Shown piece after piece: positions 1 to 64,000 of a stretch of 64,000 nucleotides of DNA. The DNA lies in the IMG/VR virus record IMGVR_UViG_3300032249_001192, positions 1 to 64,000 of that record; one strand, written 5' to 3'. The number at the start of each line of letters is the position of its first letter. Positions within the stretch are counted from its first letter, which is position 1. The notes under the pieces were generated by a model that did not search any database, was not told the origin of the DNA, and saw only the letters and a program-made list of their open reading frames with translations. The DNA is from a virus. The translations under genes were made by a program, and so were the position numbers.

Positions 1-802
1 AATTTCTAAAATCAGGAATATGAACTTCTATATCCATTTCCATTGCGTTTCTAGCTAGCTCTTTTATCTCTTGTTGAGGATCTATTTTGTCTTTGGCAAA
101 CCGAAGATATGAAGCAAAAAATACCTTTGGAAAATGTGCTTTAGCATAAGCTGAGAGGTAAGCATTCATGGCATAGCTTATAGAGTGGCTAGCATTAAAC
201 AAATATCTTTGAGATTTTTCAATCCATTCAAATATTTGTTCTGCTTCCGATTCTGATAGTTTCCCTGTTTGCTTAGATCCTTCTATAAATTTTTTGCGGA
301 CTTTTGCCATTTTATCCGCTTGTTTTTTTCCAATAGCTTTTCTTAGATCGTCTGCTTCTTGTAAATTAAATCCTGCTAACTCTTTAGCTATAGACATAGC
401 CTGTTCTTGATAAATCATTTCAGAATAGGTATGTTTTAAAATTGGTTCTAATGCTGGATGGAAATAATCAATAGATTCTAAGCCATTCTTTTTATCTATG
501 TAATGATTACTTACGCTTTTACCATCTCTGTGTGCCTCAAGACAACCCGGTCTTAAAATACTGATTAAGCCAGATAGCTGTTCAATATTTTGAGGCTTTA
601 GTTTTCGTGCCATAGTTTGGCCCAACCTAGACTCTAGCTGAAAACATCCTTTGGTATTGCCTTCAGATATTAACTCCCATGTCTTATAACAATCTAAACT
701 AATATTGGACAACTTAGGAGAAAACTTTATTTTAGGAAATTCTCCACCCTTATCCAATACTTCAAATTTACATCCACAATCAAATACAAAAAAGTCTGAC
801 AT
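1..802 (-). CDS. dnaE: DNA polymerase III alpha subunit, C-terminal part (split DnaE), partial
   Basis: Carries the fingers and following region of a C-family polymerase. The ATG at 802 opens a frame that runs off the left edge. After a ~30-residue non-homologous start containing Cys-Gly-Cys, it shows the DnaE motifs KGCFQLES, LRPGCLEAHRDG, YQEQAMSIAKELAGF, DDLRKAIGKK and LFNASHSISYAMNAY, all in the usual order. The N-terminal half with PHP and palm is a separate gene at 1681-3549. The dnaE order is therefore interrupted by a DEDDh exonuclease gene and a 59-codon ORF. The exonuclease stop lies 2 bases upstream of this start. The two halves presumably assemble non-covalently; no intein motif is seen at either break. 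The C-terminal end and any OB or tau-binding region lie outside the window. Confidence 0.9.
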   Translation of the reverse strand, partial: MSDFFVFDCGCKFEVLDKGGEFPKIKFSPKLSNISLDCYKTWELISEGNTKGCFQLESRLGQTMARKLKPQNIEQLSGLISILRPGCLEAHRDGKSVSNHYIDKKNGLESIDYFHPALEPILKHTYSEMIYQEQAMSIAKELAGFNLQEADDLRKAIGKKQADKMAKVRKKFIEGSKQTGKLSESEAEQIFEWIEKSQRYLFNASHSISYAMNAYLSAYAKAHFPKVFFASYLRFAKDKIDPQQEIKELARNAMEMDIEVHIPDFRN

Positions 803-804
803 GT

Positions 805-1506
805 TTATTCAACAGCAGCAAATGCCGATTTAAATTTTACCTTGTTAGAAATATTACGATGTAATCTTAGGAAACGAATCAAAATATCAGCCGTATCCTT
901 AACGTCCTTTAGTGCGTCGTGAGCACCTTCTTTACTAATTCCTAGATAGTCTCTAAGATTATCTAGTGTATAGTTCTTGAGCTCATTATTTCCTTCGAAC
1001 CAATAGAAAACCAAGTTCATCAAATCTATTACGTCTCTTGGATAAAAAAGATCCGATCTGCCTTCTTTATTAAGATTGTCATATTTTTTACTCAGTCTTT
1101 CCATTATTCGTAAATCAAACCTGTTAATATTATAACCAGCAGCAATCGGAGCAGTAAAACATGACCTTTTGCCGCTTGATCGTGAGTGATACATATTCAG
1201 ATATGATACAAATAATTTCCAACCATTTTCTTGCTTCTGATATGATTTCCAGTCAGACAAGATAGATTCTTTAGTGCTGGATCTAACTTTTGCATGAAAA
1301 TCAAGAACATCAGAATCTCCATAAGCATAATCAATATTATTTTCTAAGGCTTCTGGTCTTATGGTAATATTGAATTCAGAGTCTGGTATAACTTCTAATC
1401 GATACGGATCGATCATTATAGCAGCTATCTGAACAGGACTACATGCGTCGGGATTAATCCCGTCGGTTTCGAGATCAAATACACAAATTTTTTGTAAATT
1501 AGCCAT
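805..1506 (-). CDS. DEDDh-family 3'-5' exonuclease (DnaQ/epsilon or ExoI-like)
   Basis: A 233-residue 3'-5' exonuclease, probably the proofreading subunit for the adjacent split polymerase. Motif ExoI is CVFDLETDGINP near residue 8. ExoII is GYNINRFDLRIM near residue 125. ExoIII is GAHDALKDVKDTADIL near residue 195, with the H and D of the DEDDh type. All four acidic ligands are present, so it should be active. It lies between the two dnaE halves, its start overlapping the preceding small ORF by 8 bases and its stop just before the downstream dnaE piece. That placement suggests translational coupling and subunit stoichiometry. The PHP domain of the dnaE N-part also looks intact, so there may be two exonuclease activities. 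Confidence 0.9.
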   Translation of the reverse strand: MANLQKICVFDLETDGINPDACSPVQIAAIMIDPYRLEVIPDSEFNITIRPEALENNIDYAYGDSDVLDFHAKVRSSTKESILSDWKSYQKQENGWKLFVSYLNMYHSRSSGKRSCFTAPIAAGYNINRFDLRIMERLSKKYDNLNKEGRSDLFYPRDVIDLMNLVFYWFEGNNELKNYTLDNLRDYLGISKEGAHDALKDVKDTADILIRFLRLHRNISNKVKFKSAFAAVE

Positions 1507-1678
1507 TCACCACTACTACTGTTGAGCCTGGGAAAAATGCCTTCTGAGTATTATCAGTTGATGCGTGACAGTTGATAGACCTGCAACAACTAACACGAAC
1601 CTCTTCTGTCTTAACATATTCAACATTATTAACTGTAAACTTATCACCTAGTACTAGCTCTTCAAATTTCTTTTCCAT
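1499..1678 (-). CDS. Small conserved-type phage protein, 59 aa, unknown function
   Basis: ATG at 1678, TAA at 1501-1499; below the usual length cutoff, but packed exactly between dnaE-N (stop at 1681) and the exonuclease (8-base overlap), which supports it being real. The pattern LGDKFTVNNVEYVKTEE, with a Cys-Cys pair in the middle and a hydrophobic VVVV tail, resembles small beta-rich phage proteins. The gene at 47469-47720 starts in a similar way (LIGDCYQHNGCQYVV), suggesting a shared small fold. No function can be assigned. Confidence 0.65.
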   Translation of the reverse strand: MEKKFEELVLGDKFTVNNVEYVKTEEVRVSCCRSINCHASTDNTQKAFFPGSTVVVVNG

Positions 1679-1680
1679 AA

Positions 1681-3549
1681 TTATTCTCCATATTTTAATA
1701 TGTCTGATATTGTCATAATCTTATCCAACATTGCAACGCCTAAAATATCAAATTTAATTAAACCAAGACTTTCTAAATCCTGCATTTCCATACCGGCTAT
1801 GGCCTGTTTATTCTTTGTATCATATACCATTGGACATACAGAACTGAGTTTTGCGCTACTAATAACTACACCAGCTGCATGTTTAGATTGATTTGATTTG
1901 GTTCCTTCCAGCCTGATTGCTTGCTCAAATCTTTTAGCCAGTGGACCTTCCAGAATGTTGTCATTAGATATATAGCACCATTCCTTGAGTTTGTCAACAT
2001 TATTTTCTAAAGCCCACCGTATAATAGACGCTTCTCCTGTATCTTCTTTCATTTCTTGTAGTTCGTCTGCAATTTTAGCTTCGTCGGGAATACTTTTAGT
2101 AATTCTATTCATCTCATCAAACGATATATTTCCGTAAACTCTTAAAACCTCTTTTAAAGCTCCTCGACCCTTCATTGTATTAAAAGTTATCATTTGAGAA
2201 ACTCTGTCTATTCCGTACTTATTTTTAATATAGTCTATCACATATTGTCTTTTAGTAATAGGTACGTCCACATCAATATCTGGCATGGATATATGATCTG
2301 TGGTGTTTCTTCCTTCGTTATAAAATCTCTCAAATAGCAAGTCATATTTAATAGGATTAATATCAGTGATGCCAATAAGATACGACACTAGACATCCTGC
2401 CGCACTACCTCTTCCCGGCCCCGGTAGCCATCCATTTGACTTAACATGATTGACTATATCTTGAATAATTAAAAAGTAGCTTGATAATCCTGCACCCTGT
2501 AAAATCTTTAATTCAAACTTTATTCGATCAACATAAGTTGAGTGTTCAGATTCTGGAACCTTGTTAGCAATTTTTTCTCTCCAGCCATCTCTACAAAGCT
2601 GCCTAAGATATTCAGCAGGGTCTGCCCCATTGGGGCATTCAAATGTTGGAAGAGACGGTTTATTCAATATGTTATACTCTTCGCATAATGAGTCTACATA
2701 TAAAGTATTTTCAATTTCTTCTTCTGTATGTATCTCAATCATTTCTTCAGGAGATAATATGTGATAATTGTCTGACTGGAAGAAACAACCTAGTGGAACA
2801 TCTTGATTTGCCAATAGTCTTTTATTGATATCTACTAAAGTAGTTTTTAAATTATTACATAGTAGAATTCTCTGATCTATAGCATCTTCTTTTGTGCAAT
2901 AATGGGCATCTGGTGTGCATATCACTTTAGTGTTTGTTTTACTCCCTAGAGAGCGAACAAAATCTGTTATCTCTTTTTGTGTAGGATTAAAGACTTGATC
3001 CATTAGCTGTGCCTCCAAAAAGAAATTGTCTGGACCAAATATCTCTTTCATTTTGGCAACAAAGTCTATTCCGATCTTATCCATTGATCCAAATTGGTTT
3101 TCTACCAGATCTGGCAGAAGTGATCCTAGATGACCACAAAATCCTATAATATTACCATCTAAAAAATTAGCTAATTTATCTATATTGATTCTTGGTTTAT
3201 GATAAAAGTTTTCTTCTTTATTCGTTTCAGAAGCTATTGAGATTAGATTTTGCCATCCTTTTAAGTTCTTAGCGAGTACCAAAAAATGACTTAGCTTGTT
3301 ATTCTCTTTAGACTTAATATTAGAATCTTCATGAGATATGTATAGTTCGCATCCTAGTATTGGCTTTATATTTTGTGCCCTAAGAGCTTGGAAAAATTGA
3401 ACAGATCCAGAGATAGACCCATGGTCGGTTAATGCACACGATTTTATCCCAGTATTAGCACATCTCTGGGCAATCTGATCTGGTTTGCTGATTCCATCCA
3501 ATAGGCTATAGTGGGAGTGGGTATGCAATGCAGCATAAGTTTTAGTCAT
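1681..3549 (-). CDS. dnaE: DNA polymerase III alpha subunit, N-terminal part (PHP + palm; split DnaE)
   Basis: 622-residue N-terminal half of a C-family replicative polymerase. The PHP domain starts at residue ~8 with HTHSHYSLLDGI and has TDHGSISG; its metal-binding His residues look intact, unlike the degenerate E. coli PHP. The palm has GPGRGSAAGCLVSYLIG and the catalytic PDIDVD at about 421-426. The third catalytic Asp is in LIKFDILG near 601. The protein stops about 20 residues later (DILKYGE), so all catalytic carboxylates are here while the fingers are encoded at 1-802. The 4-base ATGA overlap with the upstream nuclease gene indicates coupled translation. The break is at the palm/fingers junction, not at the cyanobacterial split-intein site (before the FNKSHS motif). 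Confidence 0.93.
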   Translation of the reverse strand: MTKTYAALHTHSHYSLLDGISKPDQIAQRCANTGIKSCALTDHGSISGSVQFFQALRAQNIKPILGCELYISHEDSNIKSKENNKLSHFLVLAKNLKGWQNLISIASETNKEENFYHKPRINIDKLANFLDGNIIGFCGHLGSLLPDLVENQFGSMDKIGIDFVAKMKEIFGPDNFFLEAQLMDQVFNPTQKEITDFVRSLGSKTNTKVICTPDAHYCTKEDAIDQRILLCNNLKTTLVDINKRLLANQDVPLGCFFQSDNYHILSPEEMIEIHTEEEIENTLYVDSLCEEYNILNKPSLPTFECPNGADPAEYLRQLCRDGWREKIANKVPESEHSTYVDRIKFELKILQGAGLSSYFLIIQDIVNHVKSNGWLPGPGRGSAAGCLVSYLIGITDINPIKYDLLFERFYNEGRNTTDHISMPDIDVDVPITKRQYVIDYIKNKYGIDRVSQMITFNTMKGRGALKEVLRVYGNISFDEMNRITKSIPDEAKIADELQEMKEDTGEASIIRWALENNVDKLKEWCYISNDNILEGPLAKRFEQAIRLEGTKSNQSKHAAGVVISSAKLSSVCPMVYDTKNKQAIAGMEMQDLESLGLIKFDILGVAMLDKIMTISDILKYGE

Positions 3550-4586
3550 ACTGTTCCTGGGGCCTTGTATAATCCAATAGAGTGTTTCGGATGCTTGTAC
3601 AAGTTCATTGTAGTGTCGATTCCGTAAAGATCAAGATCATGTTTTACCTGTTCACACTTTGTCATAGTTTGACCAACAGAGCATGTTTGACCGTCTCTAT
3701 ATTCTGTTATAGGGGTGACATTAGTATTATCAAAAGTTGTTTTACCAAAATGACATAATTTGTTACACATCCAGCTTTTATGTAATCTTGGTTTTTTGGT
3801 GGTTTTGATAAGCTCATACTTAGCCCTCAGCATGTTCTCCGTTTCTGCTAAATCTGAATCATTAAAGCATATAGTGAATGGACCACCATCATTAATAAAA
3901 TAAATAGAGAACATTATGTGATTAATTTTAGGGTATAAATGCTTGATGGCATAATGATATATTCTTAGTTGAGGATCTCTTTCCAATTTTTCTTGAGTCT
4001 TTTCCTCTCCAGTAGCCCAATCAAGTCGTCTACCAGTTTTCCAGTCTATGATTTCTATGGTAGTATCATTAACTAGAGTTATTAAGTCGATAGTCCCCTT
4101 AAGAGCTAAATTACCAGTAACCCTTTTGTCTTCTACATCATACGAATATTTAGCCCATGGTTTAGATATTTCAAAGTCAAAGTGTTGTTCTGGACATAAG
4201 ACATTTCTATTTCTAGGATCAAACATACCATTATTAAACTCGATGGCTTTATATACCCAAGCTCTACAGTCTTTTAGGTCTTTGGGAGACCATTTATGAT
4301 GCTGTGTCTGTTGAGTATAGTAGTCATAGACCTTGTCAATAATTTCATCCAGATTATAGCTATGCACATTTATCAAACCAAAGACATCATCGTCTACGCT
4401 ATCTAGATTATCTTGTTGCGCCTTCTTAATAACTGCTAAAATTTCTAGAACTTTGTGGGTAATTGTTCCCTTGTCTGCTTTTTGACCAGACGGACCTCTC
4501 CATCCTAGTACATATTCAGCAAAATATTGCTGTTCGCACATTGAATGAGTATTATAACTAGAACTTCTAAAATATGTTATTATCAT
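3546..4586 (-). CDS. PD-(D/E)XK nuclease, Cas4/RecB-like, probable Fe-S cluster
   Basis: 346 aa. RecB/Cas4-family nuclease probably acting on replication or recombination ends. An early Cys (SMCEQQYF near residue 16) precedes the nuclease core. The core shows KGTIDLIT (metal Asp) and IEIIDWKTGRRLDW (the D/E-x-K half), then a QLRIYHYA helix (QhxxY motif). Further Cys residues follow in WMCNKLCHFGK and near TCSVGQTMTKC. The early Cys plus a late Cys cluster is the arrangement of Cas4/AddB [4Fe-4S] nucleases, so a cluster is inferred. It overlaps dNMP kinase upstream and dnaE-N downstream by 4 bases each, inside the replication operon. Confidence 0.85.
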   Translation of the reverse strand: MIITYFRSSSYNTHSMCEQQYFAEYVLGWRGPSGQKADKGTITHKVLEILAVIKKAQQDNLDSVDDDVFGLINVHSYNLDEIIDKVYDYYTQQTQHHKWSPKDLKDCRAWVYKAIEFNNGMFDPRNRNVLCPEQHFDFEISKPWAKYSYDVEDKRVTGNLALKGTIDLITLVNDTTIEIIDWKTGRRLDWATGEEKTQEKLERDPQLRIYHYAIKHLYPKINHIMFSIYFINDGGPFTICFNDSDLAETENMLRAKYELIKTTKKPRLHKSWMCNKLCHFGKTTFDNTNVTPITEYRDGQTCSVGQTMTKCEQVKHDLDLYGIDTTMNLYKHPKHSIGLYKAPGTV

Positions 4587-5314
4587 GTAGTGAATCCTAA
4601 TAGGCTTTCTAATAATTTTTTGACTTGGGCAACTTGATCATATATTGACGAATCAGCATTATCTATAACATAATCAAACTTAGACCAATCAAATTTATCT
4701 TGATCTAATATGCATTCACTAAGATGATCAGAACTATGTGGGTTTCTAGTTAATCTTAATACTTTGCCACCAATATTTTGAATTGATTCTACTTCGTTAG
4801 GAAAACGACAATCTGTAATTATAGCGAGGTCTGGTTTTTCTCTAACTATTTTAGAGATGGTTGCTTTTACCCAAACATCTGGATCTAATTTACGAAATAT
4901 ATCTGTTCCTATAATTTGCATAGCATCTCTTCCAGATAGCTGCTTATCTTCCCAGCTTAAATGTGTGCTTTGATTTTTTTCATCATCACTACCATAACAT
5001 TGATTATAGTCCAGTCCTAGAATATTCATGCAAATATCTTGTTTTAGAACATCTGCAAAGTTATAGATTCTGATTTTACTGTATAGTTTTTGTACCAAAT
5101 CTTGAGCTTTGATATCTGTCTTTGGTATATTATGAGGCTGAAATAATCCTTCATAATTTTTATTTCCTCCAAAATCAGAAAGTAGAATCTGTCCTTCGTC
5201 GTCTAAGAGTATCTTTTCTGCTAATCCTAATTTGGATAGATATAGAGATAAGATAAAGTTACCAGCCGTTGTTTTGCCAGATTGCTTTCGTCCAGATATG
5301 CCTAACACTATCAT
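4583..5314 (-). CDS. Deoxynucleoside monophosphate kinase (T4 gp1-like)
   Basis: 243 aa. Phosphorylates dNMPs to dNDPs for phage DNA synthesis. A P-loop at the N-terminus (GRKQSGKTTAGN, residues ~8-19) is followed by the phage dNMP-kinase features KLSGRDAMQIIGTDIFRK-like segment in the middle, a TDCRFPNEVESI segment (Asp/Arg of the LID-like region) and LRLTRNPHSSDHLSE near residue 190. The length is right for the family. ATGA overlaps join it to the primase upstream and the nuclease downstream. Together with RNR, dUTPase and dCMP deaminase it completes a phage dNTP supply route. Confidence 0.88.
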   Translation of the reverse strand: MIVLGISGRKQSGKTTAGNFILSLYLSKLGLAEKILLDDEGQILLSDFGGNKNYEGLFQPHNIPKTDIKAQDLVQKLYSKIRIYNFADVLKQDICMNILGLDYNQCYGSDDEKNQSTHLSWEDKQLSGRDAMQIIGTDIFRKLDPDVWVKATISKIVREKPDLAIITDCRFPNEVESIQNIGGKVLRLTRNPHSSDHLSECILDQDKFDWSKFDYVIDNADSSIYDQVAQVKKLLESLLGFTT

Positions 5315-6477
5315 AGAGAGTATCCTTGTAGTTGTGGTAAAATATATTGTTGAATATCTTGTGTAGACATATCACCTATATCGTTAGTTGTTAGTTTGAT
5401 ATGTTTAATGTTGTATGTTCTACAACATTTTTCTTCTATATTCTTAGCAGCAGCTTCTCCAGCCTTATCATTGTCCATAATAGTTATTATATTCATAGCT
5501 CCAGAAATGTCTAATAGCATTTTTTGTTTGTGACTTAATGATGCTCCAAAAATAGCAACAGAATTATGTATTCCTGCTTCCTCTAATCTCCATACATTAC
5601 CGGGACTTTCTACTAAAATTACAGTATGAGAAGATGCAATATGATCCTTGGCAAACCAATAATTGTATAAGTTCTCCTGTGTTTTGAAGTTCTTATTATG
5701 TCTCCATTTAGAATATTTCCATACTTCATAATCAGAAGGACAAGATGATTCTGTTTTATGAAATCCATTACATTTGACACATTTATTATGAACAGTTCGC
5801 CCAGTACATCCTGTCATATTTTGACCAGTATCATCATAAACAGGAACTACGGCTCTGTCACACATTTCTTTATTGGAATCTAGGCAGTCTCCAACGTCAT
5901 ATTTCCTCAGTACTTGCTCGCTAAAGCCCCTATTTAAAAAGTATTGAGACGGAATAGACAGAGCTTTAACCACGGCCGATCTGGGGATAGTGTCCGTATG
6001 GACAGCCCTATCATTCGACTGAATATTCTTTATAGCATTGACAAAACTTGTTTTTTCTTTGGCTTTTTTAGATACTTTAATATTGGTCAAATCTGACTTG
6101 CTAAAACTAATGGCAAATTCTAGGGCTTCTGCAAAAGATACTACTGGATCACCAGATTTTACCCATCCCTTTTCATGAGATAAGCATCCTCTTATAAAGC
6201 CAATAATAGATGACTTAAAAATTTCCTCACATTGATGAGTTCTGCATTTCCAATTGCCTCTGTAAGAGTCTCCTTGGTGATACAGATTAAATGCGGAGTC
6301 GTTATCTCCACCATGAATCGGACAACTCATAATGACCATCTTATCAAGCATTCTGTATGACGGTATTCCAAGATGATTTAGTAAATTCTCTATATCATCA
6401 CAAACAACATCAGAAAGATGCTTTAATTGATGCTGATCATACGAATGGTATTTCTTCTGTTTCTTCATTGTTTTCAT
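5311..6477 (-). CDS. DnaG-type primase (CHC2 zinc finger + TOPRIM)
   Basis: 388-residue primase. Zinc-binding residues are C52, H55, C78 and C83 (CPIHGG...KCRTHQC). A partial RNA-polymerase-like region with a second Cys-rich patch (GCTGRTVHNKCVKCNGF) follows. A TOPRIM domain has VILVESPGNVWRLEEAG (Glu) and TIMDNDKAGEAAA (DxD-like). It is shorter than bacterial DnaG and has no obvious C-terminal helicase-binding domain. Its start overlaps the DnaB-like gene by 41 bases, so helicase and primase are made together, as expected for primosome partners. Confidence 0.9.
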   Translation of the reverse strand: MKTMKKQKKYHSYDQHQLKHLSDVVCDDIENLLNHLGIPSYRMLDKMVIMSCPIHGGDNDSAFNLYHQGDSYRGNWKCRTHQCEEIFKSSIIGFIRGCLSHEKGWVKSGDPVVSFAEALEFAISFSKSDLTNIKVSKKAKEKTSFVNAIKNIQSNDRAVHTDTIPRSAVVKALSIPSQYFLNRGFSEQVLRKYDVGDCLDSNKEMCDRAVVPVYDDTGQNMTGCTGRTVHNKCVKCNGFHKTESSCPSDYEVWKYSKWRHNKNFKTQENLYNYWFAKDHIASSHTVILVESPGNVWRLEEAGIHNSVAIFGASLSHKQKMLLDISGAMNIITIMDNDKAGEAAAKNIEEKCCRTYNIKHIKLTTNDIGDMSTQDIQQYILPQLQGYSL

Positions 6478-7909
6478 TGTTACTAACTATAAAGCCGTCT
6501 TTTTTTGTCTGAACATTGTTGACTAATTCTAAACGAGTTTTGCCTTCGGTAATTTTAGCACACCAACCCTTCATGTGACAATTGATATAGTCGTTGTCAT
6601 CCAGACCTCCACCATGACGACTAATCAACGGCACCAATTTACGATTTCCATTATCTGGACCATCTTCAGCAATTTCTTCATCTGATTTTCTTTTAAAGAT
6701 GGTAAAATTACTACAAAGCCAAATAATTCTGTCAGATCCGCTTGCAGTATCTGTACTCTCTTTAGAGATACCATCTCTGTTTAACTGTATAAAAGCTACT
6801 ATAGGCACTTTATATCTAACAGCAAAATTGTGCAACGATGTCATCATAAAACCAAGAACCTGATATTCCTTCATGTCCTGAGAAATACCAGCAGAATCCA
6901 TAAGCTTTAGATAGTCATAAAAAATCACACACTCTTTAGCTGTACCATCATCATTGAGTCCGACCTCTTTCACTATCCATCTTCTCATCAGGGCTAATTG
7001 TTCTTCAAATGCTTTACCAGCAATACTATGATGATATAGTCTACTCTCTTTTAGTTCGGTTACTGCTTGTTGCATTTTTGACATAGATCCTGGAGTTTCA
7101 GCAAATTTACCAGTCTCTATTTTGTTTATCTCTAGTTCTGATGACATGGCGAGTATGCGATGAACATGGTCTTCTCTAGTCATTTCAGTATCCATATTCA
7201 GTACTGGTATCTTTAATTTACTAGCAATATAGTAACCCATGTTATCTGATAACAGCGTTTTCCCTACTTTGGGTCTTGCAGCTATCACATTTACTGTTCC
7301 TCGACGCAAGCCTCCCCCAATAGATTGATCATAAACTGGGAATCCTGTAGAGATACCAATTTGATCAACTCTGTGTTCCTGTAAAAACTTAATATAATCA
7401 TCAATATCTTTGCCTATAGAAGAAGGAGAAGAGTCTCCGTCGCTAGACAAAGAAGAAGAGAAGTTAAATATGGATTCTTCTGCTATGCCTATAATAGAAG
7501 ATATATTCTCTGAGCCAGTAACGTCTAATAGTTGTTCCTGTACACTTTCTAATTCTTTATGAAGTAGTCTGGCTATCTCTAGCTTTTTGATCTTAGCAGC
7601 AAACTTCCTGACATTTTCTAGATTAACAGGAAAATCAAATATTGCTTTCAGATGCTGTGCTTCTTCTTTCTGAGATAATACCTCAGATAGTCCTACTTCT
7701 TGAGCAGATGAGTAGATTGAGGCCAGATCAAGTTTAGTTTGTGGATTTTTATCACAGATATTCTTAATACACTTATAGATTATCTGATTACTATCAATAG
7801 TAAAAGCACTCTCTTGGATTATATCGCAAATATCCAAGTAAGCATCTTCACCATACTTTAATATGCCGCTCAGTACCGCTCTCTCTGCGGAAGGATCACA
7901 TAAAATCAT
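6437..7909 (-). CDS. dnaB: DnaB-like replicative helicase
   Basis: 490-residue hexameric replicative helicase. The N-terminal DnaB domain (CDPSAERAVLSGILKYG, residues ~4-20) is followed by the RecA-like core. Walker A is ARPKVGKTLLS at 211-221. The H1a/H2-type segments LNMDTEMTRED and CVIFYDYLKLM (Walker B) follow, with a QLNRDG motif and the loop region beyond. GFPVYDQSIGGGLRRG is the classic DnaB lead-in to Walker A. The C-terminus is acidic (NNEETEEIPFV), a possible partner-binding tail. The ATG is 2 bases after the upstream zinc-ribbon gene. Confidence 0.93.
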   Translation of the reverse strand: MILCDPSAERAVLSGILKYGEDAYLDICDIIQESAFTIDSNQIIYKCIKNICDKNPQTKLDLASIYSSAQEVGLSEVLSQKEEAQHLKAIFDFPVNLENVRKFAAKIKKLEIARLLHKELESVQEQLLDVTGSENISSIIGIAEESIFNFSSSLSSDGDSSPSSIGKDIDDYIKFLQEHRVDQIGISTGFPVYDQSIGGGLRRGTVNVIAARPKVGKTLLSDNMGYYIASKLKIPVLNMDTEMTREDHVHRILAMSSELEINKIETGKFAETPGSMSKMQQAVTELKESRLYHHSIAGKAFEEQLALMRRWIVKEVGLNDDGTAKECVIFYDYLKLMDSAGISQDMKEYQVLGFMMTSLHNFAVRYKVPIVAFIQLNRDGISKESTDTASGSDRIIWLCSNFTIFKRKSDEEIAEDGPDNGNRKLVPLISRHGGGLDDNDYINCHMKGWCAKITEGKTRLELVNNVQTKKDGFIVSNNENNEETEEIPFV

Positions 7910-7911
7910 AA

Positions 7912-8319
7912 TTACCCTGCTTGAGTTGAACAGTTATTACATTTGTATCTTGAGGCGCCCTCAAATACTAAACCAGGACTAACAATCTCTTTTTTACCAC
8001 AAATTCTGCATGTTACTTGTACTGGTTCAAATTCTCTCATTCTTGCTACCGGAGGATGTTTTGATAATTTTTTGTCTACGGAACTGTCCTCTTTGTGCAT
8101 ACTAAACTCTGGCATTCTGGCAAACTTGTTGACTGATTCTTCGTTGTCGTTTGAGGTCTTACCTCTCTGACGACTTTTTGTTTTAATCTTAGGCTTTGAA
8201 GACTTAGTCTCTGACTCTGCTTCTTGCTTAGGAGTCTGATCGTTGGGTAATAAGCTTTGTAGTAAGTGGATTAGTAATTTAACATTTTCTGGATTATTTA
8301 GCACTTCTTTAGGATCCAT
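7912..8319 (-). CDS. Zinc-ribbon protein, 135 aa, unknown function
   Basis: Begins with a short helical stretch (VKLLIHLLQSLLPND). A Lys/Arg/Ser-rich low-complexity middle follows (residues ~30-80). It ends in a C-terminal zinc ribbon with CRICGKKEIVSPG and YKCNNCSTQAG (two CxxC pairs about 19 residues apart). It sits between DnaB and an uncharacterised protein in the replication operon, overlapping the upstream gene by 11 bases. A DNA-binding accessory or helicase-loader role is possible from position only; I do not recognise the family. Confidence 0.7.
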   Translation of the reverse strand: MDPKEVLNNPENVKLLIHLLQSLLPNDQTPKQEAESETKSSKPKIKTKSRQRGKTSNDNEESVNKFARMPEFSMHKEDSSVDKKLSKHPPVARMREFEPVQVTCRICGKKEIVSPGLVFEGASRYKCNNCSTQAG

Positions 8320-8800
8320 GGGTCACCTTTGCTCTTTGAATAGACAACATGATATCAGATAAATTCTTTAGACTATTTGCTATATAGGATAGTCTGTCGC
8401 TTCTTTGTTTAGCATATTTCTTAATATTGCTTAAAGACTGAGCTTTGTCATTGTGTTTTATAGCCTGTAAAGACTTTTCGATATAACCATATCCTTTATA
8501 ATTATTAATCTCATCTGCTATAGTTTCTTTAATAGACTCTTCAGCCCAATTCTGTCTGGCAATTTCTCTGTTAATTGTTCTTTGAACATGAAAAGCAAAC
8601 TGGCCAAGTCTGTAAGATATTTGAGCACAATCTTCTGGAGATAACTTCTCAATTTCATCACGAGACATTGTTAAATATGTATTCATTTCTTGTTCTGAAA
8701 CACCATATGCTTGAGCATACTCAGGCAGAGAGATGCTCTTTTCGTATTCGTCGAGCACCTTATCCCAGTGTTGTAAATCTTCTTTTGCACTTCTATTCAT
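8309..8800 (-). CDS. Uncharacterised helical phage protein, 163 aa
   Basis: Predicted all-helical by eye: repeated amphipathic stretches (EEIDEY-like start, EKLSPEDCAQISYRLGQFAF, then KSLQAIKHNDKAQSLSNIKK). The start MNRSAKEDLQHWDKVLDEYE includes a short EYAQAYGVSEQEMNTYL segment reminiscent of a helix-turn-helix. No catalytic motif is seen. It overlaps the VSR-like nuclease upstream by 8 bases and the zinc-ribbon gene downstream by 11. Function is unknown; membership of the replication operon is the only clue. Confidence 0.65.
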   Translation of the reverse strand: MNRSAKEDLQHWDKVLDEYEKSISLPEYAQAYGVSEQEMNTYLTMSRDEIEKLSPEDCAQISYRLGQFAFHVQRTINREIARQNWAEESIKETIADEINNYKGYGYIEKSLQAIKHNDKAQSLSNIKKYAKQRSDRLSYIANSLKNLSDIMLSIQRAKVTHGS

Positions 8801-9203
8801 TATTAGTGATCCTTTGTTCCCACACTTCTGGAGATTCCATATATCCCAATACTATATATTTGATTCCATTTTTTTCACACCACTCTTGTTTGTCATGATC
8901 TCTTTTTTGAGACTTGAGAAAAGAAATTCTAGAATTATGATAGAATGGGATGAATTTATAATGCTGCTCTCCATGCACTTCTACTGACATCTTTAATAGA
9001 GGAATATAAAAGTCTAAATACAAAGTTTCCGATTTACGCAACGGTACTGGAACCTCCTCCAGTATTTGCATAGTTGGAAAATTTTTAGTCAGAATCTTTC
9101 TGGCTTCCAGATGAAAAGATGACTTATTTTGCATTTTACCCTTCGCAATGTAACCTGTCAAGTGCCAAGAATGAGAATTCCCATCCAAATCAACTATATT
9201 CAT
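8793..9203 (-). CDS. VSR/DUF559-like endonuclease-fold protein
   Basis: 136 aa. The central motif YLDFYIPLLKMSVEVHGEQH (residues ~66-85) has the Asp and EVHG-x-QH signature of very-short-patch-repair-like PD-(D/E)XK nucleases that use a Glu-Val-Asp/His-Gly-x-x-His block. The end has EKNGIKYIVLGYMESPE, resembling the strand and helix after the active site. EVHG instead of the common EVDG is a small deviation. It could be a nicking nuclease in repair or recombination, or a selfish endonuclease relative. It overlaps the RecA-like gene upstream by 4 bases. Confidence 0.72.
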   Translation of the reverse strand: MNIVDLDGNSHSWHLTGYIAKGKMQNKSSFHLEARKILTKNFPTMQILEEVPVPLRKSETLYLDFYIPLLKMSVEVHGEQHYKFIPFYHNSRISFLKSQKRDHDKQEWCEKNGIKYIVLGYMESPEVWEQRITNNE

Positions 9204-10222
9204 TTATTAATTCCTAACACTTCTTTTACAGCACTTTCAACAGCAGCATAAGCGGTAGGGTTTTCTAGTAGATAGTTTCTTACCTTTTCTGCTCCTTGGA
9301 ATTTAGGTTTGTCTTCTACTACAGTAATAGTATACCAAGCACCACCCTTATGAATAATGCCAACATCAGAAGCTAAATTGATAATTTCAGTACATTTATC
9401 AATACCTTGACCATATCTAATATAGCTAGTTGTTGTTGCTCCGGGTGGCCCTAATGCTGAACATATAACTTGCCATTCTATCTCTTGTCCTATTTGAGTA
9501 TTATCGGTACCTAGCAGCCAAGGCTTAAATGTTTTTGCTCTGAGTTTGATATCGGTCTGATATGCAATAGCCTGCCCAGACTTTTCCTTAAATTCTGCAC
9601 CATAGCCAGTTGGATTACCCATTAAGTGAGTAATGCCAATAACAATATTTTTATTAACCGGAATAACATTAGCGACCTTACGACAGAACTTAGCCAAAAG
9701 CTTGGCCCCGTCTGCTCTTTGCATTTTATCCATATCAGATGTAATTTCTGCTTCTGTACACAGTGCAGAGTACGAGTCTATGATTAGAACACATCCGGGA
9801 ATTTCATTAATAATTCTTTCTCCAATTTGCAAGTATTCTTCAGCGTGTAGAATCTTACCTTGCTGAGAACCTATTACATGAAATCTGGAAAGATCTAATG
9901 CTGGTATTCCTTCAAGATCTCTTTTCTTTAATCTACCTTCAATATTTAGGTAGTACACTTGACGACCTTCTTTAAAAGATCCATAAGCATATTCTAGCCT
10001 CTGTGCTGTTGCGGCAAAGTCTAGTGATGAGGTTGTTTTACCGCATTTGGGTTGTCCGGTAAGAACAACAAAACTACCCTCTGGTATTCCTCCGTTGAGA
10101 GCAATATCTAAAGCTGGACCAATAGGTATTGTTAAGATTTTTTTGTCTACAATAGCATTACCAGACAAAATAATCCCATCACCAAAATTCTTATTAACAT
10201 CTTCTTTTAGCGTTGTAGCCAT
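9200..10222 (-). CDS. RecA/UvsX-like recombinase
   Basis: 340 aa. Strand-exchange ATPase of the RecA fold used in phage recombination and replication restart. The core opens with IPIGPALDIALNGGIPEGS, then Walker A LTGQPKCGKTTSSLDFA near residues 52-68, Walker B CVLIIDSYSALCTEAE near 140, and ITHLMGNPTGYGAEFKEKSG (L2-like loop region). The C-terminal segment resembles T4 UvsX/cyanophage UvsX-type proteins more than bacterial RecA, which has a longer C-terminal domain. The overlaps on both sides are 1-4 bases. No UvsY-like mediator is recognised. Confidence 0.88.
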   Translation of the reverse strand: MATTLKEDVNKNFGDGIILSGNAIVDKKILTIPIGPALDIALNGGIPEGSFVVLTGQPKCGKTTSSLDFAATAQRLEYAYGSFKEGRQVYYLNIEGRLKKRDLEGIPALDLSRFHVIGSQQGKILHAEEYLQIGERIINEIPGCVLIIDSYSALCTEAEITSDMDKMQRADGAKLLAKFCRKVANVIPVNKNIVIGITHLMGNPTGYGAEFKEKSGQAIAYQTDIKLRAKTFKPWLLGTDNTQIGQEIEWQVICSALGPPGATTTSYIRYGQGIDKCTEIINLASDVGIIHKGGAWYTITVVEDKPKFQGAEKVRNYLLENPTAYAAVESAVKEVLGINK

Positions 10223-10641
10223 TATTCTAAGTCTCGTAGTTTGGAAATGATATTTGGTTTACTGTTATTAACTTTTCTATGTACTATGTTTTCTTTACGA
10301 TCATAATCCGTAGATAATTCTGTGTTCTCCTGCTCTACTATTTTCTGGTATTGATCTATAATAGCCAGAAGGTGTGGCGCTCGCAAAGAGTAAATCTTGA
10401 CTGACTTTACATCATTTAGAGCTTTTATAATAGCTTTAGGATGATATTTTTTAAGTAGCTTATTTGCTGATCCTATTTGGTTTCTATAATAGGTTGACCA
10501 TTCCTTAGTCAGCCAGAACCTATAGTGTAAGTCCTTGCCATTTAATTTAGCTTTATGCTCACATATTATCTCTGTAATATACTGAGCAGCGGACACATCC
10601 TTACCGTTAGAATACCTGGAAGGATATTGTATTTTATTCAT
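10222..10641 (-). CDS. Uncharacterised protein, 139 aa (replication operon)
   Basis: Basic protein with DVSAAQYITEIICEHKAK and YRFWLTKEWSTYYRNQIGSA segments followed by LLKKYHPKAIIKALNDVKS. This reads like a small helical DNA-associated or loader protein, but no family is recognised. It shares a one-base overlap with both the RecA-like gene (stop/start) and the upstream HTH-like ORF. Genes in this slot of other phages are often helicase loaders, which is only a positional guess here. Confidence 0.6.
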   Translation of the reverse strand: MNKIQYPSRYSNGKDVSAAQYITEIICEHKAKLNGKDLHYRFWLTKEWSTYYRNQIGSANKLLKKYHPKAIIKALNDVKSVKIYSLRAPHLLAIIDQYQKIVEQENTELSTDYDRKENIVHRKVNNSKPNIISKLRDLE

Positions 10642-10964
10642 TACTTGGACTTGTTTGGCCTAAAGATATTTTTATCTTGATTTCTTCCTGGTGATGATTC
10701 TGCTTGCTTTCTTGTCTCGTCTGCAACAGTCGAAGCGTCTTTGGTCATAATTGCCACATTGTTTAATTTCTTACCAGATGTGTGGGTAATCATTAAATTT
10801 TTAGGATTAGTTTTTGGTGCCGCAACTGCCTGAACTGTTGTTTCTAGTGCTTCGCTGATCTGCTTTTCTGATACTCCTAATTCAGATGATATTTTATTAA
10901 TATCTTCACCAATATGATTAAGCCACAGAATAGCGTACTTATTTACCTTGCTTAATTTAGCCAT
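10641..10964 (-). CDS. Small HTH-like protein, 107 aa
   Basis: The ATG at 10964 is preferred over the longer frame (start 10997) because it forms a TGATG overlap with the upstream stop and has an AGAGAGAAG Shine-Dalgarno, while the longer start has none. The segment YAILWLNHIGEDINKISSELGVSEKQISEALE (read in parts) looks like a helix-turn-helix of the sigma/terminase-small-subunit type. The remainder is polar and basic. It could be a DNA-binding regulator; the family is not recognised. Confidence 0.6.
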   Translation of the reverse strand: MAKLSKVNKYAILWLNHIGEDINKISSELGVSEKQISEALETTVQAVAAPKTNPKNLMITHTSGKKLNNVAIMTKDASTVADETRKQAESSPGRNQDKNIFRPNKSK

Positions 10965-11344
10965 CAAATCTTCTCTCTTTCTGCTTTGTTGAGCCATAAT
11001 AAATTTTTGGAACTAAGGAATTGTAGATAGTATTCAAATACTGCTGGGCTTACTGGGGTAAAACGATTAGTAGGACGACAAGTGTTATCAACAATGCTAG
11101 AAGACTTATCTTCTCCTAATTGAGATATTGGATTATATAACTTATTGTTTGTTGATAGTCGTATAAAATACTGTATAGGACTATTGATCTTCGTAATTTT
11201 TTTAGCTAGCACCTTATTGCTATCAATAGTAAGCATAGGATTACCATTTGAATCGATGTGATCTTCATCTCCAACTAAACAATAGAACTTGTAGTCCGTT
11301 GTTTCTTGCTTGTTGTTATCAATAGTAAAAATAAAATCACTCAT
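10964..11344 (-). CDS. Paralogue A of a tandem pair, 126 aa, unknown function
   Basis: Start moved to ATG 11344 (MSDFIFTIDNN), which overlaps the upstream gene by 8 bases; the longer frame would overlap it by 164. The body shows FYCLVGDEDHIDSNGNP, VLAKKI, YFIRLSTNNKLYNPIS and YLQFLSSKNLLWLNKAERE. The same blocks in the same order occur in the gene at 12035-12433, so the two are diverged duplicates separated by two other genes. The fold is probably alpha/beta; no catalytic motif is apparent. Confidence 0.68.
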   Translation of the reverse strand: MSDFIFTIDNNKQETTDYKFYCLVGDEDHIDSNGNPMLTIDSNKVLAKKITKINSPIQYFIRLSTNNKLYNPISQLGEDKSSSIVDNTCRPTNRFTPVSPAVFEYYLQFLSSKNLLWLNKAEREKI

Positions 11345-11681
11345 TTGTGTCTGATGCTTTCTCTGTTGCTTCTTTGTCTGATTCCATAATACATTTCTGT
11401 AGTCTGTCAAAGAACCCTGCCATGTACTCATGATAGTTTTTGTTCTGTGGTACGGGAACGTGGTAGTTCTGTTTGCAAATTTCATTAATTCCCACAACAT
11501 TGCCAGTCTCGTCTTGCTCTAAGACCTTGGCATTTACAGTAATCACAAGTTCATGAGGGCACTCTAAAAGTTTATCATATTCTTGACTAATCTCATTTGC
11601 TAATGAGTTTTGTTTTAATATACTCTCTAATGCAGCATCTATGACTCTTTTTTCTTCTTCCGAAATATTTTTTTCTGTCAT
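11337..11681 (-). CDS. Uncharacterised acidic protein, 114 aa
   Basis: The ATG at 11681 is preferred: it forms a TAATG overlap with the upstream stop and has GGAC upstream, whereas the in-frame ATG at 11693 has no ribosome site. The protein starts with charged helix KNISEEEKRVIDAALESIL, then a strand-like core HELVITVNAKVLEQDETGNVV, and ends YMAGFFDRLQKCIMES plus a Glu/Lys tail. No family recognised. It sits between the FmdB-like zinc ribbon gene and paralogue A. Confidence 0.6.
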   Translation of the reverse strand: MTEKNISEEEKRVIDAALESILKQNSLANEISQEYDKLLECPHELVITVNAKVLEQDETGNVVGINEICKQNYHVPVPQNKNYHEYMAGFFDRLQKCIMESDKEATEKASDTNE

Positions 11682-12031
11682 TATTTTGTCCATTTGGTTT
11701 TTGTTTTAGGTTTTTTAATTTGTGACATTCCTTTTGGGAGATTTGCTATTTCTTCGGGATCTTTATATGAATTATGTTTTTCTTGTAAAGACATTCTCTG
11801 GTCATCACTTAAAGAGTCTCTATTACGATTAGCTAGATCTCCTAATGTTTTCAATTCACTAGAATGTTTCTTAATAGAACAAGAGACATTTATAACATCG
11901 TCTTCATAAGATCTGTCTGTGTTTTTTGCAGAACAGTGTTGACACTTGGGGTGTTCTTTATAGTCTGAAAAACTAGCAAATAACTCAAATTTTTTTTCGC
12001 ACTTATTGCATATATATGTATATGTTGGCAT
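11681..12031 (-). CDS. FmdB-type zinc-ribbon protein
   Basis: 116 aa. The N-terminus MPTYTYICNKCEKKFELF with a second pair KCQHC about 20 residues on is the classic FmdB/putative regulatory zinc ribbon (two CxxC knuckles). A charged helical tail ending in a Lys-rich stretch (KKPKTKTKWTK) follows, consistent with nucleic-acid binding. FmdB-like ribbons are common in phages, and their function is usually unproven. It lies between the two tandem paralogues. Confidence 0.78.
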   Translation of the reverse strand: MPTYTYICNKCEKKFELFASFSDYKEHPKCQHCSAKNTDRSYEDDVINVSCSIKKHSSELKTLGDLANRNRDSLSDDQRMSLQEKHNSYKDPEEIANLPKGMSQIKKPKTKTKWTK

Positions 12032-12034
12032 AGA

Positions 12035-12433
12035 CTACTTTGTATCTCTCTCTATTTCTTTTAACCAAACAATATTCATTGTGTTTAAAAATTGCAGATA
12101 TTTATCAAATATGATTTTGTTTACTTCCTTAAAAACCCATTCTGTTTTGCACACTTGTGTGATAATGTTGTGTTTCTTATCTTTAATCTTATGGTACTGA
12201 ATAGGATTATACACTTCACCAGTAGGGCTGATCTTTATATAGTACCTGTAATACTGACTAACGCTACTAAAATGTTTAGGTTTTTTATTTTGTATACACT
12301 TAGCAACAATATGTGTAGAAGACGGGTCGGATAATCTTGATCTGTCATTATCATCAATAAAATCCTCATTACCCCTTAAACAAAAGTACATTTCTGTATC
12401 TTTATCTTGTTTAGCTCGAAATATGTGTTCCAT
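12035..12433 (-). CDS. Paralogue B of a tandem pair, 132 aa, unknown function
   Basis: Shares with 10964-11344 the blocks MYFCLRGNEDFIDDND, HIVAKCI, YYIKISPTGEVYNPI and YLQFLNTMNIVWLKEIERD. Length and order are the same, so it is a duplicate that has diverged strongly. Its start overlaps the HNH gene by 23 bases. The conserved G-[DN]-ED-x-ID-[DS] and Y-NPI patterns may mark a ligand site. Function unknown. Confidence 0.68.
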   Translation of the reverse strand: MEHIFRAKQDKDTEMYFCLRGNEDFIDDNDRSRLSDPSSTHIVAKCIQNKKPKHFSSVSQYYRYYIKISPTGEVYNPIQYHKIKDKKHNIITQVCKTEWVFKEVNKIIFDKYLQFLNTMNIVWLKEIERDTK

Positions 12434-13028
12434 TACTTTTCTCGTGGTGAATAAACGGTTCCCACTCTGATAATACCTGAGTGTTATCTATACTAGACAA
12501 TTCCTTATACCAAGGCAAGTACTCTACTGAGTATTTCGGCTCAACAGGAGATTGTAGTAGTGTCATTCCTGCTTCGTTCGGTGTTTTATTGCCTTTTTTA
12601 TGGTTACACGGTCTACAGGCAGTTACTATATTATGCCAATTAGTAGATGCTTTTCTGTTTGGGGCATATCTACTTTTAGGTATAATATGATCATACGTTA
12701 ATTGAGCATTAGAGCACTTTTGCCCACAATATTGACATGTAAAATTATCTCTAATAAATAGATTATGTCTAGAAAAATTAATCTTTCTACCGTAGAGATT
12801 AAAATATCTGATTGTTCTAGCAACAGATGGAACTGGAAATCTTTTCCCATTTGGACCATGAATATTTTTGTCTTTATAATAGTCTAGTATTTCAATACCA
12901 TAACTACTATCATTTTCATATTTCATAGACCAGACAATAGCCCTCCGCCAAGAGATAATGCGCAGAGGGGTCATGTCCGCATTTAATAATAAACACTTAC
13001 TGTGTTCAGCTTTGTTGCTCATAACCAT
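12411..13028 (-). CDS. HNH endonuclease
   Basis: 205 aa. HNH nuclease of the bacterial/phage McrA-like type: NFTCQYCGQKCSNAQLTYDH gives the first CxxC and the His of the Asp-His pair, DHIIPKSR follows, then NIVTACRPCNHKKGNKTP supplies the second zinc pair (CRPC) and the final His. The N-terminal half (CLLLNADMTPLRIISWRRAI) is the typical lead-in of this phage/bacterial family. The ATG at 13028 or 13022 could start it. It overlaps phoH by 23 bases. It may be a free-standing homing nuclease or a packaging/recombination enzyme. Confidence 0.85.
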   Translation of the reverse strand: MVMSNKAEHSKCLLLNADMTPLRIISWRRAIVWSMKYENDSSYGIEILDYYKDKNIHGPNGKRFPVPSVARTIRYFNLYGRKINFSRHNLFIRDNFTCQYCGQKCSNAQLTYDHIIPKSRYAPNRKASTNWHNIVTACRPCNHKKGNKTPNEAGMTLLQSPVEPKYSVEYLPWYKELSSIDNTQVLSEWEPFIHHEKSNGTHISS

Positions 13029-13737
13029 CTAGTTTAGATAAGATCTTAGCAATGATTGGATTACGCACTATATCACATGATTCTAGTCTGGCACAACCAA
13101 TCCCATCTATTCCATGCAAAGCTTCAATCATGCTAGCAAAACCACCCTGTAAATGTCTAGTTAAGTCCGACTGACCAACATCTCCAGTTAGTACCATTTT
13201 ACTATCTGTGCCTGTGCGAGTTATTAACATTTTAAGCTGTTCGTAGGAAGAATTTTGACACTCATCTGCGACAATAAAAGCATTATGAAAATTACGACCT
13301 CTCATTAAACCTAATGGAACAACTTCAATTTTATTGTTTAGCTTTAAAGATGTATACTGAGCAGTTGATATAAAGTAGTTGACTTCATCAAGAACAGGCA
13401 GAAGATATGGATGTAATTTTTCTTCTGCTGATCCTGGAAGATAACCGATCTTTTCTCCTGCTTCAATTATAGGCCGAGTTATGATAATTTTCTTTACTTT
13501 TTCGTCAAGAAGATACTCTATAGCCATACCTATAGCAATGTGTGTTTTCCCACTACCTGCTAAACCTTGACAAAAGGTTATTGTATTTTCTGCTATGGTT
13601 CTAATATACTCTTTTTGATTTTCGCTTCTTGGCCTTAATCTATTTCTGTATACATTAACAACCTGCGTAGGCTCCAGAGGATTGGTAAGATTTATTACTT
13701 TGGACTTCTTTTTGGCAGTTTTGTTGTTTTTTCTCAA
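13006..13737 (-). CDS. phoH: PhoH-like ATPase
   Basis: PhoH family P-loop ATPase/putative RNA helicase common in aquatic phages. Walker A is FCQGLAGSGKTHIAIG; Walker B region is NAFIVADECQNSSYEQLKML; the sensor-like VLTGDVGQSDL and TRTGTDSKM segments follow. I place the start at TTG 13737 (243 aa, MRKNNKTAKKK...), preceded by AAAGGA with 6-base spacing. The longer frame also starts with TTG (13773) and lacks a ribosome site. A GGTGTATT element lies ~50 bases upstream, suggesting its own promoter. Biological role in phages remains unproven. Confidence 0.9.
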   Translation of the reverse strand: MRKNNKTAKKKSKVINLTNPLEPTQVVNVYRNRLRPRSENQKEYIRTIAENTITFCQGLAGSGKTHIAIGMAIEYLLDEKVKKIIITRPIIEAGEKIGYLPGSAEEKLHPYLLPVLDEVNYFISTAQYTSLKLNNKIEVVPLGLMRGRNFHNAFIVADECQNSSYEQLKMLITRTGTDSKMVLTGDVGQSDLTRHLQGGFASMIEALHGIDGIGCARLESCDIVRNPIIAKILSKLDGYEQQS

Positions 13738-13785
13738 GAGTATTCCTTTGTAAAAACGGAGTATAATTACCAATTATGCATTAAT

Positions 13786-13793
13786 AATACACC
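13786..13793 (-). promoter_or_regulatory. GGTGTATWW element upstream of phoH
   Basis: In the short gap between dUTPase and PhoH, the minus strand reads GGTGTATTATTAATG. It is one of seven copies of the motif found at gene starts in this window. It lies about 50 bases before the TTG start of phoH. Probably the -10-like core of a phage promoter. Confidence 0.5.
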
Positions 13794-13808
13794 ATTGTTA
13801 ACTTAATA

Positions 13809-14234
13809 TTATTTGCCGCTAGAACCAAAACCGCTGACGGATCTTGAGGTTTCTCCTAAGCTATTAGCCTCTTGAAATATAACAGAATGATAGGTTTCAA
13901 AAATAATCTGCGCTATCCTATCACCACATGAAATTTTGAACATATTGTTTTGATCAGTATTGTACAACACCACCCCTATTTCTCCTCTATAGCCGGGATC
14001 TATAACCCCAGCCAAGACATCTATACCATTTTTAAATGCTAGTCCAGAACGTGGTGCTATGCGACCATAGACACCACTGGGCATCGAGATAGATATACCT
14101 GTGCGAACCAGTTTTCTGGTTAGTGGAAAAATAACCATATCTTCTATAGAATATAGATCAGCACCAGCATCATCAGCATTTGCTCTTAATGGAGTTCTAG
14201 CTAATGGATTTAGTTTTACAAAATCAATATTCAT
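13809..14234 (-). CDS. dut: dUTP diphosphatase (trimeric dUTPase)
   Basis: 141 aa from ATG 14234 (MNIDFVKLNP), 1 base after the RNR stop; the longer start at 14261 lies inside the RNR C-terminus. All five dUTPase motifs are present: ADDAGADLYS, PRSGLAFKNGI, AGVIDPGYRGEIGVVLYN, GDRIAQIIFE and the C-terminal SVSGFGSSGK. Hydrolyses dUTP to dUMP, preventing uracil incorporation and feeding thymidylate synthesis; it works with the dCMP deaminase upstream in the same operon. Confidence 0.95.
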   Translation of the reverse strand: MNIDFVKLNPLARTPLRANADDAGADLYSIEDMVIFPLTRKLVRTGISISMPSGVYGRIAPRSGLAFKNGIDVLAGVIDPGYRGEIGVVLYNTDQNNMFKISCGDRIAQIIFETYHSVIFQEANSLGETSRSVSGFGSSGK

Positions 14235-14235
14235 T

Positions 14236-16431
14236 TTATAGTAGACACGCTCCACCAGCACAACTAATTTCTTCTATTCCTGCTGTATTGTCTTCTAATT
14301 CTGATAATTGAGTGTAATCAACCTTAGTAAAGCCATTGAATAGATCACAATAGATTTTCCAGTTATATACGTCTTTCATGCAATATGTTAAGCGACGTAA
14401 ATCAGAATCAAAGTATTTACTAGCAAAATTTGTCATTTTCGTCATGAACTTTAGCTTATTTGCATCGTCTGTTTCTTTGGTTTGATTTAGGCTGATATAA
14501 TCACATGCTGCCCATAGATTATTATTAAAGGCATTCAAGCCTAACTCAATTAATCCAGAGCACCACAATGCAGCATCTCCATACTCCTTAACTATTTCTC
14601 TGCTGGTATAAACAGTAGTAAAAGGAGCCTGTGGATAATCTTTATCTCCGCTTTGTGGTATCAATGATATGCCAGCGAAATATTTTCTATTATCATAGAT
14701 AAACCTAGTAACACTTTCCCACTCATCCGGCTTAACTGTTACTGTATTGCTAACATTATGACTAAGATAGTCTTGTGTGCATAGTGATCTATTCTTTCCA
14801 GAATATACCCAATTTTTTTGAGTATCTTTAACAACCTTTAGCATCTCTACTGCCGGTAACTGATTCTTTAACTTTGCACCATCTGGTACTTCAATAGGAA
14901 ACTTAATGACCTCATCAGTATTATTAGCAGACCATGATGACTTTTCACACGCTTGTGGGTTTAGTTTCTTAAAGTATTGATATGGTGCTTCTAAGATATT
15001 CGCTTGAACGTGCCTAATATATCTTTTGGCGTGGTGCGGATGTATTCCAGAACTAGTACCAAGCATACTGCTGCTAGTTCCTTCTGGCTTTAAGCAAGTT
15101 ACTCTGGCTGCTTGATTAATACCTATAGCTTTAGCCATAAGCTTGTTCGTTTCAACAGCAATCTTTGCTCCATTCTTTAATGCTTTTTCTGTCAGTACAA
15201 GATCATGCTTTTCCATAGTACCAGTTAATGATACTCCTAATAAAGCTTCTCTTGCAAATATCTTACAGCTGGTGTCTCCAAGATAATCTAGTTTAGTAAA
15301 ACCTGCCTGTAAAGTACCGATAATAGCAGCTGCTTTACATCTCTCATAAAAATCTTCTTCATCTTCTATTGATGAGCAGTTGATTGTAGAAAGATTACAT
15401 CCTTGCCATCCGCTTTTGCCGCTTTCTTCATCAACGGGCCACATACCGACTTCAACGCAAGGATTAAATGTCATTTCTGTAGAATCACTCCAAATAAATC
15501 CTGGTTCTCCAAATTCTTTCACAGACTGCATTAAAGTATCAAACTCTTCATATGTTGTTGAATCTTTTATCAGGAGTGCTGAGTTATTACTTCTTGCTCT
15601 TTGTGGATTATCCATATACCAATTACCTGTTTTAGCCTTAGCCATTTCCGTATCGTCATGACTAAACAAAGCCAAAGAAGCACTTCGTCGAACACCACCA
15701 GAAAGAACCGCGTCACTACTATGCATAATAATATCATAAGCATCAATTGGTCTAAGCTTCTTTTGACCATTAGAGATGCATCTGTCTAGTAAGGTTCTGA
15801 TTTTTTCTAGTCCGTTAGCTAGGGGTTCGTATCCGGGAGCTTTGCCAACACCGGATGCTAATGATGACCCCTTTGGTCTAATATTGGAATAATCAAACAC
15901 TATATGACTATTCTTGTATTGTTTGAATTCTTCTACTGGCTTACTAAAGTAGGAACTTAGTAATACTCCAAGAGAATTTGCCCAGCCTTCTATGCTATCT
16001 TCAATTATATATTTTACTGCTTGATCTTCTTTAACATCATGTTCTAGCGATGGTAGCTTGGATATATGATGTTTTTGAACACTGAATCCAGTACCAGATC
16101 CACATAGTAGTAGCCAAAAACATTCTTGAAAAAACCTTAAACGATCACAGTATGAGCTTGTGCAATTATAGATTTTTGCATGTCGTTTTAGGATGGGTTC
16201 TCCACCAAATTGCAGTGCTCTTTGTGATCCAAGTACTTTTCTTTTGAGCATTAGCTCATATGCCCAGTCGATATCGTTTGCGATACCCTTATCGGTATAA
16301 AAGGAATGCATCATATTCTTAACACGATCTACTGCTTCTTTCCATGTTTCTCTGCGATTTTTATCTTCAATCCAACGAGCATATTTACTAACGAAAGTAT
16401 AGTTTTGTAATTCTTGCAGAGCTGACATCAT
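14236..16431 (-). CDS. nrdJ: Adenosylcobalamin-dependent ribonucleoside-triphosphate reductase (class II)
   Basis: 731-residue monomeric class II RNR (RTPR-like) converting NTPs to dNTPs without oxygen. Visible motifs: YNCTSSYCDR and LCGSGTGFSVQ near the N-terminal barrel, FNPCVEVGMWP with GCNLSTINCSS (active-site Cys region), CLKPEGTSSSMLGTSSGIHP (finger-loop/substrate region), and the C-terminal redox pair in SCAGGACLL. No N-terminal ATP-cone is obvious. Strong SD AGGAG is 6 bases before the ATG, lying within the small ORF upstream. B12 must come from the host or environment; no cobalamin gene is seen. Confidence 0.95.
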   Translation of the reverse strand: MMSALQELQNYTFVSKYARWIEDKNRRETWKEAVDRVKNMMHSFYTDKGIANDIDWAYELMLKRKVLGSQRALQFGGEPILKRHAKIYNCTSSYCDRLRFFQECFWLLLCGSGTGFSVQKHHISKLPSLEHDVKEDQAVKYIIEDSIEGWANSLGVLLSSYFSKPVEEFKQYKNSHIVFDYSNIRPKGSSLASGVGKAPGYEPLANGLEKIRTLLDRCISNGQKKLRPIDAYDIIMHSSDAVLSGGVRRSASLALFSHDDTEMAKAKTGNWYMDNPQRARSNNSALLIKDSTTYEEFDTLMQSVKEFGEPGFIWSDSTEMTFNPCVEVGMWPVDEESGKSGWQGCNLSTINCSSIEDEEDFYERCKAAAIIGTLQAGFTKLDYLGDTSCKIFAREALLGVSLTGTMEKHDLVLTEKALKNGAKIAVETNKLMAKAIGINQAARVTCLKPEGTSSSMLGTSSGIHPHHAKRYIRHVQANILEAPYQYFKKLNPQACEKSSWSANNTDEVIKFPIEVPDGAKLKNQLPAVEMLKVVKDTQKNWVYSGKNRSLCTQDYLSHNVSNTVTVKPDEWESVTRFIYDNRKYFAGISLIPQSGDKDYPQAPFTTVYTSREIVKEYGDAALWCSGLIELGLNAFNNNLWAACDYISLNQTKETDDANKLKFMTKMTNFASKYFDSDLRRLTYCMKDVYNWKIYCDLFNGFTKVDYTQLSELEDNTAGIEEISCAGGACLL

Positions 16432-16568
16432 GATCTCCTAGAGTTTAGAATCGCCGCTAGTCCGATTATTACGGCGGCGTGAAAAGAATAATTTATAGTG
16501 TCAATATTTGTATTAAAAAATCTTTGATACATATACACAACTGTTGAAATATAAAATGCGATAGACAT
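16428..16568 (-). CDS. Small membrane protein, 46 aa
   Basis: ATG 16568; stop TGA nested in the ATGATG at the RNR start, so translation of the two is likely coupled. The peptide has a hydrophobic N-terminus (IAFYISTVVYMY) and a second hydrophobic segment (AAVIIGLAAIL) before NSRRS, i.e. one or two membrane helices. It fills the only gap between the dCMP deaminase and RNR genes. Function unknown. It may instead be simply a leader ORF supplying the RNR ribosome site. Confidence 0.5.
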   Translation of the reverse strand: MSIAFYISTVVYMYQRFFNTNIDTINYSFHAAVIIGLAAILNSRRS

Positions 16569-16570
16569 AA

Positions 16571-17035
16571 TTATACACCGTTAATATTTTTAAGCCAAGA
16601 TAAATCTGGTTTAACTTTTACTATCTTAATACCGCTCATTTGTACGAACAAATCAAATCTTTTTTTGGCCTCTTCGTCAAATAAATGAGTACCATGATCA
16701 TCAGACATCACAACAGAAATAATACCTTCTTGCCATAAAGCCATAATACAATCATTACAGCTTTGACCAGTTACATATGCTATACCATTATCTGGCCTAA
16801 CAACACAATTACTTAGGGCATTTCTTTCTGCATGAATCATCCAAGGATATTTTTCTGGACGAGTCTTGGGAAGGTCATCATCATCTAATCCTCTAGGATA
16901 CCCATTGTATCCGACTCCAAGGATTCTGTTGTGCTGATCTGTGATTACACATCCGTGTTGAGTATGTATATCATGGCTACGCTGAGAAACAGCTTTAGCT
17001 AATCCTAAAAAATAATGATTCCAAGATGGTCGCAT
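16571..17035 (-). CDS. dCMP deaminase (zinc-dependent)
   Basis: 154 aa. Deaminates dCMP to dUMP for dTTP synthesis. Zinc site: HAERNALSN (His and catalytic Glu) and SCNDCIMAL (PCxxC-type pair, here CNDC preceded by Ser-Cys). The substrate/fold segment GVGYNGYPRGLDD is typical of phage and bacterial dCMP deaminases. It is the first gene after the sigma70-type promoter at 17073-17101 and so heads the whole leftward nucleotide/replication operon. No separate allosteric insertion is evident. Confidence 0.93.
   Translation of the reverse strand: MRPSWNHYFLGLAKAVSQRSHDIHTQHGCVITDQHNRILGVGYNGYPRGLDDDDLPKTRPEKYPWMIHAERNALSNCVVRPDNGIAYVTGQSCNDCIMALWQEGIISVVMSDDHGTHLFDEEAKKRFDLFVQMSGIKIVKVKPDLSWLKNINGV
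16572..16579 (-). promoter_or_regulatory. GGTGTATWW element before the small ORF and RNR
   Basis: Minus strand GGTGTATAATT overlaps the last codons of the dCMP deaminase gene and ends 3 bases before the ATG at 16568. Because it encodes Gly-Val-stop of the deaminase and lies so close to the start, it may be coincidental; it matches the motif seen at six other gene fronts. Confidence 0.3.
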
Positions 17036-17072
17036 AGTAATTATGTAAGTTTTGTGTGTGGCTTGATACTGT

Positions 17073-17101
17073 ATTGTATCTCGCGTCTTCTATGGTGTCA
17101 A
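17073..17101 (-). promoter_or_regulatory. Near-consensus sigma70 promoter for the replication/nucleotide operon
   Basis: Minus strand: -35 TTGACA (17101-17096), exactly 17 bases of spacer, -10 TACAAT (17078-17073). The deaminase ATG is 38 bases beyond the -10. Eleven of twelve consensus bases match. Host-polymerase recognition, and hence early expression of replication genes, is inferred. Confidence 0.85.
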
Positions 17102-17128
17102 GAGAGAATCTCTCGGACGCTTGGACAC
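17095..17128. repeat. Imperfect inverted repeat overlapping the -35 box
   Basis: Outer arms GTGTC-AAG / CTTG-GACAC with an inner GAGAGA/TCTCTC stem around a one-to-three-base centre. It covers the -35 hexamer. It could be an operator for a repressor, or a hairpin terminating the glycan operon that ends at 17166; there is no T-run, which favours the operator reading. Confidence 0.5.
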
Positions 17129-17165
17129 ATTATTATAGCTAGACTAAAGTATTTTTTGATTATTT

Positions 17166-17942
17166 TTAGGAGGGACATTCCTGATTTAAAACTTTTTCTA
17201 ACCAGCCGTTCATAGAACATCCTATAATATTTTTTGTATTTAAAGACATTATTTGAATGTCTATTTTAGAAGCTTCTGTCTCTTTACAAGGATATACAAA
17301 AGCCAATCCTCCAATATTATTAATTTCGACAGGGTCGTATGTTCTAACATTAGACAGGTGTTTGTGATAGCACTTGATAGTATTACATGGATTGTACAAA
17401 TTCCATCCGTATATACTCATAAGATAAGCAAATTTATTATCACAACGAAATTGTCCAGTAGGTATATCCAATTTAGGTAAAAAGTTTATATTTTGAATAT
17501 GATCCCCGTTTATTGCCCAAACATCCTGAGACCAATGTGGATTTGGATGAAGTTTTGTAGATTTTAATAGATCTTCATGTCTAGATAAACAAATAATATT
17601 ATCTGGTTTTGTTAAATAGTCTGATATTTTATTAATTGATTCATCAAAATAAATATCAGCATTAGAAAATAAAGAAATAGTGTTTGCAGAAGAGTGTTCG
17701 ATCCAATTTTTATACGTAGGCATTTTATCTAAGCAAATAAAATTTAGTTTATTACAGTATGGATGAAGTTCTTCGTTTTCAAAAAAATGATAAAAATTAG
17801 AACTTTTTGTTTTGTGGTCTAAAAAGACATTGATTTGATTAATGTAAGAATTTTTTAAATTATTAATCAGACAGGAGTCTAGCTCCTTTTGTCTCTCTTG
17901 GGACTCAGACTGGTAGTAAGTTGTAAATAATTTAATTTTCAT
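17166..17942 (-). CDS. Glycosyltransferase-like protein (shares domain with the 24736-26538 protein)
   Basis: 258 aa from ATG 17942 (MKIKLFTTYYQ), overlapping the upstream gene by 11 bases; the longer frame would overlap it by 83. Motifs include WIEHSSANTISLFSNADIYF, ICLSRHEDLLKS and HWSQDVWAINGDHI, ending with KCYHKHLSNVRTYDP. The same pattern (WIDYSS, TNSDIYL, TLTRKDL, SQDCWIF) occurs in the N-terminal half of the exostosin-like protein at 24736-26538. It is probably a GT-A-type domain with NADIYF in the DxD position. Last gene of glycan cluster I. Confidence in glycan context is high, in exact activity low. Confidence 0.6.
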   Translation of the reverse strand: MKIKLFTTYYQSESQERQKELDSCLINNLKNSYINQINVFLDHKTKSSNFYHFFENEELHPYCNKLNFICLDKMPTYKNWIEHSSANTISLFSNADIYFDESINKISDYLTKPDNIICLSRHEDLLKSTKLHPNPHWSQDVWAINGDHIQNINFLPKLDIPTGQFRCDNKFAYLMSIYGWNLYNPCNTIKCYHKHLSNVRTYDPVEINNIGGLAFVYPCKETEASKIDIQIMSLNTKNIIGCSMNGWLEKVLNQECPS

Positions 17943-19515
17943 TAACATACCCATAAAATGTTTTAGAAATAAGATTTGTATTCTTATATATTCCATTATC
18001 CACAAGCTCATCACAATATTGTTTTACCCCTGGATAATTGGGGTGTCCGTAGTCGTGAAAAGCTACTAAGCATGTATTTTTTAAATTTCTAGTAGCTAAT
18101 TCAAATTGTATTTTGCAGTCTTCATACGAATGTCCTGTATCTATAAATATCATGCCTAAATTTTCTATTGTTAAATGTTTTAGTATAATATTTGCGTCAC
18201 CAGCTATTTGTATTGCTCTTATATTATTTTTTTGCATATTATCTTTCCAGGCATTGTGCTCTTCTTCTGACCATCTACTTATACAAAAGAGTTCGCCGCC
18301 GCCTTTTGCCTGTTTAAGCCCAAGACCCAAGCACACAGAGCTTAAGCCTTTAAAAGATCCTATCTCTAAAATATTTTTGCCTTCAGGTAAATTAGAAGCT
18401 AGATTAAAAAGAAGTTGTGTTTCAACATGTTTATGTATTAGTCCTTCTGTTTTTTCTATAATTTGTTTTATATTATTGTAGTCCATATTTAAATTTTTTC
18501 TAGATTGTAGTAATTTGTTAGGATCAATCGTAATATTATATTTTTCATCTGCTTCTATAATAAGATGATTATAGTTTTGAGCCATCTTAAAACAATTTCT
18601 AAAATTATAACATATTCTATTATGCGGACAAAATTCTATAATTTTTGTTTCTGAGTTACAAAATATAGTATTAACAAATAATGATCCGTGTGCACCTATT
18701 ATAGTTTTAGCATTACCAAAATACTTTACGATATCTTGTAATGGTTCTTTACCGGTCAATATAATAAAGCCTTTTTTTGTTAATGATTCAATAACTTCTT
18801 TTTCGTTAAGAACGCCTCTAGATCCTGCTCGAATATGATTTCTGCTTAGATATAAATTATACTTAGGCTCAATATCTTGTATGTCAAAATATTTAAAGTA
18901 TTGATTTAATATCCATAAATATGCTTCTTTGTCCATTTCTGTAGGTACTGTTGGAGATATTGAATAAATTAGTTTTGAAATATGTAAATTATTATTTAGG
19001 ATTAAATCTTTTTCTATAATAGCTCTATTGGTCAAAATAGATAGATGTTTTGTAAAGTCTATTATATTATGATATTCAGAGACTATAAATTTAATATTTT
19101 TATCATGTAGTAATTCTTTTATAGGATACAGTCTTTGAAAAGTATCAAATAAATGACCAAAAGCATAATATCTAAAAGGATGAGTCAAATCAATACAGGT
19201 CTCTTTTATATCTGTAAAGTCTGTATTGAAAGATTCTTTATTATATCTTTTTAAAATAGTCTCTGTTCTTTTATTCACCTCTTGATTGAATAATATGTCG
19301 TCTTTATAGTATTCACATATACATTTTGGTTTCCAAAAAATTTGTTCATGAAGAGTGGACTCTATTACTTTTTGATCTTTATCAAATATAATACCATCTA
19401 ACATAAAGACATCATCAAATGAGTATGCTAGTTTTTTGTGTCCAAAATAATTATGTCGATTACAATCTAAAAAACTGTATGATTTTTTCTTAGGTAAATT
19501 GAATTGGATTGTCAT
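17932..19515 (-). CDS. GT61-like glycosyltransferase fused to a class I methyltransferase
   Basis: 527 aa from ATG 19515 (ATGA overlap with upstream stop). Residues ~1-340: a DUF563/GT61-type domain with YNLYLSRNHIRAGSRGVLNE, GKEPLQDIVKYFGNAKTIIG and AHGSLFVNTIFC. Residues ~370-527: a Methyltransf_24-like SAM domain with NILEIGSFKGLSSVCLGLGL (glycine-rich motif I), GMIFIDTGHSYEDC and CLVAFHDYGHPNYPGV. Such a fusion would add a sugar and methylate it, or methylate a neighbouring sugar. Part of a tightly overlapping glycan operon. Confidence 0.78.
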   Translation of the reverse strand: MTIQFNLPKKKSYSFLDCNRHNYFGHKKLAYSFDDVFMLDGIIFDKDQKVIESTLHEQIFWKPKCICEYYKDDILFNQEVNKRTETILKRYNKESFNTDFTDIKETCIDLTHPFRYYAFGHLFDTFQRLYPIKELLHDKNIKFIVSEYHNIIDFTKHLSILTNRAIIEKDLILNNNLHISKLIYSISPTVPTEMDKEAYLWILNQYFKYFDIQDIEPKYNLYLSRNHIRAGSRGVLNEKEVIESLTKKGFIILTGKEPLQDIVKYFGNAKTIIGAHGSLFVNTIFCNSETKIIEFCPHNRICYNFRNCFKMAQNYNHLIIEADEKYNITIDPNKLLQSRKNLNMDYNNIKQIIEKTEGLIHKHVETQLLFNLASNLPEGKNILEIGSFKGLSSVCLGLGLKQAKGGGELFCISRWSEEEHNAWKDNMQKNNIRAIQIAGDANIILKHLTIENLGMIFIDTGHSYEDCKIQFELATRNLKNTCLVAFHDYGHPNYPGVKQYCDELVDNGIYKNTNLISKTFYGYVNEN

Positions 19516-20312
19516 GATAGTAAATCCTTGACATCTGTGTCGTATACAAACCAATCCTTGGGACTTTTGTAATAAGTACTATTACCAAGTATGTATGCAA
19601 TATGACTAAAGCCGCTAGGAGACCCAACGACAATATCTGCATTAACCATGTGATAAAAAATTTCTGTAGCTGCTTTATCTATAAGAGAAATAGGAGCAAA
19701 CTCATCTAACATACTTAAATCTTCTATGTTGGGTTGAGAAGCTATGTAGATATTATATTGTGTAGTCTGAGAAGACACAATCTGTTTGATGGCATTGTAG
19801 AAATAACTAATGGGCAAAATTCTTCCTGGTATTCCAATAGCGTCTCCTCTTCTGATATGTACAATCAAATTATTGTTTGTGTTATATGGGTTTTTATTAT
19901 GATAAATTGGCCGTAAAGTATTTTTATGTTTTTTGTAGAGTTTTAGTAGTAATGGTTTATTATCTACATTTTTAAGCAATTCGTTAAAAATATTAGAATC
20001 TTCTACTAGATTTAGATCTAGATTGTATATGGTTTGTGTTTCAGTAAGAGAAGATATGTCTTCAGATTTATTTATTTTTTTATTTATTGCTTCTGGTTTT
20101 TTTTGAAAGCAATATTTTTGTTGAGCATAATCTAATTCATGCAGAGAAGAGAAGGATAGCACGTCCTCAAACTGTGCGGAAGCTCCTATAAAAGGAGTAT
20201 ATACTAGTTGAAGATCGTAAAGTTCGCATATTACTAAAGCAGAAAAATAGTTACATACTTGGTGTCCTATTCCAGCTCCTCTATTCTGTGTAATGTAAAA
20301 ATAATTTTTCAT
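19512..20312 (-). CDS. Fucosyltransferase-like (GT11-type) protein
   Basis: 266 aa. N-terminal GAGIGHQVCNYFSALVIC resembles the GDP-sugar-binding start of alpha-1,2-fucosyltransferases (GGLGNQ-like), and NLIVHIRRGDAIGIPGRIL contains the HxRRGD motif of alpha-1,2/alpha-1,6 fucosyltransferases. A late ADIVVGSPSGFSHIAYIL matches the acceptor-side S-x-F/S-x-F-x-x-WA-like motif. GDP-fucose or a related nucleotide sugar is the inferred donor. ATGA overlaps link it to genes on both sides. Confidence 0.75.
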   Translation of the reverse strand: MKNYFYITQNRGAGIGHQVCNYFSALVICELYDLQLVYTPFIGASAQFEDVLSFSSLHELDYAQQKYCFQKKPEAINKKINKSEDISSLTETQTIYNLDLNLVEDSNIFNELLKNVDNKPLLLKLYKKHKNTLRPIYHNKNPYNTNNNLIVHIRRGDAIGIPGRILPISYFYNAIKQIVSSQTTQYNIYIASQPNIEDLSMLDEFAPISLIDKAATEIFYHMVNADIVVGSPSGFSHIAYILGNSTYYKSPKDWFVYDTDVKDLLS

Positions 20313-21067
20313 TTTGAATTCTTGTAATCAATCAAATTATAGTTAAATGCGTCAAGTTTGTCTTGAGCGCGTTTCATATCTTTCCACCCAGTCCAAGCAG
20401 GGTCTTTGTAAGAACGAACCCATTTTTCCATTCTTACTTTTCCTTCTTTACTCCACCTAAAGTGATGGGTCTTTCCAGAATCATTTATTTTTATGCCAAA
20501 CTCGTCAATAAACCTTTTATCTATGTAATGATGACCACAACCAACAAATTTATAGTACTCTTTTTTAATTAAACTAATTTTTGGCATTACAAATAAATTT
20601 TCATTATATTTTGGGAATTGTTCGAAAATACTCTGTGTTGAAAGCATTTCTTTAGAAGATCCATCTTCAGATATTCTTTCTATAGTATGTCCAGATAAAA
20701 CGTCAAATAAATTTTTTTCTAAATAGTCTATGTTTAACAAAACATTATTTTCTTTGTACTCATGAAACTCATCCATGTCAGCAGGTATTATATACTCTAT
20801 ATCTTTTTTTGTTTCTAATAGTTCTTTTGTCCTTTTGACACCCATTCCATCGTCTAATACATGAGGCCCAATGTTGTATATGATTTCTGGATATTTCTTT
20901 GTTGTCTTATTTACAAACTCTTTGAAATTTTCCTCATCTTCTGGAAACCTATAACTAAAGTTAGCAATAAATAAATTAGCTCCAACTTTTTTATAATAGT
21001 CAATAAAGTGATCTATTAGATAGTCATCATCTTGACAACAACGAAATAAAACAGCAATTTTTTTCAT
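20309..21067 (-). CDS. Glycosyltransferase, GT92/GT2-like (DxDEF type)
   Basis: 252 aa. Starts KKIAVLFRCCQDDDYLIDHF, typical of GT92/DUF23-like bacterial enzymes that open with a 'respond to distant partner' helix, and has IEYIIPADMDEFHEY with the DxDEF metal motif. C-terminal GKTHHFRWSKEGKVRMEKW fits the His-rich end of the fold. 4-base overlap with the fucosyltransferase-like gene. Donor sugar unknown. Confidence 0.72.
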   Translation of the reverse strand: MKKIAVLFRCCQDDDYLIDHFIDYYKKVGANLFIANFSYRFPEDEENFKEFVNKTTKKYPEIIYNIGPHVLDDGMGVKRTKELLETKKDIEYIIPADMDEFHEYKENNVLLNIDYLEKNLFDVLSGHTIERISEDGSSKEMLSTQSIFEQFPKYNENLFVMPKISLIKKEYYKFVGCGHHYIDKRFIDEFGIKINDSGKTHHFRWSKEGKVRMEKWVRSYKDPAWTGWKDMKRAQDKLDAFNYNLIDYKNSK

Positions 21068-21083
21068 ATATATCTCGTAATTT

Positions 21084-21296
21084 TTATATCTCTTTGATAA
21101 TCATCTCTTCTGAGAATGTAGATATAACGATAGTATGAATATTTTTTGTAAGATTTAAATCAGACAATGTATACCAAATATAATCTACAGAATTTTCATA
21201 TGGAATCTCGAAAGGTATTAGTGCTACTTCTATATCCCAAGAATTGTCTTTTTTGATACGGTAATATTCTACTTTTCTAAGCTCTGATGTTGACAT
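21084..21296 (-). CDS. Small uncharacterised protein, 70 aa
   Basis: Starts MSTSELRKVEYYRIKKDNSW and ends HTIVISTFSEEMIIKEI; alternating strands suggest a small beta or alpha/beta fold. It lies between the SGNH-family gene (12 bases upstream) and the GT92-like gene in glycan cluster I. No motif recognised. Confidence 0.55.
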   Translation of the reverse strand: MSTSELRKVEYYRIKKDNSWDIEVALIPFEIPYENSVDYIWYTLSDLNLTKNIHTIVISTFSEEMIIKEI

Positions 21297-21308
21297 ATTA
21301 AGATAGTC

Positions 21309-22310
21309 CTATTGGTATTGTATTTTTGATATGGTTCCTATAAAATATAGAAAACCACAGGGTTTTATGACTTTAGTGACCGTCCAGTCAACTTGCTCTT
21401 TAGCAGATGATCTGTCGAAATCTTCTTGAGATACTTTTATGAGAAGTTTACTTTTGAACTCTTTTCTTATTTTTAAAACTTCTCTTTCATAATAACACCA
21501 ACAGTCCCACAGGTCTTGAATTGATTTTTCAGTATCGTCAACAATTAATTCAATCTTTCCAGAATATGGTCCAACGTTTTGAAAAAGTCCTATAATTTCT
21601 GCACTTCCAATGATAGACATTTCTTCATAAATAGTTTTAGAATCTATAGGTATCTTTTGAATATTGCTATATTTAGTTTTGGAAATGTCTGAAAAGTTGA
21701 GGTTGTTAAATGGAAGTATTTTTTCTAAAAATGTTTGATATATAAATTCACCATAAATTTTACTACCAAGCTTTAAAGTATGAACAGTATCTCTATATAA
21801 ATCTTTTGTCGGTAAGTCTTTAACGCGTTCTCTAAGATCAATATATGGAATATTGTATTTTTCAGCGTAGGTTATTGCTTGATTATACATATTTATTCTT
21901 TTGTCTGACATATGTTCTTCAGATCCAGATAAGAACAAAAAAATAATTTGACAATTGTTATTAATGAATTTATATCTAAATGTATCTAAATATACGATAA
22001 GTTCTGATTCTGAAGGGATGTACCCTGTGCTAAACCAATCAATGAAACAATAATTAGGATTTCCGGATAAAACATCGTCTATAAAACACATGCCAGCATC
22101 TCTTATATGAAGAGAACCATATGCGTATTTAGTAATCTCAAATTTTTGAATAACGTCTAATGCCTGAAAAATATCAACATATCCTCCTTTCTGTCTAGTT
22201 ACTGATGCTCCAAAAAACGCTAATTTAATAGGGGTTTCTCTTATTTGATCAAAAATATCCGCAGGTCCATCAACTGAAGACCCCAAATATTTTTCTTCCA
22301 TTTTATCCAT
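21309..22310 (-). CDS. SGNH/GDSL-family hydrolase (probable carbohydrate esterase)
   Basis: 333 aa, SD AAGGAG ahead of ATG 22310. Block I is IKLAFFGASVTRQKGGY (nucleophile Ser in GAS), a Gly/Ser block GSLHIRDAGM follows, block III-like FLFLSGSEEHM, and block V is LYRDTVHTLKLGSKIY with the catalytic DxxH pair. C-terminal ~110 residues are beta-rich and may bind carbohydrate. An O-acetyl esterase or acyl transferase acting on the glycan made by the surrounding genes is the likely role. Confidence 0.75.
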   Translation of the reverse strand: MDKMEEKYLGSSVDGPADIFDQIRETPIKLAFFGASVTRQKGGYVDIFQALDVIQKFEITKYAYGSLHIRDAGMCFIDDVLSGNPNYCFIDWFSTGYIPSESELIVYLDTFRYKFINNNCQIIFLFLSGSEEHMSDKRINMYNQAITYAEKYNIPYIDLRERVKDLPTKDLYRDTVHTLKLGSKIYGEFIYQTFLEKILPFNNLNFSDISKTKYSNIQKIPIDSKTIYEEMSIIGSAEIIGLFQNVGPYSGKIELIVDDTEKSIQDLWDCWCYYEREVLKIRKEFKSKLLIKVSQEDFDRSSAKEQVDWTVTKVIKPCGFLYFIGTISKIQYQ

Positions 22311-22323
22311 AAAGACTCCTTAA

Positions 22324-23769
22324 TTATCTTATGTGTGATAAGTATTGTAGAATTTGTTGGTATTTTTTTTCTTTTATCCAGCTACTGTGTTCTGCTGTCG
22401 GTTGTTTTAACCATTCAAAAACCATTAGAGAAGCATCTTCTAAAGACTTTTGATAAACTTCAGGAGCCCAACTGTATTTAGATTGTGTGGTACGGTTACA
22501 AATAAAATAATTTTTATCCTTACTTATAATTTCAAAATTTTGCAATTCAAATGAGTTGTTCCAAAGTTCACTATTCAAACAACACTGTTTGTGTAATTCT
22601 GTTAATAAATACGGATGAAATTTGGTAGTAGAATGATTTACTCTTGTATTATTGTCATGGGGGACATGATATATGGTATCAAGATTAAATAATTTTTTGT
22701 GTAGTCCGAGCAATAGTAGTCTTGAGGTAAAATCAGAGTCATCCCAACCATAGTCTATAATAATTTCATTATATCCATTAATGCTAAAATAGTCATTAAT
22801 ATTTAAATACATAATTCCATGAGTAAATTTTTCATTATCATTTCTTGCACATAAATAGTCGCTAACGTAAAACTCTCCTGATTTTATAACATGTTTATCT
22901 AAAAATTTTTGATCTGTTATGTTGATATCTGCATCAAGTTTTAATATCTTGTTGTATCTGCAAAATTTAGCTCCTAGATTTTGAGCGTATGACCTTATGT
23001 AATTAATCTCGTTTTCTACTCTAATATATCTAATTTTATCGTTATTTAATTTCTCTAGTATGGAAAGAAGAGATTCGTCTGAGCACCAGTCTACTATTAT
23101 AAGCTCATCAATTCCAGAAGATAGCCAACTTCCAATATTTTTAATTAGATGTGATGTTCTATTTTTTATACATACTAGTGCTGTTGTTCCTTCTAGTATT
23201 TTTTCGTTAAGAATATTATTTTGTCTTTTAGGGTTATTTCTTTTATATTTTTTTTTAGTTAGATTTAAAGAATTTATATACTGATAATCAATATAAGGAT
23301 TATAGATTAATTTTTTATCATATTCGTTATGAGTATTAAGTATATTATATCTAGGATATTCCTGTTTGTATAATATAATTTTAAAAGGTTCTATTATTTT
23401 ATTTTCGGTATTTAGTAAACAAATTTTTATTTTACGACAAGTTATATTGCACTTAAAAATAGCTATATCTTTGCTATGTTTGAAATTAGTATTCAAAAAA
23501 GTATTTTTTTCATGAACCCATGTATCTTTATCTGGTAATAGATAAGAGATATTAAGTTTTATGTGTCTTGAATTTTTTGTAATAATTTTAATTTGTTGTA
23601 TGCTATATGAATTTTCGAAATGAAAAGTAATTGGACTCATTTCTTCGATATTATCAGGAGCCCAAAACCCTTCATATGTAGAGTCTAGAGAATCTATTCT
23701 ATTATGATTTGCAGAACATGTAATCTGACTTGGGTTAAGGAGGATTTTTTGTAACACAACTAAGCTCAC
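22324..23769 (-). CDS. GT2 glycosyltransferase with N-terminal discoidin-like domain
   Basis: 481 aa, GTG start with GTGA overlap to the upstream stop. Residues ~1-150 look like a beta-sandwich (YEGFWAPDNIEEMSPITFHF, IQQIKIITKNSRHIKLNISY) resembling F5/8-type binding domains. Residues ~190-440 are a GT-A fold: TALVCIKNRTSHLIKNIGSW, DELIIVDWCSDESL, KILKLDADINITD (DxD) and a late GYNEIIIDYGWDDSDFTSRL (catalytic-acid ED-like). A carbohydrate-binding plus transferase fusion. Confidence 0.78.
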   Translation of the reverse strand: MSLVVLQKILLNPSQITCSANHNRIDSLDSTYEGFWAPDNIEEMSPITFHFENSYSIQQIKIITKNSRHIKLNISYLLPDKDTWVHEKNTFLNTNFKHSKDIAIFKCNITCRKIKICLLNTENKIIEPFKIILYKQEYPRYNILNTHNEYDKKLIYNPYIDYQYINSLNLTKKKYKRNNPKRQNNILNEKILEGTTALVCIKNRTSHLIKNIGSWLSSGIDELIIVDWCSDESLLSILEKLNNDKIRYIRVENEINYIRSYAQNLGAKFCRYNKILKLDADINITDQKFLDKHVIKSGEFYVSDYLCARNDNEKFTHGIMYLNINDYFSINGYNEIIIDYGWDDSDFTSRLLLLGLHKKLFNLDTIYHVPHDNNTRVNHSTTKFHPYLLTELHKQCCLNSELWNNSFELQNFEIISKDKNYFICNRTTQSKYSWAPEVYQKSLEDASLMVFEWLKQPTAEHSSWIKEKKYQQILQYLSHIR

Positions 23770-24719
23770 TTAAAAAGCATATTAAAGTTTGGAGTTTCGC
23801 AATTTCTCATTTTGTGGAAAAAATTATCAGCAAAATACTTTTCAGCATCAATATTGATTTCATATCTTGTAAAAATAGCTTCTAAAGTATCTACGAATTT
23901 TTTTCTATATTTTTTTGCTAAGTCTATATGGTCTTGTCTAATTTTGTTTGGGTCTTTTGGGTTGTTTACAAAGTACTCAACTGCCAAAGATATTTGCTTT
24001 GGATTATCTTCACATATAATTGAATTATATTCATTATACCAGACATCTCTTCCTCCATAAGAATGCGTAGAAACTACTGGTATCCCACATAATAGATATT
24101 CGCTAGAACTAAAACATGCTCCTTCTTTATAAGATAAGATTAAACCAGACCGTGCCTGATTAATTAATTTTGGCATATCTTGATAAGGAATTGCTTCTGT
24201 CGGACAAAAAATACTATCAGGCATTTTATAGTCTATGTCATGATAGTGGTTCGACCCAGAAGTTATCAGCGCTAAATTTTTAACATTATTAGCCAGATCA
24301 TGTCTTTTAAATTTAGATTTTCTAGATATTAATATAGCATCGTATATTTTTTCTACAGGATTTACGGAAAAAAGATTTTCGTCTAGCCAGCAATTATGGT
24401 TAATAATTTCTCCAACGAAACCATATTTGTATAAAATAGATTGTTCTAAAGCAGAGTTAAAAAGAAAAAAGAAATTGTTTTTGTTCAGTTTTAAATTTTC
24501 GAATATGTCGTTGTACACCTTGGCAAACCAATCATCATGAAACCATCCACAATACACAAAGAAAAAATCGGTATCTTTAATTTTGTTTTTATATTCGTTT
24601 AACCAATTGTAATTGTGCATTATGTTTTCAATAATGTAAATATTTAATTTTTCACTTTTATAATAATGTCGAAATGGTATGGCTGGACTAGGCCAAACAT
24701 ATGGTGATTTATATATCAT
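23766..24719 (-). CDS. GT4-like glycosyltransferase
   Basis: 317 aa from ATG 24719, which has SD AAAAGGAT at good spacing and starts 17 bases after the upstream stop; the longer ATG at 24758 lies in the upstream gene and has no SD. A GT-B fold is suggested by SRKSKFKRHDLANNVKNLAL and the C-terminal donor site LSYKEGACFSSSEYLLCGIPVVSTHSYGG (Glu of the EX7E-like motif, read in parts), followed by VEYFVNNPKDPNKIR. Acceptor unknown. Confidence 0.75.
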   Translation of the reverse strand: MIYKSPYVWPSPAIPFRHYYKSEKLNIYIIENIMHNYNWLNEYKNKIKDTDFFFVYCGWFHDDWFAKVYNDIFENLKLNKNNFFFLFNSALEQSILYKYGFVGEIINHNCWLDENLFSVNPVEKIYDAILISRKSKFKRHDLANNVKNLALITSGSNHYHDIDYKMPDSIFCPTEAIPYQDMPKLINQARSGLILSYKEGACFSSSEYLLCGIPVVSTHSYGGRDVWYNEYNSIICEDNPKQISLAVEYFVNNPKDPNKIRQDHIDLAKKYRKKFVDTLEAIFTRYEINIDAEKYFADNFFHKMRNCETPNFNMLFK

Positions 24720-24735
24720 ATATTGGATCCTTTTT

Positions 24736-26538
24736 TTAATAAAAACAGATAAGTTCATTAAAAGCTTTGTATGCGTTCAATGCATTCATTTGCATATTCT
24801 TTATTTGTTCCGGAGTAATAGAAAGCAAAATATCTAGTGTTTTTGAGTATTCATTCATGGGTATTCGTATAGAAAAACTTTCCCATTTATATTTATTTAA
24901 CTTTGGTGGTTCCCAGGTGTCTGAGTATATTACGGGTATTACTCCTACTGACAGACTCTCCCACACCCTGAGAGTGTTGGGGCCAGCACCTTCTGGACAG
25001 AGAGAAAAGATAGAATCGCTAAGTATTTCGTTATATCTCTTTTGTTGAGACTCTAAGATCTGATTATCTTGATAAGTCCAAGGCATATTTTTTGTTTGGT
25101 AATCAAAAACATATTTTTGATAAAACCATTTATCTGTTAGTTCATATATAAATGGATGCTTTTCAGATTTTAGATTTTCACAATAGTCTTTAAGTTGATA
25201 TCTAATTTGAGATTTGTGGTGTCTTGTTACTGATCCAATGAATGAAAACAAATATTTTTTATCATATAAGTTGTACTGCATATTACTATGCTTAAAATTA
25301 CTAGCAGTTAATTTCCAAGGATGTATTTGTATATTTTCTATATTAGGTGTTTCTTTTTTATAATGAGAAACATAAAGATCTGTTATTCTTAATTTTTTAC
25401 AGATAGGGATTATTCTATCCCAATGGATGTGCTGACACACCGTGTGTATATTTTTATCTTCTATTTTTTGTATGTTTAGTTCTGTTTTTGTTAGAGTATC
25501 AAATACATCTTCTGTGTCTTTACCATATACCGTAGCAGTATCTATCAATGAGGCCCATGGAAATCCTATATAGATATTAGAAGGATCTTGGGAATTTATA
25601 TATAGGTGTTTAATATAAGCATCTTTTTCTGTTGTAGCAGGATGTTGCCAATTCATATCTTTTGTTAAAAGGATTACGTTTTCTTGCTCAAAATTCAAAT
25701 TATACCTAGGTCTTCTCTTTGATTCTCTGTAGTCAATATGTACACAAAAAATATCTGGATATAAATTAATAAAATCTATGTTGTTATAAACTAAATTATT
25801 TTTAAATATTCTATCACAATTTTCGTAACCTAAAAATAAATTGGTATTGATCTTATTGATATTTTTAAGATTATTTTTAAAAATCCAACAATCTTGAGAA
25901 TATATATGATTTATTTCTATAGAGTTTTCTTTATAAAGTTCTTTACTATTGACAATATCTCCATCTTTGGTTAGATCTTTTCTGGTTAAAGTATACATTC
26001 TTGTGTCATCAAATTTACAAGATTTTAATATCTTAATAGAATCTAATAAATATATGTCAGAGTTAGTTAAAATTTTAATATATTCTGGATAGTGTTCAGA
26101 AGAATAGTCTATCCAATATTTATATGTTAGTCTTTCTTCTATTAGAGATGTCGAAACTTTTTCCCAATGAGCTGGTTTAGATTTTAGATTATCTTCACTA
26201 TTTTTCTCATAGAAGATATGTATTTTATCTATATGTTCATTATCTATATTTTTTAGTATACATTTAAACCTATCCCATTCTGTAGACTTATCAAGATACC
26301 ACTGTAAAAATACTATTATTTTATTGTCTTCTGATACGTCTGATATGTAATGAGAGAGTGGATATGTTTTATTTTGACAATAATATTCTCTTTGTTCATA
26401 CTTTCCGTGGGATAAATAATGTATTATGGCATCTTTTTCATTTAGGATTCCAGCATTAACAAGATCTGGATGAATACTAAGATAATACTTCCAGTTAAAG
26501 TCTTTTGGTAAATTAGACATTAATAATTTTTGTGACAT
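24736..26538 (-). CDS. Exostosin/GT47-like glycosyltransferase with extra N-terminal domains
   Basis: 600 aa. Residues ~15-55 contain the YYLSIHPDLVNAGILNEK motif often found at the start of phage and bacterial GT proteins. Residues ~120-290 repeat the NSDIYL/SQDCWIF domain of the 17166-17942 protein. Residues ~430-590 are exostosin-like: LFSFIGSVTRHHKSQIR, SIFSLCPEGAGPNTLRVWES and VGVIPVIYSDTWEPP, the characteristic 'cowardly' donor-site block. Largest enzyme of glycan cluster I; may carry two transferase activities. Confidence 0.75.
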   Translation of the reverse strand: MSQKLLMSNLPKDFNWKYYLSIHPDLVNAGILNEKDAIIHYLSHGKYEQREYYCQNKTYPLSHYISDVSEDNKIIVFLQWYLDKSTEWDRFKCILKNIDNEHIDKIHIFYEKNSEDNLKSKPAHWEKVSTSLIEERLTYKYWIDYSSEHYPEYIKILTNSDIYLLDSIKILKSCKFDDTRMYTLTRKDLTKDGDIVNSKELYKENSIEINHIYSQDCWIFKNNLKNINKINTNLFLGYENCDRIFKNNLVYNNIDFINLYPDIFCVHIDYRESKRRPRYNLNFEQENVILLTKDMNWQHPATTEKDAYIKHLYINSQDPSNIYIGFPWASLIDTATVYGKDTEDVFDTLTKTELNIQKIEDKNIHTVCQHIHWDRIIPICKKLRITDLYVSHYKKETPNIENIQIHPWKLTASNFKHSNMQYNLYDKKYLFSFIGSVTRHHKSQIRYQLKDYCENLKSEKHPFIYELTDKWFYQKYVFDYQTKNMPWTYQDNQILESQQKRYNEILSDSIFSLCPEGAGPNTLRVWESLSVGVIPVIYSDTWEPPKLNKYKWESFSIRIPMNEYSKTLDILLSITPEQIKNMQMNALNAYKAFNELICFY

Positions 26539-26554
26539 AATATTACTTTATTTA

Positions 26555-26638
26555 TTATTTAGAGAATATTGGTATTAAGTGTAATTTTTCTTCTACAATT
26601 CTTTCAATTGATTTACCGCTAAACCACTTTATGCTCAT
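26555..26638 (-). CDS. Possible 27-aa mini-ORF
   Basis: ATG 26638 with SD AGGAT 6 bases upstream; 27 residues (MSIKWFSGKSIERIVEEKLH...) then TAA. It fills the 112-base gap between two GT genes, starting 12 bases after the upstream stop. Could be a real micro-protein, a decayed gene remnant or a coupling peptide. Confidence 0.35.
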   Translation of the reverse strand: MSIKWFSGKSIERIVEEKLHLIPIFSK

Positions 26639-26650
26639 GTTATCCTGCTT

Positions 26651-27574
26651 CTATATTCCTACATAAGTATTATGAGCTATTTTTATATATTTTCTAGTAT
26701 GGCTATTAGAAAGATGATGCCAAACTATAGTAAATGAGTTCTCACACCTATGCAATAATCTACCGCATACTTTTATATCTTCTTCTAAAAAAACATACCC
26801 ATTATATGTGATAGATAAATGTAGTTTATTTGTTGGAGATTTTGTATTTATAATACGTATTGTTTCATATCTTGAGTAATCAGTTCGAAGATTATGATAT
26901 TCACATAAATAACCAAATATTCTTTCTAGACTATGAGAATATGTTCCTCCTTTATTATCTGTGATATAACCAGTTTCCTGCATTAAAAGGGGGTTTAAAT
27001 AACTTATAGAGTTCTTATTTAAAAAACTACTATACAGACTACTTTTACTCATAAACATAGTACCAGCAGCAAAAACTCTGCGAGTTATACTGTCTTTGGG
27101 TATCTGATAATATTTTAGTATTTCATTAATTTTACTAGAGTTTGGGCCTTCTTGATTTTTAAAGAGAAGACTACGATGGCTAATTAGACCAATATCTCTG
27201 TACTTTTGTAAGCGATTAATATTATTGTAAAAATTATTACCATTATTTCCAATTAAAGAATGAAGAAGAATCTTCCTCCATTGTATCTTGTTCATTAACA
27301 TACTTTTTTTAGAATGAATTTTTAAAAAGATATCTTGTTTGCAAGAATTGTTAGAAAAATCCTTGATGAACGGTAGAATATCTGCTCCGGCATTTGAGTG
27401 TTCACTAATTTGTAGATTTGGGAACCCCTGTTCTGCCAAGCTAATTACTTCTTTATTCAAGGTGTCGAGACATAGCCCAAGATGAAGGACAATGTCTTTT
27501 TTAACGGGAGATAATACCTTATAAAACTCATCCCATAAGTCTGTATGATATAACCAGAGATAAACATCAACCAT
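26651..27574 (-). CDS. Rhamnan synthesis F (RgpF)-like glycosyltransferase
   Basis: 307 aa. Shows the RgpF pattern: VYLWLYHTDLWDEFYKVL at the start, EHSNAGADILPFIKDF (equivalent to the N-x-G-R-D-I-x-P-F block), DIFLKIHSKKSMLMNKIQWR (LKIHTKKS block) and RRVFAAGTMFMSKSSL further on. RgpF-type enzymes assemble rhamnose-containing surface polysaccharides, so a deoxyhexose polymer is plausible. First gene of glycan cluster I. Confidence 0.78.
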   Translation of the reverse strand: MVDVYLWLYHTDLWDEFYKVLSPVKKDIVLHLGLCLDTLNKEVISLAEQGFPNLQISEHSNAGADILPFIKDFSNNSCKQDIFLKIHSKKSMLMNKIQWRKILLHSLIGNNGNNFYNNINRLQKYRDIGLISHRSLLFKNQEGPNSSKINEILKYYQIPKDSITRRVFAAGTMFMSKSSLYSSFLNKNSISYLNPLLMQETGYITDNKGGTYSHSLERIFGYLCEYHNLRTDYSRYETIRIINTKSPTNKLHLSITYNGYVFLEEDIKVCGRLLHRCENSFTIVWHHLSNSHTRKYIKIAHNTYVGI

Positions 27575-27580
27575 AAAAAA

Positions 27581-27835
27581 CTATTTGATAGGAGATGTTA
27601 TTTTATTGTAAAGGACAAGGGATAATATCGCACCAGCAACACCCATAAAAATACCTGCTGGACTTAAGCTGCTATATTGACCAATCATATATAATACGGC
27701 TCCGCCCATGTAAGATCCTGCAACTCCTAGAGCTACAGTTTTAACAAAGCCGAAATTTTCTTCGCCGGGAACTAAGCTTTTAGCGATAGAGCCAACGAAT
27801 AAACCATAAACACACCATACTAATATATTAAACAT
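27581..27835 (-). CDS. GlsB/YeaQ/YmgE-family membrane protein
   Basis: 84 aa from ATG 27835, where GGAG has proper spacing; the ATG at 27841 has it too close. Three hydrophobic segments with glycine-rich turns: LVWCVYGLFVGSIAKSLVPG, VALGVAGSYMGGAVLYMIG and GIFMGVAGAILSLVLYN. The pattern matches the transglycosylase-associated (GlsB/YeaQ) family of small stress-related membrane proteins. Its presence in a phage membrane/lysis cluster is uncommon; a holin-like or envelope-modulating role is possible. Confidence 0.75.
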   Translation of the reverse strand: MFNILVWCVYGLFVGSIAKSLVPGEENFGFVKTVALGVAGSYMGGAVLYMIGQYSSLSPAGIFMGVAGAILSLVLYNKITSPIK

Positions 27836-28226
27836 TGGCATTCTCCACTAGGGTTTGAATCTCATCATCCGTGAGAATTTCTCCTGTTTCTAACAAAGCG
27901 TTTAGAATACTTAACGAGTATTTATCATAATCTTCTTTTTTCATTTCTCTACGAAGAATTTTTTTAATTCTCATTTTTGTAAACCAACCTCTACGCTCGC
28001 TAAAAGTATGAAGCTGCTCTCCATACATTAAATATTTATCTTGTGCTGTAGATTGAGATGTTAATTTATTTTTATTGCACTCTTGGAGTATTCTTACGCA
28101 AGTTAAAATTATGCTAATAATCATTAAAATAGTAACAATAGCGAATCCATAATTGTCTTCTTTGGGTACTCTAGACTTTTCTAAAACTTTAATAGCTATA
28201 GCTTTGAGTTTTTCATTATCAGCCAT
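27828..28226 (-). CDS. Single-pass membrane protein, 132 aa
   Basis: One clear transmembrane segment near residues 28-46 (AIVTILMIISIILTCVRIL) flanked by charged helices; the C-terminal half is polar (RMRKILRREMKKEDYDKYSL-like) and ends acidic. Overlaps the GlsB-like gene by 8 bases. Unknown function; part of the membrane-protein cluster at 27.6-31.4 kb. Confidence 0.65.
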   Translation of the reverse strand: MADNEKLKAIAIKVLEKSRVPKEDNYGFAIVTILMIISIILTCVRILQECNKNKLTSQSTAQDKYLMYGEQLHTFSERRGWFTKMRIKKILRREMKKEDYDKYSLSILNALLETGEILTDDEIQTLVENANV

Positions 28227-28231
28227 AGTAT

Positions 28232-28591
28232 TTATCTCCTTGGTGTTTTAGGAATTGGACAGTTTCCGTCTGGGCAATTTATTGGAGCTGAGTATATCTT
28301 GATTGGAGGAGCTGGCGGATTAATCGATTTGATTGGTCCCACAGAAAGAGAACCTTTATCAACTTCACAATATGTACAATCAATTTTTAGAATATCATCA
28401 CCGCTTATATAGTATCCCTTACCCTTGCAAACCGGGCAGTCTTTTCTTTTATACTTTTGGGTGACTTCCTGTACATGCTTGGCTTTAATAATGCCTCCAG
28501 CAAGTGTTACTGGCGCTGTTGTAGAGCCATAGTAACGAGAGTCGGCGAATAACAAACTAATACAGAACAAACTGATAAATAGCTTATTCAT
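28232..28591 (-). CDS. Secreted/lipid-anchored zinc-knuckle protein, 119 aa
   Basis: ATG 28591 (MNKLFISLFCISLLFADSRY) chosen for GGAGA spacing and an ATGA overlap with the upstream stop. N-terminal hydrophobic signal sequence ends near residue 17. A DnaJ-like knuckle follows: CPVCKGKGYYISGDD and DCTYC. C-terminal Pro-rich segment (INPPAPPIKIY) and CPDGNCPIPK. Exported, small and Cys-rich; possibly a spanin-like or envelope-binding component. Function not recognised. Confidence 0.6.
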   Translation of the reverse strand: MNKLFISLFCISLLFADSRYYGSTTAPVTLAGGIIKAKHVQEVTQKYKRKDCPVCKGKGYYISGDDILKIDCTYCEVDKGSLSVGPIKSINPPAPPIKIYSAPINCPDGNCPIPKTPRR

Positions 28592-28776
28592 TTTTGTTCT
28601 CTCCATGGTAATATATTGTCTACCAAATCTCTCAAAGGTCTTTTGGGCTTTGGTTTTACTGGACCATCTGGTTTGTTCTCAGGAGTACTTTTATCAAACA
28701 TCTTAATAATAGTTAAGATAAAGTCTAAAAGCATTTTTACTGCTCTGTTGAGAGCTATTCTATCTATTAATTTCAT
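28588..28776 (-). CDS. Small amphipathic protein, 62 aa
   Basis: N-terminal hydrophobic/amphipathic helix (KMLLDFILTIIKMFDKS), then a Pro/Lys stretch (PDGPVKPKPKRPLRDL). Its ATG is 38 bases downstream of the GGTGTATATATACTATAAT element, making it the first gene of a short transcription unit. Could be a membrane-associated lysis factor. Unknown family. Confidence 0.55.
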   Translation of the reverse strand: MKLIDRIALNRAVKMLLDFILTIIKMFDKSTPENKPDGPVKPKPKRPLRDLVDNILPWREQK

Positions 28777-28813
28777 AGAAATAATCTCTGTAGAAAGGAA
28801 GGATTATAGTATA

Positions 28814-28821
28814 TATACACC
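28814..28821 (-). promoter_or_regulatory. GGTGTATWW promoter-like element
   Basis: Minus strand AATTGGTGTATATATACTATAAT, in the gap 28777-28855 upstream of the 62-aa gene. The same AATTGGTGTATAT core lies at 31440-31447. A TATAAT hexamer overlaps its 3' side. Confidence 0.6.
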
Positions 28822-28855
28822 AATTTCCATCCTTGATTATTTTACTTAGATTATT

Positions 28856-29779
28856 TTATAGATAATCTTCAAAACCGTAGCTCGGTAGTTTTTGTAGTGG
28901 AAAACCGTCAAATCCACTAAAAACATAAGAACCATTGGCTGATAACATTCCAGCAGCTACATCGGCATGAATTAGGAAAGACCCCTCTGGGATAGGACCC
29001 CATTCTGGATGTCCTCCATCATTCCATTTACCCCAGCTATTTTGGACCAGAAAAGCTGGTTCGCTACCAGTATCATCACATGCTATCCAAGCCATACAAT
29101 GGGCCCAGTTACCAGATGTTCTAGCAAATCCCTTTTTATCTCTAGTATTACTAAATCCATAATTAGAACATACTGCTAATCCATAACCATTAGCGAGAGC
29201 ATCACGAGCTTCTTCTACTGTTCTAATTAGTGAAGCAGTCTTAATTTGATGATCGTTAGAAAGATCTAATACTTTATCGGGTAGACCCCTACCACCCCAT
29301 CCTGCTCCTAAATTACCATTATATTTACTAAAGTCTACAAAACCATAATTCTTTCTCACTACAAGACCACCAACCTTACTAACAAATTCAGCTGCTCTGG
29401 CGCAACTCATACCCTGTCCACTAAAACCTCTGTATCCATAGATAGCTTCTGTTGCTCCTCTTGCTATCCAATCCTCTCTCTCGTTATGTATATCTATTTC
29501 TACGGCTCGGGTTACATCACAAGCGTTTCGCGTTCCGTGACTAACACAATCGCCAGTAGTTTGTCTTTCATTATAAGGATGTTTGTCAAACTTTAACACA
29601 CTCTTGTATGGTGTTGAAAGCTTACCTTTACCGCTACCATTAATTCTTTTACTAGCATCTCCAAATAATGGATACTTAGAAGTTTCCATCAGATGATTGA
29701 ACACATGCTCTTCCCATAAGCATCCGCTGAATCCTTTGCGATAATTATCGTATAGTTCTTTTGGGGATAGTTTTGGCAT
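28856..29779 (-). CDS. Papain-like (C1-type) cysteine peptidase
   Basis: 307 aa. Catalytic set in papain order: Gln73 and Cys78 in ERQTTGDCVSHG, His227 in GNWAHCMAWIACDD, Asn247 in AFLVQNSWGKWND (the C1 hallmark QNSWG). No signal peptide or propeptide inhibitor domain is evident, so it acts in the cell or is carried in the virion. It is clustered with membrane and virion proteins. It could be a peptidoglycan-peptide endopeptidase (lysis), a virion-maturation enzyme or an injected effector. Confidence 0.82.
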   Translation of the reverse strand: MPKLSPKELYDNYRKGFSGCLWEEHVFNHLMETSKYPLFGDASKRINGSGKGKLSTPYKSVLKFDKHPYNERQTTGDCVSHGTRNACDVTRAVEIDIHNEREDWIARGATEAIYGYRGFSGQGMSCARAAEFVSKVGGLVVRKNYGFVDFSKYNGNLGAGWGGRGLPDKVLDLSNDHQIKTASLIRTVEEARDALANGYGLAVCSNYGFSNTRDKKGFARTSGNWAHCMAWIACDDTGSEPAFLVQNSWGKWNDGGHPEWGPIPEGSFLIHADVAAGMLSANGSYVFSGFDGFPLQKLPSYGFEDYL

Positions 29780-30270
29780 TATTTTGACCCCAGATTACAA
29801 GCCCAAGCTAAAGCATTAAGACCTTCTACAGCTTTAACTCTTAGCTCTTTGGATAATAGAATTTGATCATCGCCAATTGAAGCAACAACTACTTCTTTTG
29901 CTTCTTTTGCTAGATCAGGATACTTGCCCTTAATATCTAGTCTAAGCATAACACCAGCTAAACTATTAGCTTGACGAATTTCTTCAGTACTTTTAACTAC
30001 TTCATCTTCTCCATCAAGCTCAACCAGTTTTGCCAGATCAAGATACAGGTCTCGTAGTCTTTTAGCATCTACTTTTGCTCCAGATTCTTTTAATACCAGA
30101 ACAACATCATCGGCTTCTTTTTTGACAACTTCATCTGTTGGTGTTGGTAATTCGAGAACATCTACTACAGATGGTCTAGGATTAAGCACATTAGAAAATT
30201 CTGGTTTTAATAGTCCTAGAAGAATTAACAAACCGCCTAGTGCTAGTAATACTTTTTTATCAATACTCAT
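29779..30270 (-). CDS. Membrane-anchored protein, 163 aa
   Basis: N-terminal membrane anchor VLLALGGLLILLGLLKPE (residues ~7-24), then an acidic helical domain exposed on one side (RLRDLYLDLAKLVELDGED, LAKEAKEVVVAS). One-base overlap with the peptidase gene and a 4-base overlap with the next membrane protein upstream. The three membrane genes at 29.8-31.1 kb probably function together with the peptidase. No known family. Confidence 0.65.
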   Translation of the reverse strand: MSIDKKVLLALGGLLILLGLLKPEFSNVLNPRPSVVDVLELPTPTDEVVKKEADDVVLVLKESGAKVDAKRLRDLYLDLAKLVELDGEDEVVKSTEEIRQANSLAGVMLRLDIKGKYPDLAKEAKEVVVASIGDDQILLSKELRVKAVEGLNALAWACNLGSK

Positions 30271-30659
30271 GATACTTTATCCTCATTTTGTTTACTACAT
30301 ACGTTCGGACTTAAATATGGAAACATTTGATCAGCAACCTTAACTGCTTCAGAACAACCACTCTGAACAGCCAAGTCGCGGGTTTGTTTCCACGAAACCA
30401 CTAGCTTAAAAAAGGTATCTTCAGCATCAGTTCTTTTGGGAACAACTACCGGAGAAACTGATGGAACATGAACTACGGGTAAAGAAGTATCAGCAGAACC
30501 ACCTTTAAATTTTTCAATAAGACCAGCTATTAGTTTTTGTACTGGACTAAGTTTATCCTTAAATAAAACCCATAGTACAAGACCAACACCGGCATAAAGA
30601 GCCAAATCCGTTGTGCTCAGTTTACTACTAAATTCTTGAAAGCTCTCTGTAAAATTCAT
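30267..30659 (-). CDS. Membrane protein, 130 aa
   Basis: Short N-terminal soluble part, one membrane helix (LALYAGVGLVLWVLFKDKL, residues ~19-37), a Val/Pro-rich linker (SLPVVHVPSVSPVVVPKR) and a C-terminal domain with two Cys (SGCSEAV, SPNVCSK). Same architecture (anchor, Val/Pro linker, helical domain) as the downstream gene, suggesting related roles. Unknown function. Confidence 0.62.
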   Translation of the reverse strand: MNFTESFQEFSSKLSTTDLALYAGVGLVLWVLFKDKLSPVQKLIAGLIEKFKGGSADTSLPVVHVPSVSPVVVPKRTDAEDTFFKLVVSWKQTRDLAVQSGCSEAVKVADQMFPYLSPNVCSKQNEDKVS

Positions 30660-30669
30660 TTTATTTTCC

Positions 30670-31095
30670 TTATTTATCTGACACTTTTGGAGTATTATCT
30701 ATGACGGGATCAACTTTATAACTAGGATCAACAAAAATTCCACTATTTCTAAAAGTGGTAACTAGAGCATCAATTGTTGCGCTGACCAATAGCATGAGTA
30801 TTTGTTTAACATACTTCTGTATAATAGGCTGTAAAACTTGGGGCACAAATGGAAAATTTATTATTGTAAATACTTGATCATAAAACTTAGAAATCATACC
30901 CATAGCAAGTGTTTTTTTATCAACCCCTTTAAGAGAGGGGTTATTATCTTCTACTGTTTGAATAACTTCAGCTGTAGCTAGTTGCAATACTTTCCATGCT
31001 TGTGGCATTGCTACGGCTTTTGCATTTTTAAGTATTTCTTTGGCTTTAACTACTAAATTCCCAAGATCATTTACTGGTAGGTTTTGGTTTTCCAT
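30670..31095 (-). CDS. Holin-associated-like helical protein, 141 aa
   Basis: Largely helical with two moderately hydrophobic stretches (FPFVPQVLQPIIQKYV and ILMLLVSATIDALVTTF). Overlaps the holin-like gene upstream by 29 bases, so the two are probably a functional pair. Amphipathic membrane-associated character is visible; no specific family recognised. Confidence 0.58.
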   Translation of the reverse strand: MENQNLPVNDLGNLVVKAKEILKNAKAVAMPQAWKVLQLATAEVIQTVEDNNPSLKGVDKKTLAMGMISKFYDQVFTIINFPFVPQVLQPIIQKYVKQILMLLVSATIDALVTTFRNSGIFVDPSYKVDPVIDNTPKVSDK

Positions 31096-31399
31096 TTGTT
31101 TTTCTCTTTTTTCTTACTGTTACTGGTTTATCGTTCTTTCTATTTGCTTCTTTTCTTTCTTGTGGAGTTGCTGTGTTCCACCAAGTCTTTTTAAGGTCTG
31201 TTCTTCCATTAATGTATTTAAATAATACAGTTAATTGCCCTATAACAAGAATTGTTGCTTCTAGTCCTCTAGTAGTTTCTTGAATTAGATCTTCTTTTTG
31301 AGAATTTTCTCCAATAATTCCCACCAGATATAAACCACTAAATACAAAACTAACTACTGTGAACCAAAATTCACTTGTTCTATAGCCGGGTTTTACCAT
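31067..31399 (-). CDS. Holin-like membrane protein
   Basis: 110 aa from ATG 31399 (SD GGAG 6-7 bases upstream; the longer frame begins with TTG). Starts MVKPGYRTSEFWFTVVSFVF, the phage holin-like start in which a G-[YW]-[KR]-[TS]-[ST]-E-F-W motif precedes the first membrane helix. A second hydrophobic segment is ATILVIGQLTVLFKYING. A highly basic tail (KKRKTNGKPKPTSK) follows. First gene of a unit preceded by the AATTGGTGTATAT element; likely forms the lysis pore. Confidence 0.7.
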   Translation of the reverse strand: MVKPGYRTSEFWFTVVSFVFSGLYLVGIIGENSQKEDLIQETTRGLEATILVIGQLTVLFKYINGRTDLKKTWWNTATPQERKEANRKNDKPVTVRKKRKTNGKPKPTSK

Positions 31400-31439
31400 T
31401 TTAAGCTCCAATTAAAGATAGTAGTAATTACTAGAGTAA

Positions 31440-31447
31440 TATACACC
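31440..31447 (-). promoter_or_regulatory. GGTGTATWW promoter-like element
   Basis: Minus strand TATAAATTGGTGTATATTAC in the 57-base gap upstream of the holin-like gene. Nearly the same as the copy at 28814-28821 over AATTGGTGTATAT. Confidence 0.6.
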
Positions 31448-31456
31448 AATTTATAA

Positions 31457-32077
31457 TTAGGCATTTTGATCAACAAATCCGAAACAAACTGTGCAATAAT
31501 TTTCACTAACAGTATAATTAAAAGTTACAGTAGTTACAATCCCATCTATTCGAATTATATTATATCCTTCTTCTCCGGTAAACTGAGAATATTGTGTAGC
31601 ATTTACTGGATTTTGATATGTTGTACTTGTGCCCCAAATCGGAGTAAATGGAGAAGATATTTGTACTGGAACAGGGGTGCCTCCTTGACCAACGCTAGCA
31701 AATGCAACCAATGCATCATTAACAGGTTGGCTGAAAGTTGCAGTGAAGATGCCTGCTTGGGTATTTTTTATTTGAGTTCCATTAAGTGGCACGCCATATG
31801 ATTCAGGAAAAGTTGTTGCTCCAACCATACCAGTATGGGCATCCATACCTCCACCAGTTTGTGTGATAGAGATCGTTATATTGTTTTGACCAATTCCAGA
31901 AGCAGTACTAGAAGTAACAGAACTTATATTCATCCACTGAAAACCAGAGGTGCCGAAACCTGTTCTTTCAAAGACTAAATTATTTCCTAAAAAAGCTTTA
32001 GAAATATCTCTATTTCTTAGCTTAATAGAAGTTATGTTAGAGTTACTTAAAAATATATCACTGTTTACTGTTGGCAT
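31457..32077 (-). CDS. Putative virion/fibre protein, 206 aa
   Basis: N-terminus MPTVNSDIFLSNSNITSIKL with KAFLGNNLVFE resembles attachment segments of phage structural proteins ('kv..G...v...' pattern). The rest is beta-rich and Ser/Thr/Gly-rich, with GGGMDAHTGMVGATTFPESYG and a C-terminal NYCTVCFGFVDQN carrying a CxxC. Likely a decoration or fibre-tip protein; no enzymatic motif. Lies between fibre-like small genes and the holin unit. Confidence 0.6.
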   Translation of the reverse strand: MPTVNSDIFLSNSNITSIKLRNRDISKAFLGNNLVFERTGFGTSGFQWMNISSVTSSTASGIGQNNITISITQTGGGMDAHTGMVGATTFPESYGVPLNGTQIKNTQAGIFTATFSQPVNDALVAFASVGQGGTPVPVQISSPFTPIWGTSTTYQNPVNATQYSQFTGEEGYNIIRIDGIVTTVTFNYTVSENYCTVCFGFVDQNA

Positions 32078-32089
32078 ACAAATTTATCC

Positions 32090-32350
32090 TTAGCCATTAA
32101 CTATATATAGGGTATTAGGATCTTTTGTAGCAAGAGCGTCGTAGTTGCTCTGAGAAATACTAATCATATTTGTTATACGACTAGAATTATTAACTAAGCT
32201 AGTATTACTTTGAACCAACCCAGAATGAAGAACGGATACCGGAACTTTTTTTGTTAAAGCAGATCCGGCTGGGTCATCCATAATTAGAAATATATCATCA
32301 CTAGTCAACCCACTAGCTGCTGGAAATTCATTGATACGTTTTATACTCAT
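32090..32350 (-). CDS. Small virion-type protein, 86 aa
   Basis: Starts MSIKRINEFPAASGLTSDDI then DDPAGSALTKKVPVSVL, a block typical of the N-termini of phage tail-fibre and neck proteins, and ends SQSNYDALATKDPNTLYIV, the 'YDAL..KDPNTLY.I' motif seen at the ends of many marine phage structural proteins. One base from the next gene upstream. Probably an adaptor or fibre fragment acting as an independent small virion protein. Confidence 0.65.
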   Translation of the reverse strand: MSIKRINEFPAASGLTSDDIFLIMDDPAGSALTKKVPVSVLHSGLVQSNTSLVNNSSRITNMISISQSNYDALATKDPNTLYIVNG

Positions 32351-32563
32351 TTAACCACCTATTACTGTTTGGTCGCCAACTAATTGAACAAAAATACCAT
32401 TATAGAATCTATTATCATATTTTGTTTCAATATCACTAATTGTTGGGGTATTTTTAACATATGTGTCGATTGTGGAGTATTCTCCAGTAACTGTTGTTGT
32501 TACAACAATTGTTCCGTTTTTTACCTGATTAGCACTAATTGCTTTATTTATATCGTTTGCCAT
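32351..32563 (-). CDS. Small virion-type protein, 70 aa
   Basis: A beta-rich 70-residue protein (GTIVVTTTVTGEYSTIDTYV, GIFVQLVGDQTVIGG). Abuts the 86-aa gene downstream, so the two are co-translated. The short Thr/Val-rich make-up fits a structural adaptor. No family assignment. Confidence 0.55.
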   Translation of the reverse strand: MANDINKAISANQVKNGTIVVTTTVTGEYSTIDTYVKNTPTISDIETKYDNRFYNGIFVQLVGDQTVIGG

Positions 32564-32566
32564 AAA

Positions 32567-32884
32567 TTACCTTTCTATTCTATCTTCTAGGGTTTCTAGA
32601 GTTTTACCAAGCATTGCTATTTGAATTTTCAGTTCTGTCATAACTTCTGTATTTCTTTGAAGAGCCAGCGCGAAAGCTGCTTGACTTTCTTTATTAGAAG
32701 CTAATCTTTCCATAATAAATTGCTTATCATGAAGGTATGGAGATTGTGTCTCTATCATAACCAAAACCTCTGATTTAGTTGCCATATTTCTTCCTATTGC
32801 TACCCAAAAACCAACCATAGTAACAATTATACCAATACTGGTGGTTGCAATATTTTCCCAGAAATGAATAATGGTTTCAGACAT
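32567..32884 (-). CDS. Membrane-anchored coiled-coil protein, 105 aa
   Basis: ATG 32884 (MSETIIHFWENIATTS) chosen for SD AAAGGG; the longer frame begins inside the GGTGTATT promoter element. One membrane helix (TSIGIIVTMVGFWVAIG) then a coiled coil with heptad pattern (MTELKIQIAMLGKTLETLED). The N-in, coiled-coil-out layout recalls phage holin/spanin partners or haemolysin-XhlA-like proteins. Function inferred only. Confidence 0.62.
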   Translation of the reverse strand: MSETIIHFWENIATTSIGIIVTMVGFWVAIGRNMATKSEVLVMIETQSPYLHDKQFIMERLASNKESQAAFALALQRNTEVMTELKIQIAMLGKTLETLEDRIER

Positions 32885-32931
32885 ATGAAGCCCTTTATGA
32901 TATTTGTGGAAAGTTTTATTTCCATACATAT

Positions 32932-32939
32932 AATACACC
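32932..32939 (-). promoter_or_regulatory. GGTGTATWW promoter-like element directly after a terminator
   Basis: Minus strand ATAGGTGTATTATATG begins at the end of the T-run of the terminator at 32943-32976, i.e. transcription of the next unit restarts at once. Its context is very similar to the copy at 35417-35424 (ATAGGTGTATTACATG). Confidence 0.65.
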
Positions 32940-32942
32940 TAT

Positions 32943-32976
32943 AAAAAAAGAACCAGAAAGATGATTCCTGGTTCTC
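32943..32976 (-). terminator. Rho-independent terminator
   Basis: Minus strand: AGAACCAG, 11-base loop, CTGGTTCT followed by TTTTTTT. It ends the 33004-33546 virion gene, implying high-level independent expression of that gene. Confidence 0.85.
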
Positions 32977-33003
32977 TTATTATTGGTAGAATTTGATTAA
33001 CTA

Positions 33004-33546
33004 TTAGCCATTTTTAGCTGGATAGTTTTTTGCAACAGCAACGGGAGCGCCACTCTTGAATCTCATAGAGCCAGGAACGCTTCTGGTTGGACTAGCAGCG
33101 TTATCTGTGCCTGGATTTTCTGTAACTGGTGTTGGGTTAGTTGTAAACTTCCCAGTATAAAGACTAAAATAGCCAGCTCTAAAAGCAGTTGCAGTACCGG
33201 GTGATCTGTAGCTTTCTCTCTTGTTAATACTTCTCAATTGACCTGGAACATTGGCTGTAGTCGATAGAGCACTACTAGCAACTCCACCAAGTTCTGCGGT
33301 TACTTTAGCAGTAATCGGCTTAACATGATTGTGGGCGATAGTGCCTGCAGAAACGGCTTTATCTGTGTAATCTCCATTAATAACTGTTGAACCAAAAACA
33401 CCAACATCTACTGATCCTAGTGGACGATTCTCTAAAATAGAAGATGCTGTTCCGATGCTTTTAGCAGTACCGTGATTGTTATTTGTAGAGCTACCACTCC
33501 AGTATGTGCCTGTTGAGGCTGCTCCACCTTGTTGAATTGTAGCCAT
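33004..33546 (-). CDS. Probable virion (decoration/head) protein, 180 aa
   Basis: Gly/Ser/Ala/Thr-rich 180-residue protein with no catalytic motif: MATIQQGGAASTGTYWSGSS at the start and a repeated turn-rich pattern (AGTIAHNHVKPITAK, PGQLRSINKRESYRSPG). It is a single-gene transcription unit with its own GGTGTATAC element and a strong terminator, a typical arrangement for an abundant virion protein. Could be a capsid decoration or tail-tube-like protein; not matched to a known family. Confidence 0.6.
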   Translation of the reverse strand: MATIQQGGAASTGTYWSGSSTNNNHGTAKSIGTASSILENRPLGSVDVGVFGSTVINGDYTDKAVSAGTIAHNHVKPITAKVTAELGGVASSALSTTANVPGQLRSINKRESYRSPGTATAFRAGYFSLYTGKFTTNPTPVTENPGTDNAASPTRSVPGSMRFKSGAPVAVAKNYPAKNG

Positions 33547-33598
33547 TTGTAAAACTCCATGAAAATTAAGGAAAAGACAAGTATATACTTATTATTCG

Positions 33599-33606
33599 TA
33601 TACACC
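33599..33606 (-). promoter_or_regulatory. GGTGTATWW promoter-like element
   Basis: Minus strand TTTTTAGGTGTATACGAATAA, 53 bases before the ATG of the 180-aa virion gene. Confidence 0.6.
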
Positions 33607-33619
33607 TAAAAACAAAGAA

Positions 33620-34261
33620 TTAGCTATTTATTAGCTGTAAACCGTTTAGGGAATTTATTCTTAGACCGTATAATTGGTTATTTTTAATCATTTTTAAGTG
33701 ATTATTGTTCCAAAAATTACTATTGCAAATAATATTGATATTAGGCACTTTTTTATTAATTAAAGCAGATGCTATGATATTGTCACTAATATCGTCTAGG
33801 GAGTACCCGGTAGAAGGATAAATTATTTGAACATTAAAGTCATACAAAATTTGAGCTACTTTGTATAATAACTCATAAGAATATTGTCTATATTCTAAAA
33901 CATATCTTAGTTCAACATTTACAGAAGAACATAGATTTGTTAACTGTTTAATATCATCTCTAAATTTATCATATTTTCTGTTACATAATAATTGAGCTGG
34001 ACAAACTGCTTCAATTATATCAACATTATTTTTTAAACAAAAGTCAACAACAGATAGTCTAGATTTTATATCCAGTACCCCCAGAGGGTAATCAATCGGG
34101 CAAGAGACCTTCATAGTATTAGATACCATAGACTTTATAAGTTTAGAATATGGTGGTAATACAGATATTGTCTGTATATTGTGTTTAAGGGCTTCTGTTA
34201 AATTCTTTTGAATTTCTGTATCATTTGAAGCGATATCATAGTATGAATATTCTAATAGCAT
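33620..34261 (-). CDS. DeoC/aldolase-like TIM-barrel protein lacking the Schiff-base lysine
   Basis: 213 aa. Resembles deoxyribose-phosphate aldolase over most of the barrel: VSCPIDYPLGVLDIKSRLS (FPLG block), NNVDIIEAVCPAQLL (the 'gAdEID' block), VNVELRYVLEYRQYSYELLY (the KvIlET block) and QIIYPSTGYSLDDISDNII (the FvKTSTGF block). At the KTSTG position Tyr-Pro replaces the catalytic Val-Lys, and the KvI lysine is Arg-Tyr, so aldolase chemistry is unlikely. It may be a binding or structural derivative. One-base overlap with the ClpP-like gene. Confidence 0.6.
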   Translation of the reverse strand: MLLEYSYYDIASNDTEIQKNLTEALKHNIQTISVLPPYSKLIKSMVSNTMKVSCPIDYPLGVLDIKSRLSVVDFCLKNNVDIIEAVCPAQLLCNRKYDKFRDDIKQLTNLCSSVNVELRYVLEYRQYSYELLYKVAQILYDFNVQIIYPSTGYSLDDISDNIIASALINKKVPNINIICNSNFWNNNHLKMIKNNQLYGLRINSLNGLQLINS

Positions 34262-34932
34262 TATTTTTTAAGCGAGTCCATGTTGGGATATTTTTTGCTA
34301 CCAAGGATACCATCAGCAAAACCATAATAGACTGCCTCTTCAGCAGTTAATATCCAATCGCATTTATTAGCAAGTTGTGAGACAATATGTTTTTTTGCCA
34401 TCATTCTTTTCCAATTTTTCTCTTTAGCTATCGTACTATTCATACACCTATCAGTAAAAATATCAATCATCTTATCGCTCTCTTTTTCGTTCCATTGAAT
34501 ACCTGCCGCAGCCGCTTTACTGTGTTCTCCGTCTAAGCTAAATGACCCATAATGAATCATTACATTTGTATTTGGCATCAGTATTCTTAAATCGCCAGCT
34601 TGGAAAAGAAAACTACTGGAGGATTCTGCTTTAGCATATGCTAGGATAACAACTTTAGCTTTAGACGCTCGTATAGCATCATACATACCTAAACAGTCTT
34701 GCCAATCTCCTCCTGGTAAATGCATATGAACTAAAATTGTTTCTAAAGACATAAGGTTTAAGAATCTCAAATTTTTTTCAAACATTACAGCAGATCTATA
34801 GTCAACACCACCTTCTTCATTATCTGATATATATGAATGTAAATATATTTCTCTATTTTTAGCATCTATATTAGAAGAATGTAATGACTGTAATTCACTT
34901 TCGAGCTCATTGAATGATTTTGTTGCTGACAT
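34261..34932 (-). CDS. ClpP-like serine protease (possible prohead protease)
   Basis: 223 aa. ClpP fold: VHMHLPGGDWQDCLGMYDAI (oxyanion glycine region), YAKAESSSSFLFQAG with Ser105 at the nucleophile position, TNVMIHYGSFS with His127, and TAEEAVYYGFADGIL supplying the Asp. Phages often use ClpP-like enzymes as head-maturation proteases, and it lies beside virion-type genes, so this role is inferred; no capsid gene is in the window to confirm it. The Ser context (ESSSS) differs from the usual AASMG. Confidence 0.82.
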   Translation of the reverse strand: MSATKSFNELESELQSLHSSNIDAKNREIYLHSYISDNEEGGVDYRSAVMFEKNLRFLNLMSLETILVHMHLPGGDWQDCLGMYDAIRASKAKVVILAYAKAESSSSFLFQAGDLRILMPNTNVMIHYGSFSLDGEHSKAAAAGIQWNEKESDKMIDIFTDRCMNSTIAKEKNWKRMMAKKHIVSQLANKCDWILTAEEAVYYGFADGILGSKKYPNMDSLKK

Positions 34933-34934
34933 TA

Positions 34935-35369
34935 TTATGATAGCTCCGAGTATACTCTCTTATTTATATCTCTCATTACAGAAGAATCATCAAAAGCTTT
35001 ACCAATAGCAATTCGGAATCTATATCTAGTAAAAATATCTAGAGTTTCAACTCCATCAGTTTTTTCAATAATATCAGAAACTTTATGAGTTATATCAAAG
35101 TTTGTATGACCAATCCAAAAATTAAAAATCTTCCCACTCATAGTATTGTCTGTGACTGGAATAATTCCCATAGGAGTAGCAATAACTTTTACTCTTTGTG
35201 TTGTACTAATTATTTTTTTTTCTTGTTCTTTTTCATGATTGTCATTTTCAGAACTCTCGTCTAATTCGTCTTCTTCATAGTCCCCAAGATACGGGTCATG
35301 TTCAAATTCTTCTGCATCATCAGAACCAAATGGATCAAACCACTTTTGCCAGGATATAAGACTAGTCAT
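34935..35369 (-). CDS. Conserved-type phage protein with acidic N-terminus, 144 aa
   Basis: Start ATG 35369 (MTSLISWQKWFDPFG) preferred; the longer frame opens inside the promoter element. Residues ~15-60 are strongly acidic (DDAEEFEHDPYLGDYEEDEL). The C-terminal half is an ordered domain with GKIFNFWIGHTNFDITHKV, TLDIFTRYRFRIAIGKAF and SSVMRDINKRVY. Two bases from the ClpP-like gene. Acidic-tail plus small domain suggests a head scaffold or structural role; unproven. Confidence 0.6.
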   Translation of the reverse strand: MTSLISWQKWFDPFGSDDAEEFEHDPYLGDYEEDELDESSENDNHEKEQEKKIISTTQRVKVIATPMGIIPVTDNTMSGKIFNFWIGHTNFDITHKVSDIIEKTDGVETLDIFTRYRFRIAIGKAFDDSSVMRDINKRVYSELS

Positions 35370-35416
35370 ATAGTTTATTCTTTTATTTAGATTCTTATTT
35401 TTTAGATATACCATGT

Positions 35417-35424
35417 AATACACC
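35417..35424 (-). promoter_or_regulatory. GGTGTATWW promoter-like element
   Basis: Minus strand CATAGGTGTATTACATGGTAT in the 93-base gap between 35369 and 35463, ahead of the acidic phage protein, ClpP-like and DeoC-like genes. Confidence 0.62.
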
Positions 35425-35462
35425 TATGGTATAGTAATAAGAAATTGGCCGACAAACAACTA

Positions 35463-35879
35463 CTATTTAGAGTTAAAAACTGATCTTGGCCTAATTAACG
35501 GACCATTATCTAGTAATTTTTGCTCAAATTCTGTTTTGATTAGATCATAATAAGATAAAACATTATCATAAAATAATTGTTCTTTGTCATTATTTGTATT
35601 TTTAGCCTTATCACGAATTATAGTCAATACTTTGGGTTCCATTAGACCGCTAATAGCATAAATTAAAAGTTCAGCAAATTTTTCTGCTTCTGTAGAAATT
35701 TCAATAATAGATAAATTATCGATCCTTGGATGTAAAAATATTACATCAACTATATCATTTGGATATAGACTAACGCTCAGACTATGTATATCTTCTGTCT
35801 TATTCTCTTCTTGATTTTTTATATCAGTAGAGGGGCTTTGTTTTTTACTGAGACAATAATGAAAGAGTTTTTGTAGCAT
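35463..35879 (-). CDS. Uncharacterised protein, 138 aa
   Basis: Helical C-terminal half (AEKFAELLIYAISGLMEP, YYDLIKTEFEQKLLD) after a polar, Lys/Glu-rich N-terminus. SVSLYPNDIVDVIFLHPRID is the only strand-like core. It overlaps the upstream gene by 35 bases and is the last gene of the sigma-factor unit. No recognised family. Confidence 0.55.
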   Translation of the reverse strand: MLQKLFHYCLSKKQSPSTDIKNQEENKTEDIHSLSVSLYPNDIVDVIFLHPRIDNLSIIEISTEAEKFAELLIYAISGLMEPKVLTIIRDKAKNTNNDKEQLFYDNVLSYYDLIKTEFEQKLLDNGPLIRPRSVFNSK

Positions 35880-36195
35880 TTTGTGGTAGTATGTCAGTGT
35901 TAATATCTATTGTTCTAGTTACGCTATCAATTGTATCAGTTTCGTAGTTAACAAAACACATATAATAAATATCTAGTTTAGAAGTTATAACAATATCTAT
36001 TAATTTAGGATTTATACTAGAGGGTTCTTTAAGATGTCTATTCAATAGCATTAATATGAGCTCGTGAATATCTTGATCTGGTTCTATCTCAGTAGAAGGT
36101 AGACGTAGATCATAGTCTAACAACGACAATATCTCATATCTATTCTTAGAAGGAATAAAAATTGGTATGATTAAATTAAGTTGTGCATTTATCAT
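35845..36195 (-). CDS. Uncharacterised protein, 116 aa
   Basis: Start ATG 36195 (MINAQLNLIIPIFIP), overlapping the sigma gene by 20 bases; the longer frame overlaps it by 95. Short alternating strands (LIIPIFIPSKNRYEIL, IDIVITSKLDIYYMCFVNYE) and a helix (DIHELILMLLNRHL). Directly after the sigma factor, so a sigma partner or anti-sigma is conceivable from position only. Confidence 0.55.
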   Translation of the reverse strand: MINAQLNLIIPIFIPSKNRYEILSLLDYDLRLPSTEIEPDQDIHELILMLLNRHLKEPSSINPKLIDIVITSKLDIYYMCFVNYETDTIDSVTRTIDINTDILPQNATKTLSLLSQ

Positions 36196-36775
36196 AAGAT
36201 CGAATAATATCCAGTGCTCGTTTAATGTTTTGTCTAATAGCTTCTCTAGAAACCCCGAACTTTTTACCAATATATGATAAAGTATGATTTTGTAGATAAT
36301 ACATCTTGATTTGTATTTTCTGTTTTTCAGAAAGAATACTATTATTAAGCAGTTGATCGATGCTTGATGTTAGTTGGTTAGACTCTTCTTTGTTTATTAA
36401 AATATCTACAGGATCCATAGCCTTCTCATCTGCTATAGAAGAATAGAACGATGAGTCAGCACCTTCTTCACTAAAGTTAAGACTAATACTAGTATTAATC
36501 TGTTTTTTGTATTTATTAGTTACATACGTCTTGATTGCCCATATGGCACATTGATTACGGTATGAATAAAGTGTCTTTTTTTGACCACTCTTTCCTGGTC
36601 TGTCCGGATCAAATCTCCAGTCAGCATACATAATGGCTGTCGCAACATCAGACACAGCATCAGTATTTTTCAACATTTCTGCTGAAAGCCCATTATAAAA
36701 TCTGGGTCCAAATTTTACTATCGTTTTCTTTGCTAAGTTTATATAGGAATCCAAACTGTCGTACGTTCTGTCCAT
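36176..36775 (-). CDS. Sigma-70-like RNA polymerase sigma factor (late-gene sigma candidate)
   Basis: 199 aa. Region 2-like block: SDVATAIMYADWRFD then TLYSYRNQCAIWAIKTYVT, the YxYRNQC-A-W-A-I pattern matching the -10-binding helix. Region 4-like helix-turn-helix at the C-terminus: HTLSYIGKKFGVSREAIRQN followed by IKRALDIIRSY. The layout and size are like T4 gp55/bacterial group-4-type sigmas. It probably directs late transcription, with the GGTGTATWW elements of the virion genes as candidate targets. Confidence 0.85.
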   Translation of the reverse strand: MDRTYDSLDSYINLAKKTIVKFGPRFYNGLSAEMLKNTDAVSDVATAIMYADWRFDPDRPGKSGQKKTLYSYRNQCAIWAIKTYVTNKYKKQINTSISLNFSEEGADSSFYSSIADEKAMDPVDILINKEESNQLTSSIDQLLNNSILSEKQKIQIKMYYLQNHTLSYIGKKFGVSREAIRQNIKRALDIIRSYDKCTT

Positions 36776-36805
36776 TAAAAGTCCTTTTATGTAATTGAAA
36801 GTGTC

Positions 36806-37234
36806 TTACTTAGTTAATTTTTTCCACTGATCAGGATCTGGTCTGTCTTTATCTCCTCTTTTTGCTGGCTTGTAATTCTTGCCTTCTCGTTCCTTTTTCT
36901 TTCGGATATTATCCCAAAGTCCGGGCTTATTCCCAGCAAAAGAGTTATCGTCATCTGATGGTACATACTTTACAAAATCATGAATGGTTCGCATGTAGTC
37001 CTCAGTTATGGCGATTTTACCCTGTAGCCAGCTCTCTGTCAAGTTTTCTTTAACTGATGGATCATCCATAGCATCAAGTATATTTTGAGCATGTTGAATA
37101 ATTGCCCTGAGAGAACCAATATTCATCTCTAAGAACTCGTTTTTATATTCGCTTAATTCTGCTTGTGTTGAATCAGTTTCTTGATTCTCTAATGCTGCCT
37201 GAACATTGTTTAATAAATCGTATATTCTATCCAT
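36806..37234 (-). CDS. Conserved phage protein with ESWLQGKIAITEDYM motif, 142 aa
   Basis: Helical N-terminus, then TESWLQGKIAITEDYMRTIH and FAGNKPGLWDNIRKKKERE, ending in a basic tail KPAKRGDKDRPDPDQW. I recognise the 'sWv.gKit..dDy' and 'gLWdnI..kr.r' blocks as common to proteins of marine T4-like phages, usually in the virion-assembly region, but not a named function. Possible internal virion protein. Confidence 0.7.
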   Translation of the reverse strand: MDRIYDLLNNVQAALENQETDSTQAELSEYKNEFLEMNIGSLRAIIQHAQNILDAMDDPSVKENLTESWLQGKIAITEDYMRTIHDFVKYVPSDDDNSFAGNKPGLWDNIRKKKEREGKNYKPAKRGDKDRPDPDQWKKLTK

Positions 37235-37258
37235 TGTTAAACCTTTATCTAATATTGG

Positions 37259-37852
37259 TTATGCTTGTAAAGTTAGGAAATTGTCGATACCCATTTGTTC
37301 AATAAGCTTTAAGTAGCCTTCATATAGTTCTATACCGTCTTCACTACCTTGTAGTAAAGGAATCATTATATTAGCTGTTAGCTCGTCGCCTACTGCTCTG
37401 GCTGCAAGAATAGTTGCTCTCTCTGTCTCTGCAGCTTCTCTTACAGACGCTAAATTATAGTTGATAATAGCCATCATGTCATGCCGTGTCCATGATGGAG
37501 GAGATACTACTAATGGTTGATAATCTTGATCAAAAAATTCTAATCTTGTTAGATTAATTATTGAGTGTTGATGTTCTTCTAATGCGTCTGCTTTGATAAT
37601 AGCAGCAAGTTTTTTGTAACCCCATCTTTCAAGATGAACAGCCTGAGCACTTAATGATGTTGTTTGTTGCCAGTGTATATTCAAGGATTTTTTAAGTAAT
37701 ACAACTACACTATTTTCAGTTTCAGATACAATATTTTCTATTGTTTCATCAACCTGATTAACTTCATTAGTTTCGTTAGCTTGAACTTCCTCCACTTGAT
37801 TTTCCTTTATTTCAGCATTTTTGTTTAATAGTTCATCTATTGTTTTGGTCAT
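37259..37852 (-). CDS. Ferritin-like (bacterioferritin/Dps-type) four-helix protein
   Basis: About 197 aa from ATG 37852 (ATG 37864 is the alternative; the 37945 GTG lies in the upstream gene). After an acidic N-terminus (Glu/Asn/Val-rich), a four-helix bundle with iron-type ligands appears: SLNIHWQQTTSLSAQAVHLE, KLAAIIKADALEEHQHSIIN (ExxH), then a second pair AAETERATILAARAVGDEL and LYEGYLKLIEQMGIDN. It resembles bacterioferritin-like proteins. Function could be iron storage, DNA protection or a structural role; metal binding is inferred from Glu/His positions only. Confidence 0.65.
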   Translation of the reverse strand: MTKTIDELLNKNAEIKENQVEEVQANETNEVNQVDETIENIVSETENSVVVLLKKSLNIHWQQTTSLSAQAVHLERWGYKKLAAIIKADALEEHQHSIINLTRLEFFDQDYQPLVVSPPSWTRHDMMAIINYNLASVREAAETERATILAARAVGDELTANIMIPLLQGSEDGIELYEGYLKLIEQMGIDNFLTLQA

Positions 37853-37874
37853 AATTAAATCCATATTTGTTATA

Positions 37875-38429
37875 TTACCACGCCTTACAACTCCAATACC
37901 TACTTTTCCACTTGGGACCAGGATTTTCGCAATTATGTCTTGCACGAAAATTTTTCCTTCGTGAAGGAATGTTTTTTTTAATTTTCATGTTAGGATCACC
38001 GAACCTAACAATAACAACTTTGCCACTACCATTCTTTACATAAACTGCAGATTTTTTAGGACCATCTGGAGTTCTGAATGGTTTATTTAAAGTAACTTTA
38101 CGACCTTGATACTCTGAAGAGATAGCAGATAGATCAAATTCTTCTGTAAGCTCATCAATATCTATATAATCATCGACTTCTGGCGTAACAAGATTTGCTG
38201 TTGTTAATTCTTCACCATCTTTATCTAAATCTAGATCTTCAGCTTCTTCGGATTCAGAATGGTCTATGATCTCACATACTTGTTGTATTAGAGAAGATTT
38301 TGTTTGACCAAGACAGACAACGATTCTTTGTTTTGAATCTGGGTATTCTTTTTGCATTTTTTCATCACCCATACATCTTGCAACAAAGTCATTAGATTTT
38401 TCACCAGGATTAGGATTGGGTATTGGCAT
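37875..38429 (-). CDS. Phage protein with PIPxPxxGE...YP...QR...VC head-region signature, 184 aa
   Basis: N-terminal MPIPNPNPGEKSNDFVARCM, then KEYPDSKQRIVVCLGQTK, is the short signature found next to prohead protease/portal genes of many phages. The middle is acidic (SEEAEDLDLDKDGEE). The C-terminal domain has RKVTLNKPFRTPDGPKKSAV, KVVIVRFGDPNMKIKKN and FRARHNCENPGPKWKSRYWS with a late Cys-Lys-Ala-Trp, a Cys/Trp-rich domain also seen at the ends of phage structural proteins. Probably a virion-assembly protein. Confidence 0.68.
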   Translation of the reverse strand: MPIPNPNPGEKSNDFVARCMGDEKMQKEYPDSKQRIVVCLGQTKSSLIQQVCEIIDHSESEEAEDLDLDKDGEELTTANLVTPEVDDYIDIDELTEEFDLSAISSEYQGRKVTLNKPFRTPDGPKKSAVYVKNGSGKVVIVRFGDPNMKIKKNIPSRRKNFRARHNCENPGPKWKSRYWSCKAW

Positions 38430-38438
38430 AATATTAAC

Positions 38439-39500
38439 CTATTTATTCATGTAACTGAGTATCTTTTGTGCTGTATTTGTCCACGATAACTGATTAGCAG
38501 TATTTACACCAGGAAGATTATTATTAATCCTATTATTGACCACATATCGCATATGGTCGATCAAAGTGTCTTTTTCAGATTGGTCTATTTTTGCCCAATT
38601 ACCTTGACCCATAAAAGCTTTACCATCGTAGGCTTTTTCTGTAGCTGATATATCTACTAGGTATGAGTTATCTTTATTACAAAACTCTGTATGTGCTGAA
38701 TAATTAGTAGTTATAACAGGTTTATTCATAGCCATACACTCTAATAGCTCCATGTTCCACCCTTCTGCTCTAGAAGGGAAAATACCACAGTTAGCTTTTG
38801 ATATTAGTTCTGCAATCTCAGAATGTTGAGCAAACCCCGAAAATAATTTAACTCTACTATCATTTTGGTACATATTTTTCCACTGTTCAATTTCAGTAGG
38901 AGAAGAATATCCATTAGTTGTTTCTGAAGCTAAAACCCAAAGCTCTACATCTGGATTATCTGGAAAAGCCTTAGAAAATAATTCCAGTAAAATATCATGA
39001 CCTTTTCTAATTTCCCACTTACCTATATTAATAAATACATATTTATTGTCAGAAGGTTGAGAATACTTAGATTTATCAAATATTGATAAGTCAACACCAA
39101 GAGGAGCAACATGAACTGGTGTCGCAACATATTTAGACACTACGTCAGCAGCCCATTGACTAGTAGTAAAAATACCATCTGGAGTTGTTAAACTATTAAT
39201 TTCTATGTCACTAAAAGTATCTAACTCAAAAAAGGGGAAAGCAAAATATCGGCCTCTACCTACACGTTCCAGCAAATCAAACTGATGCCATATTTTAAGA
39301 TAGAGAGCATTAACATCGCATAAATATCTTTGCTTAATTATTTTTGAAACAAAAGCATGATCTTCTTGTGTTTCTACAGAAGGTTGTCCTATTGGAAAGT
39401 AGGAGATGGTATTATTTAAAGCGTGTAAAGCTTTGATTATGTTGTACGAAGCTATACCATATCCGGTACTATTAATTGGCGATGATACATTGATGTTCAT
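38439..39500 (-). CDS. GT4-family glycosyltransferase
   Basis: 353 aa GT-B enzyme. Acceptor-side N-terminus INSTGYGIASYNIIKALHAL; PLGVDLSIF and IGKWEIRKGHDILLELF at the hinge; donor site NCGIFPSRAEGWNMELLECM with MNKPVITTNYSAHTEF, the EX7E-type element. 4-base overlap with the GMP reductase gene. The retaining GT4 type is clear; donor and acceptor are unknown. Confidence 0.85.
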   Translation of the reverse strand: MNINVSSPINSTGYGIASYNIIKALHALNNTISYFPIGQPSVETQEDHAFVSKIIKQRYLCDVNALYLKIWHQFDLLERVGRGRYFAFPFFELDTFSDIEINSLTTPDGIFTTSQWAADVVSKYVATPVHVAPLGVDLSIFDKSKYSQPSDNKYVFINIGKWEIRKGHDILLELFSKAFPDNPDVELWVLASETTNGYSSPTEIEQWKNMYQNDSRVKLFSGFAQHSEIAELISKANCGIFPSRAEGWNMELLECMAMNKPVITTNYSAHTEFCNKDNSYLVDISATEKAYDGKAFMGQGNWAKIDQSEKDTLIDHMRYVVNNRINNNLPGVNTANQLSWTNTAQKILSYMNK

Positions 39501-40618
39501 TTTTCAAATATCCTATTATGAGTATTATTAACTTGTATAAATGTTGTTTTTTTTCCAAAGTCTTTGATTTTAGAAGAACCAATATAAGTGCACGAACTTC
39601 TAAGACCTCCTAATATATCTAGGATAGTATTTTCTGTCGTGCCTTTATATGGAATAATAACAGATTTTCCTTCACTGGTTCTATAGTTAGCAACGCCATT
39701 ATTATATTTGTCCATAGCGTCTTTTGAACTCATTCCATAGAATTTAAGACTAACTTTTCTTTTTTCTGTTTCATACCCAGGATTGAATGGTTGCCAAAAT
39801 TCTCCAGCCATGCCAGCTTTTGCACATTTATATTCATATACCCATTCTCCCTCACAGCAATCTGTACCAGCTAACATACTACCAAGCATTACAAAATCAG
39901 TATTTCCACCAAAAGCTTTACAAATATCTGCAACTATTTTACAGCCGCCATCACTACAAATATGACCACCTACTCCATGAGCAGCATCAGCACATTCCAT
40001 TACAGCAGATAGCTGGGGGTATCCTACACCAGTTTTTAATCTTGTAGTACAAACAGACCCAGAACCTATACCAACCTTAACTATATCAACCATCCCATGC
40101 ATTAATAGCTCTTCTGTCATTTCCGGAGTAACAACATTTCCGGCCATAATTACAATTTCTGGATACATATCTCTTATATATTTAACCGCTTTTACAAACT
40201 TGTCACTGTATCCGTTAGCAACATCTACACATACATTGGGTAAATATAGATTTTTAAGCTTTAGTTGCTCAAAAGTTTCTTTGAATTTTTCTAGATCTGG
40301 CTTATTAATTCCTGTTGAATAAAATACCAGCTGTGGATTTTGCAAATTTGTGAAGTAACTAATAATATCATTAACAGAATAATGTTTATGTAAACATGTT
40401 ATAGCATTGAATTGAGTCAGAACTTTTGCCATATTCATTGTTCCAGTTGTGTCCATATTGGCAGCAATGATAGGAGTACAAGATAAAGATCTTGTAGAAT
40501 ATAGAAATTTAAAATCTCGTTGTAGAGAAACTTCTGATCTACTGCCAAGTCTTGATCTTTTGGGTTTGATTAACACATCATCAAAATCTAGTTTTAGTTC
40601 GTTGATAATTTTTTGCAT
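39497..40618 (-). CDS. guaC: GMP reductase (IMPDH/GMPR family)
   Basis: 373 aa TIM barrel of the IMPDH/GMPR family without CBS domains. LDFDDVLIKPKRS start, CVDVANGYSDKFV, IMAGNVVTPEMTEELLMHG, catalytic loop VGIGSGSVCTTRLKTGVGYP with active Cys, HICSDGGCKIVADICKAFGG and FVMLGSMLAGTDCCEGE. CTTR-x-KTGVGYPQ and the C-terminal YRTSEGKSVIIPYKGTTENT point to GMP reductase (GMP to IMP plus NH3) rather than IMP dehydrogenase. Unusual in a phage; could divert guanine nucleotides toward adenine or inosine pools or base modification. Confidence 0.88.
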   Translation of the reverse strand: MQKIINELKLDFDDVLIKPKRSRLGSRSEVSLQRDFKFLYSTRSLSCTPIIAANMDTTGTMNMAKVLTQFNAITCLHKHYSVNDIISYFTNLQNPQLVFYSTGINKPDLEKFKETFEQLKLKNLYLPNVCVDVANGYSDKFVKAVKYIRDMYPEIVIMAGNVVTPEMTEELLMHGMVDIVKVGIGSGSVCTTRLKTGVGYPQLSAVMECADAAHGVGGHICSDGGCKIVADICKAFGGNTDFVMLGSMLAGTDCCEGEWVYEYKCAKAGMAGEFWQPFNPGYETEKRKVSLKFYGMSSKDAMDKYNNGVANYRTSEGKSVIIPYKGTTENTILDILGGLRSSCTYIGSSKIKDFGKKTTFIQVNNTHNRIFEK

Positions 40619-40619
40619 A

Positions 40620-40823
40620 TTATGTTTTCTTTAGATACTCATCAGTGTCGTAACACTTCCATGTTTTATGACTTTCAAAACCACTTTCGCTAACACAAAT
40701 TTTTGGTCCTGTTAAAAAACCTCGACCTTTAAAATGATATAATGCTGCCAAGATTGCTGATATAGGATCATTACAATCAATAATGTATTTTATTTGACCA
40801 GACTTTACATAATATTTGGGCAT
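40620..40823 (-). CDS. Small conserved-type phage protein, 67 aa
   Basis: MPKYYVKSGQIKYIIDCNDP, then ISAILAALYHFKGRGFLTGP: an alpha/beta mini-protein with a 'yyVksg.ik.vvd...p..Aa..al' pattern common to marine phage small proteins. One base between its start and the stop of 40825. Function unknown. Confidence 0.65.
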   Translation of the reverse strand: MPKYYVKSGQIKYIIDCNDPISAILAALYHFKGRGFLTGPKICVSESGFESHKTWKCYDTDEYLKKT

Positions 40824-40824
40824 G

Positions 40825-41355
40825 TTATACCGAGAAAAAATACCATCTTTTATGAGTATCTATATTTTCTGATGTGTGGATATGTGACAGATAGCTTTTG
40901 ATATCATCCCAAGAAGAAAAAATAGTTTGATGGGGCACTGTTCCAAATAACCAGTCTGGTGCATTTATCTTACCCTGTTCCATATGAATTATGATAGGTT
41001 TTTTCTGACGATTAGCCCAAAAAATTTCTTCATAGGTTCCACACGGATGGATATCTAGATTAAGATTTACAACCAAAAAATCACTAATATCTACAAGTCT
41101 TAGATCTACCCTTCTAATAACTTTCATCATTTCTGAAAGCTCATCATATCTTTCTGTTCTCTTTAGCTTAGTTTTAACTGCGTGAGAGTCGCTATCTTCC
41201 ATGCCTGTATTTGTTGGCTTGGTAATAGGATTAAAGACTATGGAACCCATTTCTTCAAGAAATGGAGTAATATTATCTCTCCAAGTAGCTCCACGATCAG
41301 CCACTCTATCCATAGCCCCGGCTAAATAAACTCTTTGATTCTTCAATCTATTCAT
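40825..41355 (-). CDS. Nucleoside 2-deoxyribosyltransferase-like protein
   Basis: 176 aa. Begins RVYLAGAMDRVADRGATWRD ('vYLAGpm....W' of the family), has GSIVFNPITKP, LRLVDISDFLVVNLN ('D.sD..vv.l') and PCGTYEEIFWANRQKKPIII ('GT..E.g.A...gKPvi'). The catalytic Glu would be in TYEE. The family exchanges nucleobases on deoxyribose or hydrolyses nucleoside derivatives, fitting the GMP reductase two genes downstream: a purine-salvage or DNA-modification function is possible. Confidence 0.78.
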   Translation of the reverse strand: MNRLKNQRVYLAGAMDRVADRGATWRDNITPFLEEMGSIVFNPITKPTNTGMEDSDSHAVKTKLKRTERYDELSEMMKVIRRVDLRLVDISDFLVVNLNLDIHPCGTYEEIFWANRQKKPIIIHMEQGKINAPDWLFGTVPHQTIFSSWDDIKSYLSHIHTSENIDTHKRWYFFSV

Positions 41356-41363
41356 ATTTAAAA

Positions 41364-41510
41364 TTAGTAACGATCAGTAAATAAAAAGGTAAATAAGTTT
41401 CTTGATGAATATAGTTTACTACAACTAGATCTATCTTGAATTTTGTATTGAGCATCAATGAAACCGAATACAATAGAAACAAACAAAAAGAACAATATAA
41501 TTTCAATCAT
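41364..41510 (-). CDS. Small membrane protein, 48 aa
   Basis: ATG 41510, forming an ATGA overlap with the stop of the GT2 gene upstream; TAA at 41366-41364. N-terminal hydrophobic helix IIEILFFLFVSIVFGFI-like (IEIILFFLFVSIVFGF) followed by a polar tail with RSSCSKLYSSRN. The overlap and hydrophobic pattern support a real gene too short for length cutoffs. Unknown function. Confidence 0.55.
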   Translation of the reverse strand: MIEIILFFLFVSIVFGFIDAQYKIQDRSSCSKLYSSRNLFTFLFTDRY

Positions 41511-42229
41511 GGTTTTAAATATCCAATATAGTTTCGTCTCATTCTGTTAACCTCGTCAACCATCTCTTGCAAGTGTTCTGGATCAGTAGACCTACCCGTT
41601 GGGTTGTGGTAATACAAACCGACTGGATGGTTGATCATTTCTATTCTAGCACCTCCGACGGCGCAACGCAACCAAAAATCTCCATCTGCAGCTGTTTTAT
41701 AGTTTTCATCAAAATATCCGAATCTATCATGTAAATTACGTCTCCATAATGGCATACAATGAGGAGAATTATTTCTTAATAGATTCTCAAACGAATGAGG
41801 AAGACAGGGGTAAATTTGATTATATGTATTGTCTTCATATCTCTCATTTGCTTCTGTGGAAACATAAGTAATCCCGTATGCTATGTCTAATAAAGAATTC
41901 CTGTCAAATGCTTTAAGTAAAATATCTATACTGTCAGTATTTTTGCGATCATCAATATTCCAGTTTCCTATTATAGACGACGAACATAGACCAATAGCAA
42001 TGTTCCATGCAGCATATAATCCTGGATCTTTTTCTAGTTGGTAGTATTTTACATTTTTGAACTTTTGTGTAATAGGCAGTATCTGATTTTTTTCATTATC
42101 TGGTGAGTTGCAGTCTAAAAAAATAAATTCAATATTATCAAATACAGACTGTCGTAGCATATCATTGAGATATCCCTCAATAAATTTTTCACCTTTATAA
42201 AACGAACAAAATATTGAACATTTAAACAT
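41507..42229 (-). CDS. GT2-family glycosyltransferase
   Basis: 240 aa GT-A enzyme: CSIFCSFYKGEKFIEGYLND, NIEFIFLDCNSPDN, GLYAAWNIAIGLC, then IGNWNIDDRKNTDSID with the IDD metal motif and TAADGDFWLRCAVGG, where DxDFW matches the catalytic-base region of GT2 enzymes. Lies 3 bases after the DegT aminotransferase gene in glycan cluster II. Confidence 0.85.
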   Translation of the reverse strand: MFKCSIFCSFYKGEKFIEGYLNDMLRQSVFDNIEFIFLDCNSPDNEKNQILPITQKFKNVKYYQLEKDPGLYAAWNIAIGLCSSSIIGNWNIDDRKNTDSIDILLKAFDRNSLLDIAYGITYVSTEANERYEDNTYNQIYPCLPHSFENLLRNNSPHCMPLWRRNLHDRFGYFDENYKTAADGDFWLRCAVGGARIEMINHPVGLYYHNPTGRSTDPEHLQEMVDEVNRMRRNYIGYLKP

Positions 42230-42232
42230 ATA

Positions 42233-43336
42233 TTAGTTCTGTTTGAGGAAGTGTATGATCTTGTCGCAGATAAAACTAATTTGACTTTCGCTAAGGGTAG
42301 GATATGATGGCATTATTAAACATTGGTTTTGTAACATTTTTGAGTTGTCATTAGATATGCATCTGGTAGACTTTAGATATTCGTGTTGATGTATATCGTA
42401 AAACATTGGCCTTGTATCTATTCCCGCTTCATACAAATATAATTCGAGTGATTTTTTCTTTTCTAAATCAAAATCTACAAATCTCATTCCAAACATCCAA
42501 TTAGAATGAGAGGTGTCAGGATCTGTATTCTGGAAAGATATGTTAGATCTGTTTAAGATAGATTTATATTGCTTAAAAATGTTCTTTTTTTGTTTTACAA
42601 TCCAGTCTAAGTCGTTTAATTGGCCATATAATATAGCGGCTTGTATATTTGTCATTCTATAATTATAACCAATATAGTCGTGAATGAATTTTTTATGGGA
42701 TTGTCCTTGATTTTTTACTGTATTAATATAAGAGAAAAGTTCATCATCAGAAGTTATAAAAGCACCACCTTCTCCGCATGTTATTGTTTTATTACCAAAA
42801 AAAGATACTGACGAAGCAAAACATTCCGATCCGGATGGTTTGTCTCCATATGATCCCAAGAAGCCTTCGCAATTATCTTCTATAAAAACAGTATTTGGGA
42901 ATTTTTGTTGTAGTTTTGGAACATTGATAATATTTCCAATATTATGTACTATCAACACTGCAGTTTCTTCATCTAAATACTCTTCCAGATAAGAGTCCTC
43001 AAAATTCCAAGTACTTAAATTGGCATCTATCGCTATTAGTTCGTATTTTTGAGTATATAAAAAAGCATTCCATGCCGCTACATATACATTATTTGGAACA
43101 ATAATCTTTTTTATAGACGGATATTTATACTGTAATGCCAGAGCTAATAGGTGAGTTGCTGTAGTTCCATTATTTGTTAGTATTATTTTATGATTATTGT
43201 ATTGGGCTTTTGATTTTAATAGATTTTTTGTTAAATCTAGGTATTCTCCTTGAGATGATATCCATCCACTATCTAGTGCTTTATGGGCGTGTTCTAGATT
43301 GTTTTTAGTCAGATATGGTTGATATATGGGTATCAT
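42233..43336 (-). CDS. DegT/DnrJ/EryC1/StrS-family sugar aminotransferase
   Basis: 367 aa PLP enzyme that makes amino-deoxy sugars from nucleotide keto-sugars. NNGTTATHLLALALQ binds PLP phosphate, FIEDNCEGFLGSYGDK has the ring-stacking Asp region, and VSFFGNKTITCGEGGAFIT holds the internal aldimine Lys. GYNYRMTNIQAAILYGQL is the usual following block. With the nearby GNAT (44261) it could produce an N-acylated amino sugar. 4-base overlap with the methyltransferase upstream. Confidence 0.9.
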   Translation of the reverse strand: MIPIYQPYLTKNNLEHAHKALDSGWISSQGEYLDLTKNLLKSKAQYNNHKIILTNNGTTATHLLALALQYKYPSIKKIIVPNNVYVAAWNAFLYTQKYELIAIDANLSTWNFEDSYLEEYLDEETAVLIVHNIGNIINVPKLQQKFPNTVFIEDNCEGFLGSYGDKPSGSECFASSVSFFGNKTITCGEGGAFITSDDELFSYINTVKNQGQSHKKFIHDYIGYNYRMTNIQAAILYGQLNDLDWIVKQKKNIFKQYKSILNRSNISFQNTDPDTSHSNWMFGMRFVDFDLEKKKSLELYLYEAGIDTRPMFYDIHQHEYLKSTRCISNDNSKMLQNQCLIMPSYPTLSESQISFICDKIIHFLKQN

Positions 43337-43929
43337 TTTATTTTTTGGATATGAGCTAGTCCCGTACTATCAGGTATAACATTTATTAGTTTAAAGTTAG
43401 TGTTGTTAGTATCCTGTAAATATCTTTGAATAAAGTTACCCCTACCTTCTGGAACACTCCAGTCATGTAGTAATAGATTACAGCCTATTTTGATCTTGTC
43501 TTCTAAAAATTTAAAAGACTGTACGTTTTCTGACACATTGTAATTTTGTATATATGCACTAATATTAAGCTTATGTAATCCGTTTGGTAGTTCATCTCCT
43601 CCATCTAGCAAAATTAAGTCAACAGAATTCAAAAATTCATAGGATAAATTTTTTAATCCGTCAATAAAAGAAGTATTATAAAGTTTGATATTATTGGTAT
43701 AACTACTATTATCGTAAAAACGTTTAGCCACCTCGTAGAAGCTATGGTTTTCCTCAAAAGTATATAATATTCCTCCTGTTTCAGATAAACCTTTGACAAG
43801 ACTTAGTGTGCTACCACCACCGTACCAAGTTCCTGATTCGATAGCCTGCTTACTGTTAGTGTTTTTAACAGTATTGTATATGTATTCTTTTTCCTTTATT
43901 GACATTTGTCCTAGCGGGATTGTGTTCAT
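43333..43929 (-). CDS. SAM-dependent methyltransferase (class I)
   Basis: 198 aa. Motif I QAIESGTWYGGGSTLSLVKG, TFEENHSFYEVAKRFY (acidic ribose-binding end), VDLILLDGGDELPNG (motif III/IV) and IGCNLLLHDWSVPEGRG. The pattern is of the CmcI/sugar-type 3-O-methyltransferase family. It sits between DegT and the LGSLVDKLTTVDLKMW-type gene, in keeping with sugar modification. Confidence 0.75.
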   Translation of the reverse strand: MNTIPLGQMSIKEKEYIYNTVKNTNSKQAIESGTWYGGGSTLSLVKGLSETGGILYTFEENHSFYEVAKRFYDNSSYTNNIKLYNTSFIDGLKNLSYEFLNSVDLILLDGGDELPNGLHKLNISAYIQNYNVSENVQSFKFLEDKIKIGCNLLLHDWSVPEGRGNFIQRYLQDTNNTNFKLINVIPDSTGLAHIQKIK

Positions 43930-43937
43930 GATATTTT

Positions 43938-44246
43938 TTAATATGTTTTATAACTTCTCTGTAAAAATTTACCATTATCTAATTCTTCTCCATTTATCTT
44001 AGCATTAATAATTTCAATAATTTTTTGATCTACTTCATTAATTAGTTGATTTCTTTGAACATTTAAATCGCATGCTTTTTTTAAGCACTCCCATAATTCC
44101 ATAGCTCCGCCTTCTGTCTCAAAGTATTTAGATTTATATTCATCAAAGGTCATACGTCTAATATTATATAGTAATTCTTGATTATTCCACATTTTTAAAT
44201 CGACAGTAGTCAATTTATCCACAAGACTTCCTAGCGTGTCTGACAT
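43938..44246 (-). CDS. Small LGSLVDKLTTVDLKMW-type protein, 102 aa
   Basis: All-helical, starting MSDTLGSLVDKLTTVDLKMW, a block I associate with short proteins next to glycosyltransferases in bacterial and phage glycan loci. AMELWECLKKACDLNVQRNQ and LINEVDQKIIEIINAK follow. No catalytic motif. Perhaps an accessory subunit of a neighbouring transferase. Confidence 0.6.
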   Translation of the reverse strand: MSDTLGSLVDKLTTVDLKMWNNQELLYNIRRMTFDEYKSKYFETEGGAMELWECLKKACDLNVQRNQLINEVDQKIIEIINAKINGEELDNGKFLQRSYKTY

Positions 44247-44260
44247 TAGTTATCTCCTTA

Positions 44261-44725
44261 TCATATTTCTAAGTATCCAACAAAAGTTGAGTCTGATTGT
44301 GATTCTAGCACATATCCTAATTTATTGTATAAGTTAATAGCTTTTATATTGTCTTTATATACAGTTAGTCTAATTTTGGAAACACCTCGTTCTTTGGCTC
44401 TAGAATGTAAAAACAACATCATTTTTTTGCCAAAACCAAATTTTCTGTAATTAGGAGATACCGCTATTCCTATGCTTGGTATAGTAAATCCTTCATCCCA
44501 TCCTCGCAATATACCATAGGATACAATTTGTTCATCTTGACACATAATCCAGTATTCGTCTAGGCTATTGCTTGATATAATTTTTTTAATGGTATTTATA
44601 TCAAACGCATGAGGATGGAATATATTCTCTTCTTGATTATCTGTAAGGTCTTTCAAAAAATCTAAGAATAAAAACAAATATTTATCATTGAGTTTACAGA
44701 AGTTGTTTTTTATATCATTATCCAT
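44261..44725 (-). CDS. GNAT-family acetyltransferase
   Basis: 154 aa. GNAT core: IGIAVSPNYRKFGFGKKMMLF with the acetyl-CoA pyrophosphate loop RxxGxG variant (RKFGFGK), then SKIRLTVYKDNIKAINLYNK and LGYVLESQSD. N-acetylation of the amino sugar produced by the DegT enzyme is the most economical role. It overlaps the next GT gene upstream by 16 bases. Confidence 0.85.
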   Translation of the reverse strand: MDNDIKNNFCKLNDKYLFLFLDFLKDLTDNQEENIFHPHAFDINTIKKIISSNSLDEYWIMCQDEQIVSYGILRGWDEGFTIPSIGIAVSPNYRKFGFGKKMMLFLHSRAKERGVSKIRLTVYKDNIKAINLYNKLGYVLESQSDSTFVGYLEI

Positions 44726-45363
44726 GATTTATGTGGTTTTTTCATAACACTTATATGGTCAGGGTATCTTTTTATGTATCTGTGATTAAGTAAAGGAATA
44801 TTTCCTGTATCAATCGAGTCTACTAAACAAATAAAAGAAGAATCAATACAATGTATTTCTTTAGCATGCTGTATAGTGTATATCCAATCAAAAAACTTCC
44901 CGTGAGTTGGTGAGATCAAGGGAAGATTATGGCGGATAATATATGGAGATTTAACTATACTATGGTCGTGAACAAATATGTATTCATTTTCTTTAATATT
45001 CAACGAATCAAACAATTGTTTTTCATCAGCTAAGTTTCTATTGATATAAAATTTTTGGTACTCATATTCAATGGGGACATTTGCCATTTTATAAAATTGA
45101 GCAATAAAATTTTCTCTTGTATGAAGCTGAAATCCAATATACAGAACGTTTTTAAGTTGATTCTTTTTTATAAAGTTTTGAACATATTCATCATCACCAA
45201 CTATCAATTCTAGGTTATTTATATCATTATACATGTACTGTACATTATCTTTATTGTGGGGTTTAACAAATAAAGAAACCTTGTCATTATTTTCGCAATA
45301 GTGTCTAACTATTCCATGACAGGATATGTGATCTCCAAGACCAAGATGGTGATAAATAAACAT
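44710..45363 (-). CDS. GT-B-like glycosyltransferase-fold protein (heptosyltransferase-like)
   Basis: 217 aa. MFIYHHLGLGDHISCHGIVR is the 'h..gLGDhi...g.vr' start seen in ADP-heptose-type GT9-like proteins. EYIFVHDHSIVKSPYIIRHN and AKEIHCIDSSFICLVDSID ('i...dS.f.hladai') complete the donor-site half. A short, possibly single-domain, GT-B derivative. Activity uncertain. Confidence 0.65.
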   Translation of the reverse strand: MFIYHHLGLGDHISCHGIVRHYCENNDKVSLFVKPHNKDNVQYMYNDINNLELIVGDDEYVQNFIKKNQLKNVLYIGFQLHTRENFIAQFYKMANVPIEYEYQKFYINRNLADEKQLFDSLNIKENEYIFVHDHSIVKSPYIIRHNLPLISPTHGKFFDWIYTIQHAKEIHCIDSSFICLVDSIDTGNIPLLNHRYIKRYPDHISVMKKPHKSWIMI

Positions 45364-45369
45364 AAGTAT

Positions 45370-46020
45370 TTAAATATTGAAAGAATTTAAGTATTCAAAC
45401 TGATCTTTGGTTTTTATGTAATGAAATGAAATATGTTCATGGGGTTTCTGAATACCATAAAATTCTGGTGGTTGAGAGTACACTCCTGGTAAATTTTCAT
45501 TAATAATACCAGCCTGTCTACCTATAAGTCCTATAGCAACATCGGAGTATACTAAACTATTTAGCTCACCTATAGTATATTGATTATGAGCACACAAAGA
45601 TTTAAGAGAAACCTTATTAAACAAAATTCCTCCACCTCCAAGAACATAGAATAAGTTTCTATCATTTGGCCAAGTATTGCTTACTTGTCCATATATTCTA
45701 TTATCATATTTGTTTAATGTTTCTATGATAGAATCTAAATTATTTACATAAACGAAAACATCGTCACCAATAAAGAAAAACCAATCAAACCTATTTATAT
45801 GATTATCTAAAGCATAATACATAGCATAAAAATTTTTATACATACTAGACAGGTAGTCGTCTCTGTCTGTGCAGCAGATGTAGTTGGGCCTGTTATCTAT
45901 TCTGTCTGTAATATGAAATATGTTTTGATTTTTTGCCCAAGTGTCATCTATTAGACGACATCTATCTAGGTGTTTATGTGTTGTAAAAGTATAGAATCCA
46001 CAATTAGTTAATATTTTCAT
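45370..46020 (-). CDS. Fringe/GT31-like glycosyltransferase
   Basis: 216 aa. DWFFFIGDDVFVYVNNLDSI contains the D-D-x metal motif with the Fringe/C1GalT context, YVLGGGGILFNKVSLKSLC is the 'GGaG.vls...' block, YSDVAIGLIGRQAGI the 'DDv.iG' block, and ISFHYIKTKDQF the final His element. Fringe-like transferases commonly extend O-linked sugars (beta-1,3 linkages), so it could extend glycans on Thr-rich proteins. ATGA overlap with the gene upstream. Confidence 0.75.
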   Translation of the reverse strand: MKILTNCGFYTFTTHKHLDRCRLIDDTWAKNQNIFHITDRIDNRPNYICCTDRDDYLSSMYKNFYAMYYALDNHINRFDWFFFIGDDVFVYVNNLDSIIETLNKYDNRIYGQVSNTWPNDRNLFYVLGGGGILFNKVSLKSLCAHNQYTIGELNSLVYSDVAIGLIGRQAGIINENLPGVYSQPPEFYGIQKPHEHISFHYIKTKDQFEYLNSFNI

Positions 46021-46670
46021 ATTAAAAACTTATAGAATTCTGGGTGTCGAACGTTGTGTTCGTCATAAACGTCTCCAACAAATTCAGTGTCTTCTCTTAT
46101 GGTAGGAAAAGGTTTTTTGTCAAAAAACTCGTCGTGAACAACTTTGTCGTCACCTATCAATGGGTAAAGTTTGTTTCCTAAAAATTCATAATCAGTGCCA
46201 TATTTATCTGTGGCAGTGTAGTTTTTAAGAAGTTCTTCAATATTGTATTTGTTGTTTTTTCTATACCCCCACATGCCACCCAATATAGGATATCCATGAT
46301 GAGGATGATCTCTCATTATGTGAATAGTTTTATTTTGTTTTAACCAATAGTCAACAGCATATTTTTCTCTCATATTAAGACGACTATCAGTATCTCTGAA
46401 TATACAAACATCAAACCGAGGATCAAAACAAGTTTGAAATCTCCAGAATAGATTAGACCATGAGTCTGATCCGTTCATTGTTTTTATAATCACATGATCA
46501 AATTTTTCTAGTTCTATTTTTGTTTGTTCTGGAACAGATGAGTCGCTTATGAAGAATACGCATTTCCATTCTGGATATATTGTTAAAGCTAATTCTGCGT
46601 TTTTAATAGCTCCAGCATTATATTTGGGATTATTTCCCCATAAGCTAAAAGCAATACATTTATTAGTCAT
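46017..46670 (-). CDS. Glycosyltransferase-like protein (GT-A, FRDTDSR type)
   Basis: 217 aa. CIAFSLWGNNPKYNAGAIKN start, VCIFRDTDSRLNMREKYAVD with a DxDS metal-type motif, and HIMRDHPHHGYPILGGMWGY. This 'f.lwg..p.Yn.Ga..na...' family occurs in viral and bacterial glycan clusters. 8-base overlap with the macro-domain gene. Donor unknown. Confidence 0.7.
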   Translation of the reverse strand: MTNKCIAFSLWGNNPKYNAGAIKNAELALTIYPEWKCVFFISDSSVPEQTKIELEKFDHVIIKTMNGSDSWSNLFWRFQTCFDPRFDVCIFRDTDSRLNMREKYAVDYWLKQNKTIHIMRDHPHHGYPILGGMWGYRKNNKYNIEELLKNYTATDKYGTDYEFLGNKLYPLIGDDKVVHDEFFDKKPFPTIREDTEFVGDVYDEHNVRHPEFYKFLI

Positions 46671-47244
46671 TTAACTTATTATTTGTTTTAGGAGGATAGT
46701 TATACACAATAACGTCGAACTGCCCCCAAATATCGTCAATCAAATCAGAAACGAACTGCCAATTACCACCAGCTAGTCCGCTACCAAATTTAGGACAATG
46801 TATTTCTATCTTTTCGCTTTTATTAGAGAATCCCGTATTTGATTTAATATATTGGGACAAAGTATTCATCGACTTAACTAATGCCAAATAGTTTAAAGGC
46901 CTAATATTATTAGTTCCTTTAACTCCATTTTGAGCTATCATATTAACGAAAAATAGTTTATGCTTAAACTTATTGTCTTCATAGACTTTTAGTACTTGGC
47001 TATATCCAAAGTTGTTACGCAAAAAGTGTTTGCCCAATAAGTGATAGTCTTGTTTAACTGAAGGATATTTTTCAGCTAACTGAGCGGCAAATCCAGCACC
47101 GAATAGATCTATGTTATTGCACACATGAGGAACAAATACCGTAGATCCATTGTTACCGGAACTTACTCTTTCTCTGATAGATTCAAAAAGATTTTGATTA
47201 GAAAATCTGTAGTTGGGTAATAGTTTATTTATTTTTATTGACAT
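46663..47244 (-). CDS. Macro-domain protein (ADP-ribose-binding)
   Basis: 193 aa from ATG 47244 (SD AAAGGT). Macro signature: VFVPHVCNNIDLFGAGFAAQ (the N-x-x-x-x-x-G-x-G-x-A block), KYPSVKQDY, FVNMIAQNGVKGTNN and IEIHCPKFGSGLAGGNWQFV (phosphate loop G-x-G-x-G/A-x-GG). Similar to Poa1-type ADP-ribose-1''-phosphate phosphatases. In a phage it could remove or process ADP-ribose, e.g. counter NAD-based or ADP-ribosylation defences, or recycle tRNA-splicing by-products. Inference only. Confidence 0.82.
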   Translation of the reverse strand: MSIKINKLLPNYRFSNQNLFESIRERVSSGNNGSTVFVPHVCNNIDLFGAGFAAQLAEKYPSVKQDYHLLGKHFLRNNFGYSQVLKVYEDNKFKHKLFFVNMIAQNGVKGTNNIRPLNYLALVKSMNTLSQYIKSNTGFSNKSEKIEIHCPKFGSGLAGGNWQFVSDLIDDIWGQFDVIVYNYPPKTNNKLND

Positions 47245-47248
47245 TTGA

Positions 47249-47500
47249 TTACCTTTGAATTTTTGGCCATTTGCCAATAGGACATTCTTGATCAGCCCAT
47301 GCTAATTTATTTAAGAATCTCTTCTTCTTGCTCAAATAACATCCACACACATTGCATTGCTCTTTACTTGCGTTGAATTCTTGACATGTTTCACATATCT
47401 GGTATCTATCCAGTATTTCTTTTTGTGTGGACTTTGGAAATCCACCATAAATATGAAACCATAAGGACTTAATGAAGATCTGTAGTCTGATTAGGAACAT
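47249..47500 (-). CDS. Small zinc-binding phage protein, 83 aa
   Basis: ATG 47500 (SD GGAAG) chosen; it overlaps the upstream gene by 32 bases. YQICETCQEFNASKEQCNVC then GCYLSKKKRF gives a C-x2-C-x9-C-x2-C-G-C knuckle, and DQECPIGKWPK a final Cys. This short Cys-knuckle family is frequent in T4-like and other large phages and is of unknown role. Confidence 0.7.
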   Translation of the reverse strand: MFLIRLQIFIKSLWFHIYGGFPKSTQKEILDRYQICETCQEFNASKEQCNVCGCYLSKKKRFLNKLAWADQECPIGKWPKIQR

Positions 47501-47720
47501 CCTTCTTCCTTTCTTTAATGGCAACAATATTTGAATCTTTGTCTACTGTAAAAAGATCAATTTGTTCTATGATAAGATCAGGCAACATCCATTTTGTTGT
47601 TCCATCAAGAAGAGAAACACATAAACGAGAGCCATTTTTCTTGTAGTCTGTGGTGACCACATATTGGCATCCATTGTGCTGATAGCAATCACCAATTAAT
47701 AATTCTTCTAAGTATTTCAT
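47469..47720 (-). CDS. Small phage protein, 83 aa
   Basis: MKYLEELLIGDCYQHNGCQY, then VVTTDYKKNGSRLCVSLLDG and TKWMLPDLIIEQIDLFTVDK. A small beta protein in which the 'l.iGd.f...g..Y' opening resembles the 59-aa gene between the dnaE halves. Such proteins are widespread in aquatic phages without known function. Confidence 0.65.
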   Translation of the reverse strand: MKYLEELLIGDCYQHNGCQYVVTTDYKKNGSRLCVSLLDGTTKWMLPDLIIEQIDLFTVDKDSNIVAIKERKKDVPNQTTDLH

Positions 47721-47725
47721 ATTAA

Positions 47726-47920
47726 TTAATGATTGTAGTATCTATCCCAGTCTTCCCATTCTTCGTCTTGAAGATCTTCTTTGTGTTTTTTAATCTGTTT
47801 ATTTATATCTTTAGGAGAAAAATCAATATCGTCGTAACGTGGTTTGTTACGCTTATTTTTGATTTTGTCTCTTCTGTCGAGTTTTCGGTCTTTTTCTGGA
47901 AATTCGTTGTTTGGTTTCAT
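47726..47920 (-). CDS. Small, highly charged protein, 64 aa
   Basis: ATG 47920; the longer frame begins with TTG. Alternating Lys/Arg/Asp/Glu with no hydrophobic core (FPEKDRKLDRRDKIKNKRNK, then KEDLQDEEWEDWDRYYNH): probably disordered and nucleic-acid or protein binding. It follows the candidate promoter at 47949-47979, thus heading the leftward unit of glycan cluster II. Confidence 0.55.
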   Translation of the reverse strand: MKPNNEFPEKDRKLDRRDKIKNKRNKPRYDDIDFSPKDINKQIKKHKEDLQDEEWEDWDRYYNH

Positions 47921-47948
47921 GGAAGTTGTAATTGCCAAAAGTATCTTC

Positions 47949-47979
47949 TGTATACTAACTCATAAATTCTCTGTGTCAA
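47949..47979 (-). promoter_or_regulatory. Candidate sigma70-type promoter
   Basis: Minus strand TTGACA (47979-47974) with a weak -10 (GTATAC at 18 bases or TATACA at 19 bases spacing). Located 30 bases before ATG 47920. A perfect -35 but poor -10, so moderate confidence. Confidence 0.4.
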
Positions 47980-47996
47980 CTTTTTTTTAATGGCCA

Positions 47997-48050
47997 ATCC
48001 ACCCTTGACAGCATATCGAATTCGGATTAGTATTATGCAGGTCGGTGGAT
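47997..48050. repeat. Nested inverted repeat in an intergenic region
   Basis: Outer arms ATCCACC (47997-48003) / GGTGGAT (48044-48050) enclosing inner arms GCATA / TATGC and a CGAATTCG palindrome. No T-run on either strand at the right place for termination. A TTGACA on the plus strand (48005-48010) overlaps it. Possible structured RNA, operator or replication-associated site; the rest of 47939-48084 shows nothing else. Confidence 0.4.
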
Positions 48051-48084
48051 ATAATATATACTCTTACTACTTATCCCGGAGTTC

Positions 48085-50760
48085 TCAATTGATATACACT
48101 CTGGTTGACCTAGCGCTACTTGCACCAGCCACATTTACTGATCTAATAGAAATATCATAATTTTTACCTCTCGTTATTGCGTAGCCGCTATTCCCATAGA
48201 TAGTATAGTATAAATTTGCATGAGGAGACGAATAATTATCCCATCCTATTGGGGTGGATCCTTGGTCTTTAGCACCAGCACCAACAAATATTTGACCAGT
48301 AATAGAAGGGTCCTCTACTTGTGTAAAATTAATCAAGTATTGATAAACACCAGTTGTAAACATGTTAGGCCATTGCAGATTCACTATTGTTCCAACAGAA
48401 TTTGGAAAATTAGATGATGCAATTAATGATGGTGGGGCGGATGGTAACTCTGCATACTCGGCATAGAATTGCAATTCATTTCCGTCGCCTCTTGAATTGT
48501 TTGGAATAATGCGAATTCTATAAGGATTACCAATTGTGGATGTGGGAATAATACATTTCCATTTTGAAATACTATAATCAAAACCTATATTAGTAGTAGT
48601 TAATGTTGGAATACTAGATTGCCACCAGTCTCCATTTGTTGCCAATTGATATTCACAACGGTAAGATACCGGAGCAACATTTTCTCCATAATAGTCTGGC
48701 GGAGCTGTCCATAAAACAGTCAGAGAATTTGAGTTTCTATTAACTGAAACATTCTTAGCATTAATAAGAAATCTATACCTACCAAGGTAGTAAGAATATC
48801 CAAATTCAAATGCATTTTGCACATTGGTTGCTAAATAATTATACAGATTAAGATTAACTATTGAATTATTATCATTATTAACCGAACCAGGTCTCCCAGC
48901 AAAACTATACGGGACTATAGTAACAGGCGTACAATAAGGACCAACGTTTCCGTTACTATAAACTGGAGCGATTGATATTGAATACGTTACTCCGCCTTTA
49001 AGCATTCTAACTCTATATCCATATGATGTTATTGCTTGTAAAACTCCATATTGATTAGCATATGGGTATGGAGGAGGATTAGAATCCCAATATGAAAGAC
49101 CATTAATTACCCTGTATGAATTGTTGTTATCCCAATTTATGATATATTCTTGTTTAGATGGATCTGGTTGAATAATATTATTGACTTCTGAAGCGGTAGA
49201 ACCGTAAGCTCCTCTTGGATCTATTGGTCCTCCTGCTATTTTTATTTTCCAAGAAAGAGGATATCCTATTTTAACAATACCTGATGACCAAGATATGTCT
49301 ATTTCGGCGCTATTATATCGCGTATCAGTAACAGATAAACTGCCTAATACTAACCTAACGGACAAATTCGATGCTCTTTGAGCTAGCGTTTCAGTTGGGG
49401 TTACTGTTGGTGTTGGTGTTGTTGTTGGGGTTAATGTTCTTGTTCTTGTTGGGGTAGCTGTTGGAGTTAATGTTCTTGTTATTGTTAGAGTAATTGTTGG
49501 GGTGGTTGTTGGGGTTGTGGTTATTGTTGGAGTTATTGTTGGAGTAGAAGTTTTTGTTATCGTTGGAGTCAGTGATCTAGTTGGTGTTTGTGTGGCTGTT
49601 ATGGTTGGTGTTGTTGACGATGTTATTGTTGGTGATGGCGTCGGAGTTGGAGTTCTGCTAGCGTCTGGTGTTGGAGTAATTGTTGGAGTTCTTGTTGGGG
49701 TTACTGTTTTGGTTGAACTGATGGTAATTGTTGGAGTAACAGATGGTGTAATTGTTGGCGTTTTAGTTGCCGTAATTGATGGAGTAGTAGTTGGAGTATT
49801 TGTTCTTGTTGGTGATACCGACGATGTTATTGATGGCGTAACTGTTGATGTTGCAGTTATTGTTGGTGTTACCGTTGATGTTGGGGTGACACTTGAGGTT
49901 ATGGTAAGAGTAGGCGTTACTGTAATGGTCGGAGTAGTAGTTGGCGTTGGAGTTATAGAGGACGTTACTGTTGGTGTAACGGTTGGTGTTGCTGTTATAG
50001 TCGCTGTTGGAGTTGGTGTTTCACTTCCGGTAATTGTTATGGTTGGAGTCAACGAAGACGTTGGAGTAATTGACGGCGTTTGTGTTTGCGTGGCTGTAAT
50101 TGTTGGTGTTTGACTTGGAGTACTTGTAATCGTACTTGTTACAGTAGGAGTTATAGTACAAGTTGGTGTTGGTGTTGTTGTACAGGTACTGGTTGCTGTT
50201 GGCGTTATTGTCGATGTTGGTGTGCTAGTATTAGTTAAAGTTATGGTTTGGGTGGGTGTTTGAGTTGGTGTCGATGTTTTTGTTGGTGTTAGTGTTGGTG
50301 TTGTGCTAGCACCCGGAGTGGGGGTCCTTGTGGGTGTAGCTGTTCTAGTAGGTGTTTTACTCCTGGTAATTGTTATTGAAGGAGTTATAGAGGAAGTTAC
50401 AGTACTAGTTGGAGTTACACTAGGAGTAGTTGTAATTGTTGAAGTTATGCTAGGAGTAATAGTGGGAGTGGCCGTTATTGATGACGTAATAGTAATGGTG
50501 GGAGTAATAGTGGGAGTAATAGTGATTGTTGTAGTTGGAGTTGGGCTGCGTGTTGGGGTTTTTGTAGGGGTTTTAGTAGGTGTAGGAGTTCTACCTGTAC
50601 GTGTTGGTGTTCTTGTCGTAGTTATCGTTGGAGTTATTGTTTGGGTTTTGGTTGGGGTTCTTGTTGGAGTTGGAGTTTTTGTTGGAGTTCTGGAGGGACC
50701 AAGACCAACATCACTCAATGCCTTTTCACAATTATTACAGTCGTTTGGTGACATAGTCAT
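48085..50760 (-). CDS. Thr/Pro-repeat (mucin-like) surface protein with fibronectin-III-like C-terminal half
   Basis: 891 aa. Residues ~3-20 include a Cys pair (DCNNCEKAL). Residues ~20-457 are almost purely Thr/Pro/Ser/Ile/Val in TPTxT-type repeats with scattered Arg/Lys, a mucin-like stalk with hundreds of potential O-glycosylation sites. Residues ~457-891 are beta-sandwich domains of fibronectin-III type ([59 protein letters not shown]). No signal peptide, so a virion fibre rather than a secreted protein is likely. A TATAAATA late-type element is 40 bases upstream. Confidence 0.8.
49390..50700. repeat. Low-complexity Thr/Pro-coding repeat tract
   Basis: About 1.3 kb of degenerate GTTGGAGTTATTGTTGG-like units (plus strand), coding for TPTxT repeats on the minus strand. 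Likely prone to slippage and recombination, so its length may vary between relatives or be mis-assembled. Confidence 0.9.
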
Positions 50761-50800
50761 AATAAATTCGATTCTTTATGATATTAAACTAGATTAGCCA

Positions 50801-50808
50801 TATTTATA
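50801..50808 (-). promoter_or_regulatory. TATAAATA late-promoter-like element
   Basis: Minus strand GTATTATAAATATGG; TATAAATA equals the T4 late promoter core, 40 bases before the Thr/Pro-protein ATG at 50760. AT-richness makes chance possible. Confidence 0.5.
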
Positions 50809-50880
50809 ATACTAAATTTTCTAATACTTAAGTATTACACTATAATTGCAATAATCTAAGAACAAAGACTGCTTTAAACC

Positions 50881-50908
50881 TTGACTTCAACAACACCAAG
50901 AATATAAT
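50881..50908 (+). promoter_or_regulatory. Sigma70-type promoter of the rightward glycan operon
   Basis: TTGACT (50881-50886), 16-base spacer, TATAAT (50903-50908); 44 bases before the ATG at 50953. Drives the only rightward operon in the window. Confidence 0.75.
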
Positions 50909-50952
50909 CTTATTAGTGTAGCGCAAGACTTTTAAATGACAAGTTTTTTATA

Positions 50953-52611
50953 ATGAAATCAACCATAGTTACCGGCATATGGGATTTGGGTAGAGATTCT
51001 CTGTCTGATGGCTGGAGCAGATCATTTGATCATTATAAAGAAAAATTTGCTGTATTACTTGATTCTTTACAAAATATTCCAACTATAGTTTTTATAGACA
51101 AAAAACATGAAGATATAGTATGGAATCATCGTAATAAAGAAAATACAGTAGTATACCACCATACTGCTAATGATTTTGATAATAATTTTTTCCCTTTCAG
51201 AGATAAGGTAGAAAAAATAAGAACTAGCGAGCAGTGGTTATGTCAAGCAGGATGGCTCAGAGAAAGCACTCAGGCCAAATTATCTCTCTACAACCCAATG
51301 GTTATGAGTAAGATGTTCCTACTGCACAATGCCAAGGTATTTAATCCATTTAATACTGAATATATGTACTGGCTTGATGGTGGAATATCTAATACTGTTC
51401 ACCCAGGATACTTTAGCCACGACAAAGTCTTAGAAAAAATACAAGATATCACTAAAAAATTTCTATTTGTTTGTTTTCCTTATGAAACAGAATCAGAGAT
51501 TCATGGATTCGATATAAAGAAGATGAAAGAATATGCTAAATCAGAAGAGGTTAGTAGGGTTGCTAGAGGAGGATTTTTTGGTGGACATATTGACTATATA
51601 GCTGAGGCTAATAATCTATATTATAGTCTATTAAGTGATTCTCTTAATAATGGTCTTATGGGTACTGAAGAAAGTATATTTACCCTAATGACATACTTGC
51701 AACCAGAAACCTACCAGCATGAAATGATTAATCATGATGGTTTGTTGTCTACATTCTTCGAAAAAGTTAAAAATAATCAAACTATTATAGAAGAAACCGT
51801 AAAAAATAATCCTAGAAAAAAACATTCAAACAACGAAACAATATTATACATTAATGCTTTTAATTCTCCAGAACAATTACAAATGGTCTTGGATAGTTTT
51901 GAACTACATGATAACTCATTTATTACTCAAACAAAAAAGATTCTAATAAACAATAGCACAAAAGAAGATCTCTTCAGTAAGTATGATGCCATTTGCGAAA
52001 AATACGGATTTTCAGAGCAGATTAAAAAAGGAAATTTAGGAGTTTGTCGAGCTAGACAATTTGCTGCTGAACATTTTGCAGACCTTGGTTCTAAATACAT
52101 GATCTTTTTTGAGGATGACATGTTGTTAGATTATTCTATATCTAATTGTAATTTTGGTTTTAAAAAATCGACACCTAATTTATTAAGTAGTCTTATTCGT
52201 ATAATGGACAATGAAGAGTATGATTTTTTGAAATTTAGCTTTAGCGAATTTTATGGACATAACGGAGAACAGTGGAGTTGGCATAATGTTCCTTCAGAAT
52301 TACGGGTAAAATATTTTGGAGACGCAAAGAAAAAACCTCTCACCAAGTTTTCTTGCATAAAATCTTATAATGGCATACCTTATGCAGAAGGGGAGATTTA
52401 CTATTCAAATTGGCCCCATATAATAGATCAGGAAGGCAACCAAAAACTATTCTTAGATACTACATGGTCAAATCCTTTTGAACAAACGTGGATGAGTCAC
52501 ATATATACTCTAACAATTAACAATAAAGTTAAACCGGCAATATTATTAGCTAGTCCAATAACACATAATAGGGTTCATTTTTATGAAGCGAACGAACGCA
52601 AAGAAAACTAA
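50953..52611 (+). CDS. Two-domain glycosyltransferase (WlaTC/HtrL-like + GT-A)
   Basis: 552 aa. Residues ~1-275 match the WlaTC/HtrL (YibB) family: TIVTGIWDLGRDSLSDGWSR, FIDKKHEDIVWNHR, MSKMFLLHNAKVFNPF, YMYWLDGGISNTVHPGYFSH, RVARGGFFGGHIDYIAEANN and LMGTEESIFTLMTY. Residues ~285-552 are a second GT-A-like domain: ETILYINAFNSPEQLQMVLD, LGVCRARQFAAEHFADLGSK and YMIFFEDDMLLDYS with an EDDM metal motif. First gene after the rightward promoter. Overlaps the next gene by 29 bases. Confidence 0.8.
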   Translation: MKSTIVTGIWDLGRDSLSDGWSRSFDHYKEKFAVLLDSLQNIPTIVFIDKKHEDIVWNHRNKENTVVYHHTANDFDNNFFPFRDKVEKIRTSEQWLCQAGWLRESTQAKLSLYNPMVMSKMFLLHNAKVFNPFNTEYMYWLDGGISNTVHPGYFSHDKVLEKIQDITKKFLFVCFPYETESEIHGFDIKKMKEYAKSEEVSRVARGGFFGGHIDYIAEANNLYYSLLSDSLNNGLMGTEESIFTLMTYLQPETYQHEMINHDGLLSTFFEKVKNNQTIIEETVKNNPRKKHSNNETILYINAFNSPEQLQMVLDSFELHDNSFITQTKKILINNSTKEDLFSKYDAICEKYGFSEQIKKGNLGVCRARQFAAEHFADLGSKYMIFFEDDMLLDYSISNCNFGFKKSTPNLLSSLIRIMDNEEYDFLKFSFSEFYGHNGEQWSWHNVPSELRVKYFGDAKKKPLTKFSCIKSYNGIPYAEGEIYYSNWPHIIDQEGNQKLFLDTTWSNPFEQTWMSHIYTLTINNKVKPAILLASPITHNRVHFYEANERKEN

Positions 52612-53899
52612 AGCCAAGACTCAAACAACTAAAAAGAGTAATAAAGTAGAGACTATTTTTATTCAGATAGCTTCATATCGAGATCCTCAACTCCTTCCAA
52701 CCTTAAGAGATTTGTTTAGTAAAGCAAAAAATCCAAGCAATATCACCGTTGGAATATGCTGGCAACATTCTCCAGAGGATACATGGGACGTACTAGCGGA
52801 GTTTGAGAACGATCCAAGAATAAAAGCTATAGACATAGACTATAAAGATAGTCAAGGTGTTTGCTGGGCCAGAAATTTGGTTCAGTCTCTATATGATGGA
52901 GAAACATATACTCTACAACTAGATAGTCACCACAGATTCGTTCAAGACTGGGATGAAATTCTAATAGATATGCTAAAAGGTTTACAAAAAGATGGATACA
53001 ATAAACCGTTAATAACAGCATATATACCCAGCTTCGATCCAGACAATGATCCCGCATCTAGAGTTCAAGAGCCTTGGAAAATGAATTTTGACAGATTCAT
53101 TCCTGAAGGAGCAGTTTTCTTTTTACCTGCCTCTTTTGATTCTTGGGACGATAAAACCAAACCTCTTCCAGGCAGATTTTATAGTGCTCATTTCGCTTTT
53201 AGTGTAGGAGCATTTTGTAAGGAGGTTCCTCACGATCCTCAGTATTATTTTCATGGTGAAGAAATTAGTATTGCCGCTAGAGCATATACTCATGGGTACG
53301 ATATATTCCATCCTCATAAGGTTGTCTGTTGGCATGAATATACCAGGAAAGGAAGAACCAAGCAGTGGGATGATGATAAAAAATGGGGTGACAGGAATAA
53401 TATCTGTCACCTAAGAAACAGAAAATTGTTTGAAATGGATGGAGAAAAAAGAGATATAGATTTTGGCCAATATGGTTTTGGCACAGTAAGATCTTTGAGA
53501 GATTATGAAAAATATAGTGGATTATCATTTGGTAAAAGAGCTATACAAAAAAGAGTACAGGATCATCAAGCACCACCAGATCCAGAAACGTCCTATCTAA
53601 CCGATGAAGATTTTGATAAAAAACTGTTAAGAATATTCAAACACTGCATAGATATTCAATATGGTCAAGTACCAGAAAATGATTATGATTTTTGGGCTGT
53701 TGCTTTTAAAGACAAAGAAGGCCAAGATATATACAGGCAGGACGCAGATAAAGATGAAATATTACGTATTAAAAATGATCCAGATGGATATTGTAAGGTG
53801 TGGAGAGAGTTTCAAACAGAAGTTAGCCCAACAAGCTGGTTGATTTGGCCTCATAGCTTATCAAAAGGATGGGCAGAACCGATTATAGGATATCTGTAA
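52583..53899 (+). CDS. GT60-family (polypeptide GlcNAc-transferase type) glycosyltransferase
   Basis: 438 aa. Lys-rich start, then the PF11397-type core: VETIFIQIASYRDPQLLPTL, LFSKAKNPSNITVGICWQ, DSQGVCWARNLVQSLYDGE, YTLQLDSHHRFVQDWDEILI (DxH metal motif), PLPGRFYSAHFAFSVGAFCK and QYYFHGEEISIAARAYTHGYD. Members related to Dictyostelium Skp1 GnT1 transfer GlcNAc to hydroxylated Pro; others act on Ser/Thr-rich proteins. Encoded ~2 kb from the mucin-like protein, it is the best candidate for initiating O-glycosylation of the Thr/Pro stalks. This substrate is inferred. Confidence 0.85.
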   Translation: MKRTNAKKTKAKTQTTKKSNKVETIFIQIASYRDPQLLPTLRDLFSKAKNPSNITVGICWQHSPEDTWDVLAEFENDPRIKAIDIDYKDSQGVCWARNLVQSLYDGETYTLQLDSHHRFVQDWDEILIDMLKGLQKDGYNKPLITAYIPSFDPDNDPASRVQEPWKMNFDRFIPEGAVFFLPASFDSWDDKTKPLPGRFYSAHFAFSVGAFCKEVPHDPQYYFHGEEISIAARAYTHGYDIFHPHKVVCWHEYTRKGRTKQWDDDKKWGDRNNICHLRNRKLFEMDGEKRDIDFGQYGFGTVRSLRDYEKYSGLSFGKRAIQKRVQDHQAPPDPETSYLTDEDFDKKLLRIFKHCIDIQYGQVPENDYDFWAVAFKDKEGQDIYRQDADKDEILRIKNDPDGYCKVWREFQTEVSPTSWLIWPHSLSKGWAEPIIGYL

Positions 53900-53908
53900 A
53901 AACATTTT

Positions 53909-54520
53909 ATGCAAATATTCTCAAATATTAGTGCTATTGGAGATTCTCATGTTGGTGCTTTTTCACCATACTGTAGATTGTGTACTCTTGGTCCAGTTAC
54001 CATGTATTCGTTGACAACAGATAAGCTTAATGAATATATTGTTTATTTACTTGAACGAAAAGAAATAGATATTAATGGCTGGTGGATTTTTTGTACCGGT
54101 GAAATAGATATAAGATGCTTATTGTACAAACAAATAAATGAGTACGGCAGAAAAGAGGACGAGACTATAGAAACATTAGTAGATAATTATATCTCTAGTC
54201 TATATAAGCTGAATCACGCAAAGTTAGCCATATCAACCACAGTACCTCCTGCAAAAACAGAAGGTTTTGAAGTTCAACAAAAACATACCATCAATTCTGA
54301 CTATCCTTTTAAGGGATCAGATTCAGAAAGAAACAGATGGTCTAAAAAACTAAATCACTATCTAATAAATAAGTGCATAGAAAAAAACATTACTTATTTA
54401 GATATATACTCTCTATTCAAAAACAACGAAGGATTTTTAGATCATCAATATATAGACGCAGATATGATACATGTTTCAAAAAATGATAAAATCGTCACAC
54501 TACTTAATAATTTATACTAG
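53909..54520 (+). CDS. SGNH-hydrolase-like protein, 203 aa
   Basis: NISAIGDSHVGAFSPY places a GDSH Ser block at residue ~11, GWWIFCTGEIDIRCLL follows as the Gly/Asn-type block, and YIDADMIHVSKNDKI supplies a Dxx(I)H pair near the end. The order is right for SGNH esterases, though the third block (usually GxND) is GEID. A second candidate esterase or acyltransferase in the phage glycan clusters. Confidence 0.65.
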   Translation: MQIFSNISAIGDSHVGAFSPYCRLCTLGPVTMYSLTTDKLNEYIVYLLERKEIDINGWWIFCTGEIDIRCLLYKQINEYGRKEDETIETLVDNYISSLYKLNHAKLAISTTVPPAKTEGFEVQQKHTINSDYPFKGSDSERNRWSKKLNHYLINKCIEKNITYLDIYSLFKNNEGFLDHQYIDADMIHVSKNDKIVTLLNNLY

Positions 54521-54528
54521 GAGAAACT

Positions 54529-55269
54529 ATGAATTTACTTTCCGCTCTGACAACATATGATGTTAATTCAAATAAAATAAGAATAGGTAATCAGCATGAT
54601 GGTGGATATATTATCAATGATCTCATAGTTAAAAATACCAAAAGATTGATTTCTGTAGGAATAGGCGGAGAAGACAATTTTGAATTACAGTGGGCAGAAA
54701 AATTCCCAACAACATCCATAGAAGCATACGACGGAACGTACCCATGTAACAATTTGTGTAATAAATTTCCTGATAGAATTAACAAAAACATTTTTTACGT
54801 TCATAATGACGTTGGTTTTGGAGAAAAACAAATTCCTCTCAATACAATCGTAGATAGCAAAGAAGGAGTTTTATTAAAAGTTGATATAGAAGGTGGCGAA
54901 TATACTGCATTTGATAATTTATATCCAGACAGTAATCTAACAGGACTCATCTTAGAAGTCCACGATTTACATATACCTGAGAATTGTCAAAAAATAGCAA
55001 AAATAATAACTGAAAATTTCAAAAACTTGCTTCTTTTCCATGTTCACGGAAATTCGTGGGGAGGTATGTTTGATTTGAACTTGACACCCAGTGTCAATGA
55101 CGGTATACTAATCAAGAGGTTCCCTCATGTGCTAGAACTTACATTCATATCAAAGCATATTGTGGATAATTACTCTCTTGAAAAGGGTAAATTCCCTGTA
55201 GACGGTTTGGATAATACTAACAGACATGATTTTCCTGATATAGATCTTTATTGGATAAATGCTATATGA
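54529..55269 (+). CDS. FkbM-like SAM-dependent methyltransferase
   Basis: 246 aa with strong SD AGGAG 7 bases before the ATG. KRLISVGIGGEDNFELQWAE (motif I-like), TTSIEAYDGTYPCNN, GVLLKVDIEGGEYTAFDNLY (FkbM-type VDIEGxE) and LTGLILEVHDLHIPEN. FkbM enzymes O-methylate sugars or polyketides; here a glycan acceptor is likely. ATGA overlap with the next gene. Confidence 0.75.
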   Translation: MNLLSALTTYDVNSNKIRIGNQHDGGYIINDLIVKNTKRLISVGIGGEDNFELQWAEKFPTTSIEAYDGTYPCNNLCNKFPDRINKNIFYVHNDVGFGEKQIPLNTIVDSKEGVLLKVDIEGGEYTAFDNLYPDSNLTGLILEVHDLHIPENCQKIAKIITENFKNLLLFHVHGNSWGGMFDLNLTPSVNDGILIKRFPHVLELTFISKHIVDNYSLEKGKFPVDGLDNTNRHDFPDIDLYWINAI

Positions 55270-56126
55270 TATACATATCACTATGTGCCATGCCAGATAG
55301 ACTAGAGACTAAAGATAGTTCGTCTCAGTGTTTATCTTCTTTATTAGAACAAGAAACAACCCATGAATATAAAGTTCTTTTGAATATTCCTTTAAAATTA
55401 AGGAACTATGAAAATACAACTATACCACAATGGGTATTGGATTTAGAAGTAGCATATAATGGTAAGCTTATTATTCTTAGAGACGATATAGACTATGGAC
55501 CAATATCTAATCTATTGTCTCCCATTAAGCTAATAAGTATGGATCCAAATGATATTATTATTATTTGCGATGATGATCATATGTACGACCCAAAGATGAT
55601 TGAATACCATCTTAAAAAGCTGCAACAATATCCTGACCATCATGCTATTTGTTTTAGAGGGAATCAACCACTAGAACTAAGAACGTGGTATATAGATAAC
55701 GTTAAATATGGTAAACTCTATAATTCGTGTGTTTTATTTCCAACAAGAAATGATATTTATTTAAAATTGCCTGATCATTGGCATAGCGTATCGTATCGTA
55801 GAAAGTTTATTCAACAAGATATTTTTGATCAAGATTTTTTAAATATATCTTGGAATAACGACATTTTAATGGGGTGCTATGCATGGTCTCATGACTTTTA
55901 TTTTTTATGTGCTAACTACGATCAAGAGAGTGATTTTAGACCCGTTAACTATGATGGTCGAGGAGCTAATTCTTTCCCTTTAATGAAGATGCTTCCATTT
56001 TCTGGAGACAGTGGTTGCAATAGATGGAGGAATCAAAATAAGAAACCGGGTGAAGATATATGGGATTTAGAAAAATTTCGACAACTATTTGATAAGGATA
56101 AAGGAATAATACAATTATGGAAATAA
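55266..56126 (+). CDS. GT-A glycosyltransferase (paralogue 1 of tandem pair)
   Basis: 286 aa from ATG 55266 (ATGA overlap; the longer frame starts with TTG). MIYISLCAMPDRLETKDSSS, CLSSLLEQETTHEYKVLLNI, NDIIIICDDDHMYDPKMIEY with a DDDH metal motif, and KLPDHWHSVSYRRKFIQQDI. The gene immediately downstream has the same blocks. Related enzymes are found in viral and marine bacterial glycan loci; donor unknown. Confidence 0.75.
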   Translation: MIYISLCAMPDRLETKDSSSQCLSSLLEQETTHEYKVLLNIPLKLRNYENTTIPQWVLDLEVAYNGKLIILRDDIDYGPISNLLSPIKLISMDPNDIIIICDDDHMYDPKMIEYHLKKLQQYPDHHAICFRGNQPLELRTWYIDNVKYGKLYNSCVLFPTRNDIYLKLPDHWHSVSYRRKFIQQDIFDQDFLNISWNNDILMGCYAWSHDFYFLCANYDQESDFRPVNYDGRGANSFPLMKMLPFSGDSGCNRWRNQNKKPGEDIWDLEKFRQLFDKDKGIIQLWK

Positions 56127-56887
56127 TTATATCTCTAACAACTGTACCTAATAGGTTATATGAGCATCACGGTCATTCAGCCACTAGGGCTGCTCTCACC
56201 ACTTTATTAGAACAGTCATATCCCTTATATTCTGTTCACCTAAATATTCCTTTAGAATATAGAGGAGAGCAAGTTTCTATACCAGATTGGCTTAATGACT
56301 ACACAAATAAATACAAACATCTAAAAGTTTTTTTAACACAAGACTACGGATCAATAACCAAGCTAATACCAACTCTAGAGAGAGTTGAAGATCCAGAAAG
56401 TATTATAATACTAGCAGATGATGATCTTTACTATATGGATGGATTAATTGCTGCACATATCAATGGAAGACAAAAATACCCAGACTATGCATTAGGTTTC
56501 GCTGGCATGGCGGCAATAGATGGTTCCTGCCACTTTTGTACAACGATACCAAAGGATACTAGAGTTAAAGTTCTAGAAGGATACAAAACTGTATCATACC
56601 TAAGAAAATTTTTCGATATTAATGAACTCAAAAAAGATTTCGTTGGCAAGTCTTGGAGAGATGACGAAACATTATCGGCTTATATGGGCTATAGGAATAT
56701 TAAAAAACTAGTACTATCATATGATGGAGATACTGACTTTTCTCCTAGAGTAGAGTCCTTTCCGGTAATTGGTCATGTTCCAGCAGAAAGAGGTGGATGT
56801 AATTTATTTAGGGACTGCTCTGATTCTCAAAACAAGTCAGAACAAAATATACAAGAATTTTTTAAACTTGGTTACTTAGAAAGATAA
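56117..56887 (+). CDS. GT-A glycosyltransferase (paralogue 2 of tandem pair)
   Basis: 256 aa. Parallel blocks to the preceding gene: MEIIISLTTVPNRLYEHHGH, ALTTLLEQSYPLYSVHLNIP, ESIIILADDDLYYMDGLIAA (ADDD motif), GYKTVSYLRKFFDI and WRDDETLSAYMGY. Clearly a tandem duplication with divergence; the two overlap by 10 bases. Could add successive sugars. Confidence 0.75.
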   Translation: MEIIISLTTVPNRLYEHHGHSATRAALTTLLEQSYPLYSVHLNIPLEYRGEQVSIPDWLNDYTNKYKHLKVFLTQDYGSITKLIPTLERVEDPESIIILADDDLYYMDGLIAAHINGRQKYPDYALGFAGMAAIDGSCHFCTTIPKDTRVKVLEGYKTVSYLRKFFDINELKKDFVGKSWRDDETLSAYMGYRNIKKLVLSYDGDTDFSPRVESFPVIGHVPAERGGCNLFRDCSDSQNKSEQNIQEFFKLGYLER

Positions 56888-56889
56888 TT

Positions 56890-57270
56890 ATGAAATACTT
56901 TTATTGTGTTATTTTAACGGTTGTTTTATCCCAGAACGTCTGCGCTCAACAGTGGTCTAATCCTGAAAATGCTAATCTTACAAATAGTATGACAAATTTA
57001 ATGGTTAATTTTGGCATTGCAGGAATGCAAACGGCACAACCTTCTTTAGCAAATAATACTAATTCATATTTAGATTATCAAAATGGATATTATCAAGAAC
57101 TACAAAATAGTTTAACTAAAACTGAAATATATTTTCAAAAAAGACAAACTAATATGTACTACAGAGAACTTGAAGTTATTCAAAAACGAGAACTTAAAGA
57201 TCTTAAAAAATATAATCAGTTGACGATACCAGAACTAAATAGGATTTTTGATAGAGATATCAGAAACTAA
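56890..57270 (+). CDS. Exported protein, 126 aa
   Basis: Signal peptide MKYFYCVILTVVLSQNVCAQ with likely cleavage after CAQ or CA; the Cys does not fit a lipobox cleanly. The mature part is polar with a helix-rich C-terminus (YYRELEVIQKRELKDLKKYN). Last gene of the rightward operon, converging on the subtilase gene with a 4-base overlap. Unknown; may modify the host envelope. Confidence 0.65.
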   Translation: MKYFYCVILTVVLSQNVCAQQWSNPENANLTNSMTNLMVNFGIAGMQTAQPSLANNTNSYLDYQNGYYQELQNSLTKTEIYFQKRQTNMYYRELEVIQKRELKDLKKYNQLTIPELNRIFDRDIRN

Positions 57271-58202
57271 AATACCGGATTAATAATTCCATATCCTTGG
57301 TACTTTCTTATTCCTTTATATCTAGGATTTTCTAAAGAAATAGCATGTAGTTTAAATACTTCTATATAGTCTTCGTATGTTTTAAGTTGATATTTTTTAT
57401 GCTTATTATTATAGCTTAATAATAAAGAAGCACAACCAACCACAAATGGATTACTCATGCTGGTTCCACTCATACTAGCATATCTATTTCCTGGAACACA
57501 TCCAATAATATTGTGACCAGGAGCTAAAAAGTCTAAATCATCTCCACTACAAGTAAATGAAGTACGATTCATATTTTCGTCTATCGCCCCTATAGATATA
57601 GTATTTTTATATCTAGCAGGATACATTATCTCAGCATTCTCTCCGCTATTTCCAGCAGCGCAAAAAACAACACATCCCTTACCATTAGCATGTGTTATAG
57701 CCTCCTCTATAGCTTTTGATGGTGCGGGTGAACCAAGGCTCATGGTTATAAAATCTACATCTCCGTGATCTGCAGCCCAGTAAATCCCATCTGCAACTGT
57801 GTTCATTGATCCTGACCCATCGTCTCCAAGTGATTTAATCGGAATAATTTTAGTCATAGGAGCAACGCCAACCATACCAAAACCATTATCTGATGCAGCT
57901 ATTGTAGAAGCAACATGGGTTCCATGCCCAGCGCCGTCTATTGGTTCTTTATTTTGGTTAATAAAGTTTTTCCCGGGTAATAAATTATCTACTAAGTCTT
58001 TATGAGTTAAATCACATCCTGTGTCTATAACAGCTACGACCACTCCTTCTCCTTTAGATTCTTTCCATAGATTCGGTATATTAAATTTTGTAAGTTCCCA
58101 CCCTTTGAATTGTGGATCATTTACAGATAGTCCATATACATCTTCTCTGACATATGGTAATAGAGAGATATTGTTTTTCTTTTTAAAAAAACCTCTAGTC
58201 AT
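57267..58202 (-). CDS. Subtilisin-like serine protease (S8)
   Basis: 311 aa. Full triad: Asp60 (VVVAVIDTGCDLTHKD), His93 (GAGHGTHVASTIA), Ser248 (YASMSGTSMSNPFVVG); oxyanion Asn185 (FCAAGNSGENAE). No signal peptide and only ~40 residues before the catalytic domain, so no classic propeptide is evident. It lies with a trypsin-like protease beside Thr/Pro-linker proteins; processing of surface proteins or attack on host surface proteins are both possible. Confidence 0.92.
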   Translation of the reverse strand: MTRGFFKKKNNISLLPYVREDVYGLSVNDPQFKGWELTKFNIPNLWKESKGEGVVVAVIDTGCDLTHKDLVDNLLPGKNFINQNKEPIDGAGHGTHVASTIAASDNGFGMVGVAPMTKIIPIKSLGDDGSGSMNTVADGIYWAADHGDVDFITMSLGSPAPSKAIEEAITHANGKGCVVFCAAGNSGENAEIMYPARYKNTISIGAIDENMNRTSFTCSGDDLDFLAPGHNIIGCVPGNRYASMSGTSMSNPFVVGCASLLLSYNNKHKKYQLKTYEDYIEVFKLHAISLENPRYKGIRKYQGYGIINPVF

Positions 58203-58204
58203 GA

Positions 58205-58951
58205 TTACTCCTTAGTTTTTGCTAATATTTCTGTTATCCATTCAACATGATCGCTAATTCGCGTATGTCCACTTTCTGTACCGTACGTTGATCGTACAGC
58301 ACCCTTTTCATGTATTACACAAGAATTAATTCCTGCTATTTTGTTGTCTATAAATAATCCACCACCACTATCCCCACTCCCTATACAAAACTCAAGTTCT
58401 GTTCTATTAGATCTAGAAGGAGAACATATTAAAAGTCCCCGATCAATTCTATCTACAATATTAGATCCTGCTCTTTTTTTATCGTCAGAAATATTTGCAC
58501 CAGTTAGAAAAGTTCCGGTAATCCCATAACCGGAGATAGAGCAAACTTTACCAGTTTCATTAGTTTTTGTATATAGCTCAGGATACCAATCTAATCCAAT
58601 ATTTTCTTCTAAAAAACATATTGCAATATCGTGATAACCAAATTGATCAGAATTATATTTGGGATGAATAATAATTTTAGCCACTTTTATATTTTTACCA
58701 TTTATTTCAACAGCACAATCTATAATATCTTCTACCATATGGGCAGCAGTTAATACTACTTTATCTTTATGTGCAACTCCAGAACCAAAAAAGGGTTTAG
58801 TGTCTGGCATTTTCCCTTTTACTTTAGAAACATAAACGAACTTGGATCCGTATGAGACATATTTAGAGTCTGGAGTATTAGGGTCTATGGTTCCAGAATA
58901 AGCTACAGAACCTATCAAGAATACTACTAAAGATAGTAAAAATTGACGCAT
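58205..58951 (-). CDS. Trypsin-like serine protease (S1), exported
   Basis: 248 aa. Signal peptide MRQFLLSLVVFLIGSVAYSG. Triad: His71 (KVVLTAAHMVED), Asp108 (GYHDIAICFLE), Ser195 (IGSGDSGGGLFID). Cys residues at 79, 137, 176 and 189 (by count) could form disulfides, fitting periplasmic or external action. 2 bases upstream of the subtilase gene, so the two are co-expressed. Exported S1 proteases are rare in phages. Confidence 0.9.
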   Translation of the reverse strand: MRQFLLSLVVFLIGSVAYSGTIDPNTPDSKYVSYGSKFVYVSKVKGKMPDTKPFFGSGVAHKDKVVLTAAHMVEDIIDCAVEINGKNIKVAKIIIHPKYNSDQFGYHDIAICFLEENIGLDWYPELYTKTNETGKVCSISGYGITGTFLTGANISDDKKRAGSNIVDRIDRGLLICSPSRSNRTELEFCIGSGDSGGGLFIDNKIAGINSCVIHEKGAVRSTYGTESGHTRISDHVEWITEILAKTKE

Positions 58952-59258
58952 GGTTTTGCACTTTAAGAGAGTAGGGGCGATTCTTAACCTTATTTAAATA
59001 CACCGAGCAATCATTAATCACATCAACATTCCAACTACTATAATCCATTAAATGGCCAAAAATAAAATGACAATTAGGACATAAAGTAATAAGATTAGTT
59101 AAATCCAACTCTCTGCTTGGATTGACATGAAAAGGCTCTATATGATGTACCTGAATTTTTTTGCATGAACCGCAAGCCATGCAGCAGGGTTGTGATAGTA
59201 GGTGTTTTTTTCTTACTGATGTCCATTCAGGAGATCTGTCGGATAAAATATTCCACAT
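58878..59258 (-). CDS. HNH nuclease, 126 aa
   Basis: RSPEWTSVRKKHLLSQPCCM, then CMACGSCKKIQVHHIEPFHV and LDLTNLITLCPNCHFIFGHL: CxxC, HH-I-x-P and CxxC of the HNH fold ('w..vRk..l...p.C..CG....l.vHHI.pfh..P..eLd..Nlit'). Active His and zinc ligands intact. The C-terminus runs 74 bases into the trypsin-like gene in another frame, an unusually long overlap. Free-standing homing or defence-type nuclease possible. Confidence 0.82.
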   Translation of the reverse strand: MWNILSDRSPEWTSVRKKHLLSQPCCMACGSCKKIQVHHIEPFHVNPSRELDLTNLITLCPNCHFIFGHLMDYSSWNVDVINDCSVYLNKVKNRPYSLKVQNHASIFTIFSSILDRFCSLFWNHRP

Positions 59259-59273
59259 TTTTTCACTATACTA

Positions 59274-59813
59274 TCAGCTTATTTCCATATAAACACAATA
59301 ATTTCCAACATTATCAAACCATGTTCCACTATCCCATATTCCACAATATACATATCCAGAGGATGGGGCAACTATATTTCCTCCCAATCCTATATAAAAA
59401 GCATTAGTAGTAGTAAATGGTATTGACGGTGAGTTTGTTGCAGATATAACTCCAAATACAGCGTTGTAATTGCCTATAAAAGCATTGGGAGTACCATATA
59501 GACCACGAGCATCACTAAGACAAGAACCAGCAATACAAGAAACACACCCTCTAACAGAGAAACTTATAGTCTGACCCGCTGTCACAAACTGCTGACCAAT
59601 TCTTTTAAGTGTTGCTCCATCGGAATAAACTAATGATGTTTCAATGGGTAGGCACGTAATACTTTCGGCACTTATACACATTCCGGTTCGCGTGGGTGTG
59701 ATTGTTGGTGTGGGTGTAGGTGTATTTGTTGTTGTTATCGTAGGAGTCGGAGTAACGCTACTTAATGGTTTTTGAGTAGCTACTGGACAGCAATTAATAT
59801 TAATAATAGTCAT
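59274..59813 (-). CDS. Thr/Pro-linker protein with PA-IL lectin-like C-terminal domain
   Basis: 179 aa. N-terminal NINCCPVATQ with a Cys pair, Thr/Pro linker at residues ~20-43, then a beta-sandwich of ~135 residues: TLKRIGQQFVTAGQTISFSV, AVFGVISATNSPSIPF, GNIVAPSSGYVYCGIWDSGT and DNVGNYCVYMEIS. The late 'apssG.vy.gi.Ds....dN.G.y.v.i' pattern is like the galactose-binding LecA/PA-IL fold with its calcium-site Asp/Asn. A sugar-binding tip on a small stalk is inferred. Confidence 0.62.
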   Translation of the reverse strand: MTIININCCPVATQKPLSSVTPTPTITTTNTPTPTPTITPTRTGMCISAESITCLPIETSLVYSDGATLKRIGQQFVTAGQTISFSVRGCVSCIAGSCLSDARGLYGTPNAFIGNYNAVFGVISATNSPSIPFTTTNAFYIGLGGNIVAPSSGYVYCGIWDSGTWFDNVGNYCVYMEIS

Positions 59814-59834
59814 AAATAATACTTTCTTAAATTA

Positions 59835-62273
59835 TTATACAATAGGATTATGCTCAAAAAAGTAAACATCTGAGTCAGCAACAACCCCATTATTAGTTAC
59901 TCTACACCACAGCTTATAGTAACCTCTGCAACTCCTATTAAACCTAATACTATTTGGATCTAATGTATCAATGGAATTAGGTATAGATCGCGTCCAACAA
60001 GGAGAAGTAAGCATAATGGGAGAAGTCGGGGATGAGCAATCTCTATCATAGTATATGGCCCACCATTCATATATTGTATTTCCCTGTGGGTTCTGAATAG
60101 TAGAGCTTACACTAAACACATCACCATCTCTAGTAATATCAGAATTTAATGGATCAGTTATGATGCAATCACTGAGACATCGTGGGAATTGATCACTCCG
60201 TGGGTGAAACTGATTACCGTTACATCCATTAGTGGTCGTATTGTTTTTTGTAAAAGATATCGTGGTTGGCGGACAAATAAATGACCCCGCAACAACAATA
60301 TCGTTAGGTATACATACCGCTAATACAATATTATTGGATGGATTTTTTAAGACTACTCTTCCAATACCATTATGACACCTTTCCCCCGCACAAACCAGCT
60401 TTAATTCTGTTAAACTACTTGTTATTATATGATTATTTATAGTAAAAACACCCTCTCTATATCCTCCGTCACCAGCATTATTTAAATTAGCTTGTCCTAT
60501 TAAAATGTTATCTATATAGAAATCAAAAATAGCTCTATTACAACTATGTCCGCCTCCGCAATTAACTGGATCATATGAGACTATTGCGGTATAGCCATAC
60601 AGATCAATACCTGCAGCTAAACATACTTCTGGTTGTGGTGGGGGTGGGGGTGGCGGCACCGCAGGTATTATTATATCTCTAATATTAGATCTTGAACAAC
60701 AAGTTCTTCCCCCAATACGTAACTGTATATTAGATGCTCTATTCCCTCCTGGAGATATTATAGAGTTTGGTATGTATAGTTTGAGAATTTTGTGATCACA
60801 ACCAACAACTGCTGCTCTAGTAGGATTCGGAGTTTTTGTTACTGTGGGTGTTAGCGTTATTGTAGATGTTACCGTAGGAGTAGCCGTAACAGTTGGAGTT
60901 GCTGTTGACGTAGTTTTAATGGTGGGAGTAATCGTTAAAGTTGGAGTTGGTGTTGGAGTTGATGTTTGCGTTGCTGTGACGGTTATTGTTGGTGTTGGTG
61001 TGGGGGTAGAAAATAGACCATCTCCCACACTATTTGCACTAACACAGGTTGGATCACTATCGCTTTGAGTAGCATACTTCCAATATCCAGCATTGGTTCC
61101 TCCACCCTTATAATATGCTGCTTTATACCATTCGTTTTCCGTTGGAATGTGGTATTTTGCGCCAGGATTCCTAGCCACAGCATCTCCGGTAGTACTGCCA
61201 TTTAAAGTATAGGCTCCGTCTTCAGTAGTGCTGCTGTTTTGAGACCCAGTTGGTTTTCCGTTATGTAGCCAATTACAATATCTTGCACAGTCAAACCAGC
61301 TTACATATATTACCGGCTTGTTTCCGTAATTAGTTTTTACTGAGTAAGTGTAGCTTCCACTAGCTCCTGATCTATTGATCGCCGACCCCTGAATCGAATT
61401 ACTCGCCATATTGACATTGTAAAGAGCATACGAGTCAGTTGCGGCAACAGCATTCAAAAATTCAACATATTCACTATTAGTAACAAGATATTTTCCCACG
61501 GCGTAGCTGTAACCAACACTGCCTCTTCCAACTCTTCCTCCAGTATCAGGAGAGTTGTTAACATCACCCACAGTCACAAAGTTAGAAAGGACTAAAGGAT
61601 TAAGTATGGAGAAGGAACTGGCGATACGAAAACCGATGATATTGATCACTTCCGACGTGGTGGAGGCGGGTAGGCCGAGGGAGGGCGACGCCAAGTAGAA
61701 TGCAGCAGCATCGCCCCAATAGCCGCCCCGCAACTCGCGAGCTGAATCATTCCACTCATAGACTTGCCCAATTTGATCATAAGTACCATATGCACTAGGT
61801 CCACCATTAGTTCCAACAGAGGTGACATTGCCATTTTTACCATCCCAATCAGCACAATAATTAAAATTAGCAGAGTTAGATCCCGGACACAATGAGTTAA
61901 ATACTAATCTGTTATTTCCTCCCATATATCCATGGTAATAACAGTAATAGCTTAATTCTGGTGGTTGTGCTCCTACTCCATTAACAGTAATTGTTACATT
62001 ACCATAGTAAAAGTCATATGACACTCCACCAACTGTTTTTGTTAGTTTATTATTAACGTCTCCAGAATATGATATAAATGATTCATAGCCTGAGTTTAAA
62101 ATTGCAATAGGATGAGCAGAGGGGACTCCTGTTAAAGTATATGTACCTATTTGATATCCTAGTTTATGATCAAGATTATTAGGATCAAAACCCGGACCCT
62201 CTGCAAAAGTAAAGTTGTAATTTCCTTCAACAGCGGATACTGCTGTATTATTTCTCATACATCTAATTATCAT
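59835..62273 (-). CDS. Multidomain surface protein: cupredoxin-like, permuted FGE-like and Thr/Pro stalk
   Basis: 812 aa from ATG 62273 (ATGA overlap, SD GGAG). Residues ~15-120: beta domain ending YYCYYHGYMGGNN, a C-x2-H-x2-M type-1-copper-like ligand set. Residues ~125-220: the second half of a formylglycine-generating-enzyme-like domain (SAYGTYDQIGQVYEWNDSAR, RELRGGYWGDAA, IIGFRIAS). Residues ~225-420: the first half (YAVGKYLVTNSEYVEFLNAV, VIYVSWFDCARYCNWLHNGK, YHIPTENEWYKAAYYKGGG). Residues ~420-480: Thr/Pro stalk. Residues ~490-812: Cys-rich beta domains with an Ala-Val-Pro8 linker. Probably a virion adhesin. Confidence 0.75.
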   Translation of the reverse strand: MIIRCMRNNTAVSAVEGNYNFTFAEGPGFDPNNLDHKLGYQIGTYTLTGVPSAHPIAILNSGYESFISYSGDVNNKLTKTVGGVSYDFYYGNVTITVNGVGAQPPELSYYCYYHGYMGGNNRLVFNSLCPGSNSANFNYCADWDGKNGNVTSVGTNGGPSAYGTYDQIGQVYEWNDSARELRGGYWGDAAAFYLASPSLGLPASTTSEVINIIGFRIASSFSILNPLVLSNFVTVGDVNNSPDTGGRVGRGSVGYSYAVGKYLVTNSEYVEFLNAVAATDSYALYNVNMASNSIQGSAINRSGASGSYTYSVKTNYGNKPVIYVSWFDCARYCNWLHNGKPTGSQNSSTTEDGAYTLNGSTTGDAVARNPGAKYHIPTENEWYKAAYYKGGGTNAGYWKYATQSDSDPTCVSANSVGDGLFSTPTPTPTITVTATQTSTPTPTPTLTITPTIKTTSTATPTVTATPTVTSTITLTPTVTKTPNPTRAAVVGCDHKILKLYIPNSIISPGGNRASNIQLRIGGRTCCSRSNIRDIIIPAVPPPPPPPQPEVCLAAGIDLYGYTAIVSYDPVNCGGGHSCNRAIFDFYIDNILIGQANLNNAGDGGYREGVFTINNHIITSSLTELKLVCAGERCHNGIGRVVLKNPSNNIVLAVCIPNDIVVAGSFICPPTTISFTKNNTTTNGCNGNQFHPRSDQFPRCLSDCIITDPLNSDITRDGDVFSVSSTIQNPQGNTIYEWWAIYYDRDCSSPTSPIMLTSPCWTRSIPNSIDTLDPNSIRFNRSCRGYYKLWCRVTNNGVVADSDVYFFEHNPIV
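60835..61010. repeat. Thr/Pro-coding repeat tract (60-residue stalk)
   Basis: Plus-strand GTTGGAGTT/GTTGGTGTT-type units coding TPTxTxTPT on the minus strand, linking the FGE-like half to the C-terminal beta domains. Confidence 0.85.
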
Positions 62274-64000
62274 GGTATAATATCTCCAAAACATTTGTTG
62301 TGTACTGAATAAGAATAATATCCAGGATTTGCTGGGTCACAATCAACGGCAGAACTTGGTAGTGCTGCCCAGGTGTTGCTATTATCTAAAGAGTATTCAA
62401 TATCACAACAACATAGTTCGTTTTTCTCTACTTGTAATTCTACTATAATACCACCATCAACTAATGAGCCGTCTATGAATCCATCACAAACAATTATTGC
62501 TGGACAGTATGATGGAGATGGTGTTATTGTGGGGGTTGGCGTTAGTGTAGGAGTAGGAGTTGGTGTTACACATATAGATTCTAAACAATATATTCCAGAG
62601 AATACTGTCCATGAACTAGAGATCGGTGAAGGAGAAGTAGATATTGAATCGTTATATGCTGAAGAACAATCGGTAAAATCAATGGCTCTTATTCTGAAAG
62701 TTAATGGTCTACCAGCAGTATTTATACAGGTTCCGTCTCCTCTTATAATATCGCTACTAGTTAAAGTATACGTATAAGAAGTAATGCTTGTATTAAAAAT
62801 ACAAATATTGTCTACTATGTTGCCAGGTAAGCCGCTACTACCGCGACTATCTAATGTTTGTATTTGATAACCGGTCATACATGCTTGGTTACGACCATTA
62901 GTACCCTTTAACCAATCTAATATCACTGTTGCTTCTGAACCAGATATACCAACAGATGAGCATGAAGCAGATATATTATTGACTGTTGGCGCAGCAAGTG
63001 CACAATTGGGTGTTGGTGTAGGAGTTGGACTTTGACTAGGAGAAGGGGTACAACAATTACAGTTGCTTGTATTACCTTCAAATGTCCATATTGGAGGAAT
63101 ATTACACTGACATGCAGTAGATATTCCAGTTATAGTTAATCCTCCAACACAAGAGATATTAGCATTTGCTGTCCATTTATTAGCACATGATCCAGCACCA
63201 GTATATGCTACACTAGGATCACAAGTAACAGACATAAAGTATGTGTCACCACAAGCCAATGTTCCGCTACTAGTCCAATAATTAGGCATGACCTTCGTAA
63301 ATAATAAGTCTAAAGATATGGTTCTGGTCACATTACTACAATTTAATACAAATGTAGTCAAACCATTCCATTCACAGCAGGATTGTTTACTTGGTGAGGG
63401 GGTTAATGTTGGAGATGCTGTTAATGATGGAGTAGGAGTTAGTGTTCTTGTAACTGTTTGAGTTGGTGTTCTTGTTGGAGTAGGAGTACAGCAAGTACAA
63501 TTAGTAAAATCGCCAATGAAACTCCAAATAGGAGGAGCATTACATTGACATGCTTCTTTTATTCCGGTAATTATTAAACCAGTAACACAGGATATTGTCA
63601 ATGAGGAAGTCCATTTATTAACGCAAGAGCTGAATCCTGTGTATCTAACAGTTGGATCGCAAGTGATAGTAGCACTAAACGTATCCCCACATAATAAAGT
63701 CCCACTAGCCTGCCATCTATTTGCTGCTGTTTTGGTATAAGTTACTGGAATAACTAAATTACCACAAGAAGCATCAAATTCTAAATATGTATTACCATCC
63801 CATTCACAACAGGTAACTGTAGATGGACTTGGAGTATTTGTTGGAGTAGCAGTAATTGTGATAGAAGGAGTAATAGAAGGTGTTACTGTGGCAGTAGCAG
63901 ATCTTGTAACAGTGATTGTTGGAGTTTGACTTACTGTGATACTTGGTGTTAGCGTAGGTGTTTGCGAAGGTGTTCTTGTTTGTGTATTAGTTTGAGTAAT
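62270..64000 (-). CDS. Thr/Pro-linker surface protein with two tandem Cys-rich modules, partial at 5' end
   Basis: The frame is open from the right edge (no stop from 64000), so the N-terminus is outside. Order: Thr/Pro tract (64000-~63825), Cys-rich module A (starts TCCEWDGNTYLEFD), Thr/Pro tract, module B (starts SCCEWNGLTTFVLN), a short Pro linker, a fibronectin-III-like domain (ATVILDWLKGTNGRNQACMT), a Pro/Thr linker and a small C-terminal domain (CCDIEYSLDNSNTWAALPSS). Modules A and B are ~110-residue repeats sharing GTLxCGDTxxxxxTCDPxV, SCxNKWT and CQCNxPPIWxFxG. An apparent start at 63601 is a TTG inside module A and is not the real one. Confidence 0.78.
   Translation of the reverse strand: MTQTNTQTRTPSQTPTLTPSITVSQTPTITVTRSATATVTPSITPSITITATPTNTPSPSTVTCCEWDGNTYLEFDASCGNLVIPVTYTKTAANRWQASGTLLCGDTFSATITCDPTVRYTGFSSCVNKWTSSLTISCVTGLIITGIKEACQCNAPPIWSFIGDFTNCTCCTPTPTRTPTQTVTRTLTPTPSLTASPTLTPSPSKQSCCEWNGLTTFVLNCSNVTRTISLDLLFTKVMPNYWTSSGTLACGDTYFMSVTCDPSVAYTGAGSCANKWTANANISCVGGLTITGISTACQCNIPPIWTFEGNTSNCNCCTPSPSQSPTPTPTPNCALAAPTVNNISASCSSVGISGSEATVILDWLKGTNGRNQACMTGYQIQTLDSRGSSGLPGNIVDNICIFNTSITSYTYTLTSSDIIRGDGTCINTAGRPLTFRIRAIDFTDCSSAYNDSISTSPSPISSSWTVFSGIYCLESICVTPTPTPTLTPTPTITPSPSYCPAIIVCDGFIDGSLVDGGIIVELQVEKNELCCCDIEYSLDNSNTWAALPSSAVDCDPANPGYYSYSVHNKCFGDIIP
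63825..64000. repeat. Thr/Pro-coding repeat tract at the window edge
   Basis: At least 58 codons of TPS/TIT-type repeats (e.g. [19 protein letters not shown]) running off the window. Shorter tracts of the same kind are at ~63395-63490, ~63005-63045 and ~62515-62570 within the same gene. Confidence 0.85.

Follow-up and report, generated by a model that had tools for sequence, protein, structure and literature searches.

A formylglycine-generating enzyme (FGE)-type domain encoded at 61005-61883(-) of the window (the whole stretch of viral DNA that was analysed, 64,000 nucleotides) has its two halves in swapped order, and is supported as a single, complete, circularly permuted domain, by its sequence as to the order of the parts and by structure prediction as to its compact fold. 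In the collections searched, the permuted order is widespread in uncultivated phages, and the normal order is kept by the bacterial relatives. Taken as a whole, the observations are best explained, with rather high confidence, by a permuted and complete domain of the FGE-subtype lectin fold that is an old phage feature, is likely to be of tandem origin and would act as a binding scaffold.

The open reading frame (ORF) hosting the domain extended over 59835-62294(-) (819 aa) when read from the upstream ATG at 62294; residue numbers of the window protein follow this reading. An in-frame ATG at 62273 overlapped the stop codon of the upstream ORF (ATGA), so that this start (812 aa), the one adopted in the earlier note, is probably right and more likely than 62294. 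The parts of the gene are listed in Table 1. The N-terminal domain (aa 22-130) had invariant AHPIA.LN and Y-C-x2-H-G-Y-M-G-G motifs and was also present in 29 other uncultivated viral loci, with the Cys and the His missing in two members. A cupredoxin-like motif (His, Cys-x2-His-x2-Met) was seen in this domain by eye only; no solved relative was found, and a PDB profile search for cupredoxin identity was empty. For the Cys-rich C-terminal region (aa 496-819), no family was found in the Pfam search.

Table 1. Positions in the window of the gene, its parts and its upstream neighbour.
Feature	Position	Strand	Remarks
Whole gene, modular phage protein	59835..62273	-	ATGA overlap; 812 aa, or 819 aa from 62294
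N-terminal 'HPIAIL...YYCxxHGYMGG' domain, aa 22-130	61905..62231	-	Common to other uncultivated phage contigs
C-half of FGE-type domain, aa 138-228, first in protein	61611..61883	-	NSANFNYCADW...GTYDQIGQVYEWND...RGGYW...GFRIASS
Permutation junction, old C- and N-termini fused, aa 225-238	61581..61622	-	About ASSFSILNPLVLSN
N-half of FGE-type domain, aa 232-430, second in protein	61005..61601	-	NPLVLSNFVTVGD...VTNSEYVEFLNAV...PTENEWYKAAYY...DPTCVSANSVGDG
Pro/Thr-rich linker, aa 431-495	60810..61004	-	
C-terminal region, aa 496-819, Cys-rich	59838..60809	-	
Upstream neighbour, 720 aa, same Pro/Thr-linker style	62270..64000, on to contig position 64432	-	

The Pfam profile PF03781 matched two stretches of the window protein in swapped order: profile positions 34-133 corresponded to aa 260-406, and profile positions 158-191 to 61743-61847, upstream in the protein. 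By score, the protein belonged to the family (best E-value 8.5e-16; score 58.8 bits, cut-off 23.3), but the halves were not in the canonical order in one chain, as the C-half preceded the N-half. The swap recurred when the family profile was compared with solved FGE-type chains; in 5aoh, for example, query positions 160-279 aligned to 46-172 and query positions 39-104 to 199-264. Both profile matches bear out the proposal in the earlier note of an FGE-like domain with its halves swapped, and the residues that it had given for the junctions were correct: in canonical bacterial proteins the same ends ('...SVGDG' and 'NSANFNYCADW...') were joined by few residues (N194 to C1 gap of 12-15 nt). Since the canonical N end and C start lie only few residues apart, the permuted form lost almost nothing. 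A linker some 12 residues long (GFRxAS..NP..L.NFV.VGD) connected its old ends. As in a circular permutation, each segment was present once, the order was rotated, the old termini were fused and the new termini fell in a former loop.

Loci obtained by searching viral contigs and, in a single search, bacterial and archaeal genomes were scored with separate hidden Markov models (HMMs) for the C-half and the N-half. In viral loci, a C-half was followed by an N-half in 121 different cases; 112 of these pairs, all non-identical, deviated from a zero gap by no more than 30 aa after correction (median gap 1 aa). When the permuted domains with near-full-length halves were clustered, 100 groups remained at 90% identity, 85 groups at 70% and 61 groups at 60%. 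All bacterial pairs (103-105, in 80 loci that were the best 80 of 119 relatives) were N-then-C within a domain. The permuted order occurred in none of the bacterial ORFs among those best 80 of 119 relatives, beyond which rarer permuted copies are possible; the query of the bacterial search was a permuted domain, and should favour permuted matches. Canonical copies in viral contigs were mostly PEP-CTERM proteins on bacterial-looking contigs and were left out of the phage count. L039, L268 and similar entries filed as viral carried tandem PEP-CTERM FGE-like genes and are probably bacterial DNA. Likely phage canonical copies were few (L025, L263, L264, L026 and L259/L260). Among 50,697 phage records, tblastn found no relative of the window domain or of the protein at viral locus L022, and a control query matched 1,177 records.

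An assembly artefact or a rearranged contig, which the earlier note had named as a way in which its proposal could fail, would have nothing in its favour beyond the unusual order itself; with the same order in about 100 distinct phage domains, and in dozens of contigs and samples independent of one another at 40-72% identity, its probability is practically negligible. In these domains no more than about 1-4 aa lay between the fused old termini, and each part was present once. Some proteins consisted of the permuted domain only (L022, 315 aa; L044, 336 aa; L175, 329 aa; L185, 324 aa), and the domain began at most 60 residues from the frame start in 33 of the 87 ORFs beginning with such a domain.

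AlphaFold2, run on an alignment of 47 permuted sequences, predicted a compact single domain (mean pLDDT 89.2, pTM 0.89), and gave similar values for a canonical bacterial control, L055, with its own alignment (pLDDT 89.0, pTM 0.90). This is the prediction that the earlier note had proposed for deciding between a circular permutation and two adjacent incomplete copies, and it favours the permutation. That the two halves are leftovers of a tandem array and do not make up a single domain is extremely unlikely: bacterial NCNC tandem doubles do contain the same C1-N2 unit, and several units per ORF are frequent in phages, but some 100 distinct domains hold no part more or less than once and share a short junction that hardly varies, a conservation not expected of decaying copies. 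Several proteins are the permuted domain and nothing else, the model is one confident domain, and a second cut site, described below, again leaves each part once. Of the two readings in the earlier note, the permutation stood and the incomplete copies did not.

After the halves were re-ordered, the permuted domain and L055 were 53% (N-half) and 55% (C-half) identical, and their secondary-structure states agreed at 92% of the aligned residues (76% where either was helix or strand). With the canonical L055 model, Foldseek returned 75 PDB matches at E<=0.001, with TvpA (2y3c) and CarF (5aoh) first and FGE close behind. With the permuted model it returned no match in PDB or in BFVD, a viral library; the simplest reading is that a sequential structure search misses the permuted order, although a partial match of half a domain might have been expected. 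Secondary structure, model confidence and homology point to the same FGE-subtype C-type-lectin fold in the permuted and the canonical forms.

A further reading keeps the fold and distributes it over two chains, the C-half of one completing the N-half of another in a domain-swapped oligomer (for instance a trimeric fibre, or subunits chained head to tail). The linker from GFR to the first N-half strand is short, in bacterial tandem proteins these two ends are connected from one domain to the next, and the proteins of the phages are probably tail components that form multimers, all of which agree with an exchange. Against it, the N- and C-termini of the canonical form must be close to each other, to judge by the nested insertion at locus L026 (see below), so that a short linker suffices within one chain, and the monomer was modelled as a compact unit with good confidence, a prediction that cannot by itself exclude exchange between chains. 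Domain swapping is considered unlikely, and a domain complete within one chain is preferred.

A FastTree phylogeny of 218 domains, with the halves put in a common order, placed all 104 permuted domains and only 5 canonical ones in one clade (SH-like 0.998). The N-half alone grouped 103 of the 104 permuted domains (SH-like 0.995), the corresponding value for the C-half alone being 0.977, and a maximum-likelihood tree of 45 taxa (IQ-TREE) kept the permuted domains together with a UFBoot of 78-84. Because the permuted domains group together in the trees, a single origin of the permutation is likely but not proven. In bacterial NCNC tandem proteins, the corrected C1-N2 gap (3 residues ten times, 8 residues once) resembled the phage junction, so that a plausible route is for the middle of a tandem pair to have been excised. 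The likely origin is a canonical domain that was duplicated in tandem and of which the middle part (the C-half of copy 1 plus the N-half of copy 2) was retained; in the present domain a short linker joins the original N- and C-termini, and the new ends fall in the loop by which the halves are normally connected. Direct descent from a particular bacterial tandem pair was considered and rejected, as no such pair was sister to the permuted domains in the trees. In the collections searched, the permuted arrangement is an old, inherited feature of the phage domain family, with bacterial relatives lacking it.

Rearrangement is not frozen in this family: a second cut, nesting and an apparent re-permutation were found. 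In one small lineage (L196/L248), a second cut site gave the order N142-191, then C, then N1-140, with every part present once. In L026 (ORF from 2104 (+), aa 935-1416), a permuted domain had a canonical-order FGE-type domain nested within its N-half. In L259/L260 (aa 10-549 of a 1495-aa ORF) the order was C-N-C, and the last two parts formed a canonical pair inside the permuted clade; this looks like a return to canonical order, on long branches that make the placement less secure. That uncultivated phages diversify a lectin-type host-binding scaffold through its topology, by the ancestral permutation, the second cut, the re-permutation in L259/L260 and the nesting in L026, is a tentative and rather doubtful suggestion; if true, a change of topology would be a way to new binding-face geometry without a retroelement.

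In the GG..GFR segment, the window domain had no Cys, and thus no FGE catalytic cysteine pair; among the 104 permuted domains, 69 had none in this segment, 26 had one, 4 had two and 5 were not parsed. As the catalytic pair is missing, formylglycine formation is unlikely, and the window domain is probably not an enzyme. As the catalytic cysteines are lost, the domain probably has a binding role, as a scaffold within a modular tail or surface protein. The L022 gene lay directly after one of 1247 aa that was tail-fibre-like and combined an Mtd_N domain with phage-tail repeats; the L003 gene followed a gene with a Phage_tail_C tip domain. Pro/Thr/Ser linkers separated the units, several of which were present in some ORFs. 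Alignment entropy peaked at 3.3 bits in the block immediately preceding GFR (elsewhere 0.6-2.5 bits); this block corresponds to the variable region in proteins of diversity-generating retroelements (DGRs; PMC5006420). The Mtd_N and tail-tip neighbours on these two contigs, the linkers and the site of variability argue for a host-binding scaffold; the domain is probably a binding scaffold on a tail or surface protein, its context taken from the L022 and L003 contigs, and the lectin-type variable surface would be presented to host or environmental glycans or proteins.

The domain could also be a DGR target whose variable region has been moved to the middle of the protein. Its probable FGE-type fold is that of the DGR targets TvpA and Mtd (PMC5006420) and its variability peaks in the variable-region equivalent, but reverse transcriptase (PF00078) was found in 0 of 20 records (the 69.5-kb record of the window and 19 related ones, some of them possibly fragments) and was detected in control genomes. 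A DGR is very unlikely on this count. The remark in the earlier note on the use of the fold in receptor binding fits a binding scaffold, probably with no DGR involved.

The 69.5-kb record of the window contained genes for a phage DNA polymerase, a DnaB-type helicase, a UvsX-like recombinase and a ribonucleotide reductase. Adjoining the locus was a protease-like pair, both on the (-) strand, subtilisin-type at 57267-58202 (motifs by eye) and trypsin-like at 58205-58951 (Pfam E=2.8e-15), and beside the proteases was an HNH-like ORF at 58878-59258(-) (CMACG..VHHIEPFH..NLITLCPNCH, by eye only). Just past the window (L206:2437-4746; contig 64436-66745), an actin/ParM-like protein and a RuvB-like helicase were recognized by eye. 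At L022:6949-9225 (+), a 759-aa protein with about 11 DUF5122 beta-propeller repeats came immediately after the stand-alone permuted domain.

It is uncommon for a natural circular permutation to define a whole lineage, and the present one affects a fold used by phages and DGRs for binding. Profile searches and sequential structure searches recover only one half of the domain, or nothing, so permuted proteins are hard to annotate. With canonical, permuted, second-cut and nested forms, the family is a natural experiment on chain topology against folding and binding-face orientation, and stand-alone proteins of about 315 aa make the topology question testable. The fold and the family are known, and no published description of the permuted phage form was found: FGE-subtype DGR proteins are already well described (PMC5006420, PMC6328139), the C-type-lectin-like collagen NC1 is listed in PMC3779223 under segment swapping and not circular permutation, and the part of the literature searched yielded no FGE or C-type-lectin domain of phages with a circular permutation.

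FGE itself (SUMF1 and bacterial FGE) and its paralogue SUMF2 have PF03781 in common with the window domain, with profile matches to 1y1e, 2aft and 1y4j, but the window domain differs in its swapped order and in lacking the catalytic cysteine pair. Canonical FGE-sulfatase-domain proteins of Planctomycetota, Verrucomicrobiota and others (L055, L065, L072) carry the same motifs, and the halves of L055 have the identity and predicted secondary structure given above; they differ in their N-then-C order and, in some, in a PEP-CTERM-like tail, and have an apparent secretion signal and a C-terminal anchor (by eye) where the phage proteins have Pro/Thr linkers instead. From the DGR targets Mtd, TvpA and TaqVP (PMC5006420, PMC6328139), the phage domain differs in being permuted, with reverse transcriptase not found and no evidence of targeted mutagenesis. 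It probably shares their fold subtype, TvpA (2y3c) being the best PDB match of the canonical relative, and it resembles them in variability placed before the final GFR-like strand, and in tail-fibre context, through the Mtd_N gene beside L022.
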